NCBI RefSeq assembly: GCF_000743575.1
Contig: NZ_JQGC01000017.1
Span: forward strand, 124,001 to 188,000
DNA: 64,000 nt
Origin: Devosia riboflavina
GTDB lineage: Bacteria; Pseudomonadota; Alphaproteobacteria; Rhizobiales; Devosiaceae
Direction: 5' to 3'
Under the pieces are notes generated by a model, which did no database searches, was not told the origin of the DNA, and saw only the letters and a list, made by a program, of their open reading frames with translations. Below are positions 1 to 64,000 of the stretch, in pieces; position 1 is the first letter of the stretch, and each line of letters begins with the position of its first letter. A program made the translations under genes and the position numbers.

Positions 1-698
1 TTTTTGGCCAGATCGGTCTTTTTGCCTTTTTGCGTTCGCGGCAAAGGGCGGCGGATGACGTAGTGGAGACGGAATATGCCATGGAGCCGGTGGACGACAC
101 GGTCTATGCGCCGGTCGACGCGCTTCAGCCGGAAGAGGACGTAGCGCATAACTGGCTCGACACATCGGTCGCGCCGGAAACCGCGGTCGAAGCGGCGTGG
201 CTCCCCGAGCCTCTAGTGGCCGATCCGGTTGTCGAAGAGGCCAAAGGCCCGGCCGAGGTGCAGGCGACCACCCATGGACTGGACGATGCCCATATCGTCG
301 CCATTCGTTGCCGGGGCGACATGGGCGCCGCCGCGCGGCGACTTCTCGGGCAATATGAAGGCCAGGGCCGGCGCGTGGTCTTCGTCGATGCGGCCAGCCG
401 CCGCCGCGGACGCTCGCCCGGCATCAGCGATCTCTCGCTGGGTCTGGCATCCTTTGCCGATATCATCCATGGCAGCGGTTCCCACGAAACCGCGCTCGTG
501 CCCTGGGGCCGGCAGGCCCAGTTCGACCCCGCCGCTAAATCGGTGCGCATCCTGATCCAGGCGCTGGCCGAACTCTATGACGTCGTCATCTTGACGCTCG
601 ACAGCGACAATCTCGCGGCTTGCAAGCCCCTCACGGCTCTGGCCGACCTGACGCTGGATGCGAGCGATATTCCAGGCTTTGCCAAGGCGGCAGCCTAG
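1..698 (+). CDS. Wzc/ExoP-like polysaccharide chain-length protein, C-terminal part (5' partial)
   Basis: The frame is open to the left edge, so this is the 3' end of a longer gene. The first visible residues (FGQIGLFAFLRSRQRA) look like the last membrane helix of a Wzz/Wzc chain-length determinant. An acidic linker follows (about 75 residues), then a Rossmann-like domain with VVFVDAASRRRGR and YDVVILTLD, the places where CpsD/Wzc-type tyrosine kinases have their Walker A' (VLLIDAD) and Walker B strands. No Walker A P-loop and no tyrosine-rich tail are visible, so the kinase domain looks catalytically dead and may only regulate capsule or exopolysaccharide export. The TTG at 30 is not a credible start. 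The stop overlaps the end of the convergent aldehyde dehydrogenase gene by 4 bp. Family assignment is moderate. Confidence 0.55.
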   Translation, partial: FGQIGLFAFLRSRQRAADDVVETEYAMEPVDDTVYAPVDALQPEEDVAHNWLDTSVAPETAVEAAWLPEPLVADPVVEEAKGPAEVQATTHGLDDAHIVAIRCRGDMGAAARRLLGQYEGQGRRVVFVDAASRRRGRSPGISDLSLGLASFADIIHGSGSHETALVPWGRQAQFDPAAKSVRILIQALAELYDVVILTLDSDNLAACKPLTALADLTLDASDIPGFAKAAA

Positions 699-2122
699 CC
701 GAACATCAGGTGCCGGATCTGCGTATAGTCGAGCAGGGACTGCATGGAGAGATCGGAGCCATAGCCGGAATTCTTCATGCCGCCATGCGGCATTTCCGTT
801 GCCATGAAGCCATGGGTATTGATCCAGGTCACCCCATATTCGAGCGCATCGGCTAGCGCCAAAGCCTCGTCGGCATTGCGCGACCAGACCGATGAGCCAA
901 GGCCATATTCCGAGGCATTGGCCCAATCGACGGCGGTCTGCAGCGTGTCGAAAGGCGTGATGCTGACGACGGGACCAAAGACTTCCTTCTGAACGATCTC
1001 GGCTTCAATGGGGGCGGCGACAAGCGTTGGGGCGAAGAAGAAGCCGTCCGCTTCCGCCGCCCGGCCTTGCATGACATCGGCACCAGAGCTTTTGGCGCGA
1101 TCGACGAAGCCCGCCACGCGCTCGTGGTGCCGCGCGCTGATGACGGGACCGAATTCGACATCGTTGCGCTCGGGGCGGCCATAGACGAGCGAGCCGAGCA
1201 TGGTTTCGAGCCTGTCGGTCAAAGACTGGACAATCGTTTTGTCGGCAAAGATGCGGCAGGCGGCGGTGCAATCCTGCCCGGCATTGTAAAAGCTCGCTTC
1301 GCGCAGCGTTTCCACCAGTTTGTCGAGATCGGCATCGGCCGCAACGATCACCGGCGCCTTGCCGCCGAGTTCGAGATGGGTGCGCTTGATCATCGGCCCG
1401 GCGGCAGCCTGCAAGACGGCGCGCCCGGTGCGGACGTCGCCGGTCAGCGAGATCATCCGCACGAGATCATGCGAAATCAGCTTTTGGCCAACATCAGGCC
1501 CATTGCCGCAGATGATGTTGATGACGCCGGGCGGCAGCACCTCGGCGAAAATCCTGGCCAAGGCCAGGAGGCTCAGCGGGGTGAGTTCGGAGGGTTTTAT
1601 CACCACCGTATTGCCCGCGGCGATGGCCGGGGCGATCTTCCAGGCAGCCATGAGCAGGGGATAGTTCCAGGGCGCGATCTGGGCGATGACCCCGATGGGG
1701 TCGCGGCGCACCAGACTCATGCGCTTGGAAGAGCGGTAATTGCCCGCCGCTGGAGCGGGCATATTGCGTACCGCGGTCGCAAAGAAACGGAAGACGTCGA
1801 CGACATTGCCGATTTCGCCGCCCCGCGCATAGCGCAGCGGCTTGCCGGCGTTTCGCGACTCGATCGTGCCGAGCGTTTCGGCTGAAGCTTCGATCCTGTC
1901 GGCAATGGCCAGGAGGGCAGCGCTGCGTTCGCGTGGCGTGGTTTTCGACCATGCGGCAAAAGCCCTATGTGCCGCGCGGATGGCGCGATCGATCTGATCG
2001 GGGCTGGCCGACGCAACCTCGGCAAGCCTCGTGCCCAGCGCCGGTTCGAAGACGGTTTCAATCGCGCCCTCGCCGGCAACGAAATCGCCATCGATAAAGA
2101 GACGCGTTTCGAAAGCGGTCAT
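695..2122 (-). CDS. patD: Gamma-aminobutyraldehyde dehydrogenase (PatD/PuuC type)
   Basis: NAD-dependent aldehyde dehydrogenase of 475 residues, the usual length of PatD/YdcW. The general-base Glu lies in HLELGGKAP (about residue 251) and the nucleophilic Cys in NAGQDCTAA (about 285). The C-terminal PHGGMKNSGYGSDLS block is typical of aminobutyraldehyde dehydrogenases. In this cluster it would oxidise gamma-glutamyl-gamma-aminobutyraldehyde (the PuuC step) or free 4-aminobutanal; sequence alone does not separate these. The start overlaps the puuD stop by 4 bp, so the two are translationally coupled on the minus strand. Cytoplasmic. Confidence 0.85.
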   Translation of the reverse strand: MTAFETRLFIDGDFVAGEGAIETVFEPALGTRLAEVASASPDQIDRAIRAAHRAFAAWSKTTPRERSAALLAIADRIEASAETLGTIESRNAGKPLRYARGGEIGNVVDVFRFFATAVRNMPAPAAGNYRSSKRMSLVRRDPIGVIAQIAPWNYPLLMAAWKIAPAIAAGNTVVIKPSELTPLSLLALARIFAEVLPPGVINIICGNGPDVGQKLISHDLVRMISLTGDVRTGRAVLQAAAGPMIKRTHLELGGKAPVIVAADADLDKLVETLREASFYNAGQDCTAACRIFADKTIVQSLTDRLETMLGSLVYGRPERNDVEFGPVISARHHERVAGFVDRAKSSGADVMQGRAAEADGFFFAPTLVAAPIEAEIVQKEVFGPVVSITPFDTLQTAVDWANASEYGLGSSVWSRNADEALALADALEYGVTWINTHGFMATEMPHGGMKNSGYGSDLSMQSLLDYTQIRHLMFG

Positions 2123-2886
2123 GCGTTTTTCTCCAATTGAGCCGCCGGCAGATAGTGGGCGCGGGCCGCTTCGCCGAGATAATTCCAGAAGGCCAGGTCA
2201 TGAGGACGGCCCTCGGGACGCCATTCGGGGTGCCACTGCACGGCAAAAACCGGCGCCGTCGTGCCGGTTGCGGAAATGGCCTCGATCACCCCTTCGGGGC
2301 CGGTGGCATTGACCGCCAGCCCCTCGCCCAGGCGGTCGATGGCCTGATAGTGGACGCTGTTGACGTCGAGAACCCCGCTGCCCGAGAAACGCTGCAGCAT
2401 GCTGCCGGCCACCACGTCGACCTTGTGACCATAACCGAAAGTGTCGCCGAGATCGGCCTCGGCAGGCGCATGGTGTCTTTGCGCGAGATCGGCCTCCCTC
2501 AAATCACGAAGTGTGCCGCCGAGGGCCACATTGATTTCCTGCAAGCCGCGGCAGATGCCGAAGACCGGTTTGCCGGCATCGATGGCCGCGCGGATCAGAG
2601 CGTGCCCAAAAAGATCGCGACCGCGGTCGGTCGGCGCCTGAGCCGGCACCCGCGACCCGTAGCGAACAGGCTCGATATTGGAGCCGCTGCCGGTGAGCAG
2701 CAGAGCATCGAGCCGCCCGACGATTTCGGCTGCATTGGCCTCCGGCTGATTGGTTGGAATGATGACGGGAACCCCGTTCGCGAACCGCTCCACCGCTTCG
2801 AGATAGCGATGCTTGACCGCCTGGGCGGGCTCGCCCTCGACCTGACGCTCGCAGGCGATGACGCCGATAAGAGGCCGATGCTGCAT
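2119..2886 (-). CDS. puuD: Gamma-glutamyl-gamma-aminobutyrate hydrolase
   Basis: Class I glutamine-amidotransferase-like hydrolase (peptidase C26 family), 255 residues. It releases GABA from gamma-glutamyl-GABA, the last step of the gamma-glutamylated putrescine pathway. The catalytic Cys is in FGICRGLQEIN (Cys112) and the His/Glu pair in QWHPEW (219-221). It is first in a leftward two-gene operon with the aldehyde dehydrogenase and is divergent from puuA-puuB. Together the four genes supply the four Puu enzymes. Confidence 0.88.
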   Translation of the reverse strand: MQHRPLIGVIACERQVEGEPAQAVKHRYLEAVERFANGVPVIIPTNQPEANAAEIVGRLDALLLTGSGSNIEPVRYGSRVPAQAPTDRGRDLFGHALIRAAIDAGKPVFGICRGLQEINVALGGTLRDLREADLAQRHHAPAEADLGDTFGYGHKVDVVAGSMLQRFSGSGVLDVNSVHYQAIDRLGEGLAVNATGPEGVIEAISATGTTAPVFAVQWHPEWRPEGRPHDLAFWNYLGEAARAHYLPAAQLEKNA

Positions 2887-2988
2887 GATTTTCTTCCCGC
2901 CCGCGCGAAAATGCCTTGCTGCCTTCCCCTGACGTGAAGGCTCCTGCTAGGGTAACGCTGGAACGCACCAAAAGTCGACGGACGAGGC
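2887..2988. promoter_or_regulatory. Divergent promoter region puuD / puuA
   Basis: About 100 bp separate the start codons of the leftward puuD operon and the rightward puuA-puuB operon, so both promoters must lie here. I see a GACGAGGC Shine-Dalgarno-like stretch before puuA but no convincing -35/-10 pair. A PuuR-like repressor site would be expected here but none was recognised. Confidence 0.5.
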
Positions 2989-4350
2989 ATGAGCATCGAA
3001 GCGACAGTGAATACCGACATCGTGAGCTGGCTCGAGCAGAACCCGCAGATCGAAGTTTTGCATACCGCCGTCTGTGATCTCAACGGCATCATGCGCGGTA
3101 AGCGCATCCCCATCGACCAGGCCCGGCGCATCGGCGAAAACGGCATCCGCATGCCGCTGTCCATCGTCGGCGTGGACGTCTGGGGCGAGGATATCGTGGG
3201 CAATCCCATGGTCTATTCGAGCGGCGACGTCGACGGCATTTGTAGCCCGACCGGACGCGGCGCCCTGCCCATCAACTGGACGACGCGACCGAGCGCCATG
3301 ATCCCGCTCTGGCTGTTTCAGGATACGCGCACGCCGTTCCTTGGCGATCCGCGCCAGGCTCTGGCGCTGGTGCTGCGGCGCTATTCGGAAATCGGGCTCA
3401 AGCCGGTGGTCGCCACCGAACTCGAATTCTATCTCGTCGATCCCGACGCCGACTCTGCGCAGCCGCCGATTTCGCCCTATACAGGCAAACGGCTCGATTC
3501 CGACGCCATTCTCTCGCTCGATGAGCTCGAAGATTTCGGCGAATTTTTCCGCGACGTCTATCTGCAATGCGAGCAGCAGAATGTACCGGCTGACACCGCC
3601 GTCGCCGAAAACGGGGTCGGGCAGTTCGAGATCAACCTGCTCCACACCGACGGGCTGAAAGCCGCCGATGACGCCGTGCTCTTCAAGCGCATCGTCAAGG
3701 GCGTGGCGCGCAAACACAAGCTCGTCGCCACCTTCATGGCAAAGCCCTATGGCATGCGCTCGGGCAATGGCTTTCACGTGCATTTCAGCCTCAATGATGC
3801 GGCCGGCAACAATGTCTTCGACGACGGCACGGAAACCGGCTCGGAAGTGATGCTGCATGCGGTCGGCGGGTTGATGGCCGGCATGGCGGAATCGACGCTG
3901 CTCTTTGCCCCGCATTTCAATTCCTATCGGCGCCTGCGCCCCGATACGCATGCGCCAAGCTCGATTTCCTGGGGCTATGAAAACCGCACCACGGCCCTTC
4001 GCATTCCCGGCGGCAATCCCAAGGCGCGGCGCATCGAGCATCGCGTGGCCGGCGCCGATGCCAATCCCTATCTCGTCCTCGCTGGTATTCTGGGCGCCGC
4101 CCTTGTCGGCATCGAGGACAGCATAAAGCCGCCAAAGCCGTTCAAGGGCCGCGCCTATTCAGAACGCCTGCCGAAACTGCCGGCCGACTGGGCTTCGGCG
4201 GTCAATGCCTTTGAAGACGGCGACATGATCCCGCGCATTTTCGATACGACGCTGCATTCCATGTTCGTCGCCTGCAAAAGGCAGGAGATCGCCGGCTTTG
4301 CCTCGCAGGTGACCGACCTCGAATTCTCCGCCTATCTCGAGGTCGTGTGA
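2989..4350 (+). CDS. puuA: Gamma-glutamylputrescine synthetase (glutamine synthetase family)
   Basis: A 453-residue glutamine-synthetase-fold ligase that joins glutamate to putrescine using ATP. Family motifs include the metal- and ATP-binding block SGNGFHVHFSLND, the FNSYRRLRPDTHAPSS loop, and ENRTTALRIPGG with the conserved arginines. The N-terminal DLNGIMRGKRIP resembles the beta-grasp entry region of GS-III/PuuA-like enzymes rather than of ammonium-assimilating GlnA. Its partners puuB, puuD and an aldehyde dehydrogenase surround it, which favours PuuA over other GS-like ligases. The stop overlaps the puuB start by 4 bp. Confidence 0.88.
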   Translation: MSIEATVNTDIVSWLEQNPQIEVLHTAVCDLNGIMRGKRIPIDQARRIGENGIRMPLSIVGVDVWGEDIVGNPMVYSSGDVDGICSPTGRGALPINWTTRPSAMIPLWLFQDTRTPFLGDPRQALALVLRRYSEIGLKPVVATELEFYLVDPDADSAQPPISPYTGKRLDSDAILSLDELEDFGEFFRDVYLQCEQQNVPADTAVAENGVGQFEINLLHTDGLKAADDAVLFKRIVKGVARKHKLVATFMAKPYGMRSGNGFHVHFSLNDAAGNNVFDDGTETGSEVMLHAVGGLMAGMAESTLLFAPHFNSYRRLRPDTHAPSSISWGYENRTTALRIPGGNPKARRIEHRVAGADANPYLVLAGILGAALVGIEDSIKPPKPFKGRAYSERLPKLPADWASAVNAFEDGDMIPRIFDTTLHSMFVACKRQEIAGFASQVTDLEFSAYLEVV

Positions 4351-5651
4351 TGGCCGAAGTTCCGAACGCCAATTCGCCCTATCCGCCGAGCTATTATGCG
4401 GCCTCGCGCAACATCATCCGCGATACCCAAAAGCTCGAAGGCGAGGTGACGGCCGATATCTGCGTTGTCGGGGCCGGCTATTCGGGCATGTCGACGGCCA
4501 TTCATCTCGCCGAACAGGGTTTGAAGGTCGTGGTGGTCGAAGCCGCCGAAGTCGGCTGGGGCGCTTCGGGGCGCAATGGCGGGCAGGTGGTCAACGGGCT
4601 CAATGCGAGCCTTGCGACTATCGGCCGGCGCTATGGCGAGAAAACAGCCAATTTCGTCGGTGGTCTCGTGCAGGAAGGCGCTGGGATCATCTATGACTGG
4701 GTTGCCCGCTACGGCATCGACTGCGATCTCAAGCGCGGCAATATCTATGCCGCCTATACCGAACAGCACATGCGCGACCTCGAGGCCAAGAAGGCGCTCT
4801 GGCGGCGCCATGGCATGGACGACCATGAGCTGCTCGACCGCGCGGCAGTCCGCGACCATATCGGCTCCGATGTCTATGCCGGCGGCATGATCGACCATTC
4901 GGGCGGGCATATGCATCCGCTCAACCTCGTGCTCGGCGAAGCCCGGGCATTCGAGGGGCTGGGCGGGATGATTTATGAGCATTCCCCGGTGACGCGGGTC
5001 AGCCAGAGCCCCGATAGCGCCGTGGTAGAGACGGCGAGTGGACGAGTGACGGCCAAGACCGTTGTCGTCTGCGGCAATGCGTATCTCGGCAATGTCGTGC
5101 CCGAACTGACCTCGCGCGTCATGCCGGTTTCGACCCAGATGATGGCGACGGCGCCGCTCGGCAAGGAGCGCGCCGAGGCCTTGCTGCCGACCGGCATGTG
5201 CGTCGAGGACGTGCGCTATATTCTCGATTATTTCCGCATCAGCGGGGATTATCGGCTGATCTTCGGCGGCGGCGTCGTCTATGGCGGCACCGACCCGGCC
5301 GATGTCGTCGCAAAGCTGCGGCCGAATATGGAAAAGGTGTTTCCGCAACTGAAAGGCGAGCGGATCGACTTCGCCTGGAGTGGCAATTTCGCGCTATCCT
5401 TCTCGCGCGTGCCGCAGATGGGGCGCCTCGGCAATCGTATCTATTTCGCCCATGGCTATTCCGGCCACGGCGTCACCGGCTCGCACCTGTTCGGACGCAT
5501 TCTATCCGAAGCCATTCAGGGCAATACCAAACGCTTCGACACTTTTGCGGCGCTGCCCTGGATCCCTTTCCCCGGCGGTCGTCTGTTCCGGGCGCAATAT
5601 TCCACCATTGGCTCGTGGTGGTACGAGCTGAAGGATCGCCTGGGGCTTTAG
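4347..5651 (+). CDS. puuB: Gamma-glutamylputrescine oxidase (FAD-dependent)
   Basis: DAO-family FAD oxidoreductase, 434 residues, with an N-terminal dinucleotide-binding motif VVGAGYSGMSTAIHLAEQG and the WGASGRNGGQV block typical of PuuB/OrdL enzymes. It oxidises gamma-glutamylputrescine to the aldehyde. The C-terminal FAHGYSGHGVTGSHLFGR contacts FAD in this family. It overlaps the puuA stop by 4 bp, so it is co-translated. Its 3' end overlaps the convergent mnhG stop by 4 bp. Confidence 0.88.
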   Translation: MMAEVPNANSPYPPSYYAASRNIIRDTQKLEGEVTADICVVGAGYSGMSTAIHLAEQGLKVVVVEAAEVGWGASGRNGGQVVNGLNASLATIGRRYGEKTANFVGGLVQEGAGIIYDWVARYGIDCDLKRGNIYAAYTEQHMRDLEAKKALWRRHGMDDHELLDRAAVRDHIGSDVYAGGMIDHSGGHMHPLNLVLGEARAFEGLGGMIYEHSPVTRVSQSPDSAVVETASGRVTAKTVVVCGNAYLGNVVPELTSRVMPVSTQMMATAPLGKERAEALLPTGMCVEDVRYILDYFRISGDYRLIFGGGVVYGGTDPADVVAKLRPNMEKVFPQLKGERIDFAWSGNFALSFSRVPQMGRLGNRIYFAHGYSGHGVTGSHLFGRILSEAIQGNTKRFDTFAALPWIPFPGGRLFRAQYSTIGSWWYELKDRLGL

Positions 5652-6013
5652 GGCGAGGCCGGCGTTTCGGCCTTTTCCGGCCGCTTAGGCACGCCTTCAT
5701 TGCCCTCGACGCGATCGCGGAAGAGGGTGGCGCGAGCAAGAAGCATCAGCGTCACCGGCGTGGTCAGGGTCACGAAGAGGAAAATGACCAATTCGTGCAC
5801 CACCAGCCGCTCGCGGGTGACGGTAAAATAAATCGCCGAAGCGAGAAGGATCAGCCCGCCGCCCATGCTGGTGCCCATGGTGGGACCATGGATGCGCAGG
5901 TAAAAACTCTTGAGCCGGACGAGGCCGAAGCAGCCCGCCATGGTGAGGAGGGCGCCGAGGACGACGAAGGCCGAGACGAGAATGGAAAGCCAGAGCGGCA
6001 GGTCGGCGATCAT
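5648..6013 (-). CDS. mnhG: Mrp-type cation/proton antiporter subunit G
   Basis: Small integral membrane protein (121 residues) of the MnhG/PhaG family, with three predicted hydrophobic helices and the conserved segment GCFGLVRLKSFYLRIHGPTMGTSMG. It is the last gene of the leftward Mrp operon, and its start overlaps the mnhF stop by 4 bp. Part of the multi-subunit inner-membrane complex that exchanges Na+ or K+ for protons. Confidence 0.9.
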   Translation of the reverse strand: MIADLPLWLSILVSAFVVLGALLTMAGCFGLVRLKSFYLRIHGPTMGTSMGGGLILLASAIYFTVTRERLVVHELVIFLFVTLTTPVTLMLLARATLFRDRVEGNEGVPKRPEKAETPASP

Positions 6014-6291
6014 TCGATCACCTCGCCGCGCATGAGGAATTTGGCGAGAGCTACCGTGCCGACAAAGCCAAGCAGGCCCATGAGCATGGCCAATTCGAAA
6101 TAGACCTGCGAATTGGTGCGGATGCCGAGTGTGATCAGCAGCAGGAGCGCGACCACATAGAGTGCGTCAAGGGCGAGGATGCGATCCTGCGCGCGGGGGC
6201 CGACGACCATGCGATAGAGCGTTGCCAACATGCCGAGGCCCAGCATGATCTGGGCGGCGAACAGACTCCATTCGAGGATGGTTACGCTCAT
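6010..6291 (-). CDS. mnhF: Mrp-type cation/proton antiporter subunit F
   Basis: MnhF/PhaF family, 93 residues, three hydrophobic helices, with the family signature MVVGPRAQDRILALDAL. I chose the internal ATG (MSVTILEWS), which overlaps the mnhE stop by 4 bp and gives the normal family length. The longer frame only reads back into mnhE. Confidence 0.9.
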   Translation of the reverse strand: MSVTILEWSLFAAQIMLGLGMLATLYRMVVGPRAQDRILALDALYVVALLLLITLGIRTNSQVYFELAMLMGLLGFVGTVALAKFLMRGEVIE

Positions 6292-6773
6292 TGGAAAATC
6301 TCCAGCAATAGCGCCTCGTAGCGCTTCTTGACCGTTGCGACCCATTCGTCTTCGTCGACGAGGTCGAAGACGTGGATGAGCACGGTGCTGCGCGCGCGAT
6401 CATATTCGAGCCAGGCACTGCCCGGGGTCGCCGTGAGGATGACGGCTAGGATAGCCAGGGCGAAGGGGTTCTTGAGGGTCAGGTCCATTTCGATGAACCC
6501 GGCCGTAGGATTGGGCCGCGGATGGAAGAGGACCGACATGACCGCCAGGTTCGAGCGGATGATGTCGAGGCCAGCGACGAGAATGAGCTGGATGAATTTC
6601 AGCGGGCGCCGGATGACGACGCGCTCGGGAATGATGGCGCTGGCGGCCATGGAGACAGCAATGGCGATCACCCCGCCGAAGAGGATATGCCCAAGCCCGG
6701 CCGACTGTTGCAACACCAGCCAGAGAATGAGCAGGAAACCGGCAAGGATCGGGTGCGGCAAGAGACGTCTCAT
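6288..6773 (-). CDS. mnhE: Mrp-type cation/proton antiporter subunit E
   Basis: MnhE/PhaE family, 161 residues. Two or three N-terminal hydrophobic segments are followed by a soluble region with LTATPGSAWLEYD and VLIHVFDLVDEDEW, both typical of MrpE. The start MRRLLPHPIL overlaps the mnhD stop by 4 bp, matching the tight coupling of the whole operon. Confidence 0.9.
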   Translation of the reverse strand: MRRLLPHPILAGFLLILWLVLQQSAGLGHILFGGVIAIAVSMAASAIIPERVVIRRPLKFIQLILVAGLDIIRSNLAVMSVLFHPRPNPTAGFIEMDLTLKNPFALAILAVILTATPGSAWLEYDRARSTVLIHVFDLVDEDEWVATVKKRYEALLLEIFQ

Positions 6774-8368
6774 GGCGTCTCTCCCTTGGGCAGGACCAGA
6801 TCGATATAGTTCTGGGGCGAATGGATGAACTGGGCGGTATCGGCAAAATAGCTCAGCGCCGGTCCGGCAAAGACGGCCATCAGAACGCAAAGCGCCAGGA
6901 GCACCATGATCGGCCCGACTTCGAGCGGTCGCAGCGCCAGGCCGCCATCATCGGGCAGCGAGGTCCAGAAGATGTTGATGCCGTTGCGCACCATGGCGAT
7001 GAGCACGAAGAGGCCGGAGATGATGAGCGCGCCGGTGATCCACCAGGTTGCGGCCGTCGGCGCGCTGGGCGCATTGAAGGCGGCGGACAGCATGGCGAAT
7101 TTCGACAGGAATCCGGAAAGCGGCGGCAGGCCGGCCATGACCAGGGCGGCGATGGCAAAGCACCAGCCGAGAAGGGTCGCGGCCGCGGGAAAACTGCGGC
7201 TGACTTCCTGGTCTTCGTCGATGACGTCTTCCTCGTCGCCGTAGAATTCGAGCGAAACGGCGAGGATTTGGGCTTCGGCGGGAAGCACCTGGTCGATGAC
7301 ATCCTTGAGGAGGAAGAGCGCTCCCGCCGCGAGGGTCGCGACGACGACATAGTAGAGCGCGCCGGTGGTGACGCCGGGCACGTTATAGGCGACTGCGAGG
7401 AGCAGCGTGCCGGCGGAAACCAGGATCAGATAGCTCGCAAGCCGATCGAGCGCCTTGCTCGATAGGGCACCGACGCTGCCATAGGCGACCGTGGCAATGC
7501 CGAGGACGAAGAGCACATTCTGCCCGAAGGCCAGTTCGGGCCCGGTCTGATTGGCAAAGACCAGCGTCCAGAGCCGCAGGATGGCGTAAAAGCCCACCTT
7601 GGTCATGATGGCGAAAAGTGCGGCGACAGGTGGGGCGGCCGAGGAATAGGTGTTCGGCAGCCAGAAATGCAGCGGCCAGGAGCCGGCCTTGATGAGGAAG
7701 GCAATGCCGAGGACGGCGACGCCGGCTTCGAAAAGGCCCACATTGTCAGCCGCGATATGCGGCACGGCGCGGGCAATGTCGGCCATGTTGAGCGTGCCGG
7801 TCGTGCCGTAGATCAGCGCCACGCCGATGAGGAACAGGAAGGACGCGACGAGGTTGATGACGATGTAATGCATCGCCGCGCGCACGCGATTGCGTCCGCC
7901 GCCATGGAGCGCGAGACCATAGGATGCCGCCAGTAGCAGTTCGAAAAAGACGAAAAGATTAAAAAGGTCGCCGGTGAGGAAGGCGCCATTGAGCCCCATG
8001 ACGAGGGCATGAAACAGGGGGAAGAAATTGGTGCCGCGGCTATGCCAGCGGGCCGAAGCAAAAATGAGGGCGGCGAGCGAGAGGATGGAGGTCGTCAGCA
8101 CCATCACGGCAGCCAGGCGATCGGCCACGAGGACGATGCCGAAGGGCACGGGCCAATTGCCGAGCGGGTAGACTGCGGCGGCCGCCGTGTCCGATTGGGC
8201 GAGGACCGCCACCAGCAGGATCGAAACCAGCAATAGCAAAACGCTGAAGCCGATATTGATACCGATGATGCGGCGATTGCTGCGTCCGTCGCCGCCGATG
8301 AGGTTGAAAACCGCCGCGGCCATGGGAATGAGGATCGGCAGGATGGCGATGTGGTTCATGCCGGTCAT
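6770..8368 (-). CDS. mnhD: Mrp-type cation/proton antiporter subunit D
   Basis: A 532-residue polytopic protein of the NuoM/NuoN-like proton-antiporter family (about 14 hydrophobic helices). It has the family's FLTGDLFNLFVFFELLLAAS segment and the lysine-bearing FLIKAGSWPLHFWLPNTYSS helix that forms part of the proton path. The ATG at 8368 is preceded by a GGGGGA ribosome-binding site and lies 1 nt after the mnhC stop. Upstream in-frame codons overlap mnhC and were rejected. Confidence 0.92.
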   Translation of the reverse strand: MTGMNHIAILPILIPMAAAVFNLIGGDGRSNRRIIGINIGFSVLLLLVSILLVAVLAQSDTAAAAVYPLGNWPVPFGIVLVADRLAAVMVLTTSILSLAALIFASARWHSRGTNFFPLFHALVMGLNGAFLTGDLFNLFVFFELLLAASYGLALHGGGRNRVRAAMHYIVINLVASFLFLIGVALIYGTTGTLNMADIARAVPHIAADNVGLFEAGVAVLGIAFLIKAGSWPLHFWLPNTYSSAAPPVAALFAIMTKVGFYAILRLWTLVFANQTGPELAFGQNVLFVLGIATVAYGSVGALSSKALDRLASYLILVSAGTLLLAVAYNVPGVTTGALYYVVVATLAAGALFLLKDVIDQVLPAEAQILAVSLEFYGDEEDVIDEDQEVSRSFPAAATLLGWCFAIAALVMAGLPPLSGFLSKFAMLSAAFNAPSAPTAATWWITGALIISGLFVLIAMVRNGINIFWTSLPDDGGLALRPLEVGPIMVLLALCVLMAVFAGPALSYFADTAQFIHSPQNYIDLVLPKGETP

Positions 8369-8369
8369 C

Positions 8370-8705
8370 TCAATCCCCCTTTCCGTCAACATGGTCGGAG
8401 CCGCTGAGGCCGCGGGCGGCGAGCAGCACGACAAGGAACAGGGCCGTCATGGCAAAGCCGATGACGATGGCGGTGAGCACCAGCGCCTGCGGCACCGGAT
8501 CGGCATAATTGGTGATATCGGCATCGGCCCCGGAAAGAATCGGCGCCGCATCCATGCGCAACCGCCCCATCGAGAGGATGAAGAGATTGACCGCATAGGA
8601 GACGAGCGAGAGCCCGATGATCACCTGAAAAGTGCGCGGGCGCAGCAAGAGGTAAACGCCGGACGCGGAGAGCACGCCGATGGCAATGGCGAGGGTCAGT
8701 TCCAT
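8370..8705 (-). CDS. mnhC: Mrp-type cation/proton antiporter subunit C
   Basis: NuoK-like MnhC/PhaC subunit, 111 residues, three hydrophobic helices. It carries the conserved GLSLVSYAVNLFILSMG helix and DPVPQALVLTAIVIGFAMTA. The start overlaps the mnhAB stop by 10 bp. Confidence 0.92.
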   Translation of the reverse strand: MELTLAIAIGVLSASGVYLLLRPRTFQVIIGLSLVSYAVNLFILSMGRLRMDAAPILSGADADITNYADPVPQALVLTAIVIGFAMTALFLVVLLAARGLSGSDHVDGKGD

Positions 8706-11536
8706 TTGTCTGTCCCCGCGCGCTGCTTGGGCTTGTTGGAGCCCGCGACTTTTGGTCGACGAATGGATTGGTGCGCCAGAGCGATCAGCATCAGGACCGT
8801 TGCACCGACAACGAGGGCAAAGACGCCAAGATCGAAGATCAGCGCCGTGGCCATGGGCACCTTGCCGATCAGAGGAATATCGGCATAGGCGAAGGCCGAG
8901 GTGAGGAAGGGCGCGCCGAGCACCATGGCGCCGATCCCGGTGAGAAGGGCCAAGAGGAGACCCCAGCCGATCCAGAGCAGCGGCAGGATGCGCAGGCGTT
9001 CTTCCACCCAGCGGGTACCGCCGGCGAGATATTGCAGGATGAAGGCCAGCGACATGATAATGCCGGCGATGAAGCCGCCGCCCGGCAGATCGTGGCCGCG
9101 CATCAGCATATAGATGGCGACGACGACGACGACCGGGAACAGCCAGTTCATGATCAGCGCCGGAATACGCAGGAAATCGTCGGCGACATTCTCGCTGGAA
9201 CCAGGCGCGTAGTCGTCGAGTACACGCTGCTGTTCAGGACGCTCCGCACTGTCCGAGGCCGGACGGAAGCGACGCAGGAGGCCGAAGACGGTCAGGGCGA
9301 CCACGCCGAGCACGGTGATTTCGCCCATGGTATCAAAGCCGCGGAAATCGACCAGCATGACATTGACGACATTGGTGCCGCCGCCTTCCTTGTAGGCATT
9401 GGCAAGGAAGAAGTCGGAAATACCCTCAGGCGCCGAGCGCGTCATGATGGCGTAGCTGGCAAGAGCCGTGCCCAGACCGACGAGACCTGCAAGAGCCACG
9501 TCGCGATAGCGGCGCAGCCGTGCGGCCATGGGTGTGCTCTCCGGCACGGGGCTGCGCTTGGGCAGCCAGCGCAGGCCGAGCAGAATGAGAACCGTGGTGG
9601 CGATTTCAGCAAGGAGCTGGGTCAGCGCCAGGTCGGGCGCGGAGAACCAAGCAAAGGTGAGACAGGTCGCAAGGCCCGCACCGCCCATGAGGATCATGGA
9701 GGCGAGGCGATGGAACTTTGCCTGCTGCGCGGCAGCCAGCGCACTGATGCCGCCAAGGAGCCAGACGAGACCCAGAACGGGATCGAAACTCTGCGGCAAG
9801 GGCAGATTGCCCATGCGCGCCCAGCCCGCGGCAATGCCGGCCGCCAGCGCGAGGAAAATGACGACGAAGATCTGCGGCTGCAGGCGCTGCGTGCCGAAGG
9901 CGCCAACGAGATGGCGGGCCCAGCGATTGGTGGCGGTGACGAGGATGCGCTCGAAGACGCGCTGACCCATAAGGCCGCGCGTCAGCGGCACGCCATCGAT
10001 ATCCCTGAGCTTTCGATAATAGGGCACGTAAATGACGGCCCCACCAACCATGGCGATGATGCTCATGATCAAAGGCAGATTAAAACCGTGCCAGACGGAA
10101 AGGCTATAATAGGGCGTGTCGGCGCCGAGCACCGAATGCACGGCCGCGGCGAGATAGGGCGCGATGGTGATGCCGGGGATAATGCCGACGGCGAGACAGA
10201 TCAGCACCAGGATTTCGATGGGGCGACGCATCAGCGCCGGGGGCTCATGCGGCACCTTTTCGAGCTCGGTCGGCGGCGGACCAAAGAAGACACCGTGCAC
10301 GAATTTGATCGAATAGGCGACGCTGAGCATGCCGGCGAGCGTGGCGCCGATCGGCAGGGAGAGATTGACGAAGACGTTGGGATCGAATTCGGCCGTCTCG
10401 GTGAAGAACATTTCCTTCGAGAGAAAACCGTTAAGCAGCGGCACGCCGGCCATGGCGGCGCTGGCGATGATGGCAAGGGTTGCCGTGAAGGGCAGGTATT
10501 TCCTGAGGCCACTCAACTTGCGCACGTCGCGCGTGCCGGTTTCGTGGTCGATGATCCCAACCGCCATGAAGAGCGAGGCCTTGAACGTGGCGTGGTTGGC
10601 GATGTGGAAGATGGCGGCGACGGCCGCGAGGGGCGTCCCCATGCCTAAAAGCGTGGTGATGAGCCCGAGATGGGAAATGGTCGAATAGGCGAGGAGGCCC
10701 TTGAGATCGCGCTGGAACAGCGCGGTATAGGCCCCGAAGATGAGCGTCGCGAGCCCCGTATAGGTGACGATCCAGAACCAGAGCTGGTGGTCGTGCATGA
10801 CCGGCCAGAAGCGCGTCAGGATGAAGACGCCGGCCTTCACCATGGTCGCGGAATGGAGATATGCCGAAACCGGCGTCGGCGCCGTCATGGCATTGGGCAG
10901 CCAGAACTGGAACGGGAACTGCGCCGACTTGGTGAAAGCCCCCAGAAGGAAGAGGATCAGCGCCACCGGATAGAGCGGGCTTTCGACGATCTTGCTGCCC
11001 GAAGCCAGCACATCGTCGAGCTCGTAGCTCCCAACGATATGGCCGATCACCAGCATGGAGACAAAAAGCGCGAGGCCGCCCGTGCCGGTGATGATCAGCG
11101 CCATGCGCGCACCGTCGCGGGCGTCGCCGCGGTGATACCAGTAGCCGATGAGGAGGAACGAGACCAAGCTGGTCAGCTCCCAGAAGATGGCGAGCTGGAT
11201 GATATTTCCCGACATGACGAGGCCGAGCATGGCGCCCATGAACGCGAGCAGCAGCGCATGGAAGCGCGCGATCGGGTCCTTGGGGGACATATAGTAGCGC
11301 GCATAAAGCACGACCAGAAAGCCGATGCAGGTGATGAGCACGGCAAAGAGCCAGGCGAGCCCATCGAGGCGCAAGGTCAGGTTGAGCCCGAGTTGGGGCA
11401 CCCATTCGATGCGGCTGATCAGCACCTCGCCATTGGCGATGGACGGAAAGAGCGCCAGGGACAGGAGGCTGAGAATGGCCGCGACGACCGCCGTGACCCA
11501 GGCCGCACCACGTATCTTTTCGCCCGGCGCGGCCAA
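8696..11536 (-). CDS. mnhA: Mrp-type cation/proton antiporter, fused subunits A and B
   Basis: Large membrane protein with an N-terminal NuoL-like MrpA module (LLFWELTSLVSF-like and TKSAQFPFQFWLPNAM helices), the MrpA-specific middle region (DLALTQLLAEIATTVLILLGL and LVDFRGFDTMGEITVL), and a C-terminal MrpB domain of about 150 residues (GHDLPGGGFIAGIIMSLAF). The A-B fusion is typical of group 2 Mrp operons such as rhizobial pha. The coordinates use the first canonical start, a TTG, but this cuts the first helix. The frame stays open to about 11653 and encodes DFALPLLCFLPFLASVFVLA immediately upstream. No ATG, GTG or TTG lies there; a CTG at 11608 with GAGGA seven bases before it is the best upstream start. 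Confidence 0.9.
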   Translation of the reverse strand: MAAPGEKIRGAAWVTAVVAAILSLLSLALFPSIANGEVLISRIEWVPQLGLNLTLRLDGLAWLFAVLITCIGFLVVLYARYYMSPKDPIARFHALLLAFMGAMLGLVMSGNIIQLAIFWELTSLVSFLLIGYWYHRGDARDGARMALIITGTGGLALFVSMLVIGHIVGSYELDDVLASGSKIVESPLYPVALILFLLGAFTKSAQFPFQFWLPNAMTAPTPVSAYLHSATMVKAGVFILTRFWPVMHDHQLWFWIVTYTGLATLIFGAYTALFQRDLKGLLAYSTISHLGLITTLLGMGTPLAAVAAIFHIANHATFKASLFMAVGIIDHETGTRDVRKLSGLRKYLPFTATLAIIASAAMAGVPLLNGFLSKEMFFTETAEFDPNVFVNLSLPIGATLAGMLSVAYSIKFVHGVFFGPPPTELEKVPHEPPALMRRPIEILVLICLAVGIIPGITIAPYLAAAVHSVLGADTPYYSLSVWHGFNLPLIMSIIAMVGGAVIYVPYYRKLRDIDGVPLTRGLMGQRVFERILVTATNRWARHLVGAFGTQRLQPQIFVVIFLALAAGIAAGWARMGNLPLPQSFDPVLGLVWLLGGISALAAAQQAKFHRLASMILMGGAGLATCLTFAWFSAPDLALTQLLAEIATTVLILLGLRWLPKRSPVPESTPMAARLRRYRDVALAGLVGLGTALASYAIMTRSAPEGISDFFLANAYKEGGGTNVVNVMLVDFRGFDTMGEITVLGVVALTVFGLLRRFRPASDSAERPEQQRVLDDYAPGSSENVADDFLRIPALIMNWLFPVVVVVAIYMLMRGHDLPGGGFIAGIIMSLAFILQYLAGGTRWVEERLRILPLLWIGWGLLLALLTGIGAMVLGAPFLTSAFAYADIPLIGKVPMATALIFDLGVFALVVGATVLMLIALAHQSIRRPKVAGSNKPKQRAGTDKWN

Positions 11537-11730
11537 TACAAAAACGCTAGCCAGAAACGGGAGAAAGCAGAGAAGCGGAAGGGCGAAGTCGGTCGGTATT
11601 GAAGGCAGGGGCCAATCCTCGGGCTCGAATCTATTGCCAAGGTATAGGGATGCTCACGCCTCCTGAGAAGACCACTTTGGACTTAACTTGCATGCTCTTG
11701 CCGTCACATGAAATTCATAGTCCGCAAAGG

Positions 11731-11745
11731 GGCAGAAGTTCTGCC
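11731..11745 (-). terminator. Hairpin just after the second phnE gene
   Basis: Four bases after the phnE stop on the minus strand lies a 7-bp perfect inverted repeat (GGCAGAA / TTCTGCC around one base), followed by CCTTTG. The U-run is weak, so this may be a poor Rho-independent terminator or an mRNA 3' stabiliser at the end of the phn cluster. Confidence 0.35.
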
Positions 11746-11749
11746 TTCT

Positions 11750-12580
11750 TCAGGTCAATTTGGCGCGGATGCGACGGGATATCGCATCGATGATCGACAC
11801 CGTGACGAGGATCAAGAGAATGATGAAGGCGGCGGCCTGCCAATTGTTGATGCGGATGCGATCGGAAAGTTGGAGACCGATGCCCCCTGCCCCGACAATG
11901 CCGAGGATGGTCGCAGAGCGGACATTCGATTCGAAGAAATAGAGCACGTGGCTCATCATCACCGGAAAGACCTGCGGAAAGACACCGAGCCGCATGACGT
12001 GCAGGCGCCCACCGCCTGAGGCGCGCACGCCGTCGACCGGCTTTTTATCGACATTCTCGATAGCCTCGGCAAAGAGTTTGCCGAGCACCATGACATCGCC
12101 CACGGCAATGGCGAGCACGCCGGCAAAGGGGCCGAGGCCGACGGCGGAGACGAAGATCAGCGCCCAGACGAGACCATCGATGCCGCGGAACGCGTCGAAG
12201 AAGCGCCTGATGCCGAAATGGAAGGCCCAATTGGGCACGATGTTCTTGGCGCCCATGAAGCCGAGCGGAACCGCCAGCACCGCGGCAATGACGGTGCCGA
12301 GAAAGGCCATGGCGAGCGTTTCCAGCATGGCCAGCAGATAGTCGGGCAGGCCATCGCCGGGCCAGGGCGGGATCATCAGACCGACCAGCATGCCGAGCTT
12401 GCCGAGCCCATTGAAAATGCGCATGGGCGAGGCATCGATCCACCAGAGTCCGAAGCCGAGAACCGCGATAAACGCGGCCCATATGCCCCAATCGCGCAGA
12501 CGCTGCGGCAGCGGGCGACTGAAAATTTCGGGATTGGTGCGGCGAAGACGGGCAATGTCGGCGTGCTGAGCGGTGTTCAT
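11750..12580 (-). CDS. phnE: Phosphonate ABC transporter permease (second PhnE)
   Basis: Binding-protein-dependent inner-membrane permease, 276 residues with about six hydrophobic helices. The EAA-type loop reads DGVRASGGGRLHVMRLGVFPQVFP, and the C-terminal helix motif VGAGGIGLQLSDRI is typical of PhnE. It lies 3 bp after the first phnE, so the two probably form a heterodimeric channel with PhnC and PhnD. It is the last gene of the leftward phn cluster. Confidence 0.88.
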   Translation of the reverse strand: MNTAQHADIARLRRTNPEIFSRPLPQRLRDWGIWAAFIAVLGFGLWWIDASPMRIFNGLGKLGMLVGLMIPPWPGDGLPDYLLAMLETLAMAFLGTVIAAVLAVPLGFMGAKNIVPNWAFHFGIRRFFDAFRGIDGLVWALIFVSAVGLGPFAGVLAIAVGDVMVLGKLFAEAIENVDKKPVDGVRASGGGRLHVMRLGVFPQVFPVMMSHVLYFFESNVRSATILGIVGAGGIGLQLSDRIRINNWQAAAFIILLILVTVSIIDAISRRIRAKLT

Positions 12581-12583
12581 GGG

Positions 12584-13495
12584 TTAGGCACCCTGCGTGA
12601 GGTCGTTGCCGATCAGGCGATGGCGGATGGTTTCGCAGATGATGTCGATCACTGACGTGGTCAGGATCAGCAGCAGCAGAATGGCGGAGATATCGGTATA
12701 TTCGAACTGGCGGATGGCGACGTAGAGATCCTCGCCAATACCGCCGGCACCGACAAGGCCGAGCGCGGAGGCCCCGCGCACATTGATCTCGAAGCGCAGC
12801 AGCAGGTAGCTTGCATAATTGGGCAGGGCCTGCGGCACGACGCCGAGACGCATGATCATCGGCCAATTGCCGCCCGAAGCGCGCACGCCCTCGATGGGGC
12901 GCGGATCGACGTTTTCATTGACCTCGGCAAAGAGCTTTCCGAGCGAACCGGCGGTGTGGACGGCGATGGCCAGGACGCCGGCAAAGGGTCCGAGGCCAAA
13001 GGCAAAGACGAAGATCAGCGCAAAGACCAGTTCGGGCACGGTGCGGCAGAATTCGAGCGCGCGGCGCGCGGCAAAGTAGATGCCGGTATTTTCAACGAGG
13101 TTTCGCGAGGCCGGAAAGCAGAGCAGGAGAGCCAGAATACCACCGAGAACCGTGCCGACAAAACCCATGAGAATGGTTTCGACGAGCAGCCGCAGCCAGA
13201 AGCGCAGGCCCCAATACCATTCGGCGAGATCGCCCCAGAGGTTTTCGATCGTCAGCTTTGGCAGGGTGCCGGCGATATAGTTCCAGGCCATGGGCAGGCC
13301 CTTGATGAGGCCGGGAATGCTGAAATCGCTGACGCTGATGGAGCCCACAAGCGCGGCGAGAAATAGCACGCCATAGAGAAGCGTCCAGTTGCGGCGGGTA
13401 AACTGCTGCTGGCGATAGCGGCCTTCGAACGAGAGGAGGCGCTCCTCCCGCGTCGTCGATGACAGCCGGCCATTGGTGGGGGTCAAAGTGGACAC
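12584..13495 (-). CDS. phnE: Phosphonate ABC transporter permease (first PhnE)
   Basis: PhnE-family permease, 303 residues. The EAA loop EGVRASGGNWPMIMRLGVVPQALPN and VGAGGIGEDLYVAIRQFEY are diagnostic. I chose the GTG at 13495 (VSTLTPTNGRLSS), preceded by GAGGG. The longer frame would run back through the hairpin and into phnD. It has a hydrophilic N-terminal arm of about 45 residues not present in the second PhnE. Confidence 0.86.
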   Translation of the reverse strand: MSTLTPTNGRLSSTTREERLLSFEGRYRQQQFTRRNWTLLYGVLFLAALVGSISVSDFSIPGLIKGLPMAWNYIAGTLPKLTIENLWGDLAEWYWGLRFWLRLLVETILMGFVGTVLGGILALLLCFPASRNLVENTGIYFAARRALEFCRTVPELVFALIFVFAFGLGPFAGVLAIAVHTAGSLGKLFAEVNENVDPRPIEGVRASGGNWPMIMRLGVVPQALPNYASYLLLRFEINVRGASALGLVGAGGIGEDLYVAIRQFEYTDISAILLLLILTTSVIDIICETIRHRLIGNDLTQGA

Positions 13496-13511
13496 GGGGC
13501 CCTCGCAGATG

Positions 13512-13543
13512 AAAAAGGCCGACGCACGGGATGCGCGCCGGCC
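13512..13543 (-). terminator. Attenuator-like hairpin between phnD and phnE
   Basis: On the minus strand, 13 bases after the phnD stop, an interrupted stem (GGCCG with CGGCC, plus an inner CGCA with TGCG) is followed directly by TTTTT. It has the form of a partial Rho-independent terminator. Such hairpins after binding-protein genes commonly raise their expression relative to the downstream permeases. Confidence 0.55.
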
Positions 13544-13556
13544 AGGGGACAAGAGA

Positions 13557-14477
13557 TCAGTTGCCGTTCTTGCGGCGCTCTTCGGCGTTGAACTCGGTGA
13601 TGGCGACGAGGTCGAGATAGTCCTCGTGCTTGGCTTCGACATAGCCGCTGGACGTGCCGTTGCTGTAGATGGCAAAGCCTTCCGGGTCCTTTTCCGGGAA
13701 AGCCATCAGCGCAGTCTTGAACGCATCCTGCAGTTCTTGCGGCAGGGTGGTCAGCATCATGACCGGGGTATTCGGAATAACCGGGGACTTCCAGATGATG
13801 CGGGTCGAACCGGCAGGGATCAGGCCCTTCTTTTCCATGGTCTGGATATTGCCGGCAGTTTCATTGCGCCAATGGGTGGCGACGGCTTCAAACGTGCCGT
13901 TGACCAGCGCCATGACGCTCTGTTCATGGCCGCCAGAGAAGGCGACTTCGCCGAAATAGTCATCGGCCGAGGTCTTGAGTTCGGTCGAGAGATAATAGGA
14001 GGGAACGGCATAGCCCGAGGCCGAATTGGGGTCGGCAAAGGCGAAGGATTTCCCCTTGATATCTTCCAGCGACTGATAGGGGCTGTCGGCGCGCACCGCG
14101 ATGACGGAATAGTAGCCGAGATTGCCATCCTGATCGAGGGTGACCGCCACCGGGGCGATATCTTCGCCCATGACCTTGCGGGCGAGCGCATAGGCGGCAG
14201 GACCGACCGAGGCGAACTGCACGTGGCCCGAGCGCATGGCTTCGATCACGGCGGCATAGTCGGTACCGCGCACGATATTGACCGGCACGCCCAGCTCGCG
14301 GCTGAGATAATCGGCATAGGGCTGGGTGCGGGCAATGGCATCGGTCTCGTTCTCGCCCGAGGAAATGCCGATGGTCAGTTCGGGATATTCCGTCTTCCAT
14401 TCTTGCGCGAAGAGGGGGGGGACAAGCGCGAGCGAAACCAGCGCAGCCGCAAGGCCGCGACGCGTCAAGGTGAGCAT
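13557..14477 (-). CDS. phnD: Phosphonate ABC transporter substrate-binding protein
   Basis: Periplasmic binding protein of the PhnD family, 306 residues, with an N-terminal signal peptide ending near LVPPLFAQ. Conserved blocks are GISSGENETDAIARTQPYA, VNIVRGTDYAAVIEAMRSG, FASVGPAAYALA and FAFADPNSASGYAVP (ligand-binding loops of PhnD/PtxB proteins). It delivers a phosphonate-type anion to PhnE/PhnC; the exact ligand cannot be read from sequence. A hairpin separates it from phnE. Confidence 0.9.
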   Translation of the reverse strand: MLTLTRRGLAAALVSLALVPPLFAQEWKTEYPELTIGISSGENETDAIARTQPYADYLSRELGVPVNIVRGTDYAAVIEAMRSGHVQFASVGPAAYALARKVMGEDIAPVAVTLDQDGNLGYYSVIAVRADSPYQSLEDIKGKSFAFADPNSASGYAVPSYYLSTELKTSADDYFGEVAFSGGHEQSVMALVNGTFEAVATHWRNETAGNIQTMEKKGLIPAGSTRIIWKSPVIPNTPVMMLTTLPQELQDAFKTALMAFPEKDPEGFAIYSNGTSSGYVEAKHEDYLDLVAITEFNAEERRKNGN

Positions 14478-14509
14478 TGGTGAAACTCCGGGTTGGGAAA
14501 GGAAGGGCC

Positions 14510-15325
14510 CTAGTGAGCCGCCTCCATCTGTCGTCCTGCGGGACTGGTTCCAGTCATGGTCGAGGTCAGGTTTTCGTCCACGGCTGTTTCGGTATCGTCA
14601 CCATAGATCTCCTGGATCACCGAAGAGGTGAGCTGGCTCGGCGTGCCGTCGAAGACGACGTGGCCATGCGCCATGCCCACGACGCGGTCGCAATAGGCGC
14701 GGGCCGCATCGAGCGTGTGGAGATTGGTGATGACGGTAATCTTGTCCTGGCGGTTGATGGTGCGCAGTGCATCCATCACCAGCCTTGCATTGCGCGGGTC
14801 GAGCGAAGCGATGGGCTCGTCGGCAAGAATGAGGCTCGGCTTCTGCATCAGGGCGCGGGCGATGGCGACGCGCTGCTGCTGACCACCGGAGAGCGTATCG
14901 GCGCGCTGCAGCGCCTGGGACAAAAGGTCCAGCCGATCGAGCGCCATGGCGGCATTGGCCCGGTCTTCGGCTGGAAAGCGCTTGAGCATCACCGGCAGCG
15001 TCGCCGCGGTGCCGATGCGGCCGATCATGACATTGGTGAGAACGTCGAGACGGTTCACGAGGTTAAACTGCTGAAAGATCATGGCGCAGCGGGCCCGCCA
15101 GGCCCGCAAGGCTTTGCCTTCGAGCGCGCCGACATCGGTGTCGCCAAAACTGATGCGACCTTCGCTGACGCCGGCGAGGCGGTTGATGAGACGGAGGAGG
15201 GTCGACTTGCCGGCACCGGACCGGCCGATAATGCCGACCATCTGGCCCGGGGCGAAGGTGAGCGACACGTTGTTGACGGCAATCGTGTCGCCAAAAGTCT
15301 TGGTGACTTTTTTCAGTTCCAGCAT
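14510..15325 (-). CDS. phnC: Phosphonate ABC transporter ATP-binding protein
   Basis: Cytoplasmic ABC ATPase, 271 residues. Walker [10 protein letters not shown] (34-42), Q-loop [17 protein letters not shown] as in PhnC, signature LSGGQQQR, Walker [13 protein letters not shown], and the PhnC-type [18 protein letters not shown]. It is first in the transport unit phnC-phnD-phnE-phnE, 55 bp after phnM. AAGG lies 7 bases before the ATG, and the likely promoter and PhnF operator lie just upstream. Confidence 0.92.
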
Positions 15326-15380
15326 GACGCACCTTGCCGTTGCTCTATGCGTAAAACCCTAACCCGTCTCAATGACACGA

Positions 15381-16580
15381 TTAACTCATTCGAATGACTG
15401 TCTCGTGACGTGTTGAAAGGCCCGAAAGGGCGAGCGCGCCGTCCGAATGGACGAAGCGGCCGCGTGAGAGGGTCGCATGGACGCGACCGACACCGGCATC
15501 GCTGGCAATAAGGAGATCGGCACGCAGGCCGACACGGATTTCGCCGCGATCTTCGAGGCCGAGCGCCCGGGCCGGATTGAGCGAGGTGAGCTTGGCCGCG
15601 CCCGGCAGGCCATTGGGATCGGTCTTGCCCAGGACCAGCACGGCCGGCAGCATGGCGGAGGGGTGATAGTCGGCGGCAAGAAGATCGAGCACGCCGGCTT
15701 CATGGGCTTCGCGGGCCGAGAGATTGCCGGAATAGGACTGGCCGCGGAGAGCGTTCGGCGCGCCCATGGCATTGAGCATGCCCCGGCGATTTGCTTCCTT
15801 GGCGGCTTCCAGAGTCACCGGGAATTCCGAAATATTGGCGCCGAGGGAATCCATCAGCTCCACTTTTTCGATCGTGTCGTCATCGTGGCTCGCGACCGGC
15901 ACGCCATGCAGCGCGCAATATTGGGTGATGGCGCGGAGGGTCGCGGTCATGTCGCCGGCGGTTTCTTGGCGGTCGCGAATGCGCTGCTGCAATTGTTCGG
16001 CGGCGGCTTCGAGCGAAATGCCCTTGTTCTTGGAAATGTTGGCGGCCTGGAGTTCCAGATTGCGATACTGCCCCTGCCCCGGCGTGTGATCGCAGAGGGA
16101 AACGAGATCGACCGAGCCCTCGCCGACGAGTTCCTTCACCACAGACAAGGCAGCCGGGAAAGTCACTTCAAAACGGGCATGGACGCGGTGGTCGATCAGC
16201 AGGTTCGGCCGCGCCGCGACGACGGCGCGGATCATTTCGCTGGTAAAGTCGTAGGAGCGCATATGGCCATAGGTGGAGCCCGGCGCGAAGGAGAGCGAGG
16301 CATAGGCCGTGGTGACGCCCGCCGTTGCAAGCTTCATGTCGAGATCGCGGAGGCCCATTTCCATCGGCATGCGCACGCCCGGACGCGGCTCGATTTCCCT
16401 CTCGATCATGTCGCCATGCATATCGATCATGCCCGGCATGAGGAGGAGACCACGACCGTCTACGTCGGCATTGGCGACGGGCGTTTCGCTGATCTCGGCA
16501 ATGATGCCGTCTTCGATACTTACCGCGCCGTTTTCGATGACGCGATCGGCGAGGACGATACGGAAATTAGAGAGCCACAT
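15381..16580 (-). CDS. phnM: Ribose 1-phosphonate 5-triphosphate diphosphatase-like amidohydrolase
   Basis: PhnM family, amidohydrolase superfamily, 399 residues. In canonical C-P lyase systems it removes pyrophosphate from ribose 1-methylphosphonate 5-triphosphate. Metal-site motifs visible are PGMIDMHGDMIE near the N-terminus with PRPGV after it, LIDHRVHARFEV, SLCDHTPGQGQ and SHDDDT. I chose ATG 16580 (MWLSNFRIV), which gives the family N-terminus and overlaps the phnL stop by 14 bp. Last gene of the phnF-to-phnM unit. Confidence 0.88.
   Translation of the reverse strand: MWLSNFRIVLADRVIENGAVSIEDGIIAEISETPVANADVDGRGLLLMPGMIDMHGDMIEREIEPRPGVRMPMEMGLRDLDMKLATAGVTTAYASLSFAPGSTYGHMRSYDFTSEMIRAVVAARPNLLIDHRVHARFEVTFPAALSVVKELVGEGSVDLVSLCDHTPGQGQYRNLELQAANISKNKGISLEAAAEQLQQRIRDRQETAGDMTATLRAITQYCALHGVPVASHDDDTIEKVELMDSLGANISEFPVTLEAAKEANRRGMLNAMGAPNALRGQSYSGNLSAREAHEAGVLDLLAADYHPSAMLPAVLVLGKTDPNGLPGAAKLTSLNPARALGLEDRGEIRVGLRADLLIASDAGVGRVHATLSRGRFVHSDGALALSGLSTRHETVIRMS
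15384..15399 (-). promoter_or_regulatory. PhnF operator candidate upstream of phnC
   Basis: Contains the perfect 12-bp palindrome TCATTCGAATGA, which recurs immediately upstream of phnF and has the size and symmetry of a GntR/HutC-family operator. It overlaps the last codons of phnM (Val-Ile-Arg-Met-Ser), so the phnC promoter is partly embedded in phnM. A TTGAGA -35-like element with a CATAGA -10-like element 17 bp further on lies between the palindrome and phnC. Confidence 0.65.
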
Positions 16581-17298
16581 TGTCTTCTTCCTCGCTCTGG
16601 TCGGCAACGACCTTGGTATTGAGATTGATTTCGCGGTCGATCAATTGAGCGACGTCGCCGGGGTGATGGAACACGCCAATGATGGCGACACCTTGCGCCT
16701 TCAAATCGGAGAGGCGACGCACGAGGGCGGCGCGGGCACCAACGTCAAGCGATGCCGTGGGCTCATCGAGCAGCAGCAGTTTTTGCGGCAGGATCAGCGC
16801 ACGAGCCAGATTGACCTTCTGCTGTTCGCCACCTGAGAAAGTGCTGGGATAGGCACGCCAGAGTTCGGGGCGTACACCGAACTGGTCGAGCCAGTGCCGG
16901 GCTTGATCGAGTGCCTCGGGCTGCGAGGTGCCCGCGAGAAGCAATGGCTCGGCGACGATATCTTGCGCCGCTACGCGCGGTCGTGCATTGAGGAACTGAG
17001 TGACAAAACCGATTTCCTCGCGGCGGAGCAGCGCGATATCGACATCGGCCGCATTGGCGAGGTCGATATCGCCGTGATTGGAGCGGTACCAGACGTGGCC
17101 GCCAACCGGCAGATAGGAGCGCCAGATGGTGCGCAGCAGCGTCGACTTGCCGGCGCCATTGTGCCCGCGCAGCAGCAGAAATTCGCCTTCATGAAGGTCG
17201 AAGCTGACCCCTTCAAAGGCATGCAGCATGCTGTCGAGATGATACATGCGGAAGGTCTTAGTGAGCCCATCGACACGCAGCAAGGGAGTGGAGTTCAT
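16567..17298 (-). CDS. phnL: C-P lyase-associated ABC protein PhnL
   Basis: ABC-type ATPase without a transmembrane partner, 243 residues. Walker A LRGHNGAGKST, the PhnL-type GFVTQFLNARPRVAAQDIV, signature FSGGEQQKVNLARAL, Walker B LLLLDEPTASLD, switch FHHPGD. In E. coli, PhnL assists PhnG, PhnH and PhnI in forming the ribosylated phosphonate. It lies 9 bp after phnK and overlaps phnM. Confidence 0.88.
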   Translation of the reverse strand: MNSTPLLRVDGLTKTFRMYHLDSMLHAFEGVSFDLHEGEFLLLRGHNGAGKSTLLRTIWRSYLPVGGHVWYRSNHGDIDLANAADVDIALLRREEIGFVTQFLNARPRVAAQDIVAEPLLLAGTSQPEALDQARHWLDQFGVRPELWRAYPSTFSGGEQQKVNLARALILPQKLLLLDEPTASLDVGARAALVRRLSDLKAQGVAIIGVFHHPGDVAQLIDREINLNTKVVADQSEEEDNVAL

Positions 17299-17307
17299 GG
17301 GATCACC

Positions 17308-18129
17308 TCAGAGCTTTGCGTGCACGAGTTGCTGGGTATAGTTGTGCTGCGGGTCCTGGAACACCTGATCGGCAAGACCCTCTTCCACCACTTCGCCATG
17401 GCGCATGACCATGACACGGTCGGCCATCGTGCGGATGACGCCCAGATCGTGGCTGACCAGCACCATGGTGATTTTCCGGTCGCGCTGAAGCCGCTTTAGC
17501 GTATCGAGCACCAGCGCCTGCACGGAAACGTCGAGACCCGTCGTGGGCTCGTCGAGCAGCAACAAAGCAGGTTCGAGTGCGATGGCCTTTGCCAATTGCA
17601 CGCGCTGCTGCATGCCGCCCGACAGCTCGATAGGCCGCGCATCCATGCGCGAAAGCGGGAATTCGGAGGCATCGAGCGCTTCGCGTGCCTTGGCCCGGAG
17701 CACATCAAAGCTGCGTTCGCCGGCAATAAGCAGCCGCTCGGCGACATTGCCGCTCGAAGAATGCTTCATCAGCAGGCCCAGATGCGGGTTCTGGTAAACG
17801 ATGCCGATATGCCGAGCGCAGAGCATGCGGCGCTCGTAGCGCGTCAGGTCGAAGAGATTGCCGTCCTCGCGGTTCGGAAGGCGCAGCGTGTAGTCGCCGC
17901 TATCAGGCGTGTCTTCGAGGTTCATCATCCGCAGCAGCGTCGACTTTCCCGAGCCGCTTTCCCCGACAATGCCCATGACTTCGCCGGGATAGACCGTGGC
18001 ATCGACATGGCGCAGGGCGCGGACGTCACCGTAGGTTTTGGAAATATCGCGCATCGTAAGAAGCGGTTCGGCCCGCATCAGGCGCGGCGCGGCGCGGTCC
18101 AGCGCCGCGGGGCTCATATCCAAGCTCAT
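17308..18129 (-). CDS. phnK: C-P lyase-associated ABC protein PhnK
   Basis: ABC ATPase, 273 residues. Walker A GESGSGKST, the PhnK-type HIGIVYQNPHLGL, signature LSGGMQQRVQLAKAIAL, Walker B LLLLDEPTTGLDVSVQA, and the C-terminal DPQHNYTQQLV. PhnK docks on PhnJ in the E. coli complex. It starts inside the phnJ stop (4-bp overlap). The N-terminal 20 residues before the ABC fold are extra relative to E. coli. Confidence 0.87.
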   Translation of the reverse strand: MSLDMSPAALDRAAPRLMRAEPLLTMRDISKTYGDVRALRHVDATVYPGEVMGIVGESGSGKSTLLRMMNLEDTPDSGDYTLRLPNREDGNLFDLTRYERRMLCARHIGIVYQNPHLGLLMKHSSSGNVAERLLIAGERSFDVLRAKAREALDASEFPLSRMDARPIELSGGMQQRVQLAKAIALEPALLLLDEPTTGLDVSVQALVLDTLKRLQRDRKITMVLVSHDLGVIRTMADRVMVMRHGEVVEEGLADQVFQDPQHNYTQQLVHAKL

Positions 18130-19040
18130 GCCGAAAACTCCCCATTGCGATACCAGGTCTTGCCGATCTCGACCGGTGTGCCTTCCGCCTGTTGGATGGC
18201 CTTGATGCCAAGATTGCTGTCGGACACTTCAAAGGCAGAACCGCCGCCGTCGATGGGCAATTCGTTCATGAAATAGCCGGACACGCCGGAGCGGCGGCAG
18301 GTAAGATCCGCATGGTCCTCAACCCGATAGGGACGGTCGGAGAAAACCAGCGGCTCGACGCGGGTAAAGGGCGGAACGGCAAACAGCCGCTTTTCCCGAC
18401 CCGCGGAGAGGAATGTGAGATGCTTGGCCATGTTGAGCTTTGGCACATCCCAGCGCGGAATGGGCGAGGGCGTCATGACGTGGCGGCCATTGACCATCGA
18501 GGGGTAGGCCGCGCCCTGCATGATCCGACCCTTGCGAACGATCTGCTCGTAAAGCGTCAGCCAGAGCTTTCCGTAGTCGGCATCGGCGTGCATCTGCCGG
18601 GCGATGGAGATGTTGGGCTCCACGCCACGCAGGGGCTCGGGATTGGGCACCTGCAGCACGAGGATCTGATCCTCGCGCATTACCTCTTCGGGCACGCGGT
18701 GACGCGACTGCACGATGGAGGCGGCGAGTGTGTCCCAGGTTTCGCTCGCGCCCGACACCCGCGAAATGAAGCGGCGGATCGAGGCGGCATTGACGCCGTC
18801 GTCAGCGCCTTGGTCGATCACCTTTACCGTCGAGGTCGGGTTGACCAGCGTGAGGGTCACCTGCAGCCCGCCGGTGCCCCAGCCGCGGGCCATCGGCACC
18901 TCGCGGCTGGCATAGGGCATCTGGCAGCCGGGTACTGCGATGGCTTTTAGCATCTTGCGGCGCAACTCGCGCTTGGCCGAGGCGTCGAGAAAACCGTAAC
19001 TGGTCGCAGCCCAGGGCCTTGTCAGGGATGAAAGGCTCAT
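18126..19040 (-). CDS. phnJ: PhnJ homologue lacking most of the radical-SAM cysteine motif
   Basis: Clearly PhnJ by sequence: KAIAVPGCQMPYASREVPM, WGTGGLQ, KVIDQGADD, QSRHRVPEE, EDQILVLQVPNPEPLRGVEP, PSPIPRWDVPK and AGREKRLFAVPPFTRVE. The glycine equivalent to E. coli Gly32 (Gly38) and residues equivalent to Arg107, Gln124 and Tyr158 are present. The family motif CX2CX21CX5C (E. coli 241/244/266/272) is not. Only Cys248 remains, and the other positions by ungapped alignment are Ser251, Ser273 and Ile279. The only other Cys is Cys39, next to the conserved Gly38. I checked the nucleotides and found no frameshift. The protein is 304 residues, with a diverged C-terminal tail. It overlaps phnI and phnK by 4 bp each, so it is expressed with them. 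Canonical C-P bond cleavage is doubtful. Confidence 0.88.
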   Translation of the reverse strand: MSLSSLTRPWAATSYGFLDASAKRELRRKMLKAIAVPGCQMPYASREVPMARGWGTGGLQVTLTLVNPTSTVKVIDQGADDGVNAASIRRFISRVSGASETWDTLAASIVQSRHRVPEEVMREDQILVLQVPNPEPLRGVEPNISIARQMHADADYGKLWLTLYEQIVRKGRIMQGAAYPSMVNGRHVMTPSPIPRWDVPKLNMAKHLTFLSAGREKRLFAVPPFTRVEPLVFSDRPYRVEDHADLTCRRSGVSGYFMNELPIDGGGSAFEVSDSNLGIKAIQQAEGTPVEIGKTWYRNGEFSA

Positions 19041-20122
19041 TCTGCTGATTCCATCTGGCGCGTTTCGGCTGGCTTTTGCTCGGCCGCCGCCTTTTTTGCT
19101 TTGGCGTCACGCATGGCATCGAGGATCGACTGGAAGGTGACGTAGTGGGGCAGCTTGAAGTGGATGCAGAAGCCCGAGGCCTCTACGCTCTCGGTGTGAT
19201 AGAGATAAAATTCTTCGTGGACGGGCGAGCCCACCGGCGCCTCCGCCGAATTGAGATCGAGCGTTGCTGCCGCGATCACCTTCACTTCGTTCCAGCCGAA
19301 GGTCGCGGCGAAGCCCAATTCCAGAAATCCGCCCTTTTCCTTGGACGTGACTTCGGCTTGGCTGACGCGCACACGCCCGGCAGAAAACTCGGTGCCGCTC
19401 GGATGGCGCACGACGACTTCCGCCTCGCCAAGACGCAGTTCATTGACCGTCGGATGGGCATTGCCGTAGCCGCGCATGGCCGAGTAACCGAGGGCCAGAA
19501 CGCCACCGGTCTCGGCACGGGCGAGGCTCTGCAGGCGATGCGCACGGGAGGCCGGGAAAAGCAGGGGTTCGCGCGTCAGGTCCGGAATGTCTTCGGGCGC
19601 CACATCGGAAGCATTGGCGGGAGCGACCAGACCCTGCTGGCGCTGCCAATCGGCAAGCGAGGGCTGGCGCGACGGCGCAGGCTTGGCCGCAGCCTCTACG
19701 GCCGGTGGCGCATAGGGCTTGCCTTCGAGTACGTCGGTCGCCAGCACGCGGTGCGAATAGTCGAGGGTTGGCCCAAGAATCTGACCGCCCGGAATATCCT
19801 TGAACGCCGCCGAGATGCGGCGTTGGGTGAGGATTTCGTCCTGCTGTACCGGCCGGGCGATGGCGATGCGCGGCTGGGTGGTGCGCCAGGCGCGCAGCAC
19901 CAGCACCGCTTCGGAAAGTTCGCCGCCGGTCTGCGCTAGCGCAAGGGCCGCCAGTTCCTCGCTATAGAGCGAGGCTTCGCCCATCACGCGATCGATCAGA
20001 TAGGGCATGGTCTGCTTAATGGTCTCGACGCGGCTCGCGTCGATGGTCCCCAGATCCTGCCGGAAGAGGCGCTCGGCCTGCTCGATGGCCTTTTCGCCAC
20101 CGCGGGTTGCGACATAGGCCAT
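19037..20122 (-). CDS. phnI: C-P lyase core subunit PhnI (diverged)
   Basis: PhnI family, 361 residues. In E. coli it is the nucleosidase that, with PhnG, PhnH and PhnL, swaps adenine of ATP for the phosphonate. Conserved here are GGEKAIEQAERL, the RVMGEASLYSEELAALAL helix, ERRISAAFKDIPGGQILGPT-like text, RGYGNAHPTVNELR, and the PhnI-PhnJ interface motif HFKLPHY, whose histidines bind zinc. The middle region differs from typical PhnI: the usual TEC segment reads SQAEVT, and the SERKAMAMALVDRAL block is replaced by NEVKVIAAATLDL. It overlaps phnJ by 4 bp. Confidence 0.85.
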   Translation of the reverse strand: MAYVATRGGEKAIEQAERLFRQDLGTIDASRVETIKQTMPYLIDRVMGEASLYSEELAALALAQTGGELSEAVLVLRAWRTTQPRIAIARPVQQDEILTQRRISAAFKDIPGGQILGPTLDYSHRVLATDVLEGKPYAPPAVEAAAKPAPSRQPSLADWQRQQGLVAPANASDVAPEDIPDLTREPLLFPASRAHRLQSLARAETGGVLALGYSAMRGYGNAHPTVNELRLGEAEVVVRHPSGTEFSAGRVRVSQAEVTSKEKGGFLELGFAATFGWNEVKVIAAATLDLNSAEAPVGSPVHEEFYLYHTESVEASGFCIHFKLPHYVTFQSILDAMRDAKAKKAAAEQKPAETRQMESAE

Positions 20123-20124
20123 TT

Positions 20125-20664
20125 TTAGAGGACCTCTACCTTGGTTGAACGCGGAATACCGATGACCGAACGGCCATCGACGAGGAGCATGTCAAAGCCT
20201 TCGGGATAGGCGCAGAGCATGGCGCGCATGGCCCAAAAGCCGGACGCAATGCCGAGGGTTACTTCAATGGTGCCATCGACGCCCGGGCCGGAAAGCCGCA
20301 CGCGCTGGCCGACGCCATGGCGAACTGCTGCAACGAGCGTTGCGCCATCATCGGGATAGAGCGCGCTGCCGCAGCGGAGCGCGACAAGCCGCGCTTCCGC
20401 GCCTTCGAGCGAGGACAGGAACACGTGGTCTGCCTGGGAAACATCTTCGGCCTGAAGCGCACCTGTCGCCGCAATCTGCGCGCGCAGGTCCGGATCATCG
20501 GAAAACACGGTGCATTCAAGATCGACCAGCGTTTCGACAACCGCGGAAAACCCAGCCTCGGGCATGTCCCTGATATCGCCGGGGCGCGAAAGGGCCCACA
20601 TCAGCGCTTCGAACGTCGCATTGGCGCGCAGTTCGACGGCATCGGGAGGAGCAACGGTCAGCAT
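20125..20664 (-). CDS. phnH: C-P lyase core subunit PhnH (diverged)
   Basis: PhnH family, 179 residues, somewhat shorter than the E. coli protein (about 194). Features are the N-terminal FEALMWALSRPGDIRDMP, the central RLSGPGVDGTIEV, and C-terminal PEGFDMLLVDGRSVIGIPRST, close to the usual PxGxDxxL...LPRTT end. It forms the core hexamer with PhnG, PhnI and PhnJ. It begins on the last base of phnG (1-bp overlap) and lies 2 bp before phnI. Confidence 0.84.
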   Translation of the reverse strand: MLTVAPPDAVELRANATFEALMWALSRPGDIRDMPEAGFSAVVETLVDLECTVFSDDPDLRAQIAATGALQAEDVSQADHVFLSSLEGAEARLVALRCGSALYPDDGATLVAAVRHGVGQRVRLSGPGVDGTIEVTLGIASGFWAMRAMLCAYPEGFDMLLVDGRSVIGIPRSTKVEVL

Positions 20665-21110
20665 CAGAACGTCTCCATTTCGACGCGCGTGGCTTCCACC
20701 TGCCGCATGCGCTTTTCGTCTTCGGCGACGAGATATGCCCGTTCCTCGGAGAGAAAGTCCGTCGTGGTCGGCTCTTCGCCCAGGGTCGCGATCCGAAGAT
20801 CGACGACGGCCATGGCCATGGCGCGTTCGAGATCGCGGCCGGTGACCATGCCATAGCCGACATGCCCTGCGGCATCGGTGATATGGGCTTCGCTCACCAG
20901 GACTTCGCCGAGGTGAAAATCGACATTTTCGACCGTGTCGCGCATCGGCACCATGACGAGGCCGGTGCGGTTGGTCAGGACGGCGATCTCGCCCATGCTT
21001 TCGAGCAGGGTTTCGGCAAGCGCCTTTAGCCGCTCGGGCCGGGCCCGCGCCAGAATGCCCAGCATGGCGCCTTGATCGGGTCCGCCGGAGGGAGTTTCGC
21101 TAAACATCAT
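20664..21110 (-). CDS. phnG: C-P lyase core subunit PhnG (diverged)
   Basis: PhnG family, 148 residues, the usual length. It keeps the overall plan, with an early MLGILARARPERLKALAE helix, FHLGEVLVSEAHI and YGMVTGRDLERAMAMAVVDL (the GRD...A...AxxDxL block). The GTG and TRC residues that are typical of the family are replaced (MRDTVENVDFHLGE; SEAHI). It overlaps the phnF stop by 11 bp. Confidence 0.82.
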   Translation of the reverse strand: MMFSETPSGGPDQGAMLGILARARPERLKALAETLLESMGEIAVLTNRTGLVMVPMRDTVENVDFHLGEVLVSEAHITDAAGHVGYGMVTGRDLERAMAMAVVDLRIATLGEEPTTTDFLSEERAYLVAEDEKRMRQVEATRVEMETF

Positions 21111-21855
21111 TGCTTCTTTCGGTCGTCAACACGGTCGGCTGGTCGGTTTCGAAGGTGAACTGCACCCGGTCACCGGCCCATACCGCCTCGGAAAATCCAA
21201 TCGGCCGCCCGTCGAGATCGGCGTCGACCTTCTGCACCACGAGCACCGACTGGCCCGGCCGCAGCATCAGCATGGCCGCCTCGTTTTCGGAGGCGATGCG
21301 GGTGAAGACGGTGGTGCGCAGGCGCCGGTAATCGGTGATGCCGTAGGAATGGTAGACCTTGGTGATGGAGGTCAGTTCGCGCCGCCGTTCCTGCAGGTCC
21401 GGAAAGCGCGTGAGGTCGTGATAGGCCCAGCCCATGCTGATCGGCAGGTCATTGGCAAAGCCGCGCCAGGAGCGGGCGATGACCGGCGCGTCGATCTCAA
21501 TCTGCAGGGCCGCGGCCACGCGGGTGCTGGCCGGAATATGCATTTCCGACAGCGTTTCGCCCGAGGCCGTCAGGCCCTGGGAATTAAGATTTTCGCGGAA
21601 GCGCGTGCGCGGGCCGATGACATAATTGAGCAAAGGGGCGCGCTCGACAAAGGTGCCGCGCCCATGTTCGACGCGCAGCTTGCCCTCGGATACCAGCGCC
21701 GCCAGTGCCTTGCGCAGCGAATGGCGCCGCGCCCCGTAAAGCACGCAAAGTTCAGGTTCAGACGGCAGGCGCGTATCCGGCGCGAGGCGTCCCGAGACGA
21801 TTTCTTCACTGATCCTGTCCCGGGTTTCCTCCCAGGAATGGCCTTGATTGCGCAT
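21100..21855 (-). CDS. phnF: GntR/HutC-family transcriptional regulator PhnF
   Basis: Regulator of 251 residues with an N-terminal winged HTH (RISEEIVSGRLAPDTRLPSEPELC ... LRKALAALVSEGKLRVEHGRGTFV) and a C-terminal UTRA ligand-binding domain (RSWRGFANDLPISMGWAYHDL). It is first gene of the phn cluster, as in many phosphonate operons. A 20-bp palindrome sits 5 bp before its ATG, implying autoregulation, and the same core recurs before phnC. The effector is unknown. Confidence 0.88.
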   Translation of the reverse strand: MRNQGHSWEETRDRISEEIVSGRLAPDTRLPSEPELCVLYGARRHSLRKALAALVSEGKLRVEHGRGTFVERAPLLNYVIGPRTRFRENLNSQGLTASGETLSEMHIPASTRVAAALQIEIDAPVIARSWRGFANDLPISMGWAYHDLTRFPDLQERRRELTSITKVYHSYGITDYRRLRTTVFTRIASENEAAMLMLRPGQSVLVVQKVDADLDGRPIGFSEAVWAGDRVQFTFETDQPTVLTTERSNDV

Positions 21856-21860
21856 GGTAC

Positions 21861-21880
21861 CAACTCATTCGAATGAGCTG
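21861..21880 (-). promoter_or_regulatory. PhnF operator candidate upstream of phnF
   Basis: A 20-bp imperfect palindrome with the 14-bp perfect core CTCATTCGAATGAG. It shares TCATTCGAATGA with the site before phnC. It lies between a TTGACC -35-like element and the phnF start codon and covers the -10/ribosome-binding region, so binding would block initiation. Confidence 0.68.
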
Positions 21881-21896
21881 GTTGTAGCCATGGTCA

Positions 21897-21914
21897 ATGA
21901 CACGCGCGTGACAT
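21897..21914 (-). promoter_or_regulatory. Pho-box-like direct repeat at the phnF promoter
   Basis: On the minus strand it reads ATGTCACGCGCGTGTCAT, two TGTCA(C/T) units spaced 11 bp, matching the 7-4-7 layout of the PhoB box (CTGTCAT-N4-CTGTCAT). It ends at the TTGACC -35-like element, the normal position for PhoB activation. This suggests phosphate-starvation control of the phn unit. Confidence 0.5.
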
Positions 21915-21975
21915 GTGGCGGCCCGATTGCGCCGCCGCCGGCCTTTGGCAGATTCGTTGAAAAGCCGGATGACGC

Positions 21976-23064
21976 CTAGCTCTGCATGCCCTTGAGCAGG
22001 TCCGTCAGGTCCCTCGCATAGGGATTGATATGGACGCGCTCGACGACGGGGCGCTGCCGGTTGGCCCTGACATCGGAGGGGCTATAGGCAAATTCACGCC
22101 GGAAGGCGCGGCTGAATTCGGCGGCGTCATTGAAGCAGAAATCCTCGGCAACCTCGAAGATGCGCCGGCCGCTCAGGGGATCGGCAAGCACCTTGTGCGC
22201 CGCCAGCAGCCGCCGCTTCTGGATATAGTGCATGATGCCGCCCGAGGCTTCGAACAGGCGATAAAGGCGGGAGCGGGAAACCCCGAGGCCGCGCAGGATG
22301 AAACTCACGTCGAGCGCGGGGTTTTGGAGATTATCCTGCACGCATTGCCGGGCGCGCTCGAGGAGGGCGTGATTGATCATGGCGCCGGCCTCTTCGAGCC
22401 GATCCGGCGAGGGCGCGATGGCTGCGAGGAGCAGGGCGCGCGTGGCCGCGACGAGTTCGGCGAGATCATCGGGCTGTAATTGCGACATGCGGCTTTCAAG
22501 GCTCAGCATATAGTCGGCAAAAATGCCGCCCATGCCGTCCTGGAGGAGGGTGAGCGAGGCTGCGTCGAGGAGGTGGGCGGTATCGCGGCAGGTGTCGCGC
22601 GGGATGTAAAGGAGGTGCGCCTTGCCCGCCGTGACCTGGCCGTGAAAGGGGTCGACAAGCGAGGTAAGTTGCGGAACGCCCGCGATATTTTCGAGCAGAA
22701 CCCGCGATCCCTCGATGGTGCAGCGGCCGGTGACGAAGAGCGAAACCACCCAGTGATCCAGCGGATCGCGCTTGGCTTGCTCGGCAAGGCTGGCAAAGCG
22801 CAGGCTGTCGGTCTCTACGGTCTGGAAGGCCATGCCGCCGAGGTCCCAGGTGCGATGCCGCGCCCGGAAATTGCGGTTGGCTTGGCTTGGAAAAAGATCG
22901 AAGGCAGCGGAGTGGACGTCGCGCCAGGCCTCGAACCGATCTTCCGCAGCCACTTCGCTGGTCGAAAAATCTATAGGCCTCAGGCTCTTGGGATCATCTT
23001 CCGGCAGGCCTATCAGCGGCATGGCCGGTTGATATCGTGGGCGAATGCTGGACGCATGGTACAT
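21976..23064 (-). CDS. AraC-family transcriptional regulator
   Basis: Regulator of 362 residues with an N-terminal AraC-binding-like domain (RFEAWRDVHSAAFDLFP...) and a C-terminal double HTH: FILRGLGVSRSRLYRLFEASGG and VAEDFCFNDAAEFSRAFRREFAYSP. I chose the ATG at 23064 (MYHASSIRP), preceded by GAAGGAG; the longer frame has no ribosome-binding site. It lies just upstream of phnF on the same strand but its targets are unknown. It shares its domain layout with the AraC protein at 32212-33246. Confidence 0.8.
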   Translation of the reverse strand: MYHASSIRPRYQPAMPLIGLPEDDPKSLRPIDFSTSEVAAEDRFEAWRDVHSAAFDLFPSQANRNFRARHRTWDLGGMAFQTVETDSLRFASLAEQAKRDPLDHWVVSLFVTGRCTIEGSRVLLENIAGVPQLTSLVDPFHGQVTAGKAHLLYIPRDTCRDTAHLLDAASLTLLQDGMGGIFADYMLSLESRMSQLQPDDLAELVAATRALLLAAIAPSPDRLEEAGAMINHALLERARQCVQDNLQNPALDVSFILRGLGVSRSRLYRLFEASGGIMHYIQKRRLLAAHKVLADPLSGRRIFEVAEDFCFNDAAEFSRAFRREFAYSPSDVRANRQRPVVERVHINPYARDLTDLLKGMQS

Positions 23065-23465
23065 TCTGACGCTCTCCTTCGAGCCCTTCGCGTCGACGAC
23101 GGCGGAGGGCAACTCACGACGGAGGGGCTGCGGAACAGCCCATCCTTGCTTTGCGGCAGGCCAAGGGGCACACGGCAGCAAGAAGTTGAGAAAGTCGAAG
23201 GGGCAGTATGACTATGCTAGAATTTTATCCGAATTTTGCCGCCGCAAGCAATTTGCTTGGCTTCAATGGCCGAAAACAAGCGAATTGCCAATCGACAATA
23301 CCATATACTGTGGCAAACGCATGTGCATTCCGTCCCAGGCCTTGTCTTTCTGTTCCAATCTGGCCGGCGGGAAACGACGCCTTTGCGCCTCTCGGTTAAC
23401 AGACTGTGACCCTCGAGAGGCGCGCCCGCGCGAATTGGTGAAGCCTTGCGTGAACGGGTTGCGGC
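23065..23465. other. Intergenic region without a supported gene
   Basis: About 400 bp between the AraC gene and the amidohydrolase gene. A local drop in GC near 23215-23300 suggests promoter DNA. A 63-codon frame at 23208-23399 (rightward) has a GGGG stretch before its ATG but no recognisable features, so I do not call it a gene. Confidence 0.4.
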
Positions 23466-24830
23466 CTAGTCCTGATCGCCGGTGATATCCTTGTAGATCA
23501 CCCCATCCTTCATGATGATGAGGAACTTGTTTTCGGGATCAGCGACGAGGCTCAGGTCTTCGAGCGGATTGCCATCGACGAGCAGGAGGTCGGCATAGGC
23601 GCCTTCCTCGATGAGGCCGATGCGGCCGGGATAGGGATTGCGCTTGCCCGAGAGCAGCAACAGTTCGCCATTGGTGCCGGTCGCCATCTGCAGCGCTTCC
23701 GCGGGCGTGTACCATTTGAGCAGGTTCAGCAGCATATGGTTCTGGCCGCGGGCCAGAATGGGCGAGAACAGGATGTCGGTGCCCCAGGCCGTCTTGAGGT
23801 CGTACTTCCTGGCAAATTCGTAGATATTGCTGGTGCCTTCCAGCACCTCGTGGAATTTTTCCATGGACGAGGGCGGCAGGCCGGCGCCCATCGCTTCGTC
23901 AAAGGGCTGGGTGCTGAGCCAGATGTCCTTTTCGGCCATGAGCTGCGCCGTCTCGTCGTCGATCAGATGGGCGTGCTCGATGACCTTGACGCCCGAATTG
24001 ATGGCCGTCTGTACTGCCTGGGGCGTATAGGCATGGACCCCGACATAGGTGCCCCAATTGGACGCGGCCTGGACGGCGGCTTCGATTTCGGCATCGGTAA
24101 AGGTCGAGGCATCGAGCGGGCTGAAGGGTGAGGCCACCCCGCCGCCGGCTGTCAGCTTGATCTGGGAGGCGCCCTGCATCAACTGCTCGCGCGTGCGCAT
24201 GCGCACCTCGTCGGGCGAGTCGGTGACCATGGCCATCCCCGCCTCTTCCATCGGCGTCAATTCGCCGATCCTGCGGGGCAGATCGGCAAAGGTGCGGAAG
24301 TCGCCATGACCGCTGGTAATGGTCAGGATGGCGCCGGAGGGGTAGATGCGCGGCCCGGGAATGAGCCCCTGATCGATGATTTTCTTGAGCCCGAAACTCG
24401 GTCCGCCGAGATCGCGCACCGTGGTAAAGCCGCGCATCAGCGTCGCCGTCGCCTCGACCCCGGCAATCAGGTGCGTATAGCCCATATCGGCGAGCCCGGT
24501 ATCGGGGGTGACCCCGATCAGCATGGTGTGCCAATGCGCGTCGATCAGGCCCGGCATCAGCACCTTGCCCTCGCCGTCGATCACCGTTGCGCCGTCTTCG
24601 CTGATGTCGGCGGTCGAAATGCCGGCGATCTTGCCATCCCTGACGAGGACATTGGATGGACCGCTCAAGGCATCGGACTGCCCGTCAAAGATCCTGACAT
24701 TTTCGAAGACGACCGGCGGTCTTGCCGGCTGCGCCAGAGCCGCCGGCGCCGCGGCCAGGAGGGCGATAGCCGCAACGGCAGGACCCGCAAAAAACAGTGA
24801 AATCAGGGACTTGGCTTTAGAGATACTCAT
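23466..24830 (-). CDS. Exported metal-dependent amidohydrolase (imidazolonepropionase-like/dipeptidase)
   Basis: Amidohydrolase-superfamily enzyme of 454 residues with a signal peptide ending near PAALAQ. Metal ligands are visible: LIDAHWH (HxH), the carboxylated-Lys candidate in SQIKLTAGGG, GVHAYT, EHAHLID and WGTDILF (Asp). This set is typical of Xaa-Pro/Xaa-Arg dipeptidase-like periplasmic amidohydrolases; the substrate is not predictable. I chose ATG 24830 with GGAG nine bases upstream. It stands alone on the minus strand. Confidence 0.82.
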   Translation of the reverse strand: MSISKAKSLISLFFAGPAVAAIALLAAAPAALAQPARPPVVFENVRIFDGQSDALSGPSNVLVRDGKIAGISTADISEDGATVIDGEGKVLMPGLIDAHWHTMLIGVTPDTGLADMGYTHLIAGVEATATLMRGFTTVRDLGGPSFGLKKIIDQGLIPGPRIYPSGAILTITSGHGDFRTFADLPRRIGELTPMEEAGMAMVTDSPDEVRMRTREQLMQGASQIKLTAGGGVASPFSPLDASTFTDAEIEAAVQAASNWGTYVGVHAYTPQAVQTAINSGVKVIEHAHLIDDETAQLMAEKDIWLSTQPFDEAMGAGLPPSSMEKFHEVLEGTSNIYEFARKYDLKTAWGTDILFSPILARGQNHMLLNLLKWYTPAEALQMATGTNGELLLLSGKRNPYPGRIGLIEEGAYADLLLVDGNPLEDLSLVADPENKFLIIMKDGVIYKDITGDQD

Positions 24831-24966
24831 GGCGCGCAGAGCTCCATACACTTGAGGGAGTAAAGTTTAGTCGGATCGGAGGTGCCAACAATCGCACTCC
24901 GTCCCAATAGGCAGCCTGCCGTCCCAACTGTGGCGAGGGACGGCGGGAGGTGGGCGCGGCGGCGCC

Positions 24967-25536
24967 CTACCAGACCTTGACCGAGGCAATGGCCCCCTGC
25001 AGGTGACGGCTCACATTGGCCATGTCGTCGCGGATCGAGGTGCAATTGCGGAAGTTGCGGGCCGTGCAGAGATCGACGCTGAGCGAATGGCTCTGGCCAC
25101 CACGAAGGGCCACCGAGGCGATCCGGTTGCGCCAATTGCCGAGGTCGTCATTGCCATTGCCGGGCCTGAGGCAAAAACTGTCGCCGCGGAAATTGGGCCG
25201 ATCGTAGAAGCAGACACGCGTCGGGCCGGTATCGAAGTCGAAATCGGGCCAGAGCGGCGGCGGCGGCGCGGCGATGACGCGCATCACATAGTTCTGGGCG
25301 AGCCAGCCGGTCTCGCGCCCGGCATTGACGAGGCACCAATTGCGCTCGCAACGGACGATCGTCACGTCCTCGCCCGAGCGCACCACGCGGATCACAGCAT
25401 GATTGGTGCCGGGCCCATTGCGCAAATTGACATTGGCGACCGTGACGGCCGGCCCGAACATCTGCGCCAGGGCCGGCAGGGACAGCACCAGGACCGCGGC
25501 AAGCGCCATGGCCAGCCGGACAAATGTCTTCATCAT
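24967..25536 (-). CDS. Secreted SH3-domain protein with a crystallin/I36-like C-terminal domain
   Basis: A 189-residue exported protein with a signal peptide ending near LPALAQ. Residues about 30-85 form a bacterial SH3 domain (VNLRNGPGTNHAVIRVVRSGEDV ... WCLVNAGRETGWLAQNYV). Residues about 105-185 contain VCFYDRPNFRGDSFCLRPG, the Greek-key signature of beta/gamma-crystallin-like and peptidase-inhibitor I36 proteins, with paired cysteines. Likely periplasmic and cell-wall associated. GGGAGGG precedes the ATG. Function unknown. Confidence 0.72.
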   Translation of the reverse strand: MMKTFVRLAMALAAVLVLSLPALAQMFGPAVTVANVNLRNGPGTNHAVIRVVRSGEDVTIVRCERNWCLVNAGRETGWLAQNYVMRVIAAPPPPLWPDFDFDTGPTRVCFYDRPNFRGDSFCLRPGNGNDDLGNWRNRIASVALRGGQSHSLSVDLCTARNFRNCTSIRDDMANVSRHLQGAIASVKVW

Positions 25537-25832
25537 CGTAAGCCCTCCCTATCGGACGCAATTGCTGACCTTGCTGGCGTCAAACCAATGTCACGCCGAG
25601 CAAAACCGGCCAAAATTCCAAAAATTCGAAATAGTCACGCTTGTTTGACTGACGTTAGCACAGAGAAAAATCCGGACAACGCCGGGACAAGCCTGAATCT
25701 GAAAAGATGGACGGAATGCCAAGAATATGGACTGGAAGACAAGAGAGTTTGTGGAGTTTATATTTTGCTTTTGCTTGGTTGTCTGGGTTTGAAGTTGGCT
25801 CGGGGCCTGGCCCTGGTGACTCTCTCCCCCCA

Positions 25833-25855
25833 CCCTCGTTCCCTCCCCACGAGGG
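25833..25855. repeat. Short palindrome of the CCCTCGT/ACGAGGG type
   Basis: A 7-bp stem (CCCTCGT with ACGAGGG) encloses a pyrimidine-rich loop and is followed by GGGAGGGAGG. It resembles a dispersed intergenic palindrome common in alphaproteobacterial genomes. It lies downstream of no rightward gene, so a terminator role is unclear. Confidence 0.5.
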
Positions 25856-25927
25856 GGAGGGAGGCGCAGGCTTCAGTCTTCCGGGTTCTTCGCTTCCTCC
25901 GTAAGGAGCGCACTCTCCTCATTCCAC

Positions 25928-26031
25928 CCACTGTGCTGCCCTCGGGCTCGACCCGAGGGCCACACAGCTCATGCATGAAGTCCGTGGCTTCCGCACTGAC
26001 CCTCGGATCAAGTCCGAGGGCAGCACGGTGG
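25928..26031. repeat. 104-bp BIME-like element with 18-bp inverted ends
   Basis: The ends, CCACTGTGCTGCCCTCGG and CCGAGGGCAGCACGGTGG, are inverted copies matching at 17 of 18 positions. Inside, two further palindromes occur: CCCTCGGGCTCGACCCGAGGG and CCCTCGGATCAAGTCCGAGGG. The arrangement of two inverted palindromic units is that of a bacterial interspersed mosaic element. A relative lies at 35995-36079. Confidence 0.7.
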
Positions 26032-26293
26032 GGATGAAGACGGCGCGGGCCGACCGAGCATTTGCAGTACTGTCGCTGAGAATGATGGACCATCAGCAAG
26101 GCGCCGCGGTTCCGGTGCCAAGGCTACCCGCGTTTCCATCGGTTCTTTCGCGCACAACCAAAATCATGAAGCGGGACGCCCAGCCTAATGCGGGGACGCC
26201 GCGCCATTCTCCTCACGCCCCGGTGAGCGGTAGCCTCAACGGGCTCCACACCGGATTTATGTTTTGTTGGAGCCTGTTAGGGGAGACGGCAAT

Positions 26294-27736
26294 ATGGCGG
26301 CGGGGGCTGACAAAGGGAAACTATCGCTCAATGCGCTGACGGCGATGGTCATCGGGTCCATGATCGGGGCCGGCATCTTCAACCTGCCGGGGAGGTTTGC
26401 GACCGCTACCGGACCTTTTGGCGCCATCATCGCCTGGGCCATTGCCGGCACCGGCATGTATATGCTGGCCCGCGTCTTCCAATCGCTGGCGACCAGAAGG
26501 CCCGATATCGATTCCGGCGTCTTCGCCTATGCCAAGGCCGGTTTCGGCGACTATATGGGCTTCCTCTCCGCCTTCGGCTATTGGCTCGGAAGCTGCCTCG
26601 GCAATGTCTTTTACTGGGTTCTCATAGGCTCGACGCTCGGGCGTTTCTTCCCCGAGCTCTTCGGCGATGGCAGCAGCCCCATAGCGATCGTGGTTTCCCT
26701 GGTCGGCATCTGGGCCTTCCACTTCATGATCCTGCGCGGCGTCGAACAGGCCGCCTTCATCAATACCGTCGTCACCATCGCCAAGATCGTGCCGATCGTC
26801 GTGGCGGTGCTGATCTTCATTTTCTTCTTCAATTACAACCAGTTCTCCGAAAACTTCTTCGGCGGGCTCGACATGCCCGAAAAGAGCCTCGTCGCGCAGG
26901 TGCGCGACACCATGCTCATCACCGTCTTCGTCTTCCTCGGCATCGAGGGGGCGAGCGTCTATTCCCGCTTTGCCAAGAAGCGCGAGGATGTCGGCACCGC
27001 CACCGTGCTCGGCTTTGTCGCGGTGACCGGCCTTATGGTCGCGGTCACCCTCCTGCCTTTTGCCACCGCACCGCGCGCGGCGATTGCCGGGGTGGCGAAC
27101 CCATCGCTGGCCGGGGCGCTCGAACTCGTGGTCGGCCATTGGGGCGCGGTCTTCATTTCCATCGGCGTGCTGGTTTCGGTGCTCGGGGCCTATCTTGCCT
27201 GGTCGCTGATCTGCGCCGAGGTGATGTTCGCCGCGGCAAAATCGCAGGACATGCCAAAAATGTTCGCGGCGCAGAACGACAATGGCGTGCCCGCCAATGC
27301 GCTCTGGCTGACCAATATCGTGGTCTCGATCTTCGTCATCTCGACCTATTGGTCGGCCGACGCCTTCAACTTCATGCTCGACATGACCAGCGTCACCGCC
27401 CTCCTGCCCTATCTCCTGGTGGCCGGCTATGGCGTCATCGTCGCCCGCAGGGGCATCGGCTATACGGCGAGCGAGGCCAACGAACGGCCGATGGACCAAA
27501 TCATCGCCTGGATCGCCGTCATCTACACGCTCTTCATGTTCGTGGCCGCGGGGCTGAAATATGTGGTGCTGGTGGCCGTTCTCTTCGTGCCGGGGACCAT
27601 CATCCTCTATTTCTGGGCCCGCCGCGAGCAACAGGCCCGCTTCTTCACGCCGGTGGAGCTGGTGGTTTTTGGCATCACCGTTCTCGCCGGCATCATCGGA
27701 ACAGTGGGTCTCGTGACCGGGACCATTACCCCCTGA
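26294..27736 (+). CDS. arcD: Arginine/ornithine antiporter (APC superfamily)
   Basis: A 480-residue amino-acid/polyamine antiporter with about 12 or 13 hydrophobic helices. The N-terminal [19 protein letters not shown] is the family's substrate-binding helix 1 signature. The sequence resembles ArcD/YdgI-type arginine:ornithine exchangers and is followed directly by arginine deiminase, which supports the assignment. I chose ATG 26294, preceded by GGGGAG; the TTG at 26264 lacks one. It lies 17 bp before arcA. Confidence 0.87.
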
Positions 27737-27753
27737 AATCAAGGAGTTTGACG

Positions 27754-28992
27754 ATGGAATCCAGTTTTGGCGTCCATTCCGAAGTCGGCCAATTGCGCAA
27801 GGTCATGGTCTGCGCGCCCGGCAAGGCGCATCAGCGGCTGACCCCATCCAATTGCGACGACCTGCTATTCGACGACGTGCTCTGGGTCGATGTGGCCAAG
27901 CGCGACCACTTTGATTTCATGAACAAGCTGCGCGAGCGCGGTGTCGACGTGGTAGAGATGCATAACCTGCTCGAACAGACCGTGGCGCTGCCCGAAGCCA
28001 GGGCCTGGATACTCGACAACCAGATCGTGCCCAACAAGGTGGGGCCTGATCTCGTCAACGATGTCCGCTCCTATCTCGATGGACTATCCAACCGGCAATT
28101 GGCGGAGACTTTGATCGGGGGCCTTTCCACTTACGAATTCCCCGATTCCGTCGGCGGGGAGCGCATGAACCTGGTGCGCGACGCGGCGGGGGTGAACGAA
28201 TATCTGCTGCCGCCCCTCCCCAACACGCTCTATACCCGCGACACCACCTGCTGGATCTATGGCGGGGTGACGCTCAACCCGCTCTATTGGCCGGCGCGGC
28301 ACGAGGAAACGCTGCTCACCAGTGCGATCTACAAGTTCCATCCCGACTTTGCCGGCAAGGTGAATGTCTGGTGGGGCGACCCGACCAAGGAATGGGATCT
28401 CGCGACCCTCGAAGGCGGCGACGTCATGCCCATCGGCAAGGGCAATGTTCTCATCGGCATGAGCGAGCGAACCTCGCGCCAGGCGATCGCCCAGCTTGCC
28501 AAGACGCTTTTTGAAAAGGGCGCCGTGGAGCGCGTCATCGTCGCCGCCATGCCAAAGCTGCGCGCCGCCATGCATCTCGACACGGTCTTCACCTTTGCCG
28601 ACCGCGACTGCGTGCTGATCTATCCCGATATCGTCAACCCCATCGAATGCTTCTCCTATCGGCCCGATGGCAATGGCGGGCTGGAACTGAAGAAGGACAA
28701 GGGCGGACTCGTCGAAACCGTGCGCGAGGCGCTGGGGCTCTCGGAAATCCGCGTCGTCGAGACGGCGGGCAATGACTATACCCGCGAGCGCACCCAATGG
28801 GACAGCGGCGCCAACCTCGTCTGCGCTTCGCCCGGCGTCGTCTTCGCCTATGACCGCAACACCTATGTCAACACGCTGCTGCGCAAGGCGGGCATCGAGG
28901 TCATCACCATTTCCGGCTCCGAACTGGGGCGCGGACGCGGCGGCGGCCATTGCATGACCTGTCCCATCATTCGCGACGCCGTCGACTACTGA
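27754..28992 (+). CDS. arcA: Arginine deiminase
   Basis: Converts arginine to citrulline and ammonia. 412 residues, normal length. Active-site features are FTRDT-type [11 protein letters not shown], the EGGDV loop, [10 protein letters not shown] (catalytic His) and the nucleophilic Cys400 in [10 protein letters not shown], with the usual RDAVDY end. The start is the ATG after AAGGAGTTTGACG; the same frame runs much further upstream only as a shadow of arcD. No arcB or arcC follows, so citrulline may be exported or processed elsewhere and the ammonia may serve pH homeostasis. Confidence 0.93.
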
Positions 28993-29021
28993 GTTTTTCA
29001 AACGCGTATCGAGGTGCAAAA

Positions 29022-29402
29022 ATGTCTAGCAATTTCTGGGAAATTCTCTGGCTGATCCTCTCCACCTTCTTCCTCATCACCTATCTCATCGTGCTGTTCC
29101 AGATCATCATCGACCTGTTCCGCGATCGCGAGATCGGCGGCTTTGCCCGGGCCATCTGGGTGATTGCGCTGATCTTCCTGCCCATGCTGACGGCGCTCGC
29201 TTATCTGCTCACCCGCGGCAGCGGCATGGGTCGGCGGCAGATTGCGGCCAATCAGGAGGCGCGGGCGGAAGCTGAGACCTATATCCGCAATGTCGCCGGC
29301 ACCTCGCCCGCCGAACAGATCGCCCGGGCGAGCAGCCTCCTCAAGGAAGGGGTGATTTCCGAAGCCGAGTTCAACACGCTCAAGGCCAAGGCATTGGCAT
29401 GA
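29022..29402 (+). CDS. SHOCT-domain membrane protein with PLDc_N-like helices
   Basis: A 126-residue protein. Two N-terminal hydrophobic helices (LSTFFLITYLIVLFQIIIDLF and AIWVIALIFLPMLTALAYLL) resemble the phospholipase_D N-terminal family, followed by a cytosolic tail ending in a SHOCT motif (ASSLLKEGVISEAEFNTLKAKAL). GAGGTG precedes the ATG. It sits between arcA and an ExoD-family gene and overlaps the latter by 4 bp, so all are co-transcribed. Function unknown. Confidence 0.75.
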   Translation: MSSNFWEILWLILSTFFLITYLIVLFQIIIDLFRDREIGGFARAIWVIALIFLPMLTALAYLLTRGSGMGRRQIAANQEARAEAETYIRNVAGTSPAEQIARASSLLKEGVISEAEFNTLKAKALA

Positions 29403-30124
29403 GCGAGACGGGTCGGGATGGCTCAACGGGCGTTGCAGGCATGACCGACGAAAGTCCCGGCCATGACCATGACCATGGCCACGACCCGATCATCCCCATC
29501 GTCGATGTCATCGTCGCGCAATTGCGCGAGCGGGCGGGGCGGCCCGATGCCGCCCTGACCTGCGCCGATCTCCTCGCCATGGTGGGGGAGCGTTCGCATG
29601 TGCTGGCTATCATGCTCTTTGCCCTCCTCAACCTCTTGCCCGGCCCGCCGGGCTATAATTTCCTCATGGCGGTCGCCATGTTCGCGGTCGGCATAGCTAT
29701 GCTGCTGGGTCGCCCGATGAGCTTTGGCAACTGGTTCGGGCGCATGCCGCTGCCCCTAAAAGTCATCAAGAAACTGCTCGAGGCGCTAGCGGTGATCGTG
29801 CGCTGGGCGGCAAAGATTTCGGCGCCGCGCTGGCGTGGGCTCGTGGGGCCGGGCGCCATGCCGTTTCTGGCGGTGATCGCCATCTTCCTCGCGCTCGTCA
29901 ACATGGCGCCGGTGCCGTTCATGAACCTCATCCCCTCGGCGGGGCTGGCGGTCATCTGCATGGGCGTTCTCAACCAGGATGGCATTGCCGTTCTGGTCGG
30001 CATTGCCATTGGCGCATTGGGGACGGTGGTGGCGCTGGTCGCCATCTGGCTGATCTTCGTGCTGGCCTTTGCCCTCGGCGATATCGTCGAGCATGTGGTC
30101 GAGGGGGACGACCCCACACAATAA
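29399..30124 (+). CDS. ExoD-family exopolysaccharide-synthesis-like membrane protein
   Basis: A 241-residue protein. A His/Asp-rich N-terminus (GHDHDHGHD, possibly metal-binding) precedes an ExoD domain (LRERAGRPDAALTCADLLAMVGERSH ... LLNLLPGPPGYNFLM) with about five hydrophobic helices. ExoD proteins were linked to exopolysaccharide synthesis and alkaline pH tolerance in Rhizobium. The neighbouring arginine deiminase, HdeD-like and NhaC genes make a pH-related role plausible. The start overlaps the previous gene by 4 bp. Confidence 0.75.
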   Translation: MSETGRDGSTGVAGMTDESPGHDHDHGHDPIIPIVDVIVAQLRERAGRPDAALTCADLLAMVGERSHVLAIMLFALLNLLPGPPGYNFLMAVAMFAVGIAMLLGRPMSFGNWFGRMPLPLKVIKKLLEALAVIVRWAAKISAPRWRGLVGPGAMPFLAVIAIFLALVNMAPVPFMNLIPSAGLAVICMGVLNQDGIAVLVGIAIGALGTVVALVAIWLIFVLAFALGDIVEHVVEGDDPTQ

Positions 30125-30170
30125 ATCCGGCCTCCGGGCCAAAGCGACAACAAGTGCAAGGAGTTACCAA

Positions 30171-30734
30171 ATGGCGGCGTCTTCCAAGCGTTGGGCGGTT
30201 ACATTCAGCCTGTTGCGCGGCGCGCTTCTGCTGATCGGCGGGCTCGTCGCCCTGTTTCTCCCCGATTATGCGCTCAAAGTCGTGGTCGTGGTCGGCGGCA
30301 CGGTGCTGCTGGTGGATGGCGTGCTGGGGGCCTTGGCGAGCCAGAACTATGGCATCGAATCGAGCTGGCCCTTCTGGCTGAGCCTCGTGCGCGGGGGGCT
30401 GGCGGCACTGGCCGGCATCCTGCTGCTCTTGAGCCCCTTCCTCGCGGGCGTCTTGACCGTCGATCTCCTCTCCTGGCTGATCGGGCTCGGCGCCATTGCC
30501 GTGGGCCTGACGGAAGCCTTCATCCTCATCCGCTACCGCAAGAATTTTCCGCCGGTCTGGACCTCGGTGGCGGGTGCGGCCATCTATATCGTGCTCGGCG
30601 CCCTGCTCATTGCCCTGCCGATGACAGGCGCACTGCTGCTTATGCAGATCGGCGGCGGTCTCGTTGCCCTCTTTGGCCTGATCCAGATTGTGAGAAGCTG
30701 GGGCGCGGCCAAGGAAAGGCTGGCGCGGGTCTGA
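30171..30734 (+). CDS. HdeD-like DUF308 membrane protein
   Basis: A 187-residue integral membrane protein of the HdeD/DUF308 family with about six short helices in repeated pairs (LLIGGLVALFLPDYAL; LAALAGILLLLSPFLAG; AIYIVLGALLIALPMTGALL). HdeD in E. coli is an acid-resistance membrane protein. I chose ATG 30171, preceded by AAGGAG. It lies 1 bp before nhaC. Confidence 0.78.
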   Translation: MAASSKRWAVTFSLLRGALLLIGGLVALFLPDYALKVVVVVGGTVLLVDGVLGALASQNYGIESSWPFWLSLVRGGLAALAGILLLLSPFLAGVLTVDLLSWLIGLGAIAVGLTEAFILIRYRKNFPPVWTSVAGAAIYIVLGALLIALPMTGALLLMQIGGGLVALFGLIQIVRSWGAAKERLARV

Positions 30735-30735
30735 C

Positions 30736-32202
30736 ATGGAGCCCATCCAGCCGCAAAGGGTGATCAGGGAGCCATCGCTGCTCGATGCGCTGATTCCGCT
30801 CATCGTGCTGGCGGTGCTGATTTCGGCGGCGGTCTATCTCTTCGGCAATGCGGCCATGGACGGGCCGCTGCAGGTGGCGCTGATCTTTTCCGCGCTCACC
30901 GCGGCGCTCATCGTGCTCAAGAACGGCCACGCCTGGGAGGAGGTGGCCGAGGCCGGGCGCAAGGGCGTCTCCTCGGTCGTCAGCGCCATTTTCATCCTCT
31001 TTGCCATCGGCGCGCTGATCGGGGCCTGGAACATGGCGGGCACCATCCCGACCCTGGTCTATTATGGCATCACGGTCGTCGATGCCGACTGGTTTTATCC
31101 GGCCGCTTTCCTTGTCTGTGCGCTGATCTCCTTCGGCATCGGCAGCTCCTGGACTACGGCGGGGACCATCGGCGTCGGCCTTGTGGGCCTCTCCATCATG
31201 GTGGGTGTATCGGCCGAAATCACCGCGGGCGCGGTTATCTCCGGGGCCTATGTGGGGGAAAAGATGTCCCCCTTGTCCGAAACCGCGATCCTTGCCGCGC
31301 AATTGACGGATACACCCATCCATACCCATTTGCGGGCGCAGGCCTGGAGCTCCGGCCCGGCACTGGTCATCGCGCTTGTCGGCTTCGTGCTTATCGGCAC
31401 CCTCGATGGTGCGGCCGGGGCGAGCGAGGCGCTGATCGATTCCGAGCTTGGCGCCCTGTCGCAGCTTTTTGCCATTTCCCCATGGACGCTACTGCCGGTG
31501 GTGCTGCTCGTCGCGCTATCCGTACTGAAAGTGCCAGCTTCGCTGGCCATAGCGGCTTCAGCGCTGTCGGCCGCGATCCTAGCGCCGTTTCTGCAATCGG
31601 AAGCGGTGTTGCGCTTCATCGATGCGCCTGATCTTGCCCCGATCATCGCTCACATAAAGGCCGGCTGGCAGGTGATGGCCACCGGTTTTGAGGCCAAATC
31701 CGGTCTCGAACAGGTGGATAGCCTGCTCTCGCGCGGCGGCATGGCGAGCATGCTGCCCACCATCTGGCTCATTCTCGGGGCGCTGGTCTTTGGCTCGCTG
31801 CTCGACGAATTCGGGCTGCTCCTAAAACTCGTGACGCCGCTGATCGCCCGGGCGAAATCGACGGGCGCGCTGGTCGCCACTGTGGTCGGCTCGGCCTTCG
31901 GGCTCAATGTCGTGGCGGGGGATCAATATGTGGCCGTGGTCTTGCCGGCCCGGATTTTCAGCGCCGAGTTCGGCAAGCGCGGCCTGGCCTCGAGCAACCT
32001 GTCGCGGGCCGTCGCCGATGGCGGCAGCGTCACCTCGCCGCTGATCCCGTGGAATTCCTGCGGCGCCTATATGGCGGCAGTGCTGGGCGTGCCGACGCTG
32101 ACCTACCTGCCCTTTTGCCTCTTCAATATCGCGAGCCCCCTCATGACCCTGCTGATCGGCTATACCGGCTGGCGCATTTTGCGCGCTACCGCCCCGGCGT
32201 GA
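30736..32202 (+). CDS. nhaC: NhaC-family Na+/H+ (or related) antiporter
   Basis: A 488-residue transporter with about 12 or 13 helices. NhaC signatures include FGIGSSWTTAGTIGVGLVGL, ISGAYVGEKMSPLSETAILAA and SRAVADGGSVTSPLIPWNSCGAYMA. It ends the run that begins with arcD-arcA. Because this family also includes amino-acid/proton exchangers, its cation specificity is open. It converges on the AraC gene downstream. Confidence 0.85.
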   Translation: MEPIQPQRVIREPSLLDALIPLIVLAVLISAAVYLFGNAAMDGPLQVALIFSALTAALIVLKNGHAWEEVAEAGRKGVSSVVSAIFILFAIGALIGAWNMAGTIPTLVYYGITVVDADWFYPAAFLVCALISFGIGSSWTTAGTIGVGLVGLSIMVGVSAEITAGAVISGAYVGEKMSPLSETAILAAQLTDTPIHTHLRAQAWSSGPALVIALVGFVLIGTLDGAAGASEALIDSELGALSQLFAISPWTLLPVVLLVALSVLKVPASLAIAASALSAAILAPFLQSEAVLRFIDAPDLAPIIAHIKAGWQVMATGFEAKSGLEQVDSLLSRGGMASMLPTIWLILGALVFGSLLDEFGLLLKLVTPLIARAKSTGALVATVVGSAFGLNVVAGDQYVAVVLPARIFSAEFGKRGLASSNLSRAVADGGSVTSPLIPWNSCGAYMAAVLGVPTLTYLPFCLFNIASPLMTLLIGYTGWRILRATAPA

Positions 32203-32211
32203 AACTCTGCC

Positions 32212-33246
32212 TCAGGCCAATGCCGCGAGGATTTCGGCAATATTGGTGATGGAGGCGGTCGGCGGACCGGGCGAGCGCGATGGGATCGACCGCCCCTCGT
32301 GGCGCGCCTCGCTGGGGCTGTAGCCGAACTGACGCCTGAAGGCGCGGCTAAATTCGGAGGGTTCGAGAAAACCGCGTTCGGCGGCGATTTCGTGAATGGG
32401 ACGCATATCCGCGCCCGAGGACAGGGCCCGATGCGCATCCTGCAGCCGGGCGAGGCGGATATATTGGACGACACCGCCCATGGGTTCGAACAGGCGATAA
32501 AGCGCGGTTCGCGACATGCCCAATTGCCGGCACAGCTCCCGCACAGTGAGCCGGGGCGATAGCAGGTTCTGTCGGATGAGGCGCTTGGCGCGCTCCAACT
32601 GCGTCGCCTGCAGGGCCGGCATGGCCTCGGCCAGCGCGTCCCGGCCCGGCGCCGTGCAGGCGACCAGCATGGCGCGCGTTGCCGTGGCGACGGCGGGCAG
32701 GTGATCGGCACTGAGACGCGGCAATTGTCGCCGCAGCGAATGGAGATAATCGGCGAGGAGCCCGCCGAGCTGAGAGGCGACATGGCGCTCATGCAGCGCA
32801 TCGAGGCCCTGCGCGCCGGCCGGACAGAAATCGCGCGGCACGACCAGGGCGACGGCATCGAAATCGGTGGTGGAGCCGGCGCTGATCCGGTGCATGGACC
32901 GCACATAGCAGAGCCCGGCGCCCGCCCTGTGCCCGGCCTCCGAGCGCATGACGCCGCGCCGCGGCGCGACCAGCAGCCAGTGATCCACCGCATCGGCCCG
33001 CAGGCGGGAGGTATCGCGGCGGAAATCGAGAGCGGGCATGACCGTATGGGTCAGGGCCAGGGCGCCCATGTCCCAGGCCAGCGACTGGGCCCTAAACCCC
33101 TTGTCGTGCGGGGTCTTTGGTTCCATGGCGACGAGAGGCCGCATGATCGACACCCAGGCATCGAACTGATGCCTGGCCTCTACCGCGGCCGTCGAGAAGG
33201 CGTAACTCGGGACGCGGTCTGCGGGACTGGCGGTCGCTTCGGTCAT
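32212..33246 (-). CDS. AraC-family transcriptional regulator
   Basis: A 344-residue regulator with an AraC-binding-like N-terminal domain (RHQFDAWVSIMRPLVAMEP) and a C-terminal double HTH: ELCRQLGMSRTALYRLFEPMGG and IAAERGFLEPSEFSRAFRRQFGYSP. AGGGTG precedes the ATG. It is convergent with nhaC and could control the arc/nhaC run, but no binding site was found. It resembles the AraC protein at 21976-23064. Confidence 0.8.
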   Translation of the reverse strand: MTEATASPADRVPSYAFSTAAVEARHQFDAWVSIMRPLVAMEPKTPHDKGFRAQSLAWDMGALALTHTVMPALDFRRDTSRLRADAVDHWLLVAPRRGVMRSEAGHRAGAGLCYVRSMHRISAGSTTDFDAVALVVPRDFCPAGAQGLDALHERHVASQLGGLLADYLHSLRRQLPRLSADHLPAVATATRAMLVACTAPGRDALAEAMPALQATQLERAKRLIRQNLLSPRLTVRELCRQLGMSRTALYRLFEPMGGVVQYIRLARLQDAHRALSSGADMRPIHEIAAERGFLEPSEFSRAFRRQFGYSPSEARHEGRSIPSRSPGPPTASITNIAEILAALA

Positions 33247-33346
33247 GTCGGCACCCTTGGCGCTCTATCTCAAGGCTATATGCACCGCCGCCATCCCGGC
33301 AAGGAGCCGGGTTGGCGCGCGGGCGCCGGGGGGTTCGGCAGGAGGC

Positions 33347-33820
33347 CTAGATCCGCGTTGCCGTAAAATTCCGGCGCGACACGCCGGGCACGGTTGGATG
33401 GTAGGTGCAGCGCAGGGTGCGGATGCGGGGCGTATCGCCGACGATGACGCGCCCGAGATTGCCCAAAAACCCAAGCGGGCGGCAATCGACCGAGGCGGCT
33501 TCCCAGGCCTGGCGGCGACCGCAGGAGGTGCGGTGCAGGTCCATGAAAATATCGCGGCCCGAGGTATGCCAATCCATGCGGCCATCGCATCTGGTGCCGC
33601 CGCCGCGCACCTGGAAGGTGCCGCGCCGGTCAAAGCAGAAGGTCACCCGATAGGGACCGAAGAGGGTTTCATTGGACCGGAAGCAGCCATTGACGGAAAC
33701 GCCGCCGGGATGATCGGGCACCATGACCAGGGGCGCGATATCCTGCGCCTGAATGGCGGAGCCGAAACCTGCAACAAGTATGACGGCCGAAAAAAGTAGT
33801 TTTAAATTAAAGCCTTTCAC
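33347..33820 (-). CDS. Exported cysteine-containing protein of unknown function
   Basis: A 157-residue protein starting at a GTG with a strong GAGGAGGG ribosome-binding site. The signal peptide is FNLKLLFSAVILVAGFGSAIQAQ. The mature part has at least six cysteines, suggesting disulfides, and a repeated FDRRGTFQVRGGG / CDGRMDWHTSGRDIFMDL segment of beta character. No family was recognised. It stands alone between an AraC gene and a divergent exported hydrolase. Confidence 0.65.
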   Translation of the reverse strand: MKGFNLKLLFSAVILVAGFGSAIQAQDIAPLVMVPDHPGGVSVNGCFRSNETLFGPYRVTFCFDRRGTFQVRGGGTRCDGRMDWHTSGRDIFMDLHRTSCGRRQAWEAASVDCRPLGFLGNLGRVIVGDTPRIRTLRCTYHPTVPGVSRRNFTATRI

Positions 33821-34023
33821 GAGAGCACCCTCCTCTAAATGGTGACTAGCCATTCCCGCTCCGGGCAATCTTAGCGAATGGACGAGGCACTTTTGATGTG
33901 CATGGCGTCCCACGGCTTTACTCTATGTCCCTATTTGCAAGGCCGCCCTGGGCGATCCTTTCCCGCGCCCGCATTCTTGGATTAGCTAAAACCCTGTCGT
34001 GGTTTTCAAGAAGGAGAGAGTTC

Positions 34024-35202
34024 ATGAACAGGGATCACGAAGAGGGTTTTGATCGCCGCGACTTCATGATTGCCTCGCTGGGCGCCGTCGGCGCCGCGGC
34101 CGCCCTGATGTCGGCTCCGGCCCTGGCCCAGGACGCGACCACGCCGAAAGCCGAAGGCGGCACGGTCTTTACCGGCGACATCATCAGCGGCAAAAAGGTG
34201 ATCTCCACGCTCGATATCGACACGCTGGAGCCGGGCCGGCACTTTTTCTATTTCCAGGGCGTGCAGATGCCCACCGGCCAGCACTGGTATGTGTCCGTCG
34301 CCGTGATCAAGGGCGAAAAGCTGGGCAAGCGGGTGGGCCTGATCAGCGGGGTGCATGGGGATGAAATGAGCCCCATCCACACCATCCAGACCGTGATGGC
34401 CGCGCTCGATCCCGCGGAGATGTCGGGCAGTGTGCTGGCCGTCTACGACCTGTCGCGGCCGGCCGTGGAAGACATGACCCGCCGCTGGCACAATTCGGGG
34501 CGCGGCATGGACCTGATCGACATGAACCGCCTGTTCCCGGGGAATGAAAACGCGCCCGATGCGCCGGTGCGCCATGCCGGCCTGGTCTTCAACCGGTTGC
34601 TGCGGAACAATCTCGACTATGCCATCGACTTCCACACCGCCGCCACGGGCATGGACGCCACGTCCTTCCATCTGGCGCGGATGGAGCTGCCCGAAGTGCG
34701 GGAGATGGCCGAGCTCTATCCAATCGACCACATCTTCGACAACGTGGCCTATCCCAGCATTTTGCCCAATGCACTGATCGATGTCGGCATTCCCTCTTTC
34801 ACGCCGGAAATCGGCCGCCCCCGCATCTTCGACCACGAGATGATCCCGCTCTTCGTCGAAGGCACGATGAACGTCCTAAAACATCACGGGGTGATTGCCG
34901 GGGAGATCGGGCGAACGGGCAAGGACAGCGGCGTTGTCATCGGCGATGCCATGGCGCCCGTCATCACCACCCATGGCGGCTTCGTCGAACTGCTGGTCGA
35001 GCTCAAGGAAAAGGTCGAAGCGGGACAGAAGGTCGCCATTCAGCGCAATACTTTTGGCGAGATCGTCGCCGAATATACCGCACCGCGGAGCGGCGAGGTG
35101 CTCGCGCGACGGACCGACGCCACCTGCGAGGAGGGGATGATCATTCTCTCCTTCCTCTTCGACAGCACGGTGCCGGAGGGTGGGGACCAGATCGTCGAAT
35201 GA
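34024..35202 (+). CDS. TAT-exported succinylglutamate desuccinylase/aspartoacylase-family protein
   Basis: A 392-residue zinc carboxypeptidase-like protein. A twin-arginine signal (DRRDFMIASLGAVGAAAAL) ends near PALAQ. The zinc-binding GVHGDEMSP (HxxE) and the catalytic-site DFHTAATGMD match the AstE/aspartoacylase fold. The C-terminal part (GGFVELLVELKEKVEAGQKV) is the beta domain of this group. The physiological amide substrate is unknown. ATG 34024 has AAGGAG eight bases upstream; 42 upstream in-frame codons have none. Confidence 0.82.
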   Translation: MNRDHEEGFDRRDFMIASLGAVGAAAALMSAPALAQDATTPKAEGGTVFTGDIISGKKVISTLDIDTLEPGRHFFYFQGVQMPTGQHWYVSVAVIKGEKLGKRVGLISGVHGDEMSPIHTIQTVMAALDPAEMSGSVLAVYDLSRPAVEDMTRRWHNSGRGMDLIDMNRLFPGNENAPDAPVRHAGLVFNRLLRNNLDYAIDFHTAATGMDATSFHLARMELPEVREMAELYPIDHIFDNVAYPSILPNALIDVGIPSFTPEIGRPRIFDHEMIPLFVEGTMNVLKHHGVIAGEIGRTGKDSGVVIGDAMAPVITTHGGFVELLVELKEKVEAGQKVAIQRNTFGEIVAEYTAPRSGEVLARRTDATCEEGMIILSFLFDSTVPEGGDQIVE

Positions 35203-35264
35203 TCTTTTTGGGGGCCGGGTCCCGCCCGGTCCCTTTCCACCAACCTGATTTTCGGGAGCTGCCC

Positions 35265-35966
35265 ATGACTAAGGGATTTCATCGCTTTTTCAGGACCGCA
35301 TCGCTGCTGGTCGCCGCCCCGCTGCTGCTCGGCGGGGCGGCCGAGGCGGCGAGCTGGACGGCGCGCGGCAATGAGCCGGGCTGGCACATTGACGTCAGCG
35401 ACAGCGCGATCAGCTTTTCCAGCATGGAGGGCGAGACTTTTAGCATCGAACCCGTGCCGGAGCCGGTGCGCGCGGAAGACATTGAAGTCTATACGGGGAC
35501 AGCCGGCGACAAGGCCTTTACGCTGGTCGCCATCGACAAGATTTGCACCGACAATATGTCGGGCATGCCCTTTCCCAAGGCCGTGGTGGTGACGATTGGC
35601 GAGCGGGCGCTGGTCGGCTGCGGCGGCGATCCGCTGAGCCTGCTTATTGGGGACTGGAAGGTCGAGGAGATTGCGGGAGAGCCTGTCATCGCAACCTCGG
35701 AAACCTCGCTCGCCTTCGATCTCGACGGCAGCATGCACGGCAATGCCTCATGCAACCGCTTCTTCGGCGGTTTTAGTCTCACCGGCGAAGGGCTGACCCT
35801 GTCGCCCGGCGGGGCCACCATGATGGCCTGCGAAACCGGGCTGATGGAGCAGGAACAAAAGTTCCTGGCGGCGCTAGAGCAAGTCAATCGCTTCGAAAGC
35901 CTTGCCGACGGGCGGCTGAGACTGGTGGACGTGGAAGGCAATACGGTGCTGGCGCTGCGGCAGTAG
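35265..35966 (+). CDS. Exported META-domain (HslJ-like) protein
   Basis: A 233-residue exported protein. The signal peptide ends near LLGGAAEAAS. Residues about 30-130 form a COG3650-like domain (WTARGNEPGWHIDVSD ... IDKICTDNMSGMPFPKAVVV). Residues about 135-233 are a META domain (GDWKVEEIAGEPVIATSETSL, GNASCNRFFGGF, MMACETGLMEQEQKFL). Such proteins are linked to envelope or heat stress; no enzyme activity is known. GGGAG precedes the ATG. It may be co-transcribed with the preceding hydrolase (63 bp gap). Confidence 0.8.
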   Translation: MTKGFHRFFRTASLLVAAPLLLGGAAEAASWTARGNEPGWHIDVSDSAISFSSMEGETFSIEPVPEPVRAEDIEVYTGTAGDKAFTLVAIDKICTDNMSGMPFPKAVVVTIGERALVGCGGDPLSLLIGDWKVEEIAGEPVIATSETSLAFDLDGSMHGNASCNRFFGGFSLTGEGLTLSPGGATMMACETGLMEQEQKFLAALEQVNRFESLADGRLRLVDVEGNTVLALRQ

Positions 35967-35994
35967 GGGGGCCCGATCTCACGCCCTCCCGGCG

Positions 35995-36079
35995 CGTCAC
36001 CCTCGGCTTGACCCGAGGGCTCTGCACTTGCTGCGTCTTCGGGAAGTTAAGTGTCCTCGGGTCAAGCCCGAGGATGACG
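35995..36079. repeat. Inverted pair of CCTCGGGTCAAGCCCGAGG-type palindromes
   Basis: Two inverted units, CGTCACCCTCGGCTTGACCCGAGGG and the complement of CGTCATCCTCGGGCTTGACCCGAGGA, flank about 35 bp. The element fills the space between two convergent genes (META-domain protein and aceA) and could end transcription from both sides. It is related to the element at 25928-26031. Confidence 0.7.
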
Positions 36080-36109
36080 AGCGGTGGGTGGGGAGCCAGT
36101 TGCTCACCC

Positions 36110-37405
36110 TCAATGAAACTGCGCCGTTTCCGTCGATTCACCCATGGCCGTGGTGGCGCTCTTGCCTTCGCTCACGGCGAGGGAGACGGCGTCGAAATAG
36201 CTGGTGCCCACTTCGCGCTGATGGCGGACGGCCGAGAACCCATGGGCTTCGGCGGCGAATTCGGCTTGTTGCAGGCGGGAATAGCCGGCCATGCCATCGG
36301 CCTTATAGGCGCGGGCCAGTTCGAAGGTGGTGAGGCTGAGATTGTGGAAGCCGGCCAGGGTGATGAACTGGTATTTGTAGCCCATTGCGGCGATTTCGCG
36401 CTGGAAGCTGGCCATGGCGGTCTCGTCCATGTGGCGGGCCCAGTTGAAGCTCGGTGAGCAATTGTAGGCCAGCATCTGGTCTGGATGCACTTTGCGCACC
36501 GCTTCAGCGAATTTGCGCGCCTCGGGGAGGTCTGGCTTGCTGGTTTCGCACCAGATGAGATCGGCATAGGGCGCATAGGCGATACCCCTGGCGATGGCCG
36601 CGTCGATGCCGCCCCTGAGGCGATAAAAGCCCTCGGGGGTGCGCTCGCCTGACACAAATGGCTTGTCGTAGTCGTCGATATCCGAGGTGATGAGGCGCGC
36701 GGCTTCCGCATCGGTGCGGGCCATGATCAGGGTTGGCACATCCATGACATCGGCGGCGAGACGCGCTGCGTTGAGGGTGCGGATGAATTGGCTCGTGGGC
36801 ACCAGCACCTTACCGCCGAGATGGCCGCATTTCTTTTCCGAAGCAAGCTGATCCTCGAAATGCACGGCGGCGGCGCCGGCTTCGATCATGGCTTTCATCA
36901 GCTCAAACGCATTGAGCGCGCCGCCAAAGCCGGCTTCGGCATCGGCGATGATGGGGACGAAGAAGTCGAGATCGGTGGTTGGGAGACCATCGGCCTGTTC
37001 CATGCTCTGGATCTGGTCGGCGCGCTGCAGGGCCTTGTTGATGCGGCGGACTACGGCGGGGACGCTGTCGACGGGATAAAGCGATTGGTCGGGATACATA
37101 TTGCCCGAGGAATTGGCATCGGCTGCGACCTGCCAGCCGGAGAGATAGATGGCCTGCAAACCGGCTTTCACCTGCTGCACCGCCTGGTTGCCGGTAAAGG
37201 TGCCGAGAGTGGGCACGAAATCCTGGCTGTGCAGCAGCTCCCAGAGGCGGCGGGCGCCGTTTTCGGCCAGCGTGTGGCGGATCGGCAGGGAGCCCGAGAG
37301 GCGCGCGACGTCGGCACGGGAAAAGGTGCGGGAAATGGTCTTCCAGCGGTCGGGCGCATAGTCGGGCGCCGGAAAATGTTCGGGCTGGCTGGGCTTGTCG
37401 AGCAT
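36110..37405 (-). CDS. aceA: Isocitrate lyase
   Basis: Glyoxylate-shunt enzyme that cleaves isocitrate to glyoxylate and succinate. 431 residues, normal length. Key motifs are the Mg2+-binding [12 protein letters not shown], the catalytic KKCGH (Cys193) and YNCSPSFNW. The ATG at 37405 has GAGGAG seven bases upstream; the longer open frame runs back through the neighbouring small gene. It is divergent from a ScfR-like regulator with one small gene in between. Malate synthase is not in the window. Confidence 0.95.
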
Positions 37406-37484
37406 GTCGGGTCTCCTCGATTGGACATGGCTTCGCCGGTCCCGCCGGGAGGCGGGATCAGGCATTTTGCTGAGATGGCGGGGT

Positions 37485-37712
37485 TTAGGCGGTGACCTTG
37501 CGGCTGAAGGTGGCGGCGAACATGCCGCCGCCGGAAAACAGTTCGGTGCTGTCGGCGCCGCTGACCAAAGCAAACTGATGGCGGCCGATCTTGCCGGCAA
37601 TGGCGTAGCCCTGTTCGTCGAGGCCGCGCGCCTTGAACTGGGCCATGGCTTCATGGGCACTGGGGGCGATGATGGTCAGATATTCTTCGCGTTCGCTGCT
37701 GCTGGGGCTCAT
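37485..37712 (-). CDS. Small conserved-looking protein upstream of aceA
   Basis: A 75-residue soluble protein ([17 protein letters not shown]...) starting at an ATG with AGAGGAG upstream. It has a compact alternating pattern ([30 protein letters not shown]) and no signal peptide. No family was recognised. It is the first gene of the leftward unit that ends with aceA, so it is probably induced with the glyoxylate shunt. Confidence 0.6.
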
Positions 37713-37865
37713 CTCCAGAACTCCTCTTGGCTGGATGATGTAAAGATTTGACAATTCTCTTCCGAATGCAAGAATAGACCAGAAATCAGCGAGTAAAGCT
37801 GTCAATCACAGTCAATTTTGGCGCTGCGAATTGTAAAGTCTGTAAAGACAGGCACGGAGGAGACG
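37713..37865. promoter_or_regulatory. Divergent aceA / ScfR-like regulator promoter with TGTAAAG repeats
   Basis: The motif TGTAAAG occurs three times, at 37739-37745, 37832-37838 and 37841-37847, the last two spaced 9 bp. A perfect TTGACA lies at 37748-37753 in the direction of the regulator gene. Two GTCAAT units lie near 37800-37816. These are candidate operators for the ScfR-like protein; the assignment is an inference from position and repetition. Confidence 0.5.
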
Positions 37866-39272
37866 ATGGTTGCCGAGGCCGAGATGCAGATCGGCGGCCG
37901 CATCAAGCGGCTGCGGCGGCAGAAAAAACTGTCGCAGGCGGACCTGGCGCAGGCGCTGGGCATTTCCGCGAGCTATCTCAACCTCATCGAGCACAATCGC
38001 CGCAAGGTGACCGTGCCACTGCTGTTTTCGCTGGCCGGGCAATTGGGGGTCGAGCCCGGCGAGCTGGTGGACAGTGATGAGGGACGGCTGGTCGGCGACC
38101 TTATGGAGGCCTTTGGCGACGATCTTTTTGCCGATAGCGACATCACTAATCTGGAAATCCGCGACCTCGCGCAATCCAATCCCGCCGCGGCGCGGGCGGT
38201 GCTGCGGCTTTACGATCGCTATCGGCGACTGGGTCAAACGGGGGTGCAGAAGGTCGATGCGGCGGAGCCGCCTTTTCATATGGCGACAGATGCCATTTCC
38301 GATTTCCTGCAGGAGAATGCCAACCACTTTCCGGCGCTGGAAGCGGCGGCGGAACGCATTCGCAGCGACATCGACAATTTTGGCGACAGTTTTGAAAGTG
38401 GGTTGAAGGCCTATCTGTTCAATGTCTTTGGGCAGGAGGTACGGCTGGCCTCGCTGCCGCATGGCATCGCGCGGCAGCGCGATCCCTCGGGGCGAGCTAT
38501 CCTGATTTCTGATCTGCTGCCGAGCGAAACCGCGCAGTTTTTGCTGGCTCATCATCTCGGCGAGCTGGCCACTGGTTCCGAAATAGATGCGATCATCGGC
38601 GCTTCGAACCTTGCCGAGGGCGATGCGCCGGCTTTGGCGCGAAATGTCCTGGCGGCTTATTTCGCCGGGGCGTTGATCATGCCCTATGAACCATTCCTGA
38701 AGGCCTGCCGCGACCATCGCTATGATATCGAGCGGATCGGGCGGCGCTTTGCGGCCAGCTTCGAGCAGGTCTGCCACCGCATGACGACTTTGCAGCGCAA
38801 GGGCGCGCAGGGCACTCCGCTGCATCTGGTGCGCACCGATATTGCGGGCAATATTTCGAAGCGCTTTTCGCTTTCGGGAATCCATATTCCGCGCCATTCG
38901 GGCGCCTGCCCGCGCTGGAACATGTATGAGGCTTTCATGGCGCCCGAGCGCATTCATGTGCAGGTGAGCCAGATGCCCGATGGGCAGCGCTATTTCTGTA
39001 TTGCCCGCACCATCACCAAGGGCGGTTATCGCTACAATGCGCCCAAAAGCTATCTCTCCATCGGCCTTGGCTGCTCGGCGCATCACGCGCGGGACATGGT
39101 CTATGCCGATGGCATTGATGTGTTTGGCGAGGGCCAGGCCGTGCCGGTGGGAGTCGGGTGCCGCACCTGTCCCCGCATGGAATGCGGCCAGCGGGCGCAT
39201 CCGCCGGCCGATCATCGCTTCAGTCTCGATGGATCGAGCCGACCGGAGAGTTTTTACGGCCGGATGAGCTAG
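37866..39272 (+). CDS. ScfR/RamB-type XRE regulator of short-chain acyl metabolism
   Basis: A 468-residue regulator with an N-terminal HTH (IKRLRRQKKLSQADLAQALGISASYLNLIEHNRRKV), a central M78-peptidase-like region (LLAHHLGEL in place of HExxH, so not proteolytic) and a C-terminal domain with cysteines (GCRTCPRMECGQRAHPP). This layout is that of ScfR/RamB proteins, which sense acyl-CoA status and control glyoxylate or propionyl-CoA pathways. The divergent aceA supports that. Start at ATG 37866 after GGAGGAG. Confidence 0.86.
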   Translation: MVAEAEMQIGGRIKRLRRQKKLSQADLAQALGISASYLNLIEHNRRKVTVPLLFSLAGQLGVEPGELVDSDEGRLVGDLMEAFGDDLFADSDITNLEIRDLAQSNPAAARAVLRLYDRYRRLGQTGVQKVDAAEPPFHMATDAISDFLQENANHFPALEAAAERIRSDIDNFGDSFESGLKAYLFNVFGQEVRLASLPHGIARQRDPSGRAILISDLLPSETAQFLLAHHLGELATGSEIDAIIGASNLAEGDAPALARNVLAAYFAGALIMPYEPFLKACRDHRYDIERIGRRFAASFEQVCHRMTTLQRKGAQGTPLHLVRTDIAGNISKRFSLSGIHIPRHSGACPRWNMYEAFMAPERIHVQVSQMPDGQRYFCIARTITKGGYRYNAPKSYLSIGLGCSAHHARDMVYADGIDVFGEGQAVPVGVGCRTCPRMECGQRAHPPADHRFSLDGSSRPESFYGRMS

Positions 39273-39355
39273 TGAAAGGCTCGACAAAGGGCGAGTTTTC
39301 AGGACGAAACTGCAAATATTGCATGTTGTATGGTAGACTATCTGCCGCCGATTAG

Positions 39356-39571
<216 letters not shown>

Positions 39572-39655
39572 CTTTTTCGTCTCGTGACAAAGGCGCGGAC
39601 CATGAACGGTGTGCACCGAACGGGTCCATTGGCGCGATATGAGGACAGGACTGAC

Positions 39656-39934
39656 ATGACACGGTCGAGCCGATACGGCGCCGCCACTCTGGTAACCGCT
39701 TTACTCGCAGGCTGCAGCGCCACGGGTGGCCCGCCCTCCGTGCCGATTTTCGGATCGTTCTTTCCCGCCTGGGTCATCTGCGCGATCGGCGGCATCTTCG
39801 TCGCCGTGATCGTGCGGGCACTGCTCATTGCCCTTCATATCGATGAGCATCTGCCGGCCCCGCCGCTGGTCTATCTCTGCCTTGCCATCAGCGGTGGCAT
39901 CGTCCTGTGGCTGGCATGGTCGGGAGTGGTGTGA
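39656..39934 (+). CDS. ytcA: YtcA-family lipoprotein of the mdtNOP efflux operon
   Basis: A 92-residue protein. A lipoprotein signal ends at LLAGC (lipobox), followed by two hydrophobic helices (FPAWVICAIGGIFVAVIVRALLIALHI and VYLCLAISGGIVLWLAW), matching YtcA, which precedes mdtNOP in E. coli. Its stop overlaps the mdtN start (TGATG), so they are coupled. AGGA lies upstream of the ATG. Confidence 0.8.
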   Translation: MTRSSRYGAATLVTALLAGCSATGGPPSVPIFGSFFPAWVICAIGGIFVAVIVRALLIALHIDEHLPAPPLVYLCLAISGGIVLWLAWSGVV

Positions 39935-40977
39935 TGCGGGCGGTTCTGGGCAAGATCATCGGCTATGGAGTTTTTATCGGCACGGCGGTGCTGATCTATC
40001 TCGCCTGGAGCGCGGGCCAAGCCAGTCCCCGCTCCGACGTCGCCGAGATCGAGGCGCCGGTGATCCAGATTTCGTCCAATGTGCCCGGACGCATCATTTC
40101 CATTGCGGTGAGCAACAACCAGGCGGTGAAAAAGGGCGACATGCTGTTCCAGATCGACCCCGAGCCCTATCGGCTGCGGCTCGAACAGGCGCAGGCCGAA
40201 CTGGCGGCGGCGCAATCCGAACTGGCCCAGGGCGAGCGCAATATCGCCACCGAACAATCCAATGCCGATGTCGCGCAAAAGCAGATCGAGCGCGCCCAGT
40301 TCAATGCCGACCTCGCCCGCCAGACACTCGAACGGCTCGAACCCCTCCTCGGACGCGGTTTCGTGACGGCCCAGCAGGTCGATCAGGCGCGCACGGCCTA
40401 TAACGATGCCCTTGTCAGCCTCGACCAGGCCTTGCAGCAATCCCAGGGGGCAAGCCAGGTGATCGGCACGCTCGACACGCGGTCGGCCCAGGTGGATGTG
40501 GCGACGGCCACCGTGGCGCTGGCGCAGCGCGATCTCGACAATACGACCATCCGCGCCCCCTTTGACGGCATCATCTCGGGCCTGACCATGCCGGCGGGCG
40601 AATATGTCATTACCGGCCAGAGCGTATTCGCAATGATCGACACCTCCCATTGGGAGGCGGTCGCCTTTTTCCGCGAGACCGAATTGCCCAACCTGGCCGT
40701 CGGTGACAGTGTCGACGTCTTCGTCATGGCCAATTCGCGCGTCGCCGTGCCGGGCACCATATCCGCCATCGGCTGGGGCGTGCGCTCCACCGATGGCGCC
40801 ACCATTCTGGGCCTCCCGATCATCGCCAATTCGCTCAACTGGGTGAAGGTCGCCAAACGCTTCCCGGTCTATGTGGAACTGCACGAGCCGCCGGTTGACC
40901 TGATGCGCGTCGGTGCTTCCGCCGTGGTCGTGGTGCGCGGAGAGACGGAAGCGGGCAATGGCGGCGACCAGCACTAG
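39934..40977 (+). CDS. mdtN: Membrane-fusion (HlyD/EmrA-type) efflux protein
   Basis: A 347-residue periplasmic adaptor. One N-terminal membrane anchor (GKIIGYGVFIGTAVLIYLAW), two biotinyl-lipoyl halves (ISSNVPGRIISIAVSNNQAVKKGD and RAPFDGIISGLTMPAGEY) flanking an alpha-hairpin coiled coil rich in Ala, Gln and Glu (about 80-190). It connects MdtO in the inner membrane to MdtP. The start overlaps the ytcA stop. Confidence 0.87.
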   Translation: MRAVLGKIIGYGVFIGTAVLIYLAWSAGQASPRSDVAEIEAPVIQISSNVPGRIISIAVSNNQAVKKGDMLFQIDPEPYRLRLEQAQAELAAAQSELAQGERNIATEQSNADVAQKQIERAQFNADLARQTLERLEPLLGRGFVTAQQVDQARTAYNDALVSLDQALQQSQGASQVIGTLDTRSAQVDVATATVALAQRDLDNTTIRAPFDGIISGLTMPAGEYVITGQSVFAMIDTSHWEAVAFFRETELPNLAVGDSVDVFVMANSRVAVPGTISAIGWGVRSTDGATILGLPIIANSLNWVKVAKRFPVYVELHEPPVDLMRVGASAVVVVRGETEAGNGGDQH

Positions 40978-42946
40978 GCCCGGCCTTTTCGAGGTTTTCG
41001 TCGACGAGTTGCGGCCTTTCGAGGGCCGGCTGGGCGCCTCGCTGCGCATGACGCTCTGCTGCGTCATTGTCGTGGTGCTCTCGATGAGCCAGCATGTGCC
41101 CGAAGCCGCCCTCTCCTGCTATCTCATCTTTTTTGCCAGCCGCGACAATGCGGCGAGCGGCATTCTGATTGCGCTGGCCCTGATCATTGCCGCCTCGGTG
41201 GGCATCCTGCTCGGCCTCCTGTTCCTGCAGATCGCCGCCGACGAGCCCATGTTGAGGCTCTTCTTCATGGCGGCCTTCACCTTTGGCGGCATGTATTTTT
41301 CGGTGGCGACCAAGGCCGGACCTATTGCCGCCACGGTCGGCTTCGTCTTCGCCTTCGTGATGACGCTTAACGATTTCGTCCCCATTCCCGAACTGCTGTC
41401 GCGCGGACTGAGCTGGATGTGGGTCGTGGTGTTTTTCCCCATGGCGACCCTGGTTCTCGTCAATGCGCTGATCGGCCCCAATCCCGCAAAACTCGCCCGG
41501 CGCTATACGGCAAGGCGGCTCGCCGCCGCTGCCGGCGTGTTGGAAGATGAGCCCGGCGCCAGGGAACAGGCATTGGAACTGCTCGCCGAAGGGGCGGGGG
41601 AATCGGGCGCCTATACCAGGCTCGGCGCGCTTTTCGGCTTTCATTCCAAGGCCGAGGCGGCGCGGCTCGCCGCTATTGCGCCCGAAGCAAGGAGCATTCT
41701 CACCGACAGTTTTGGCGCCCGGCCCGATCCTGCCCTGGCGCAAAGTTTTGCGCTTCTGGCAAAAGCCATCGAAGAACGCGGCGTGCTTCCGGCACTCTGG
41801 CGCCCCTTTGCCGATATTCCGGCCAATCTGCCGCTTGCCGCTTCTGCCGAACGTCTTGCCGGCTGGTGGAGCGGGCGCCTGCCATTGCCGGCGAACGAAG
41901 CCGAAAAGGCGGCGCCGGCCGACACTTTTACCAATCCCGCCTATATGCAGTTCGCGCTCAAGACCATGCTGGCGGTGTTCATCACCTATGCCATCTATAC
42001 CGTCGGCGGTTGGTTCGAAATCCACACGGCCATGATCACCTGCTTCTATGTGGCGCTGGGCACGACGGGCGAGACGCTGCACAAGGCGACATTGCGCATT
42101 ATCGGCTGCCTCATTGGGGCGGCCATGGGTGTCGGCAGCATCATCTTCATCATGCCGCACATGACCGATATCGGCCATTTGCTTCTGCTGGTGGCCGCAG
42201 GCAGCTTTATTGCCGCCTGGGTCGCCAATGGGTCGAGCCTCGTCCAATATATGGGCTGGCAGATGGCGCTGGCCTTCTTCCTCTGCGTTCTGAAAGGTTT
42301 TGGGCCGGCCTTCGACATCGATGTCGCCACCGACCGCATCCTCGGCATCCTGATCGGCAATGTCGTGGTCACCATAGTTTTCCTCTGGCTCTGGCCCACG
42401 AGCGTATCCACCAGCATTGCCTGCAATCTCTCCGAAGCGGCGAAAAAGCTGGGCGAAGCGCTGCGCCCCTTTGGCACCAGCCTTGCCGCAATAGCGCCGA
42501 AACTGGGGGAAGCGGAGCGGCTGGGGCGGCTCTCGAATTTCGAAGCCAACCGGCTGCGCCTGGTCTCCCCGATCCTGCCGCATGCTGCGGCCATAGAGGC
42601 GGCCACGCAGGAGGCCCTGCCCGAAGTGGCGCGGCTGCGGCTGCTTCGCCAGCGCCAGCGCTACCTTTTTGGCGCGCCGCGCTGTGTGAAAGCGGCAACG
42701 CTTGCACAGGAAGCAGAAACGGCCGGGTTTTTGAATCTCGCCGCCACCGCTATCATGGCGCCTGAACCACAGGCCCGGACCATGCTGAACCTTTCGCTGC
42801 ACCGATCGACCGAGGCCCTGCACAGACTTGAGCGCTTGGCGCACAAGACCCCGCCCCGCGCGCCCTGGCGCCGCGACCTCGTCGAAACCGCTGGGTCCTA
42901 TCGCAAGCTGGTAGACGGCTTTGCCCGCACGCTGGAGGCGCTGTGA
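40958..42946 (+). CDS. mdtO: FUSC-family inner-membrane efflux protein
   Basis: A 662-residue protein with two blocks of hydrophobic helices, separated by a long cytoplasmic domain (about 180-320). The FUSC/aromatic-acid-exporter signature is visible (TEHQVPEAALSCYLIFFASRD-like, and WFEIHTAMITCFYVALGTTGE). The C-terminal third is cytosolic and helical. It pairs with MdtN and MdtP in a tripartite pump for phenolic or cationic compounds. The start overlaps mdtN by 20 bp. Confidence 0.85.
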   Translation: MAATSTRPGLFEVFVDELRPFEGRLGASLRMTLCCVIVVVLSMSQHVPEAALSCYLIFFASRDNAASGILIALALIIAASVGILLGLLFLQIAADEPMLRLFFMAAFTFGGMYFSVATKAGPIAATVGFVFAFVMTLNDFVPIPELLSRGLSWMWVVVFFPMATLVLVNALIGPNPAKLARRYTARRLAAAAGVLEDEPGAREQALELLAEGAGESGAYTRLGALFGFHSKAEAARLAAIAPEARSILTDSFGARPDPALAQSFALLAKAIEERGVLPALWRPFADIPANLPLAASAERLAGWWSGRLPLPANEAEKAAPADTFTNPAYMQFALKTMLAVFITYAIYTVGGWFEIHTAMITCFYVALGTTGETLHKATLRIIGCLIGAAMGVGSIIFIMPHMTDIGHLLLLVAAGSFIAAWVANGSSLVQYMGWQMALAFFLCVLKGFGPAFDIDVATDRILGILIGNVVVTIVFLWLWPTSVSTSIACNLSEAAKKLGEALRPFGTSLAAIAPKLGEAERLGRLSNFEANRLRLVSPILPHAAAIEAATQEALPEVARLRLLRQRQRYLFGAPRCVKAATLAQEAETAGFLNLAATAIMAPEPQARTMLNLSLHRSTEALHRLERLAHKTPPRAPWRRDLVETAGSYRKLVDGFARTLEAL

Positions 42947-44460
42947 TGGCTTTTCGTCCGCTTTTCGGTATTGCCGCCGGCTTCGGCGCCCTGCTCCTGC
43001 TGGCCGCCTGCTCGACCTCGGCGCTGAACCTGGCGCCTGCGAGCCCGACAACGCCCTATCGCGGCACAGCCGGCACGCCGGCGGCGAATGCGGTCGGCGC
43101 CGATTTCGCGGTAACCCCCGATCCAAGCCTGCCGATCACGATCGCTGCGCCAAAACTCGACCCCGCGCATAATTACGGCCTCTCCGAACTCATCAACATC
43201 GCCCAGCTTTCCAATCCGGCGACCCAGGCCGCCTGGCAGCGGGCCCGCGAGGCGGCAGCGGCGACCGGCATTGCCGAAGGCGCCTATCTGCCGATCCTCA
43301 CCGCCGACGTTCTGGCCGGCTATGCCGTCACCTCCACCACCGCACCGGGTTTTGACGGCGTGCTGGTGGACATTCCCAATGGCAGCATCACCACATCAGG
43401 CACGCAGATCATGCCCTCGCTGGCGGTCAAATGGCTGCTCTTCGATTTTGGGGAGCGCGATGCGGCGCTGGCGACTGCGCAGCAATTGTCCTTTGCCGCC
43501 AATGTCGGCTTCAATGGCGCGCATCAGACGCTGATCCACGAGGTCAGCATTGCCTATTTCCAATATAGCGCCGCACGGGCCCAGTCCCGCATCGATGCCG
43601 CCGCGCTCGACAATGCCAAGGTGGTGCTGACCGCCGCTGAGGCGCGCGTGGAACAGGGCGTGGCGACCACGATGGAAGTGGCGCAGGCCACCCAGGTGGT
43701 GGCGCAGGCCGAGTTCGACCTGACTTTGGCGCAGGGACGCGAGCGCAGCACCTATTCGGCCCTCCTCGGCGCCATGGGCATTTCCCCGGCCACCCGCATA
43801 AAAGTGCAGGATCTGGGCGGCAAGCCGCTACCACGACAGGTGCCGGCAGACCTCGAACAGTTGATCACCACCTCGCTGCAACGCCGCCCGGACGTGCAGG
43901 CGGCCTTTGCGCAGGTCAAAGCCAGCGAACAGGGCATTTTGGCCGCAGAGGCCGGGTTCTTGCCCAAGGTGGCGCTGACCGGGACGGTCAATCGCACCTT
44001 TGGCAGCTATTCGGTGACCGATTCGCGCTTTGATTCCACCGCCACGCTCGATGTCAGCCAGCCCAATGCCGCCGTGCTCCTGGGCATTTCCGTGCCGATC
44101 TTCGACGGGGGCATGCGCGACGCGCGGCTCGACGCCGCCAAGGCCAATGCCGCCGCCTCGCAACAGGATTTCGCCCGGCTGCAGGGCGCGGCGGCGCAGG
44201 AAATCGTCGTGGCCTATGACGTGCTGCGCACGAGCCTTTCCGCCTATGCCGCCGCCACCGCGCTGGTGAATGCCGCCAAGGTCAACAATGAAGCCGCGCT
44301 CGACTATTACAAGAACGGCCTTGGGACGCTGGCCGATATCAGCGTCACCCAGACGGGCCTCTTAAAGGCGCAATATGCCCAGGCCCAGGCCCGCAGCGAC
44401 GCCTTTGTCGCCGCGGCGACGCTGGCCTTTGCCACCGGGACACTGACCAGCGCGCAATAG
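42946..44460 (+). CDS. mdtP: TolC-type outer-membrane efflux lipoprotein
   Basis: A 504-residue outer-membrane factor. The lipobox LLAAC follows a signal sequence. Two internally repeated OEP units are rich in Ala/Gln coiled coil, with SRIDAAALDNAKVVLTAAEARVEQG and SVPIFDGGMRDARLDAAKA marking the repeats. The start (TGATG) overlaps the mdtO stop; GGAGG lies eight bases before. Completes ytcA-mdtNOP. Confidence 0.88.
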   Translation: MAFRPLFGIAAGFGALLLLAACSTSALNLAPASPTTPYRGTAGTPAANAVGADFAVTPDPSLPITIAAPKLDPAHNYGLSELINIAQLSNPATQAAWQRAREAAAATGIAEGAYLPILTADVLAGYAVTSTTAPGFDGVLVDIPNGSITTSGTQIMPSLAVKWLLFDFGERDAALATAQQLSFAANVGFNGAHQTLIHEVSIAYFQYSAARAQSRIDAAALDNAKVVLTAAEARVEQGVATTMEVAQATQVVAQAEFDLTLAQGRERSTYSALLGAMGISPATRIKVQDLGGKPLPRQVPADLEQLITTSLQRRPDVQAAFAQVKASEQGILAAEAGFLPKVALTGTVNRTFGSYSVTDSRFDSTATLDVSQPNAAVLLGISVPIFDGGMRDARLDAAKANAAASQQDFARLQGAAAQEIVVAYDVLRTSLSAYAAATALVNAAKVNNEAALDYYKNGLGTLADISVTQTGLLKAQYAQAQARSDAFVAAATLAFATGTLTSAQ

Positions 44461-44927
44461 CACGATCCAGGAAAGGAGGGTATCGGCCGACTTCGCCTAG
44501 AATTTTCGAAGGAAGTGGCGGAGAGGAACGGACAGCACTTTCAGCGTCACAGGCTCGAAAACCAATGCTTATCAGGCACATTTCGATTTCAAAGCGGGGA
44601 TGGCCTAGCCAGCTCTAGCCTGATTTCGAAGCTCTTCGGACGCTGCATTTCGCGGTTGCCGCGGCACATCGATCAAGTTCTTGTTGCTATGGTCGGCCAT
44701 TGAGCAAAGTCTGACTTTTCATGCTTTCATATAGTCAACGAATGCTCTGAATATCGCGGAGGAAAGGTGGCGCCATCGATACGCTCAAGCGCGTCAAATG
44801 GAGCCTCGGCCGCACAAGAATAGAGGGCGCTCCTGCGACCGCCCTCCATTTCCATCCTGCAAGGGAATGGTTAAGGCGGAGAGCGTCGAAGCGTTGCGTC
44901 CGACGTTCCTCCGACTTCAAGAATCGC
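44461..44927. other. Intergenic region without a supported gene
   Basis: About 470 bp between mdtP and a convergent SDR gene, with lower coding character than its surroundings. It contains a 7-bp stem hairpin (44823-44846) and nothing else I can support. A tRNA-like stretch near 44510 does not fold as a tRNA. Confidence 0.45.
44823..44846 (-). terminator. Possible terminator hairpin after the SDR gene
   Basis: GAGGGCG and CGCCCTC form a 7-bp stem with a 10-base loop about 80 bp beyond the SDR stop on the minus strand. The following bases (TATTCTTG) are only moderately T-rich. Confidence 0.3.
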
Positions 44928-45929
44928 CTATTCGAACGCTATGCCGGTCATGGTTTCGCTGATGGTCCAGAGGCGCCGAGCGGAATCAGGGTCGATCGCA
45001 TAGGCTGCGACGTGGGAGGTGCGCCGGTCGCGGCCCTCAAGCGTCAATGCCGTCTCGCCTTGCTCTATGGCTGCAATGTCCGAATTGGCACAGAATACGC
45101 CGCCCATGCCTTCGAGCTGCGGACTGACGGCGCACCAGATATGGGTGGCGCCGCCCTGCGGCAGCGATTTCATATCGCGGTCCGGATCGATGACCGGCTC
45201 GCCATCGGCATCGAGATTGCCCATTTCCTTCAACCTTTCGGTGGGCAAATGCTTGGCAAGGCCGGTGACGATGCCGCCCGGATGCAGCGAGAAGGCGCGG
45301 ATGCCGTGGTCGCGACCCAGCCGATCCAGTTCCACCGCGAACAGGATGTTTGCGGTCTTGGATTGGCCATAGGCGCTCCAGGGATCGTAGGGACGCGTCG
45401 CGAAATTGATGTCGTCCCAGACGATATCGGAGAAGCGGTGGCCCATGGACGAGACCGAGACCACGCGCGCACCAGCGGCGCGCTTCAGCGCCGGCAACAG
45501 CCGCAGCACCAGTTGGAAATGCCCCAGGTGATTGGTGGAGAACTGCATCTCATTGCCGCGCGCATCGCGGGTCAGTTCGGGCACCGCCATGATGCCGGCG
45601 CTGTTGATGAGGATATGCAGCGACAGCCCGGAGCTGACGATGCCGCGGGCGAAACTGTCAATCGAGGCGGGGTCGTTGAGGTCCATGGGCCGCACTTCGA
45701 TGCCGCCGCCGATCTCCGAGATGGCGCGGCGAGCGCGCTCGACATCACGTGCCGGCACGATGACGCGCGCGCCGGCTTCGGCCAATGTGCGCGCGGCTTC
45801 AAGCCCGAGGCCCGCATATCCGCCAGTGACGATGGCGAGTTTGCCCACAAGATCGATGCCGGCGATGACATCGAGCGTGGTCGTGTGGGCGGAAAACCCC
45901 AAGCCTAGCGGGATCTGGGGAGTGGTCAT
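44928..45929 (-). CDS. SDR-family oxidoreductase (retinol dehydrogenase-like)
   Basis: A 333-residue short-chain dehydrogenase/reductase. Cofactor motif VTGGYAGLGLEAA (TGxxxGxG), NSAGIM, active-site Ser in VSVSSMGH and YGQSK (YxxxK). Length and the SVSSMGHRFSDI block resemble the retinol dehydrogenase/WWOX-like group. The start has GGAGA nine bases upstream. It is divergent from an AraC regulator 93 bp away, which probably controls it. Confidence 0.83.
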   Translation of the reverse strand: MTTPQIPLGLGFSAHTTTLDVIAGIDLVGKLAIVTGGYAGLGLEAARTLAEAGARVIVPARDVERARRAISEIGGGIEVRPMDLNDPASIDSFARGIVSSGLSLHILINSAGIMAVPELTRDARGNEMQFSTNHLGHFQLVLRLLPALKRAAGARVVSVSSMGHRFSDIVWDDINFATRPYDPWSAYGQSKTANILFAVELDRLGRDHGIRAFSLHPGGIVTGLAKHLPTERLKEMGNLDADGEPVIDPDRDMKSLPQGGATHIWCAVSPQLEGMGGVFCANSDIAAIEQGETALTLEGRDRRTSHVAAYAIDPDSARRLWTISETMTGIAFE

Positions 45930-46022
45930 TTGGTTTTCTCCATTCTTGAGGCTTGGATATGGCGGGGGTTGCGCGTATTTTGAATGTGCAAAAATCCCGT
46001 ATTCCTTCGCCTGCGTTCAGAA

Positions 46023-46949
46023 ATGCCTCGTGACCCCCTGTCTCAAACTCTCGAACTGGTCGATGCCCGCACCATCTATGCCGGCGGTTTCATCGGTGGC
46101 GGCAAATGGTCGATCCGTTTCGAGCCGCCCAGGAAGATCAAGTTTTTCGTCATCGGGCGCGGTCGGTGCTACCTGGCCCTGGATGGGACCGAGCCGCCGT
46201 TCCTCCTGGAAGAGGGCGATATTTTCCTGCTCACGCGCAATGCTGGCTTCACGGTTGCAAGCGACCTGTCGATGGCGCCGCGTCCGTCTGCGGACCTGTT
46301 CCGGGGCGCCGGCGCGGCCATCGTCCCTGTCGGGGAAGGCGACGATTTTCTGTTTCTAGGCGGGCATCTCGATACCGACCAGGCCGGCGGACGGCTGATG
46401 GTGGAGAGCCTGCCCGATTTCATTCACCTGACCGCCACCGATAGCGGCGCCGGGCGGCTGGCGGCCCTGATCGGCGAACTTGTCGAGGAAGCGGCGGGCC
46501 GGGCGCCGGGTGCGGAGATGGCCTGTTCCAGCTTGGCGCATCTTTTGCTGATCCAGATATTGCGCCGTCACCTTGCCGCCGGCAACACGGTGGAGGTGGG
46601 CTGGCTGCGCGCCGCCTGCGACCCGCGGCTGGTGCCGGTGCTGGCGCTGATCCATGGCGATCCGTCACGCCATTGGTCGCTGGCCGAGATGGCGCGCGCC
46701 GCAGCGATGTCGCGCACGACCTTTGCCACGCATTTCAAGGCCGTAGCAGGCCTTCCGCCGCTGGCATATCTGACGGAATGGCGGATGCGGCAGGCCGACC
46801 GGGCACTGCGCAGGGAAGGCAGTTCGGTCTCGCGGGTGGCCCATGACGTCGGCTATAGTTCGGAGGCGGCGTTCAGCACCGCCTTCAAGCGCGTCATGGG
46901 CTATTCGCCCCGGCGGCAACGCGATCAGGCTCCGGCTTTCGCCGAATGA
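46023..46949 (+). CDS. AraC-family regulator with cupin_6 N-terminal domain
   Basis: About 308 residues. The N-terminal cupin (IKFFVIGRGRCYLALDG ... LLEEGDIFLLTRNAGF) and C-terminal double HTH (EMARAAAMSRTTFATHFKAVAG and VAHDVGYSSEAAFSTAFKRVMGYSP) fit the AraC regulators that sit next to SDR or NADPH-dependent reductase genes. Two starts are possible (ATG 45984 or ATG 46023), neither with a good ribosome-binding site. I use the second because the family N-terminus begins MPRDPLSQTLEL. Confidence 0.8.
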   Translation: MPRDPLSQTLELVDARTIYAGGFIGGGKWSIRFEPPRKIKFFVIGRGRCYLALDGTEPPFLLEEGDIFLLTRNAGFTVASDLSMAPRPSADLFRGAGAAIVPVGEGDDFLFLGGHLDTDQAGGRLMVESLPDFIHLTATDSGAGRLAALIGELVEEAAGRAPGAEMACSSLAHLLLIQILRRHLAAGNTVEVGWLRAACDPRLVPVLALIHGDPSRHWSLAEMARAAAMSRTTFATHFKAVAGLPPLAYLTEWRMRQADRALRREGSSVSRVAHDVGYSSEAAFSTAFKRVMGYSPRRQRDQAPAFAE

Positions 46950-47097
46950 CAGTAGGCGTCCGGCTCAGGCATATGGGCGCTCAGCGCTTGGTGAATTGTC
47001 CTGCCAGTTCGCCCGTGTGCTTTCCTGGAATTGAGTCATCGCAACCGACCGCGATGAATTGGAAGCCCCAGGCGACGCGGTGCCGGTCGCTGCCAAA

Positions 47098-48693
47098 TCA
47101 GACCTTCGTAGGAACCGGCACGTAGTTGAAATAGGCGAAGTCCGCGGGTGTTGCGGTGCCATTCAGGTCATTGGCAGCCATGCCCACGAATGCTCCCGTA
47201 AAACTGCCGTCGACGCCATAGGCCCCGCCTTCGTCAGATAGCAGCGAAGCGTCGAGAACCGGCCCTACCGGAACCAGCGGACCGTCTGCGCCGACGCCAT
47301 AGAAGAATTGAAGACCGGCTTCGCGGACCGAAAGCGCCAGCCTGATAGCGCCGGCCTGCGGCAAAACTACGGGCGGCGCAGGAAACTGCACATTGCCATC
47401 AGGGAAGCTGCTGGGAGAACTCATGATCAGCAATTCGCGCTGGCCATCGGCACCCGCGGTGATAGCGAGATAGTGGAAATTGTAGCGCTGATAATAGGCG
47501 ACGAGCCCTGCCATGACGCGCTCGTCGGTCGGCGCGACCTCCACCAGAGTTTCGGCGTCGTAATCAAAATGGGTCTGCCGGCGCGCCACCAGCGCCTGCT
47601 CGAACCATGAACCGATGGATTCTCGCCCAAAAAGACGCAGTTTGTCGCCAGTCACCGCAAAGATGCGTTCCGGCTCCGGCGTGCGCAGCCATTGAAAGTC
47701 ACTGTGCAACGCATCTCTAAAACTGTAGTGGCGCGGCGCATCAAGAAGGCCGTTCGAGGTTGCGGGTAAATCGACGGCGACCTCGGGCAGAATACCGCCC
47801 CTTTTGAGCCACAACCAATCGTCCCGCCATTCCACTTCCTGAATAGCCGCCTCCCGCCCCAGCACGCAGCGGCGTTTCTGGGTGATGGGTCGGCCCGCCA
47901 GATGCACGATGAACTGGCGGCCGTCCGGTGTTTCGACCCAGTCACCATGACCCGTCCGCTGCAACGGGTGGAGAGGCGCATCCTTGGCCGTGAAAATGTG
48001 CTTTTGCGGATGGGTTTCGTAGGGGCCATCAATCTGCCGCGAACGCGCCAGGGTCACGGCATGATCATAGCCAGTACCGCCCTCGGCGGTCAGCAGATAG
48101 TACCAGCCTTTGCGCTTGTAGAGATGCGGTCCTTCCGTCAGCCCGAGATCCGTTCCGTGCCAGATGGTCTTGACCTCTCCAGTCAGCCGGCCGAGCCCCG
48201 GATCGAATTCCTGCAGGCGGATACCGGCAAACATATTTGGCCGGGCGCGATGGTCCCAGAGCATATTGACGAGCCACTTGCGCCCGTCGTCATCGTGGAA
48301 AAGGCTGGGGTCGAAACCGGAGGAATTGAGATAGAGCGGATCGGACCAGGGGCCCTTTATGTCCGCGGCGGTGACCACGTAATTATGCGTATCCTTGAAC
48401 GATCCGTCCTTGCGCTTGACGTTCGTATAGACCAGCCAGAATTTTTTCCCGTCATGGGTGAGACACGGCGCCCATACCCCGCAACTATCTGGATTGCCGC
48501 GCATATCGAGCTGGCTCTTGCGGTTGAGCGGTCGCGTGATCAGCGTCCAGTTCGCAAGGTCCGTGCTGTGATGAATCTGCACGCCCGGAAACCATTCGAA
48601 GGTCGAGGTGGCGATATAATAGTCTTCGCCCACCCGCAGGATCGAAGGGTCCGGGTTGAAGCCGGGCAGGATCGGATTGGCGACGAGCGGCAT
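47098..48693 (-). CDS. Glycoside hydrolase family 43 beta-xylosidase/arabinofuranosidase
   Basis: A 531-residue cytoplasmic enzyme (no signal peptide). The five-bladed propeller starts with NPILPGFNPDPSILRVGEDYY (catalytic base Asp). The pKa-modulating Asp is in FDPSLFHDDDG, and the general acid Glu in GLTEGPHLYKRKGWYYLL. Residues about 320-530 are the GH43 C-terminal beta-sandwich domain. This layout is that of XynB-type beta-xylosidases. Last gene of the leftward ugpC-type unit; acts on imported oligosaccharides. Confidence 0.88.
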   Translation of the reverse strand: MPLVANPILPGFNPDPSILRVGEDYYIATSTFEWFPGVQIHHSTDLANWTLITRPLNRKSQLDMRGNPDSCGVWAPCLTHDGKKFWLVYTNVKRKDGSFKDTHNYVVTAADIKGPWSDPLYLNSSGFDPSLFHDDDGRKWLVNMLWDHRARPNMFAGIRLQEFDPGLGRLTGEVKTIWHGTDLGLTEGPHLYKRKGWYYLLTAEGGTGYDHAVTLARSRQIDGPYETHPQKHIFTAKDAPLHPLQRTGHGDWVETPDGRQFIVHLAGRPITQKRRCVLGREAAIQEVEWRDDWLWLKRGGILPEVAVDLPATSNGLLDAPRHYSFRDALHSDFQWLRTPEPERIFAVTGDKLRLFGRESIGSWFEQALVARRQTHFDYDAETLVEVAPTDERVMAGLVAYYQRYNFHYLAITAGADGQRELLIMSSPSSFPDGNVQFPAPPVVLPQAGAIRLALSVREAGLQFFYGVGADGPLVPVGPVLDASLLSDEGGAYGVDGSFTGAFVGMAANDLNGTATPADFAYFNYVPVPTKV

Positions 48694-48743
48694 GGCGATC
48701 CTCGGTCAGTGATGATTTTGGGCAGGCGAGGGGTCGATGCGCA

Positions 48744-49679
48744 TCAATCCCAATCCTTGCCGGCAACCGGCGCGAGGATGGCCTGAACCCCCGCGACCAG
48801 TTCGGAATCTGCCGGCGTGCCCAACCAGGAGAGACAACGTTCGAGCGAGGACCGGCTGGCGGTGCTGAACATGGTGGTGGCAATCTCGGGGTGACCGGTG
48901 GAAAACTGGAAGGCCAATTGACTGATCGAGGTGCCGCTTCTGGTGCAATAGTCCGCGGCCGCTCGGAAAACGGCGCGATCCTCGGGCCCGGCGGCATGCC
49001 AGTCCGCCGGCCCACGCTCCGTAAGTAGGCCGCTGGCAAAGGGCGAGGCATTGATGATGCCGATGCCCTTTTCGTGCGCCTTCGGCAACAGCGAGGTCAA
49101 TCGGGTATCGTTGAGGCAGTAGTGGTTGTGGACAAGGGCCGCATCCACCGGCAACTCGGCAAAAATGCGATGCCAGAGATCCATCGGATAGATGCCGAAA
49201 CTGACCGAACCAATGCGACCCTCGAGCTTGAGAGCAAGCAGCGTCTCAAAACCCTCGGTCAGCGCCTGATCAAGATGGCTTCGGCCCTGATATTCGATGT
49301 CGTGAATATGGACGATGTCGAAATAGTCCGTGCCGAGCCGGGCAGCGCTTTCATCGAGCGAAGCCCTTATACGCGCGGCAGAATAATCGAGCGTATCGTG
49401 TCCATATTGGTCGGGGTCGGTATATTTGCCCACCTTGGTCGAAAGCACATAGCTCGACCGGTCGATACCTTTGAGCGCCTTGCCCAAAACGCTTTCCGAG
49501 CGACCGCCGCCATAGGCGGGAGCAACATCGAAATAAGTGATGCCGGCATCGAGCGCCGCCTGCACCGTGGCGATGGCCTCGGCCTCATCCACGTCGCGAA
49601 AAACACCGCCCAGCGCCGAAGCTCCGAAACTGAGGGCTGAAACCTCGAGCCCCGTGTGACCCAAAGCATTGCGCTTCAT
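48744..49679 (-). CDS. Aldo/keto reductase (L-fucose/D-threo-aldose dehydrogenase-like)
   Basis: A 311-residue TIM-barrel oxidoreductase. The catalytic tetrad is visible: Asp and Tyr in FDVAPAYGGGRSE, Lys in LSTKVGKY, and His in VHIHDIEY. The start of the protein (LGHTGLEVSALSFGASALGG) and length match aldose 1-dehydrogenases of sugar catabolic clusters. The start overlaps the upstream dehydrogenase stop by 4 bp. It would oxidise or reduce the sugar released by the GH43 enzyme. Confidence 0.8.
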   Translation of the reverse strand: MKRNALGHTGLEVSALSFGASALGGVFRDVDEAEAIATVQAALDAGITYFDVAPAYGGGRSESVLGKALKGIDRSSYVLSTKVGKYTDPDQYGHDTLDYSAARIRASLDESAARLGTDYFDIVHIHDIEYQGRSHLDQALTEGFETLLALKLEGRIGSVSFGIYPMDLWHRIFAELPVDAALVHNHYCLNDTRLTSLLPKAHEKGIGIINASPFASGLLTERGPADWHAAGPEDRAVFRAAADYCTRSGTSISQLAFQFSTGHPEIATTMFSTASRSSLERCLSWLGTPADSELVAGVQAILAPVAGKDWD

Positions 49680-50710
49680 GGTTCGACCTGCACCTTGATC
49701 ACCCCATCCTTGCCCACGGCGCGCGCCATGGCAGCGTCCATTTCGGCAAGCGGATAGGTGGCGTTAACGAGCCGGTCCACCGACACACGCCCCGATGACA
49801 GCAGATCGAGGGCAATGCCGAAGGCATTGGCGAAGCGGAAGGAGCCGAGATAACTCAATTCGCGCGCCATGATCGTGTTAAGCGGCGCAGTGACATCGGC
49901 CGGCAGCGTCCCGATCTGCACGATCGTGCCGCCGCGCCGCGCGAGGGCGATGGCAGCGGAAACCGCCGGCGGCGCGCCCGAGGCTTCGAAAACGACATGA
50001 AAGCCTTCTGGGGCGAGCGCTTCGGCCGCACCAACGATATCCGGATCGGCTGCATCTAGCGCTCCATCCGCACCAAGCTCGACCGCCAAGGCGCGCGGAA
50101 ATTCAGCAATGTCGGACAGCACGACACGGCTGGCGCCGAAGGCCCGCGCCACCAATGCCGTCAATTGGCCGATAGCGCCGCCGCCGATCACCAGCACCGA
50201 TTTGCCAGCCAGTGTGCCAACCCGCATGGCGGCGTGCACGCACACCGAAAGCGGCTCGGTCATCGCGGCTGCGGTCCAGTCCAGGCCTTCAGGCAGGACG
50301 TGGCAATTGGCGGCCGGCGCCACCGCATATTCGGCAAATCCGCCATCCACATGCGGGTCGGTACTTGCCGATCCGTAGAACCGCATGTTGATGCAGAGGT
50401 TGTAGCGCCCTTCGCGACAATAGGCGCAATACCCGCAGGGCATGGACGGATCGATCGCCACACGCTTGCCGAGCAGATTCGCGTCACCGCCCGGACCCGC
50501 CGCCACCACTTCGCCCGCGATCTCATGGCCGAGAATGAAAGGCCGCTTGGGGACGAAGCTACCAGCCCTGCCGTGCAGAAAGTAATGCATATCCGAACCG
50601 CAGATGCCGGCGCGTCGAACGCGTACCAGCACCTCCCCCGCCGCCGGCTGCGGGGTCGGAACCGTCTCGGCCCGCAAGTCGCGCTGGCCGTATAGAACAA
50701 TGGCTTTCAT
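49676..50710 (-). CDS. idnD: Zinc alcohol dehydrogenase (L-idonate 5-dehydrogenase-like)
   Basis: A 344-residue MDR-family enzyme. The catalytic zinc site includes Cys in AGICGSDMHYF and HE in LGHEIAGEV. The structural zinc cysteines are in CGYCAYCREGRYNLC, and the Rossmann motif in VLVIGGGAIGQL. CGSDMHYF and INMRFYGSA resemble L-idonate 5-dehydrogenase. The substrate in this cluster may be another polyol or sugar acid. It overlaps the aldo/keto reductase gene by 4 bp. Confidence 0.78.
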   Translation of the reverse strand: MKAIVLYGQRDLRAETVPTPQPAAGEVLVRVRRAGICGSDMHYFLHGRAGSFVPKRPFILGHEIAGEVVAAGPGGDANLLGKRVAIDPSMPCGYCAYCREGRYNLCINMRFYGSASTDPHVDGGFAEYAVAPAANCHVLPEGLDWTAAAMTEPLSVCVHAAMRVGTLAGKSVLVIGGGAIGQLTALVARAFGASRVVLSDIAEFPRALAVELGADGALDAADPDIVGAAEALAPEGFHVVFEASGAPPAVSAAIALARRGGTIVQIGTLPADVTAPLNTIMARELSYLGSFRFANAFGIALDLLSSGRVSVDRLVNATYPLAEMDAAMARAVGKDGVIKVQVEP

Positions 50711-50728
50711 ATCGTGAAGACTCGGGAG

Positions 50729-51796
50729 TTATCGCGGACGCAGCGCCAGACCATCCGCAGCGAAAAGATGCAGCCGGTCCGCCGGCGCGGTCAGCGCCAC
50801 CGCATCGCCGGGTCGCAGACTGCTATTGCCCGGCAGCTTAACGATGACGGGTTCTGGCGTTCCGGCGTCGACGTAGACAATCGCCAGTTCGCCCAGATTC
50901 TCGATCACCGAAGCACGGCCGCGAATAAGCGCGGAACCGCTCGCCAGCGTCAGATCTTCGGGGCGCACCCCCAGAACCGTCCCGGCTTCGACCGGCGCAG
51001 AAAAGGGTAGATCAATGGCATCACCCTCGACAGCCTTGATCCGGCCATCGTCGACCCGAGTGACCGGCAGGAAATTCATGGCGGGAGAGCCGATGAACCC
51101 TGCCACAAAGCGATTGGCCGGGGTGTGATAAAGCTCGAGTGGCGTTCCAACCTGCTCCACGCTGCCTGCCCGCATCACCACGATGCGGTCGGCGAGGGTC
51201 ATAGCCTCGACCTGATCATGGGTAACGTAGATCATGGTCGTATCGGGCATGGACTGCTTGAGGCGGGCAATCTCGATACGTGTCGCTACACGCAACGCGG
51301 CATCGAGATTGGACAGGGGCTCATCGAACAGAAAAACCTTTGGATCGCGCGTAATCGCGCGGCCAATGGCGACGCGCTGGCGCTGGCCACCCGAAAGCTG
51401 CTTGGGCAAACGATCAAGCAGAGGCGTGAGCTGCAGCATCTCGGCCGCCCGGTTCACCCGCTGTTCGATCTCGGCCTTCGGTTCCTTGGCCATGCGCATG
51501 CCGAAGGACATATTGTCCCTGACAGTCATATGCGGATAGAGCGCGTAGGACTGGAACACCATCGCAATGGCGCGGTCTGCGGGTGGCAGGTCATTAACGA
51601 CGCGACCGCCGATGGCAATGCTGCCATCTGTAATGTCTTCGAGCCCCGCGATCATGCGCAGCAAAGTGGATTTGCCGCAGCCCGAAGGGCCCACGAAAAC
51701 CACGAACTCGCCAGCCTCTATGGTAAGGTCGATGCCCTTGAGCACGCTTACGCTGCCATAGGACTTTTTCAGTCCGGAAATCCGCAAATCGGACAT
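50729..51796 (-). CDS. ugpC: Sugar ABC transporter ATP-binding protein (UgpC/MsmK type)
   Basis: A 355-residue ATPase. Walker A GPSGCGKST, signature LSGGQRQRVAIGRAI, Walker B VFLFDEPLSNLD, switch VTHDQ, then a C-terminal MalK-type TOBE domain (about 240-355). The ATG 51796 follows GAGGAAG. It heads the leftward unit ATPase-dehydrogenase-reductase-GH43 and probably energises the permeases at 54700-56421, perhaps also the second system at 59357-61167, which has no ATPase in the window. Confidence 0.88.
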   Translation of the reverse strand: MSDLRISGLKKSYGSVSVLKGIDLTIEAGEFVVFVGPSGCGKSTLLRMIAGLEDITDGSIAIGGRVVNDLPPADRAIAMVFQSYALYPHMTVRDNMSFGMRMAKEPKAEIEQRVNRAAEMLQLTPLLDRLPKQLSGGQRQRVAIGRAITRDPKVFLFDEPLSNLDAALRVATRIEIARLKQSMPDTTMIYVTHDQVEAMTLADRIVVMRAGSVEQVGTPLELYHTPANRFVAGFIGSPAMNFLPVTRVDDGRIKAVEGDAIDLPFSAPVEAGTVLGVRPEDLTLASGSALIRGRASVIENLGELAIVYVDAGTPEPVIVKLPGNSSLRPGDAVALTAPADRLHLFAADGLALRPR

Positions 51797-51814
51797 TGGC
51801 TTCCTCACCTCAAA

Positions 51815-51832
51815 ACTAATATATCGGTATAT
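51815..51832. promoter_or_regulatory. GntR operator candidate upstream of the ATPase gene
   Basis: Contains ATATATCGGTATAT, a near-perfect palindrome, within an 18-bp sequence repeated exactly at 57833-57850. On the minus strand it lies 14 bases after a perfect TTGACA (51847-51852), covering the -10 region, 19 bp before the ATPase start. The divergent gntR gene starts 70 bp away. Confidence 0.72.
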
Positions 51833-51846
51833 TGCTATACTGGTAG

Positions 51847-51852
51847 TGTCAA
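51847..51852 (-). promoter_or_regulatory. -35 element of the ATPase operon
   Basis: Perfect TTGACA on the minus strand, with the operator over the expected -10 region. The same spacing between TTGAC(A/G) and the operator occurs before the binding-protein operon. Confidence 0.55.
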
Positions 51853-51901
51853 CCGCCCTCGAATGTGTCAAGGTCGGAATCCCACTCGTTTAGGAGACAC
51901 G

Positions 51902-52678
51902 ATGCCCCGGCCCAGGCGGATCGAAGCGAAGGACAGCATCGATATCGGTGCGATCTTTTCAGCGAGCGACATCAATCCTGCACTCCCCAAGACTGCCCAG
52001 GTTTATGACCTCGTGCGGGGCGCCATCGTGTCCCTGGAAATGCCACCAGGCGTGGCGATCAACGAAAAAGAAATTTGCGAGCAGTTGCAGGTCTCCCGCA
52101 CACCTCTGCGCGAGGCCATCTTGCAGCTCCATGCCGAGAACCTGGTCGATGTCCGCCCCAATGCGGGCACCTTCGTCGCACCGATCGATCTGCGTTACGT
52201 GCTCGAAGGACAGCTCGTCCGCGACGCTCTCGAGGTAAAGGTCGTGCGGTTTGCAGCGCGGCGGGTTAGCAAGGCTTTCCTTGCCCGGCTCGACCTCAAC
52301 ATGCATCAGCAAAAGCTGATGGCGACCGATAGCGACTACGACCAGTTCTACGAGCAGGATGAGGCGATGCACCAGCTCATCTGCGAACATGGCGGTTCGC
52401 CGCGTATCTGGCGCCTCGTGACCGGCGCCAAGGCCCAGCTCGACCGCGTACGCCGCCTGCAAATGCCTGAGCCCAACCATATGAAAATCGTGCTCGACGA
52501 GCATGAAGCCATCGTTGAAGCCATCCGCGCCGGTGACGAAGACACCGCGGCCAAGGCGATGAAGATCCACCTCGACCGGGTCTTCCTCACCATCCGCCAC
52601 CTGATGACGCAGCGGGCCGAACTGTTCGCGCCCGAAGCCGGACAATTGCTGGAAGAATTCGAACGTTTCTCGCTTTGA
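51902..52678 (+). CDS. GntR-family (FadR/FCD) transcriptional regulator
   Basis: A 258-residue repressor. N-terminal winged HTH (VYDLVRGAIVSLEMPPGVAINEKEICEQLQVSRTPLREAIL) and a C-terminal FCD domain with the metal-ligand histidines (EAMHQLICEH, DEHEAIVEAI, MKIHLDRV). AGGAG precedes the ATG. It is divergent from the ATPase operon and converges on the LamG-type gene. The repeated 18-bp palindrome before both neighbouring operons makes it their likely regulator, with a sugar acid or similar as effector. Confidence 0.88.
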   Translation: MPRPRRIEAKDSIDIGAIFSASDINPALPKTAQVYDLVRGAIVSLEMPPGVAINEKEICEQLQVSRTPLREAILQLHAENLVDVRPNAGTFVAPIDLRYVLEGQLVRDALEVKVVRFAARRVSKAFLARLDLNMHQQKLMATDSDYDQFYEQDEAMHQLICEHGGSPRIWRLVTGAKAQLDRVRRLQMPEPNHMKIVLDEHEAIVEAIRAGDEDTAAKAMKIHLDRVFLTIRHLMTQRAELFAPEAGQLLEEFERFSL

Positions 52679-52721
52679 GAACCGGCGGCGCGACGGGAGG
52701 ATTTGCCGCGCCGCCGGCCTC

Positions 52722-54683
52722 TTACTGCCGGACCTGGAAGGAAAGGTGGACCGGCCGTGTGGCTGAAATTTCGACCCAGATCACCAGATCGCTGCGCTCG
52801 GCGCTGTGTCGCCAACCCAGGCGCAGATGCTTGCCCGGCAAAATCGCCTCGCCGTCGATCTCGACGCTGACTTCACCCGGGCAATCGGTAATGATGAAGG
52901 CGGGGTTGATGATCGGCGTTTGCGCGCTTCCCATGAGGGTAAACCCTCTTCCCGCGCCCGCGGCCAGAACATAGGCCTTTTCTACCGGATCGAACTGCCC
53001 CTTCGCGCCCGAAAGCGGCGCCGGCGAGAGCCAGGCGGCGGCAAGCGGCACCAGATCTTCGACCTTCCGATCGGTCAGCCCATGCAGCATGACGCGCTGG
53101 CGCGAGGTTGGCGTCACCTTGTAGTCAGCCCATTCCGAGCCGGTCAGCACCGAAGAATGCGAAGCCCGGTCGGCCGCCACGGCTCGCCGGCCGTCGGATG
53201 GAATATCGCTCGTCGGCCAATGATTCCACCAGGGGAACGTCTGCCCCTCGCTCAGGGTCTCGTGATAGTAAGGAGGAAAGAGCGGCGCAGGCTGCGGACC
53301 GTCGTCGCGCGTCAGGCAGGGCTCATCCGAAACGATCATATAGGGCCGCTGCGCGGCCTTGGTATTGATCAGCGCGATATTGGCGCGTGGCGGTTCCGGC
53401 AGATGCCGTGGCCGGCCATTTTCCCAGGAATAGGTTTTGGCTTCGCCCGCCATATTGGCCAATGTCACCGGCTCGATCTCCAATACATCCTCCGGTCGCT
53501 GCCCGGGGCCGAGCACCACGATGGACTCCTGAAATTCGTGCGATTCCATCGGCTGGGTAGAATGGAGCGTGATCGAGCGCGTCGCGGTGCCATCGGGATA
53601 GATGGTGTAGACCTCGTCAGAAAAATCCGTCCAGCCGCTCACCGGGTCCTTGCGCGGTCGCACATCGAGCACGTCGACCAGGGCGTAGCGCCAATGCACG
53701 ACGACACGAGCATCATGGCTTTCGATGATGCGCACATGCGAATAGGCACAGTGCTTGTCCGACATCGGCTCGGCACAGCCGGTGGCGCCATTGCCCCAGG
53801 TTTCGTTGAATTCGTTGGTGTACCAGACGCCCTCTCCGCTGACCCAGCAGGGGATGTAATTGGTGCCGCGCCAGAATACGACCCGATAGTCGGCCTCGTC
53901 GAAGCGCACCAGAACGTCAGGATGCTCGCCGACGCGCCAGCGCCGATCCCAGCCATCGTAATATTTGAGATGCTCATATGTCGCCCCGAAGCGCCCCTTA
54001 CCGGCTGGCCCGGCAGGTAGCTTGCGAGGTGCCAGATCGGGCAATTCCGAGGGGCTCCCGACGGACCCAGCAGGAGCCACGCCCGAACCGATTGTGACCG
54101 CTTCGATCAGCCCGTCGAAATAAACGGTAATGGGCAGATGCGCGTAGGGGCGGATCGGTCCAGTGGGAATAATCTCATGGCGCGTGCGGCCAATGAGCGC
54201 CTCGCTCGCCTCCGATGGCCGATAGGTGCCCGAGACGCTACTCCGTCCGACCTCCTGCCCATCGACAAGGATGCGCATGGCAGTGCCGGGCTCGTATTCG
54301 AAGACGACCCGATGCCAACGATAGAGATCAAGCGCCATCTCCCCATTGAGCACATGCAGGCCCGTGCTGGTCACAAGGGTGAAGCGCGGCCGCCCCCTAT
54401 CGTCAATGGCAATGCTGAAGCCGGATTCACCACCGTCCCGCTCGAGCGTCAAAGCATCGAGAAGCGGGCAGACATTCCAGGGATAGGCGGCAAGCGCCAG
54501 ATTGACGGCGATATGGAACGAGCCAGCCAAGCCGGTTGGCGCCGGCCCCGACACATAGCCGGAGAAACCGTCGAAGATCAGGGACCGGTCTGCGTCGAGC
54601 CCCTTAGCCGCGACGAGATAGCCATGGCGCGTATATTCTGTTTGAGCATCGCCAGCGGTCCAGCGATAGGACGAAGCAGACAT
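52722..54683 (-). CDS. LamG-domain protein of unknown activity in a sugar-utilisation operon
   Basis: A 653-residue protein without a signal peptide. Residues about 30-205 form a concanavalin/LamG-like jellyroll (LLDALTLERDGGESGFSIAID; HRVVFEYEPGTAMRILVDGQ). The remaining 420 residues are a distinct region rich in Trp, Tyr and His (FWRGTNYIPCWVSGEG, WYTNEFNETW, EPMSDKHCAYSHVRIIE). I could not place this region in an enzyme family; the clustered aromatic, His and Glu residues look like a carbohydrate-active site. It is co-transcribed after two permeases and a binding protein. Confidence 0.62.
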   Translation of the reverse strand: MSASSYRWTAGDAQTEYTRHGYLVAAKGLDADRSLIFDGFSGYVSGPAPTGLAGSFHIAVNLALAAYPWNVCPLLDALTLERDGGESGFSIAIDDRGRPRFTLVTSTGLHVLNGEMALDLYRWHRVVFEYEPGTAMRILVDGQEVGRSSVSGTYRPSEASEALIGRTRHEIIPTGPIRPYAHLPITVYFDGLIEAVTIGSGVAPAGSVGSPSELPDLAPRKLPAGPAGKGRFGATYEHLKYYDGWDRRWRVGEHPDVLVRFDEADYRVVFWRGTNYIPCWVSGEGVWYTNEFNETWGNGATGCAEPMSDKHCAYSHVRIIESHDARVVVHWRYALVDVLDVRPRKDPVSGWTDFSDEVYTIYPDGTATRSITLHSTQPMESHEFQESIVVLGPGQRPEDVLEIEPVTLANMAGEAKTYSWENGRPRHLPEPPRANIALINTKAAQRPYMIVSDEPCLTRDDGPQPAPLFPPYYHETLSEGQTFPWWNHWPTSDIPSDGRRAVAADRASHSSVLTGSEWADYKVTPTSRQRVMLHGLTDRKVEDLVPLAAAWLSPAPLSGAKGQFDPVEKAYVLAAGAGRGFTLMGSAQTPIINPAFIITDCPGEVSVEIDGEAILPGKHLRLGWRHSAERSDLVIWVEISATRPVHLSFQVRQ

Positions 54684-54699
54684 GGATATTCCTTGAGAA

Positions 54700-55530
54700 T
54701 TATGCCTTGAGCGCGCCTTCGATCAGACCGTTCTGGATCTGGCGGCGGAAGAGCAGGAAGACGATGAGCGGCGGCGCCGTTGCGAGCAGCAGGGCGGCGA
54801 CCTTGAGATTCATGAGAGCGGCATGGCTGCCCTGGAAGGCCATCATCCCGAGCGTGACGGTGCGCAGCGACTGGTCGTTGAGATAGATCAGCGGCCACAT
54901 GAAATCGTTGAAGATCCAGATGAAATAGACGATGCCCACTGTCGCCATGGCCGGCTTGGCCAGCGGCAGCATGATGCGGGTGAAGATGTTCCATTCGGAC
55001 ACCCCTTCCACCCGCGCAGCCTCGGCGAGTTCGCGCGGAATGCCGGCGAAATAGGCCCGGAAGAAGAAGATGGCGAAGGGCACCCAGGCGAAATAGGTGA
55101 GGATCACCGCCCAATAGGTGTTCACCAGGCCCAGCGTCGCCATGATCTTGAAGCTCGGGACCAGGATCACCTGCGGCGGGATCATCATGCCCGCGAGAAA
55201 ATAGAGAAACAGCGCCTCGCGGCCGCGGAACTGGAAATGCGCCAGCGCATAGCCGGCGGCGCTGCAAAAGGCGATGAGGCCGGTAACGGAAAGGGCCGTG
55301 ATGCCCAGCGAGTTGAGATAGAGCCGCGTAAAATTGCCCTGCTGCCAGGCATCGATGAACACCCCAAAATTGGGCGCTGCCGGCAGCGAGAACGGCGACT
55401 GGCTGATTTCCGCGGTGGTCTTGAGCGCCGTGGCGATCATCCACAGGAAGGGCAGCACGATCGAGACGGCAAGAGCCAGTAGCAGAAAGTAGGCAGCGAT
55501 CCGAACGGCGAGTGGAAGCGATTTGAACAT
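54700..55530 (-). CDS. Sugar ABC transporter permease (MalG type)
   Basis: A 276-residue CUT1 permease with six hydrophobic helices and the EAA loop ELAEAARVEGVSEWNIFTRIMLPLAKPA. It lies 3 bp after the MalF-type permease and forms the channel with it. It precedes the LamG-type gene by 16 bp. Confidence 0.9.
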   Translation of the reverse strand: MFKSLPLAVRIAAYFLLLALAVSIVLPFLWMIATALKTTAEISQSPFSLPAAPNFGVFIDAWQQGNFTRLYLNSLGITALSVTGLIAFCSAAGYALAHFQFRGREALFLYFLAGMMIPPQVILVPSFKIMATLGLVNTYWAVILTYFAWVPFAIFFFRAYFAGIPRELAEAARVEGVSEWNIFTRIMLPLAKPAMATVGIVYFIWIFNDFMWPLIYLNDQSLRTVTLGMMAFQGSHAALMNLKVAALLLATAPPLIVFLLFRRQIQNGLIEGALKA

Positions 55531-55533
55531 GGG

Positions 55534-56421
55534 CTATGCCGCCTTCTGGCCGCGGCCGGACAGCGCCAGTTGAATGACGCTGACGCAGAGAACGATGACG
55601 AAAAGCATCATGGCAATGGCCGTGCCATAGCCTGGATTACCCTTGAGGAAGGCCTCGGAATACATGAAGACGCTCAGAACTTCCGATGCGTGGAACGGAC
55701 CGCCATTGGTCATGACGACGACGAGATCGAAGAGCAGGAAGGCATTGGTGGTGACGAGCACGATGACCACGGTCAATACCGGCCGCATCAGCGGCAGGGT
55801 GATGTGTCGCGTGATATTCCAGGCGCTGGCGCCATCGACGCGCGCCGCTTCGATATAGTCGTTGGGAATGGTCTGGAGCCCGGCCAGCAGCAACAGAATA
55901 GCAAAGCCCAATTGCTGCCAGACATAGACCATCATGATCATCGGCAGCGCCGTATCGCGACTGCCCAGCCATTGGTGCTCGGCGACACCCGGCACGCCCA
56001 GAGCCGAAAGAGCCGGACCAACCAGACCTACGGTGGGGCTCAGCATCTGCGTGAACAAAAGGCCGATGACCACGCTCGAGAGAACGATGGGGATGAAGAA
56101 AATGGTCGAAAAGACCGAATGTCCGCGCGGCCTGGCATTGAGGATCAGCGCATAGGTCATCCCCAGCACGATGATCGCGCAAAGCACCACAGCAACGAAC
56201 AGCAGATTGTTGCGCAGCGCGTTCCAGAACCAGCGATCGTCGAAAAGCTCGACATAATTAGCCAGTCCCACCCAGCGGATGGAGGCGAGGCTGACCCCGT
56301 TCCACTGCGTAAAACTGGACAGGAAGGCCACGACCGCCGGGACGATCCAGAACACGGTATAAAAGGTAAAGGCCGGTAGCAGCAGCCAGATGTGGAACTT
56401 GGTCCGGCCCGAACGGCGCAC
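55534..56421 (-). CDS. Sugar ABC transporter permease (MalF type)
   Basis: A 295-residue CUT1 permease with six helices and the EAA loop YIEAARVDGASAWNITRHITLPLMRP. I chose the GTG at 56421, with GAGGAG seven bases before it. The longer frame reads back through the stable hairpin and into the binding-protein gene. Confidence 0.88.
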   Translation of the reverse strand: MRRSGRTKFHIWLLLPAFTFYTVFWIVPAVVAFLSSFTQWNGVSLASIRWVGLANYVELFDDRWFWNALRNNLLFVAVVLCAIIVLGMTYALILNARPRGHSVFSTIFFIPIVLSSVVIGLLFTQMLSPTVGLVGPALSALGVPGVAEHQWLGSRDTALPMIMMVYVWQQLGFAILLLLAGLQTIPNDYIEAARVDGASAWNITRHITLPLMRPVLTVVIVLVTTNAFLLFDLVVVMTNGGPFHASEVLSVFMYSEAFLKGNPGYGTAIAMMLFVIVLCVSVIQLALSGRGQKAA

Positions 56422-56451
56422 GGCACTTCTCCTCGGCGATAGACGGAAAGG

Positions 56452-56479
56452 GGGAGGGAGCGGACGGCCGCTCCCTCCC
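56452..56479 (-). terminator. Perfect 12-bp hairpin between binding protein and permease
   Basis: GGGAGGGAGCGG and CCGCTCCCTCCC pair perfectly around a 4-base loop, 9 bases after the binding-protein stop. On the minus strand the stem is followed by CCTTTCC, so full termination is unlikely. More probably it stabilises the upstream mRNA or attenuates, giving excess binding protein. Confidence 0.65.
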
Positions 56480-56488
56480 GGATCGGCA

Positions 56489-57787
56489 TTACCAGTTGCG
56501 CGAGGCTCGCAGGTCGTCAACGCATTCCTGATGCATGTCGCCGGCATCCTGCGGGCTGAGATCGCCGGTCAGCACCGCGACATTGGCCTCGTTCACATTC
56601 TCCTGCATGCACTGCACATCCTCGATCATATCGAGGAAGGGCGAGGCGTTCTGCGCGTTTTCGAGCAAATCGCTCACCTGGCGCAGCATCGGATCCATGG
56701 TCCAGGATGACATGTCGTAATTGTAGGGGCTGAGGTCGAAATTTTCTTCCACATAGAGCTTCTGGACTTCCTCGCTGGTGAGGAATTCGAGGAAGCGCTT
56801 GGCCGCATCTGCGTCCTTGGTGGTGGAGGGAATGGTGAACAGCAACGAATTGGTGACGATGGCCGTCGGCTCCGGGCTATCGGCAACCGGAGGGAACAGC
56901 GTCAGCGCGACATCTTCGGCTCCCGCGCCCTTGGCCATGCCAACGCCCCAGCTGCCCGTGGAATAGAATGGCGCCCGGCCCGAGAAGAACAGGCCTGCCG
57001 CCGTGTCGTTATCATCCGAGAGATAGCCGGGGGTGAAATATCCGGCATCGGCCACGGCCTTGAACAATTCCCAGGCGCGCACTGGCTTCTCATCGCTCCA
57101 TTTGATGTCGGAGGTGACGGAGGGGTCGAGCGTCTGCAGGCCAATACGATCGTATTCGTCCTTGCTCAATACGCCATGCAGGATGTGGTTGAAGTAGTGA
57201 TTGCCAGTCCACTGATCGCGATCGCCGAAAGCGATGGGCGTAATGCCGGCATCGAGGAAGGTTTGGCTCGCATCCATGAACCCTTCCCAAGTGGCAAGAC
57301 TAGCCGGGTCGACGCCCTGCTCTTCGAGCATTTTCGGATTGTAATAGAGGATATTGCCAACCTTGAGGCCCCAGAGCACGCCGTAGGACTTGCCGTCGTA
57401 CTGATACATGGTCTCAAGGCCTGGACGCAGCTTGGCCTCGATCGGTGTGACAAAGTCGGTCAGATCCAGCAGTTGCCCGGACTGGGCGTATTGAAAAGCG
57501 TTGGAACCGGCATTGACCTCGGCAATATCGGGCGGCGTGCCGCCGGCAAAGGCCGTGCGCAGCGCGGTTTCATAGGCGGTGTTTTCAAACGCGGTATGTT
57601 TGACCACGATGTCGGGATTGGCCGCATTGAACATCTCGACCGCCTTATTGAGCACGGTGGATTCTGGAGGAGCCGAAAGCTCCGACCAGAGATTGAGTTC
57701 AACGGTTTGCGCCATTGCCCCGCCCTGGGCGATTGCAAAGGCAACGCCGGCCAGGGCCAGAGCGCGCAAGGTGCGAAGTGTCGTCAT
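56489..57787 (-). CDS. Sugar ABC transporter substrate-binding protein
   Basis: A 432-residue CUT1 family extracellular solute-binding protein. The signal peptide ends near QGGAMAQ. The core resembles UgpB/MalE-like proteins (VELNLWSELSAPPES; WGLKVGNILYYNPKMLEEQG; FSGRAPFYSTGSWGVG). It has two cysteines near the C-terminus. First gene of the operon binding protein-permease-permease-LamG. GGGAGGA precedes the ATG, with a GntR site 46 bp upstream. Confidence 0.9.
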   Translation of the reverse strand: MTTLRTLRALALAGVAFAIAQGGAMAQTVELNLWSELSAPPESTVLNKAVEMFNAANPDIVVKHTAFENTAYETALRTAFAGGTPPDIAEVNAGSNAFQYAQSGQLLDLTDFVTPIEAKLRPGLETMYQYDGKSYGVLWGLKVGNILYYNPKMLEEQGVDPASLATWEGFMDASQTFLDAGITPIAFGDRDQWTGNHYFNHILHGVLSKDEYDRIGLQTLDPSVTSDIKWSDEKPVRAWELFKAVADAGYFTPGYLSDDNDTAAGLFFSGRAPFYSTGSWGVGMAKGAGAEDVALTLFPPVADSPEPTAIVTNSLLFTIPSTTKDADAAKRFLEFLTSEEVQKLYVEENFDLSPYNYDMSSWTMDPMLRQVSDLLENAQNASPFLDMIEDVQCMQENVNEANVAVLTGDLSPQDAGDMHQECVDDLRASRNW

Positions 57788-57832
57788 GACCGATCGGTCC
57801 TCCCTTTCGTATCGGGACTTGGTCCCTCAAAT

Positions 57833-57850
57833 ACTAATATATCGGTATAT
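57833..57850. promoter_or_regulatory. GntR operator candidate upstream of the binding-protein gene
   Basis: Exact 18-bp repeat of the site at 51815-51832, with the ATATATCGGTATAT core. On the minus strand it lies 14 bases after TTGACG (57865-57870), the same geometry as at the ATPase operon. Confidence 0.72.
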
Positions 57851-57866
57851 CGGAAACCAGAAGACG

Positions 57867-58001
57867 TCAAGGCAAAGAGGCGCTCTCGCGCCGACCCCAC
57901 CACCCGCCGTCGACTACGACAAATTGTCCGGTGATCATCTTGGCACGGTCGGAGGCAAGAAACGCGACGAGTTCGGCAAAGACGCGGTATTCCGCATTCA
58001 C
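57867..58001 (-). pseudogene. C-terminal remnant of an SDR gene
   Basis: On the minus strand this reads NAEYRVFAELVAFLASDRAK followed by MITGQFVVVDGGWW, the standard C-terminal end of short-chain dehydrogenases (FLASD...ITGQ...VDGG). It then runs about 10 residues to a TGA. Less than 60 residues survive, a stop lies upstream in frame, and the Rossmann and YxxxK parts are absent. The promoter of the binding-protein operon overlaps its end. Confidence 0.65.
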
Positions 58002-58561
58002 GGGGCGGGGGTCGGCGCCAGCATGAAGGGCACGGATATTCTAGTCTGGAAGACGGCTCTCGACATTAGCGGCGGTCGCATCGATGCGACTGGCTCGCAA
58101 TTGCTGTCTTCGGAAAAAGCCCGGATCGCGTCCGCGGGGAACCTAGTCCGATCGGTGGGGAACTGTTCGCCGACGGCGAGATCGTTGTTTCGGGGACCGG
58201 CGCACTTTCGAACTCTATGCGCATGCGGCCGGCCGACGGCAATTCCGCAGATTCCCTAAATCTGCCCACCGGCGCGCTTTCCCATCAGCTGGTTGGTGAC
58301 CCACGCGTAGCGCCGCGAGGTAACGATTGACCGTTGAAAAACGCTCGCGCAGGCCGAGGCACTTGGTTCGAAATATGCCGACATCGAGGTTTAGGCGCCG
58401 CCAAAGGCAACGGCGCCAAACAACAACTGCGCGGTATTGTGACCTGCGGCCCTAGGTCTCTTCCAGATATCCGGGATTCTTGCCCACCAAGGGGACGAAC
58501 GAGCCAAGCCGCATTCACTAGAGAACAATTTCTATTTCTCTAAAGCCGAACAAGAGCGGTC
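58002..58561. other. Decayed region without an intact gene
   Basis: About 560 bp between the SDR remnant and the next SDR gene. Frames on both strands are short and interrupted. One rightward stretch (DWLAIAVFGKSPDRVRG ... GELFADGEIVVSGTG, about 58088-58205) looks protein-like but I cannot name it. I interpret the region as the debris of one or more deleted sugar-catabolism genes. Confidence 0.4.
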
Positions 58562-59347
58562 TTAGGGTAGTGGGTTTCCTACTGTGAGGTGTGTTCCGGA
58601 ATCGATAACGAGCAGTTGCCCGGTAACGCAGCGCGCACCAACGACTAACCATTCGATCATGTCAGCGACGTCATCGGGCGAAGGGATCGTTTTCAGCGGG
58701 GCGATGTCAGCAACACGCCGCTTGAAATGCTCATAACTATCAGAATTTTGCCAAGCGAGCGCCCAGTTGGTGTCCACGAAACCCGGACAGATGGCATTGA
58801 CGCGTATCTCTGGCGCAAGTTCTCGGGCCAATCCTATCGTCAGAGTATTGAGAGCTCCTTTTGATGCGGCATAGGAAAGCGAAGAGCCATCGCCGGTAAT
58901 CCCTGAATCCGAGGAGACATTGATTATGGTGCCAGCGCCGGAGCGCTTCAGGTGGCGTGCTGCGGCTCGGATCATCTGAAACGCGCCGGTGACGTTGACA
59001 GCATTAACTGCCGAAAAGTCATCACTGCTGAGGGCGTCAAGATCATTGGCCGGAACACGACGGGTGACGCCGGCGCAATTTACCAAAATATCGAGACGCC
59101 CAAGAGAAGCGACAGTTTCCTCTGCCATATGGCGGCAGTCGGCATCACTGGCGACATTGCCCTTCAGCGTAATGGCATTCACACCCAGAAGCCGGCAACT
59201 TTCGGCTACCGCTTCGGCGCCGGCGCTGTTGCGAGAATAGTTGATCGCAACAGAACATCCTATTTCAGCCAGTCTCGCTGCGGCGGTGGCTCCAATGCCT
59301 GAGCCACCCCCAGTGATGAGAGCGACGCTCCCCTCGGCACGTTTCAT
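58562..59347 (-). CDS. SDR-family oxidoreductase
   Basis: A 261-residue classical short-chain dehydrogenase. NAD(P) motif ITGGGSGIGATAA, NCAG, catalytic Ser (NVSSDSG), Tyr and Lys (YAASKG), and the C-terminal VTGQLLVIDSG. It follows a sugar permease by 9 bp, so it is the last gene of the second ABC operon. It may oxidise the imported sugar or polyol. Its cofactor preference is not clear. Confidence 0.85.
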   Translation of the reverse strand: MKRAEGSVALITGGGSGIGATAAARLAEIGCSVAINYSRNSAGAEAVAESCRLLGVNAITLKGNVASDADCRHMAEETVASLGRLDILVNCAGVTRRVPANDLDALSSDDFSAVNAVNVTGAFQMIRAAARHLKRSGAGTIINVSSDSGITGDGSSLSYAASKGALNTLTIGLARELAPEIRVNAICPGFVDTNWALAWQNSDSYEHFKRRVADIAPLKTIPSPDDVADMIEWLVVGARCVTGQLLVIDSGTHLTVGNPLP

Positions 59348-59356
59348 TGCGTTTTC

Positions 59357-60235
59357 CTATTTGATAGCGCCCTGCGTCAATCCGGCGATGAACTGACGAG
59401 AAAGCAATATGTAGAGAAGCGTGATGGGCAACGCAGCAAGGGTCAGCCCAGTAAACAACACGCCCCAGTCCGTCACGAATTCGCCCATGAACACGGTCAG
59501 TCCCTGCGGCAGGGTCTTGAGGCTGTCCGAGGTGATCAGGATCAGAGGAAAGAAGAAGTCGTTCCAGATGGGCACGGCATTCTGGATGGCGACGATGACC
59601 ATGGCCGGGCGGGCCAGCGGCAGCATGACCTGCCACATGATGACCAATTCATTGGCGCCATCGATGCGAGCGCTTTCCTCAAGCTCCTTGGGCAGTGCGC
59701 GCAGGAATCCGGTCATAATGAAGACTGCCGAGGGAATGCCCATGGCCGTATAGACCAGGATGAGCCCGGCATAGGTATTGAGCAGGTTGAGCGCATTAAG
59801 CTGCAGGAACAGCGGAATGATCGCCAGCTTGAGCGGAACGGTCATGCCCGAAAGGAAGAACATGAGCCAGAGCCCGGAATGGCGGAACTCGTAGCGGGCT
59901 ATGGCATAGGCCGCCATGGTGCTGACGACCAGGATCAGCGCCACCGAGGCCGTAGTGACCAGCAGCGAATTGCCCATATATTGCAGGAAATTGGTCTCGC
60001 TCCAGACCTTTTCCAGATTGGCGAAGTTCAGGCCCTGAGGCAGCGCCAGCGGTGACGAGAAGATCTCCGCATTGGACTTGAACGAGGACATGACCATGAC
60101 GAAGAGCGGGTAGAGCATGATCACGGCATTAAGCCAGAGCAGGGCCTGAATGGCCCCGTTCTTAAGGCCTTCGCCCTTGTAGGTGGACGGACGCGACGAA
60201 GACTGGGCGGGCGAGGTGCTGGTGATATCGGTCAT
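59357..60235 (-). CDS. Sugar ABC transporter permease (MalG type)
   Basis: A 292-residue CUT1 permease with six helices and the EAA loop ELEESARIDGANELVIMWQVMLPLARPA. The N-terminal 30 residues are Ser/Thr rich. Its start overlaps the last base of the partner permease gene. Confidence 0.9.
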   Translation of the reverse strand: MTDITSTSPAQSSSRPSTYKGEGLKNGAIQALLWLNAVIMLYPLFVMVMSSFKSNAEIFSSPLALPQGLNFANLEKVWSETNFLQYMGNSLLVTTASVALILVVSTMAAYAIARYEFRHSGLWLMFFLSGMTVPLKLAIIPLFLQLNALNLLNTYAGLILVYTAMGIPSAVFIMTGFLRALPKELEESARIDGANELVIMWQVMLPLARPAMVIVAIQNAVPIWNDFFFPLILITSDSLKTLPQGLTVFMGEFVTDWGVLFTGLTLAALPITLLYILLSRQFIAGLTQGAIK

Positions 60236-61167
60236 CAGATTTCGATCTCGCGGCTGCGCAGGTACTTGAGGGCAACCACGGTGACAGCGCCCACGAACAG
60301 GAACATCAGCACGGCAAGGGCGCTGCCCTGGCCAAAGTCCTGGATACCGCTGGTGACGCTACCGAAGGCGGTGCGGTAGAAATAGAGCGCAAGCACATCG
60401 GTGGAGCGGCCGGGCGAGCCTTCCATATCGGCCATCATCAAGGGCAGTTCGAACCAGTTGAAGCTGCCGATGAAGGTGAGCACGGTGACGATGGTGACGC
60501 TGGGGGCGATCAGCGGCCAGACGATCTTGGTAAGGATGGTCCAGTCGCCAGCGCCATCGAGGCGGGCGGCTTCGAGCACTTCGCGGCTGATGCGCTGCAT
60601 GCCGGCCAACAGGACCAAGGTGGGGAAGCCCATCCAGTGCCACACATTGGCAAAGACGATCGAACCCAAGGCAGTGGGTTCACTGCCCAGCCATGCTGGG
60701 CCCATGATGCCGAAGAGGCCGAGCGCGGCGTTGACGACGCCGAACAGCGGATGGAGCAGCAGCTTCCAGAGGAAAGCCACGATGACGGCGGATAGCACCA
60801 CCGGCAGGAAGACAATCACCTGATGCACCCGGTGGCCGGGCAATTCCTTGAGCAGGGCATAGGCAATGAGCAGGGCAAGGCCGTTTTCCAACACCATCAG
60901 GGCGAAGAAAACGACGATATTGTGCCAGAGTGCGTTGTAGGTAGCTTCGCGGAAGGGGCTTTGGAACAGCACCTTGTTGAAGTTTTCGAACCACACGAAA
61001 TCGCCAGGCGTGAGCCCTTCAAATCTGAAAAACGAGAGTTGAAGGGCCGACATCAGCGGCCAGACCACGAAGGTCATCATGATCACGGCCGCTGGCGCCA
61101 GAAGGAAAGCGATCCAGAGCGACCGGCGCGACAGGGGGGAGGAGTTGCGGCGCCGTTCGGCTGTCAT
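60235..61167 (-). CDS. Sugar ABC transporter permease (MalF type)
   Basis: A 310-residue CUT1 permease with six helices and the EAA loop EVLEAARLDGAGDWTILTKIVWPLIAPS. I chose ATG 61167 (MTAERRRNSS), preceded by AAGGAAAG and 1 bp after the binding-protein stop; upstream codons overlap that gene. Confidence 0.9.
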   Translation of the reverse strand: MTAERRRNSSPLSRRSLWIAFLLAPAAVIMMTFVVWPLMSALQLSFFRFEGLTPGDFVWFENFNKVLFQSPFREATYNALWHNIVVFFALMVLENGLALLIAYALLKELPGHRVHQVIVFLPVVLSAVIVAFLWKLLLHPLFGVVNAALGLFGIMGPAWLGSEPTALGSIVFANVWHWMGFPTLVLLAGMQRISREVLEAARLDGAGDWTILTKIVWPLIAPSVTIVTVLTFIGSFNWFELPLMMADMEGSPGRSTDVLALYFYRTAFGSVTSGIQDFGQGSALAVLMFLFVGAVTVVALKYLRSREIEI

Positions 61168-61168
61168 C

Positions 61169-62419
61169 TTACTTTCCTTGGAAGGGGGCGAACCAAGTGG
61201 CAATGCCGTTGGTCATTTCCACGCCGACTTGTTCGGGCGTCATATCGCCAGCCATCATCTTGGTGATGTTGGCCTGGAGTATTTCGGAGCCAGTGGGCTT
61301 GCCGAAGCGGAAATATACCACATTGAGATGCGGCACGGCGGTCTGATTGAGCTCAGCAACGTGGTGTAGGATCGGGTCCGTGATCTCCACGCCATTGATG
61401 GGCGAGATATTGCCCAGCGTGTTGGAGAACATGTTGCCGAACTCGGCCGTGCCCATCCAATTGACCAGACGCTCTGCTGCTTCCTTGTTGGGAGAAGCCG
61501 CGTTCACCGCATAACCACCGTCATAGAACTTGGACGCATGTGACGCGTCGCCGGCAGATGCGGCGGGCGGAGCGATGAAGTCCATGTTGATGGCAGGGTT
61601 GAGCTTGCGATAGTTGGCGATATCGAAGCTGCCGCCGGCCAGCATGGCGGCGCGGCCCGACAGGAATAGCTGCCCAGCGGTGTCATAATCGACGCCGGCA
61701 TAATTGGGCGGCATGTAGTCGCGCAGTTCGAGCAGCTTGGAAAGCGCGGCGGCGTAACGCGGGTCCTTATAGGTCGTAGCGCCCGTGCTGAGCTCGGCAC
61801 CGAAATCGGACCCTAGGAACGGGCCGGTGAACACCGAGACAAACATCTCGTTGAACCAGCTAGTGCCCAGACCATTGGCCAGTGGGATGATACCCTGGGC
61901 CTTGAGCGCTTCGCTCACGGTCTTGAACTCTTCCCAGGTGGTGGGCGGGGTGAGGCCGGCCTTCTCGAACACGTCCTTATTGATAAACAGGCCCAGCGTC
62001 ATGGTGGCGAATGGCACCGCATAGACCTGATGGTTTTCGCGGAAGCTCAGCGCTTCGATCGCGTCGGGCGTAAAATTGGCGAGGCTGGGCACGGCAGCCT
62101 GATCGAGCGGCTCCAGATAGCCGGAGCGCACGAATTGGTCGAGCCAGCCATAGGCATGGGTATGAATCACGTCGGCAGCCTTGCCGGCGGCAAGGCCCGT
62201 CGACACCATGGTGGGATAGGTGTCGTCGGGCAGCGCCTCGAACTTCACGTTGATGTCGGGATTTTCGGCCGTAAACGCGGCGAAGAACTGTTCGTAGGCG
62301 GCCTTATCCTCCTGCCGCCAGGTCCAGAAAGTGATGTCCGCAGCGAGAGCTGCATTAGTGACCAGCCCTGCGGTAATCCCCCCGAGCAGAACTGTCCGCA
62401 CTAGCTTTGCGATAGTCAT
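61169..62419 (-). CDS. Sugar ABC transporter substrate-binding protein
   Basis: A 416-residue CUT1 solute-binding protein. The signal peptide (AKLVRTVLLGGITAGLVTNA) ends near ALAAD. Mature features are DITFWTWRQEDKAAYEQFFA, INKDVFEKAGLTPPTTWEEF and LFLSGRAAMLAGGSFDIANY. ATG 62419 follows GGAGAAGG. It heads the leftward operon binding protein-permease-permease-SDR and is divergent from the kinase gene. Confidence 0.9.
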   Translation of the reverse strand: MTIAKLVRTVLLGGITAGLVTNAALAADITFWTWRQEDKAAYEQFFAAFTAENPDINVKFEALPDDTYPTMVSTGLAAGKAADVIHTHAYGWLDQFVRSGYLEPLDQAAVPSLANFTPDAIEALSFRENHQVYAVPFATMTLGLFINKDVFEKAGLTPPTTWEEFKTVSEALKAQGIIPLANGLGTSWFNEMFVSVFTGPFLGSDFGAELSTGATTYKDPRYAAALSKLLELRDYMPPNYAGVDYDTAGQLFLSGRAAMLAGGSFDIANYRKLNPAINMDFIAPPAASAGDASHASKFYDGGYAVNAASPNKEAAERLVNWMGTAEFGNMFSNTLGNISPINGVEITDPILHHVAELNQTAVPHLNVVYFRFGKPTGSEILQANITKMMAGDMTPEQVGVEMTNGIATWFAPFQGK

Positions 62420-62458
62420 TGCCTTCTCCATTGGCACCCTTGACGACATCACCAAATC

Positions 62459-62504
62459 ATAGTTTGTAGGCCCTGACTAGATAGTTTGTAATCTTTCCTA
62501 ACTA
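62459..62504. promoter_or_regulatory. Divergent promoter with ATAGTTTGTA direct repeats
   Basis: The 10-mer ATAGTTTGTA occurs at 62459-62468 and 62481-62490, spaced 22 bp (two helical turns). The second copy also forms an inverted pair TAGTT/AACTA (62482-62504). It lies between the divergent binding-protein and kinase genes in an AT-rich patch. Likely an operator of a regulator encoded outside the window. Confidence 0.55.
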
Positions 62505-62518
62505 AGTAGGTGGCCCTG

Positions 62519-63427
62519 ATGGACCAGTTGGTCGCAGGCATGGATGTCGGCGGCACCAAGACCCAGGTCATGGTGCTGCGTGGCGACGTAGTGATTGCCA
62601 ATGAAACCGTAGCGACGTCGTCGTGGCGAACATGGCGTGTGGAAGATGACGCGAGGGGCCTCGCCGAATTTGCGCGTCGAGTGGCAGGCGCTCCCCTGCA
62701 AGGCCTTGCGGTAGGTGCGCATGGCTGTGACAGCGACGCGCAATGCCGGGCGCTGCAGAAGGCCCTTGAGACCGAGCTGGGCTGCCAGGTCACCGTGGTC
62801 AACGACTCCGAACTCCTGGTGCCGGCGGCAGGCTATGTTTCAGGGATCGGGGTCGTTTCGGGCACAGGCTCCATTGCCGTCTCACGCGACGGCGAGGGGC
62901 ACATGCTCGCTGCCGGCGGGTGGGGCTGGATACTCGGCGATGAAGGCAGTGCAGCAGCCATCGTCCGCGAGGCGGCCAAGGCAGTGCGCGGCGCTATTGA
63001 CCGCAATCGCCTGGACGATCCGCTCATCGGTTCCATGCTCGCGGCCCTGGGCACAACGGAAGTCACCAAGCTGGGACGACTGCTCAATGAGGTGCGCGGC
63101 GCGGCCGAATGGGGTCGCCATGCCAATATGGTGTTCGATGCCGCCAATAACGGCTCAGCGCTAGCACGTCGGGTGATTGTGGAAGGCGCCGAGGCATTGG
63201 CAGGACTGGTGCGTATTCTTGTTGATCGCGGCGCCAATAGCTCGATCGTGGTGGCCGGCGGCACTGTCTTCGCCCGACAGGAGCTGCTGTTCGACACCTT
63301 CCGTACGGCCGTTCGCACTTTTTCCCCACAGAGCGAAGTCGTGCTCCTCACCGCCGACCCGGTTGTCGGGGCAGCAGCCATGGCCGGCCGTGTCCTCACC
63401 GGCCGCCCTGTTCAGCGGGCACTTTAG
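62519..63427 (+). CDS. BadF/BadG-family kinase (N-acetylglucosamine kinase-like)
   Basis: A 302-residue ATPase of the BadF/NAGK group. Phosphate-1 loop GMDVGGTKTQVMVLRG, phosphate-2 region VVSGTGSIAVSRDG, GGWGWILGDEGSAAAI (the GWGxxLGDEGSG signature) and adenosine motif VVAGGTVFARQELLF. This family phosphorylates amino sugars. With the SIS-domain gene next to it, an amino-sugar or similar substrate for the divergent ABC system is likely. ATG 62519 is preceded by AGGTGG; the GTG nine bases earlier is less likely. Confidence 0.82.
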   Translation: MDQLVAGMDVGGTKTQVMVLRGDVVIANETVATSSWRTWRVEDDARGLAEFARRVAGAPLQGLAVGAHGCDSDAQCRALQKALETELGCQVTVVNDSELLVPAAGYVSGIGVVSGTGSIAVSRDGEGHMLAAGGWGWILGDEGSAAAIVREAAKAVRGAIDRNRLDDPLIGSMLAALGTTEVTKLGRLLNEVRGAAEWGRHANMVFDAANNGSALARRVIVEGAEALAGLVRILVDRGANSSIVVAGGTVFARQELLFDTFRTAVRTFSPQSEVVLLTADPVVGAAAMAGRVLTGRPVQRAL

Positions 63428-63444
63428 CAATGGAGACCCATCCC

Positions 63445-64000
63445 ATGAATAAGCGTATCGGATACCGCGACGCTGTGGCCCGGCAAGTCGAGAGCCTGTC
63501 CGAAGTTCGCACGGCAGTCGCAGCAGGCCTGAAGGAACTCGACCTCAGCGATTTCAGCGGACATATAGGCCTTGCCGGCATCGGAGCCAGCTATCAGGTT
63601 GCCATGCTCGGCGCATCCTATCTGCGCCGCCGCAACATTGCAGCCACGGCCTATTGCCCCACCGACCTCTACGACGCGGTCGACAGCGCAGGCTCCTCCT
63701 TCGTCGCGCTCTCGGCATCGGGCCAAAGCCGAGAGATTTCCGAAGTCATGGCAATGCGAGCCCATCTGCCACGCGTCGCGCTGTGCCGGTCGCCGGGCAC
63801 GCCCCTGGCCCAGTTGACGGGCCGGGAACTTCCCTTTGCCTCGGGCGCCGACAATGGCGCGAGCTCCACGGGCTACACAGGCATGGCGCTGGCCGTCGGC
63901 ATGCTGGCCGATGCACTGGTAGGCAAAGGGCAGAGCCCCGCATGGGCATCTCTGCCCGCCTTGGTCGGTCAGGTGCTGGCCAACCAAGTCGACAACGCAG
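63445..64000 (+). CDS. SIS-domain phosphosugar isomerase/deaminase-like protein (3' partial)
   Basis: The frame runs off the right edge with 185 residues visible. A SIS (sugar isomerase) domain is clear: GIGASYQVAMLGASYLRRR at about 45-63 and ALSASGQSREISEVMAM at about 91-107, as in glucosamine-6-phosphate synthase/AgaS-type proteins. It starts at ATG 63445 with GGAG nine bases upstream (an in-frame ATG at 63430 lacks one), 17 bp after the kinase. It probably isomerises or deaminates the product of that kinase. Confidence 0.8.
   Translation, partial: MNKRIGYRDAVARQVESLSEVRTAVAAGLKELDLSDFSGHIGLAGIGASYQVAMLGASYLRRRNIAATAYCPTDLYDAVDSAGSSFVALSASGQSREISEVMAMRAHLPRVALCRSPGTPLAQLTGRELPFASGADNGASSTGYTGMALAVGMLADALVGKGQSPAWASLPALVGQVLANQVDNA

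Follow-up and report, generated by a model that had tools for sequence, protein, structure and literature searches.

The window, which is the whole analysed stretch of 64,000 nucleotides of Devosia riboflavina DNA at positions 124001-188000 of contig C17, contains an operon of the order phnFGHIJKLM-C-D-E-E that runs from position 21855 down to 11750, with every gene on the minus strand. The genes and the sites next to them are:

21897-21914, minus strand: Pho-box-like site upstream of phnF, matching the consensus in 11 of 14 positions
21860-21881, no strand assigned: 22-bp inverted repeat, CCAACTCATTCGAATGAGCTGG, in which one pair is mismatched; it lies directly upstream of phnF and is a possible PhnF operator
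21100-21855, minus strand: phnF, GntR/UTRA regulator (TIGR02325 above cut-off)
20664-21110, minus strand: phnG (TIGR03293 at cut-off, 89 bits; PF06754)
20125-20664, minus strand: phnH (TIGR03292 above cut-off)
19037-20122, minus strand: phnI (PF05861, 361.7 bits)
18126-19040, minus strand: phnJ variant without the CX2CX21CX5C motif, 304 aa (PF06007, 373 bits; alignment with E. coli PhnJ)
18207-18299, minus strand: altered cysteine site in phnJ, with the C248 codon (18297-18299), S251, V272 and G278 (alignment)
17308-18129, minus strand: phnK, ABC protein (best NCBIfam match TIGR02323, under cut-off; ATPase residues kept)
16567-17298, minus strand: phnL, ABC protein (best NCBIfam match TIGR02324, under cut-off; E175 equivalent kept)
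15381-16607, minus strand: phnM, ribosyl-phosphonate triphosphate diphosphatase (NF011988, 532 bits, and TIGR02318, 422 bits, both above cut-off); ORF taken from TTG, start uncertain
14510-15325, minus strand: phnC, transporter ATPase (TIGR02315 above cut-off)
13557-14477, minus strand: phnD, binding protein (TIGR03431 above cut-off)
12584-13675, minus strand: phnE, first permease (place and order of the annotated phnE of Nitratireductor plasmid pOM-1; ORF cluster 1); ORF taken from TTG, true start probably more internal
11750-12580, minus strand: phnE, second permease (place and order as annotated phnE of pOM-1; ORF cluster 1)

The partners of the core complex, phnGHI and phnKLM, are found together in this one operon, with phnK and phnL under their NCBIfam cut-offs, and both phnE identities rest on synteny with pOM-1. 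The 2023 structure report on the E. coli C-P lyase describes PhnI H328 and H333 as binding zinc (PMC9947105); the window PhnI has equivalents of both, H321 and H326, and of H219. Its C319 aligns with E. coli position 326 and precedes the first zinc histidine by two residues; it is the cysteine typical of the clade described below. Contig C7 of the source genome (5.05 Mb) bears another phnJ, a canonical one with the motif CALC...CSDTDHC. It belongs to another phn system of the same cell (L001), groups with rhizobial PhnJ and is not a recent parent of the window copy; its Pfam match reaches 497 bits, compared with 373 bits for the window PhnJ. Away from both phn operons, this genome has an additional phnN close to a DUF1045 gene (G000:C3:286199-288391).

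The match of the window PhnJ to PF06007 (cut-off 25 bits) extends from position 3 to position 268 of the 275-position profile. E. coli PhnJ (4xb6_D) is matched across residues 14-276, with 46-48% identity in the fold alignment. Foldseek confirmed the PhnJ fold with a TM score of 0.70-0.71 by query and an rmsd of about 7 Å. In the gapped alignment, E. coli C241, C244, C266 and C272 correspond to C248, S251, V272 and G278, the last two assignments following from the pairing of window S273 and D274 with E. coli S267 and D268. The window PhnJ thereby lacks the CX2CX21CX5C cluster ligands that define a radical-SAM PhnJ, and judged by its sequence it is a member of the PhnJ family that falls outside the criteria of a radical C-P lyase. 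The earlier note, which had described the missing motif and an intact frame from the sequence, was right on both counts, as the 304-aa minus-strand ORF contains no frameshift. Its ungapped numbering holds for C248 and S251, but the Ser273 and Ile279 given there are one residue off and should read V272 and G278. Gly38, the equivalent of E. coli G32, is kept as the note had stated, together with the equivalents of R107, Q124 and Y158, and the alignment adds the equivalent of H108. A sequencing error is very unlikely as the source of the missing motif, because the loss is shared by a 98% identical copy from a Devosia MAG (L003), the closest PhnJ among the matches listed, and by 40 more homologues. 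The cysteine next to the glycine (Cys39), which had been pointed out as new, is indeed present in the window PhnJ, but a new catalytic role is unsupported: the position is Cys in 20 of the 42 members of the lineage and otherwise Tyr, Phe or His, and Cys is also found in two of 94 canonical sequences, and it was rejected as a new thiol beside the radical glycine. The absence of an NCBIfam match was likewise discarded as a sign of divergence, as a canonical PhnJ and PhnI that were compared are also without one.

The distribution of this variant was examined in several collections. The first scan used one genome per species, and within the 80 best relatives among the matches listed, 28 lack C244, C266 and C272 and 52 are canonical. 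The plasmid collection, in which 30 of 197 records were among the matches listed and seven were examined, added Nitratireductor, Sinorhizobium, Mesorhizobium and Haematobacter as well as, unexpectedly, Thermus thermophilus HB8 pVV8 and Thermus strain SNM1-1. In an even draw of Chloroflexota, PhnJ was found in 27 of 301 genomes (28 genes), and nine of these 28 genes are without the motif. In an even draw of Alphaproteobacteria, PhnJ occurs in 65 of 385 genomes (67 genes); here the split was made by score, with the alignment covering the window genome's own two PhnJ, and two genes score low (373 and 384 bits, one of them the window gene) while 65 reach at least 467 bits. Altogether 136 PhnJ sequences were aligned: 94 have all four cysteines, 42 are without the last three (all four in two members), and there are no intermediates. 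These counts exclude L101-L110 as second copies of loci already counted, the window's own copy (L002), a near-copy of L007 (L124) and an untranslated locus (L169). The Cys-less PhnJ span Alphaproteobacteria, Chloroflexota and Thermus plasmids, with the restriction that some phylum labels are MAG titles and that one 'Bacteroidetes' MAG (L026) groups with Anaerolineae. In a Rhodobacteraceae MAG (L114, G028:C24:24000-43000) a Cys-less phn system and a four-cysteine one stand in tandem. The four-cysteine system precedes phnN and a PhnP-like gene, and the MAG has a third PhnJ on a different contig.

In the PhnJ tree of 119 rows, from which the cysteine domain was removed, the 38 Cys-less rows are set apart from all others by a branch supported at 99/97, which is present in 100% of 200 bootstrap trees, and Thermus is the first branch within them. 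An earlier quick tree of 103 rows gave the same split with a support of 96. A quick PhnI tree without the zinc-site end again separates them (37 of 114 rows, SH-aLRT 100), although it carries long-branch warnings, Thermus among them. Both trees omit 17 rows, mostly near-duplicates, and the PhnI tree is also without L074, L096 and L143, owing to a length filter, and L051 and L095, which have no PhnI at the locus. The expectation of the earlier note that Cys-less homologues might group together with the same synteny was borne out, and Thermus has the gene order phnGHIJKLM, as do those Chloroflexota-type loci that are long enough to show it. A single loss of the cysteines is the natural reading of these unrooted trees, and the Cys-less PhnJ appear as an old, conserved lineage across several bacterial phyla.

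The loss of three of four motif cysteines might also be taken as the mark of a decaying copy without function, an explanation that is hardly credible given how these genes behave otherwise. The dN/dS values of the window phnJ against L003-L007 and L010 are 0.04-0.12 (simple Nei-Gojobori estimates, with dS of about 1 for the farther pairs), and the Cys-less phnJ is under purifying selection. The operons are complete in three phyla. The C-terminal domain is modelled with confidence and has a conserved pattern of its own: the AlphaFold model of the window PhnJ has a pLDDT of 76.9 and is low at residues 134-177, but shows blocks of 80-93 from residue 241. In addition, an intact segment of about 18 kb appears to have moved recently. 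Paracoccus shanxieyensis shares an operon-bearing stretch of 18.3 kb with a Haematobacter plasmid at 99.9% identity, and its phn parts are also found in Aureimonas, so that L007, L010 and L124 (Paracoccus, Aureimonas and the Haematobacter plasmid) share near-identical operon DNA. Such identity is best read as recent transfer of an intact system across orders, with shared contamination less likely because the three are separate records. In the Haematobacter copy, IS66 genes lie between phnM and phnC.

The residues retained by the lineage are those of the substrate and zinc site. In E. coli, as the structure report describes it, R107 and Q124 hold the ribose, and H108 together with zinc holds the cyclic phosphate (PMC9947105). 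In PhnJ, G32, GWGT47-50, R107, H108, Q124, S267 and D268 are kept in 42/42 Cys-less sequences and Y158 in 39/42, and the cognate PhnI keep H219, H328 and H333 in 42/42. Every member thus has the complete PhnJ and PhnI residue set (R107, H108 and Q124; H328 and H333) of the site for 5-phosphoribosyl 1,2-cyclic phosphate (PRcP) and zinc. The ABC partners are also preserved, with Q90, D170, E171 and H204 of PhnK kept in 29/29 sequences, R82 not being kept, and E175 of PhnL kept in 28/28 cognate rows; the contig of L028 ends before phnL and contributes no PhnL to this number. Compared with the E. coli C-P lyase, the Cys-less system is alike in its operon core, its PRcP- and zinc-binding residues and its ABC partners, and differs in the lost cysteines, a conserved C-terminal extension and a typical cysteine beside the PhnI zinc ligand. 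The C-terminus (window residues 257-300) shares the pattern FMNE.P or similar, followed by SDS....K, with G.TWY/TYY outside Thermus.

The CX2CX21CX5C ligands are present in 94/94 sequences outside the group and in 0/42 within it, and the position of the thiyl cysteine C272 is occupied by Gly, Ala, Met, Val, Ile or Trp in all 42. None of them can bind a cluster through the three or four motif cysteines of PhnJ. Two PhnJ from Anaerolineae MAGs, L027 (319 aa) and L029 (315 aa), contain no cysteine at all, even over the whole stop-to-stop frame, and therefore cannot carry a thiyl radical. Both Thermus PhnJ have a single cysteine, at the C241 position. An alternative set of cysteines, which the earlier note had named as a possible objection, was sought and no replacement set is shared in PhnG, PhnH, PhnI or PhnJ: PhnG has no column with at least 40% Cys (30 rows), PhnH has one (20/37; 37 rows), and PhnI (42 rows) has no conserved replacement set. 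A displaced Fe-S cluster in PhnG, PhnH, PhnI or PhnK was rejected for want of a conserved cysteine set, the best PhnK column reaching 17/29.

One cysteine does follow the loss. PhnI position 326, two residues before the zinc ligand H328, is Cys in 40/42 systems with a Cys-less PhnJ compared with 2/92 canonical ones, and it is Ala in both Thermus systems (2/2). It is a strong correlate, but as a replacement catalyst it was rejected: because Thermus has Ala, the cysteine is neither essential nor a universal new catalyst, and it also occurs in the two canonical systems. At this site (residues 313-332) the AlphaFold model of PhnI has low confidence, and no geometry was taken from the models. Radical chemistry could nevertheless have been kept in another way, with an external activase or thiol acting on the invariant glycine, or with a thiol elsewhere, such as the PhnI cysteine on the zinc side. 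The invariance of Gly32 (42/42) speaks for it, as does the distribution of PhnI Cys326, and the radical role of this glycine in the Cys-less lineage is putative. Yet the Thermus systems manage without the PhnI cysteine, no other cysteine column in PhnG, PhnH, PhnI or PhnJ is common to the clade, and no radical enzyme is found among the named flanking genes, many flanking ORFs being unannotated. We consider this explanation clearly unlikely.

It could also be argued that the canonical C-P lyase itself needs no cysteine site, in which case the lineage would contain ordinary C-P lyases with an expendable domain altered. Published biochemistry, reportedly that of Kamat from 2011 and 2013, assigns Fe-S and thiyl roles to the PhnJ cysteines and stands against this. 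The same is true of the retention of all four cysteines in 94/94 other aligned PhnJ. What lends the argument some weight is a distance problem in the E. coli structure, where the Fe-S site is 30 Å from the radical glycine Gly32 (PMC9947105). On balance, an expendable cysteine site appears very improbable. The authors of the structure also note that the zinc site between PhnI and PhnJ resembles an active site, and they speak of a mechanistic conundrum that has stayed unresolved for over 35 years (PMC9947105). For this mechanism the Cys-less lineage is a natural experiment, with the cysteine site removed and the zinc site kept, so that the two can be studied apart, for example in T. thermophilus HB8.

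In the first set of 28 genomes among the matches listed, 18 also hold a four-cysteine PhnJ and one (G012) has two fragments of a second PhnJ. No other PhnJ was found in the remaining nine (G003, G016, G021 and G022-G027), and none was found in 9/9 genomes of the Chloroflexota draw with a Cys-less PhnJ, G022 being in both sets. Many of these sole-copy genomes are MAGs, which makes the absence uncertain, and the Haematobacter genome (G016) is a named strain. These numbers bear on the possibility that the Cys-less PhnJ is a scaffold or pseudo-enzyme in a system that only ribosylates, with cleavage left to another enzyme, such as a canonical PhnJ that the cell also has or an independent hydrolase. 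In E. coli, a phnJ mutant shows ribosyl phosphonates but no ribose 1,2-cyclic phosphate (PMC3463581). The many genomes with both types agree with this, and so does the finding that at two of the six non-alphaproteobacterial loci of the first set (L024 and L026) phnX and a TIGR03364 FAD oxidase gene lie downstream of phnM. The genomes with a sole copy argue against it, as do the invariant substrate-site residues of PhnJ, which a mere scaffold would not need, and we regard it as unlikely. The pair of phnX, encoding phosphonoacetaldehyde hydrolase, and the TIGR03364 oxidase gene is in itself a hint at aminoethylphosphonate-type compounds.

The genes for processing the product are distributed unevenly. 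DUF1045 and phnN continue the operon in Phyllobacterium and Mesorhizobium AR07, and phnN is divergent from phnF in Haematobacter; because of these arrangements, the usual product, PRcP, is suggested for such systems. PhnN is above the cut-off in 22 of 29 genomes, with G017 narrowly below, and in none of the six non-alphaproteobacterial genomes G022-G027. DUF1045 is absent in five of these six, the sixth (G026) having a weak match of 31 bits at a cut-off of 24, and PhnP is above the cut-off of 272 bits in 0/29 genomes, with G028 coming closest at 265 bits. PRcP as the product is not supported in G022-G027, because PhnN and PhnP are under their cut-offs and DUF1045 is absent or weak. Phosphodiesterase genes lie near some of the operons, namely a YmdB-like one in Thermus, a calcineurin-like one in L028 and a weak 2H match in L166, and are only suggestive.

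The Pho-box-like site of the window lies 41 bp before phnF. Scored against the Pho-box consensus, 10 of 19 loci match at least 11 of 14 positions, with the maximum of 14/14 in L008 (L007 and L010 are near-copies); L036 was excluded from this count, as the phnF scored there belongs to a tandem system. In none of these ten loci do more than 8 of 300 base shuffles reach 11. The remaining nine loci, with scores of 9 or 10, cannot be told apart from shuffles, and over the whole window Pho-box-like sites are no commoner than chance. Phosphorus scavenging is the likely role of the system.

The view of the earlier note that the protein looks functional, but not as a canonical C-P lyase, remains the best reading in the light of the clade, the synteny, the purifying selection and the retained PRcP/zinc site. 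We tentatively propose, with a probability of roughly 45%, a working phosphorus scavenger that would be derived from the C-P lyase and would cleave its substrates by polar chemistry at the zinc/histidine site, acting on better leaving groups than alkyl. PhnJ would have lost the Fe-S/SAM/thiyl apparatus and kept the substrate site. By homology, PhnCDEE would import the compound, PhnGHI with PhnL would couple it to ribose 5-triphosphate from ATP, PhnM would remove pyrophosphate, and PhnK/PhnL would open and close the core, driven by ATP as in E. coli. The altered step would take place at the PhnI-PhnJ zinc/histidine site (PhnI H328/H333; PhnJ R107, H108 and Q124), where the ribose 2'-OH would attack phosphorus, assisted by zinc and H108, in a ribonuclease-like manner. 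This attack would yield 5-phosphoribosyl 1,2-cyclic phosphate and expel the substituent. Ribonuclease-type transesterases would share this chemistry, with 2'-OH attack leading to a cyclic phosphate, which is a mechanistic analogy with no homology claimed.

A plain alkyl-phosphorus bond cannot be broken by the polar route, and the substrate would be one with a better leaving group, namely an activated phosphonate, phosphite (P-H) or a compound with a P-N or P-O bond. Phosphite is included because the E. coli phn cluster reportedly takes part in phosphite assimilation, going by the title of a 1991 paper of Metcalf and Wanner. The invariance of Gly32 counts against polar cleavage, because the proposed role of this glycine is to hold a radical. 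The lack of support for PRcP in G022-G027 also weighs against the proposal. That the whole is a sister machine of the C-P lyase, in which ATP-driven ribosylation was kept and radical cleavage exchanged for zinc-assisted attack of the ribose 2'-OH, is possible though on the doubtful side. If true, it would provide a general route from activated phosphonates, phosphoramidates, phosphate esters or phosphite to ribose cyclic phosphate, with H2 formed from phosphite, and the cleavage would be independent of SAM and iron and thus oxygen-insensitive.

No report of a cysteine-lacking PhnJ was found in searches of open-access literature, subscription papers, for example on pVV8, being outside their scope. 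The presence of phnJ is used to indicate that methane is released from methylphosphonate (for example in PMC9999580), and all six annotated plasmid copies examined are named 'C-P-lyase PhnJ'; Cys-less genes would be miscounted because of this use and this annotation. One survey filtered databases by catalytic residues (PMC9381506), and would have dropped the Cys-less PhnJ if the filter used the PhnJ cysteines.

The phn cluster of T. thermophilus HB8 pVV8, the first branch of the same Cys-less group, has features of its own: besides the Ala at the PhnI position and the YmdB-like phosphodiesterase nearby, it has a LacI-type regulator. A xylose-isomerase-like TIM-barrel gene (PF01261) lies near the operon in Thermus (L119, 18595-19359) and directly upstream of phnG in a Chloroflexota locus (L164, 12505-13329). 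In L009 (about 12556-16900) and L013 (about 13476-16240), genes for a second PhnM-like hydrolase, a methyltransferase-like protein and transporters adjoin the Cys-less operon on the opposite strand and apparently form another phosphonate operon.
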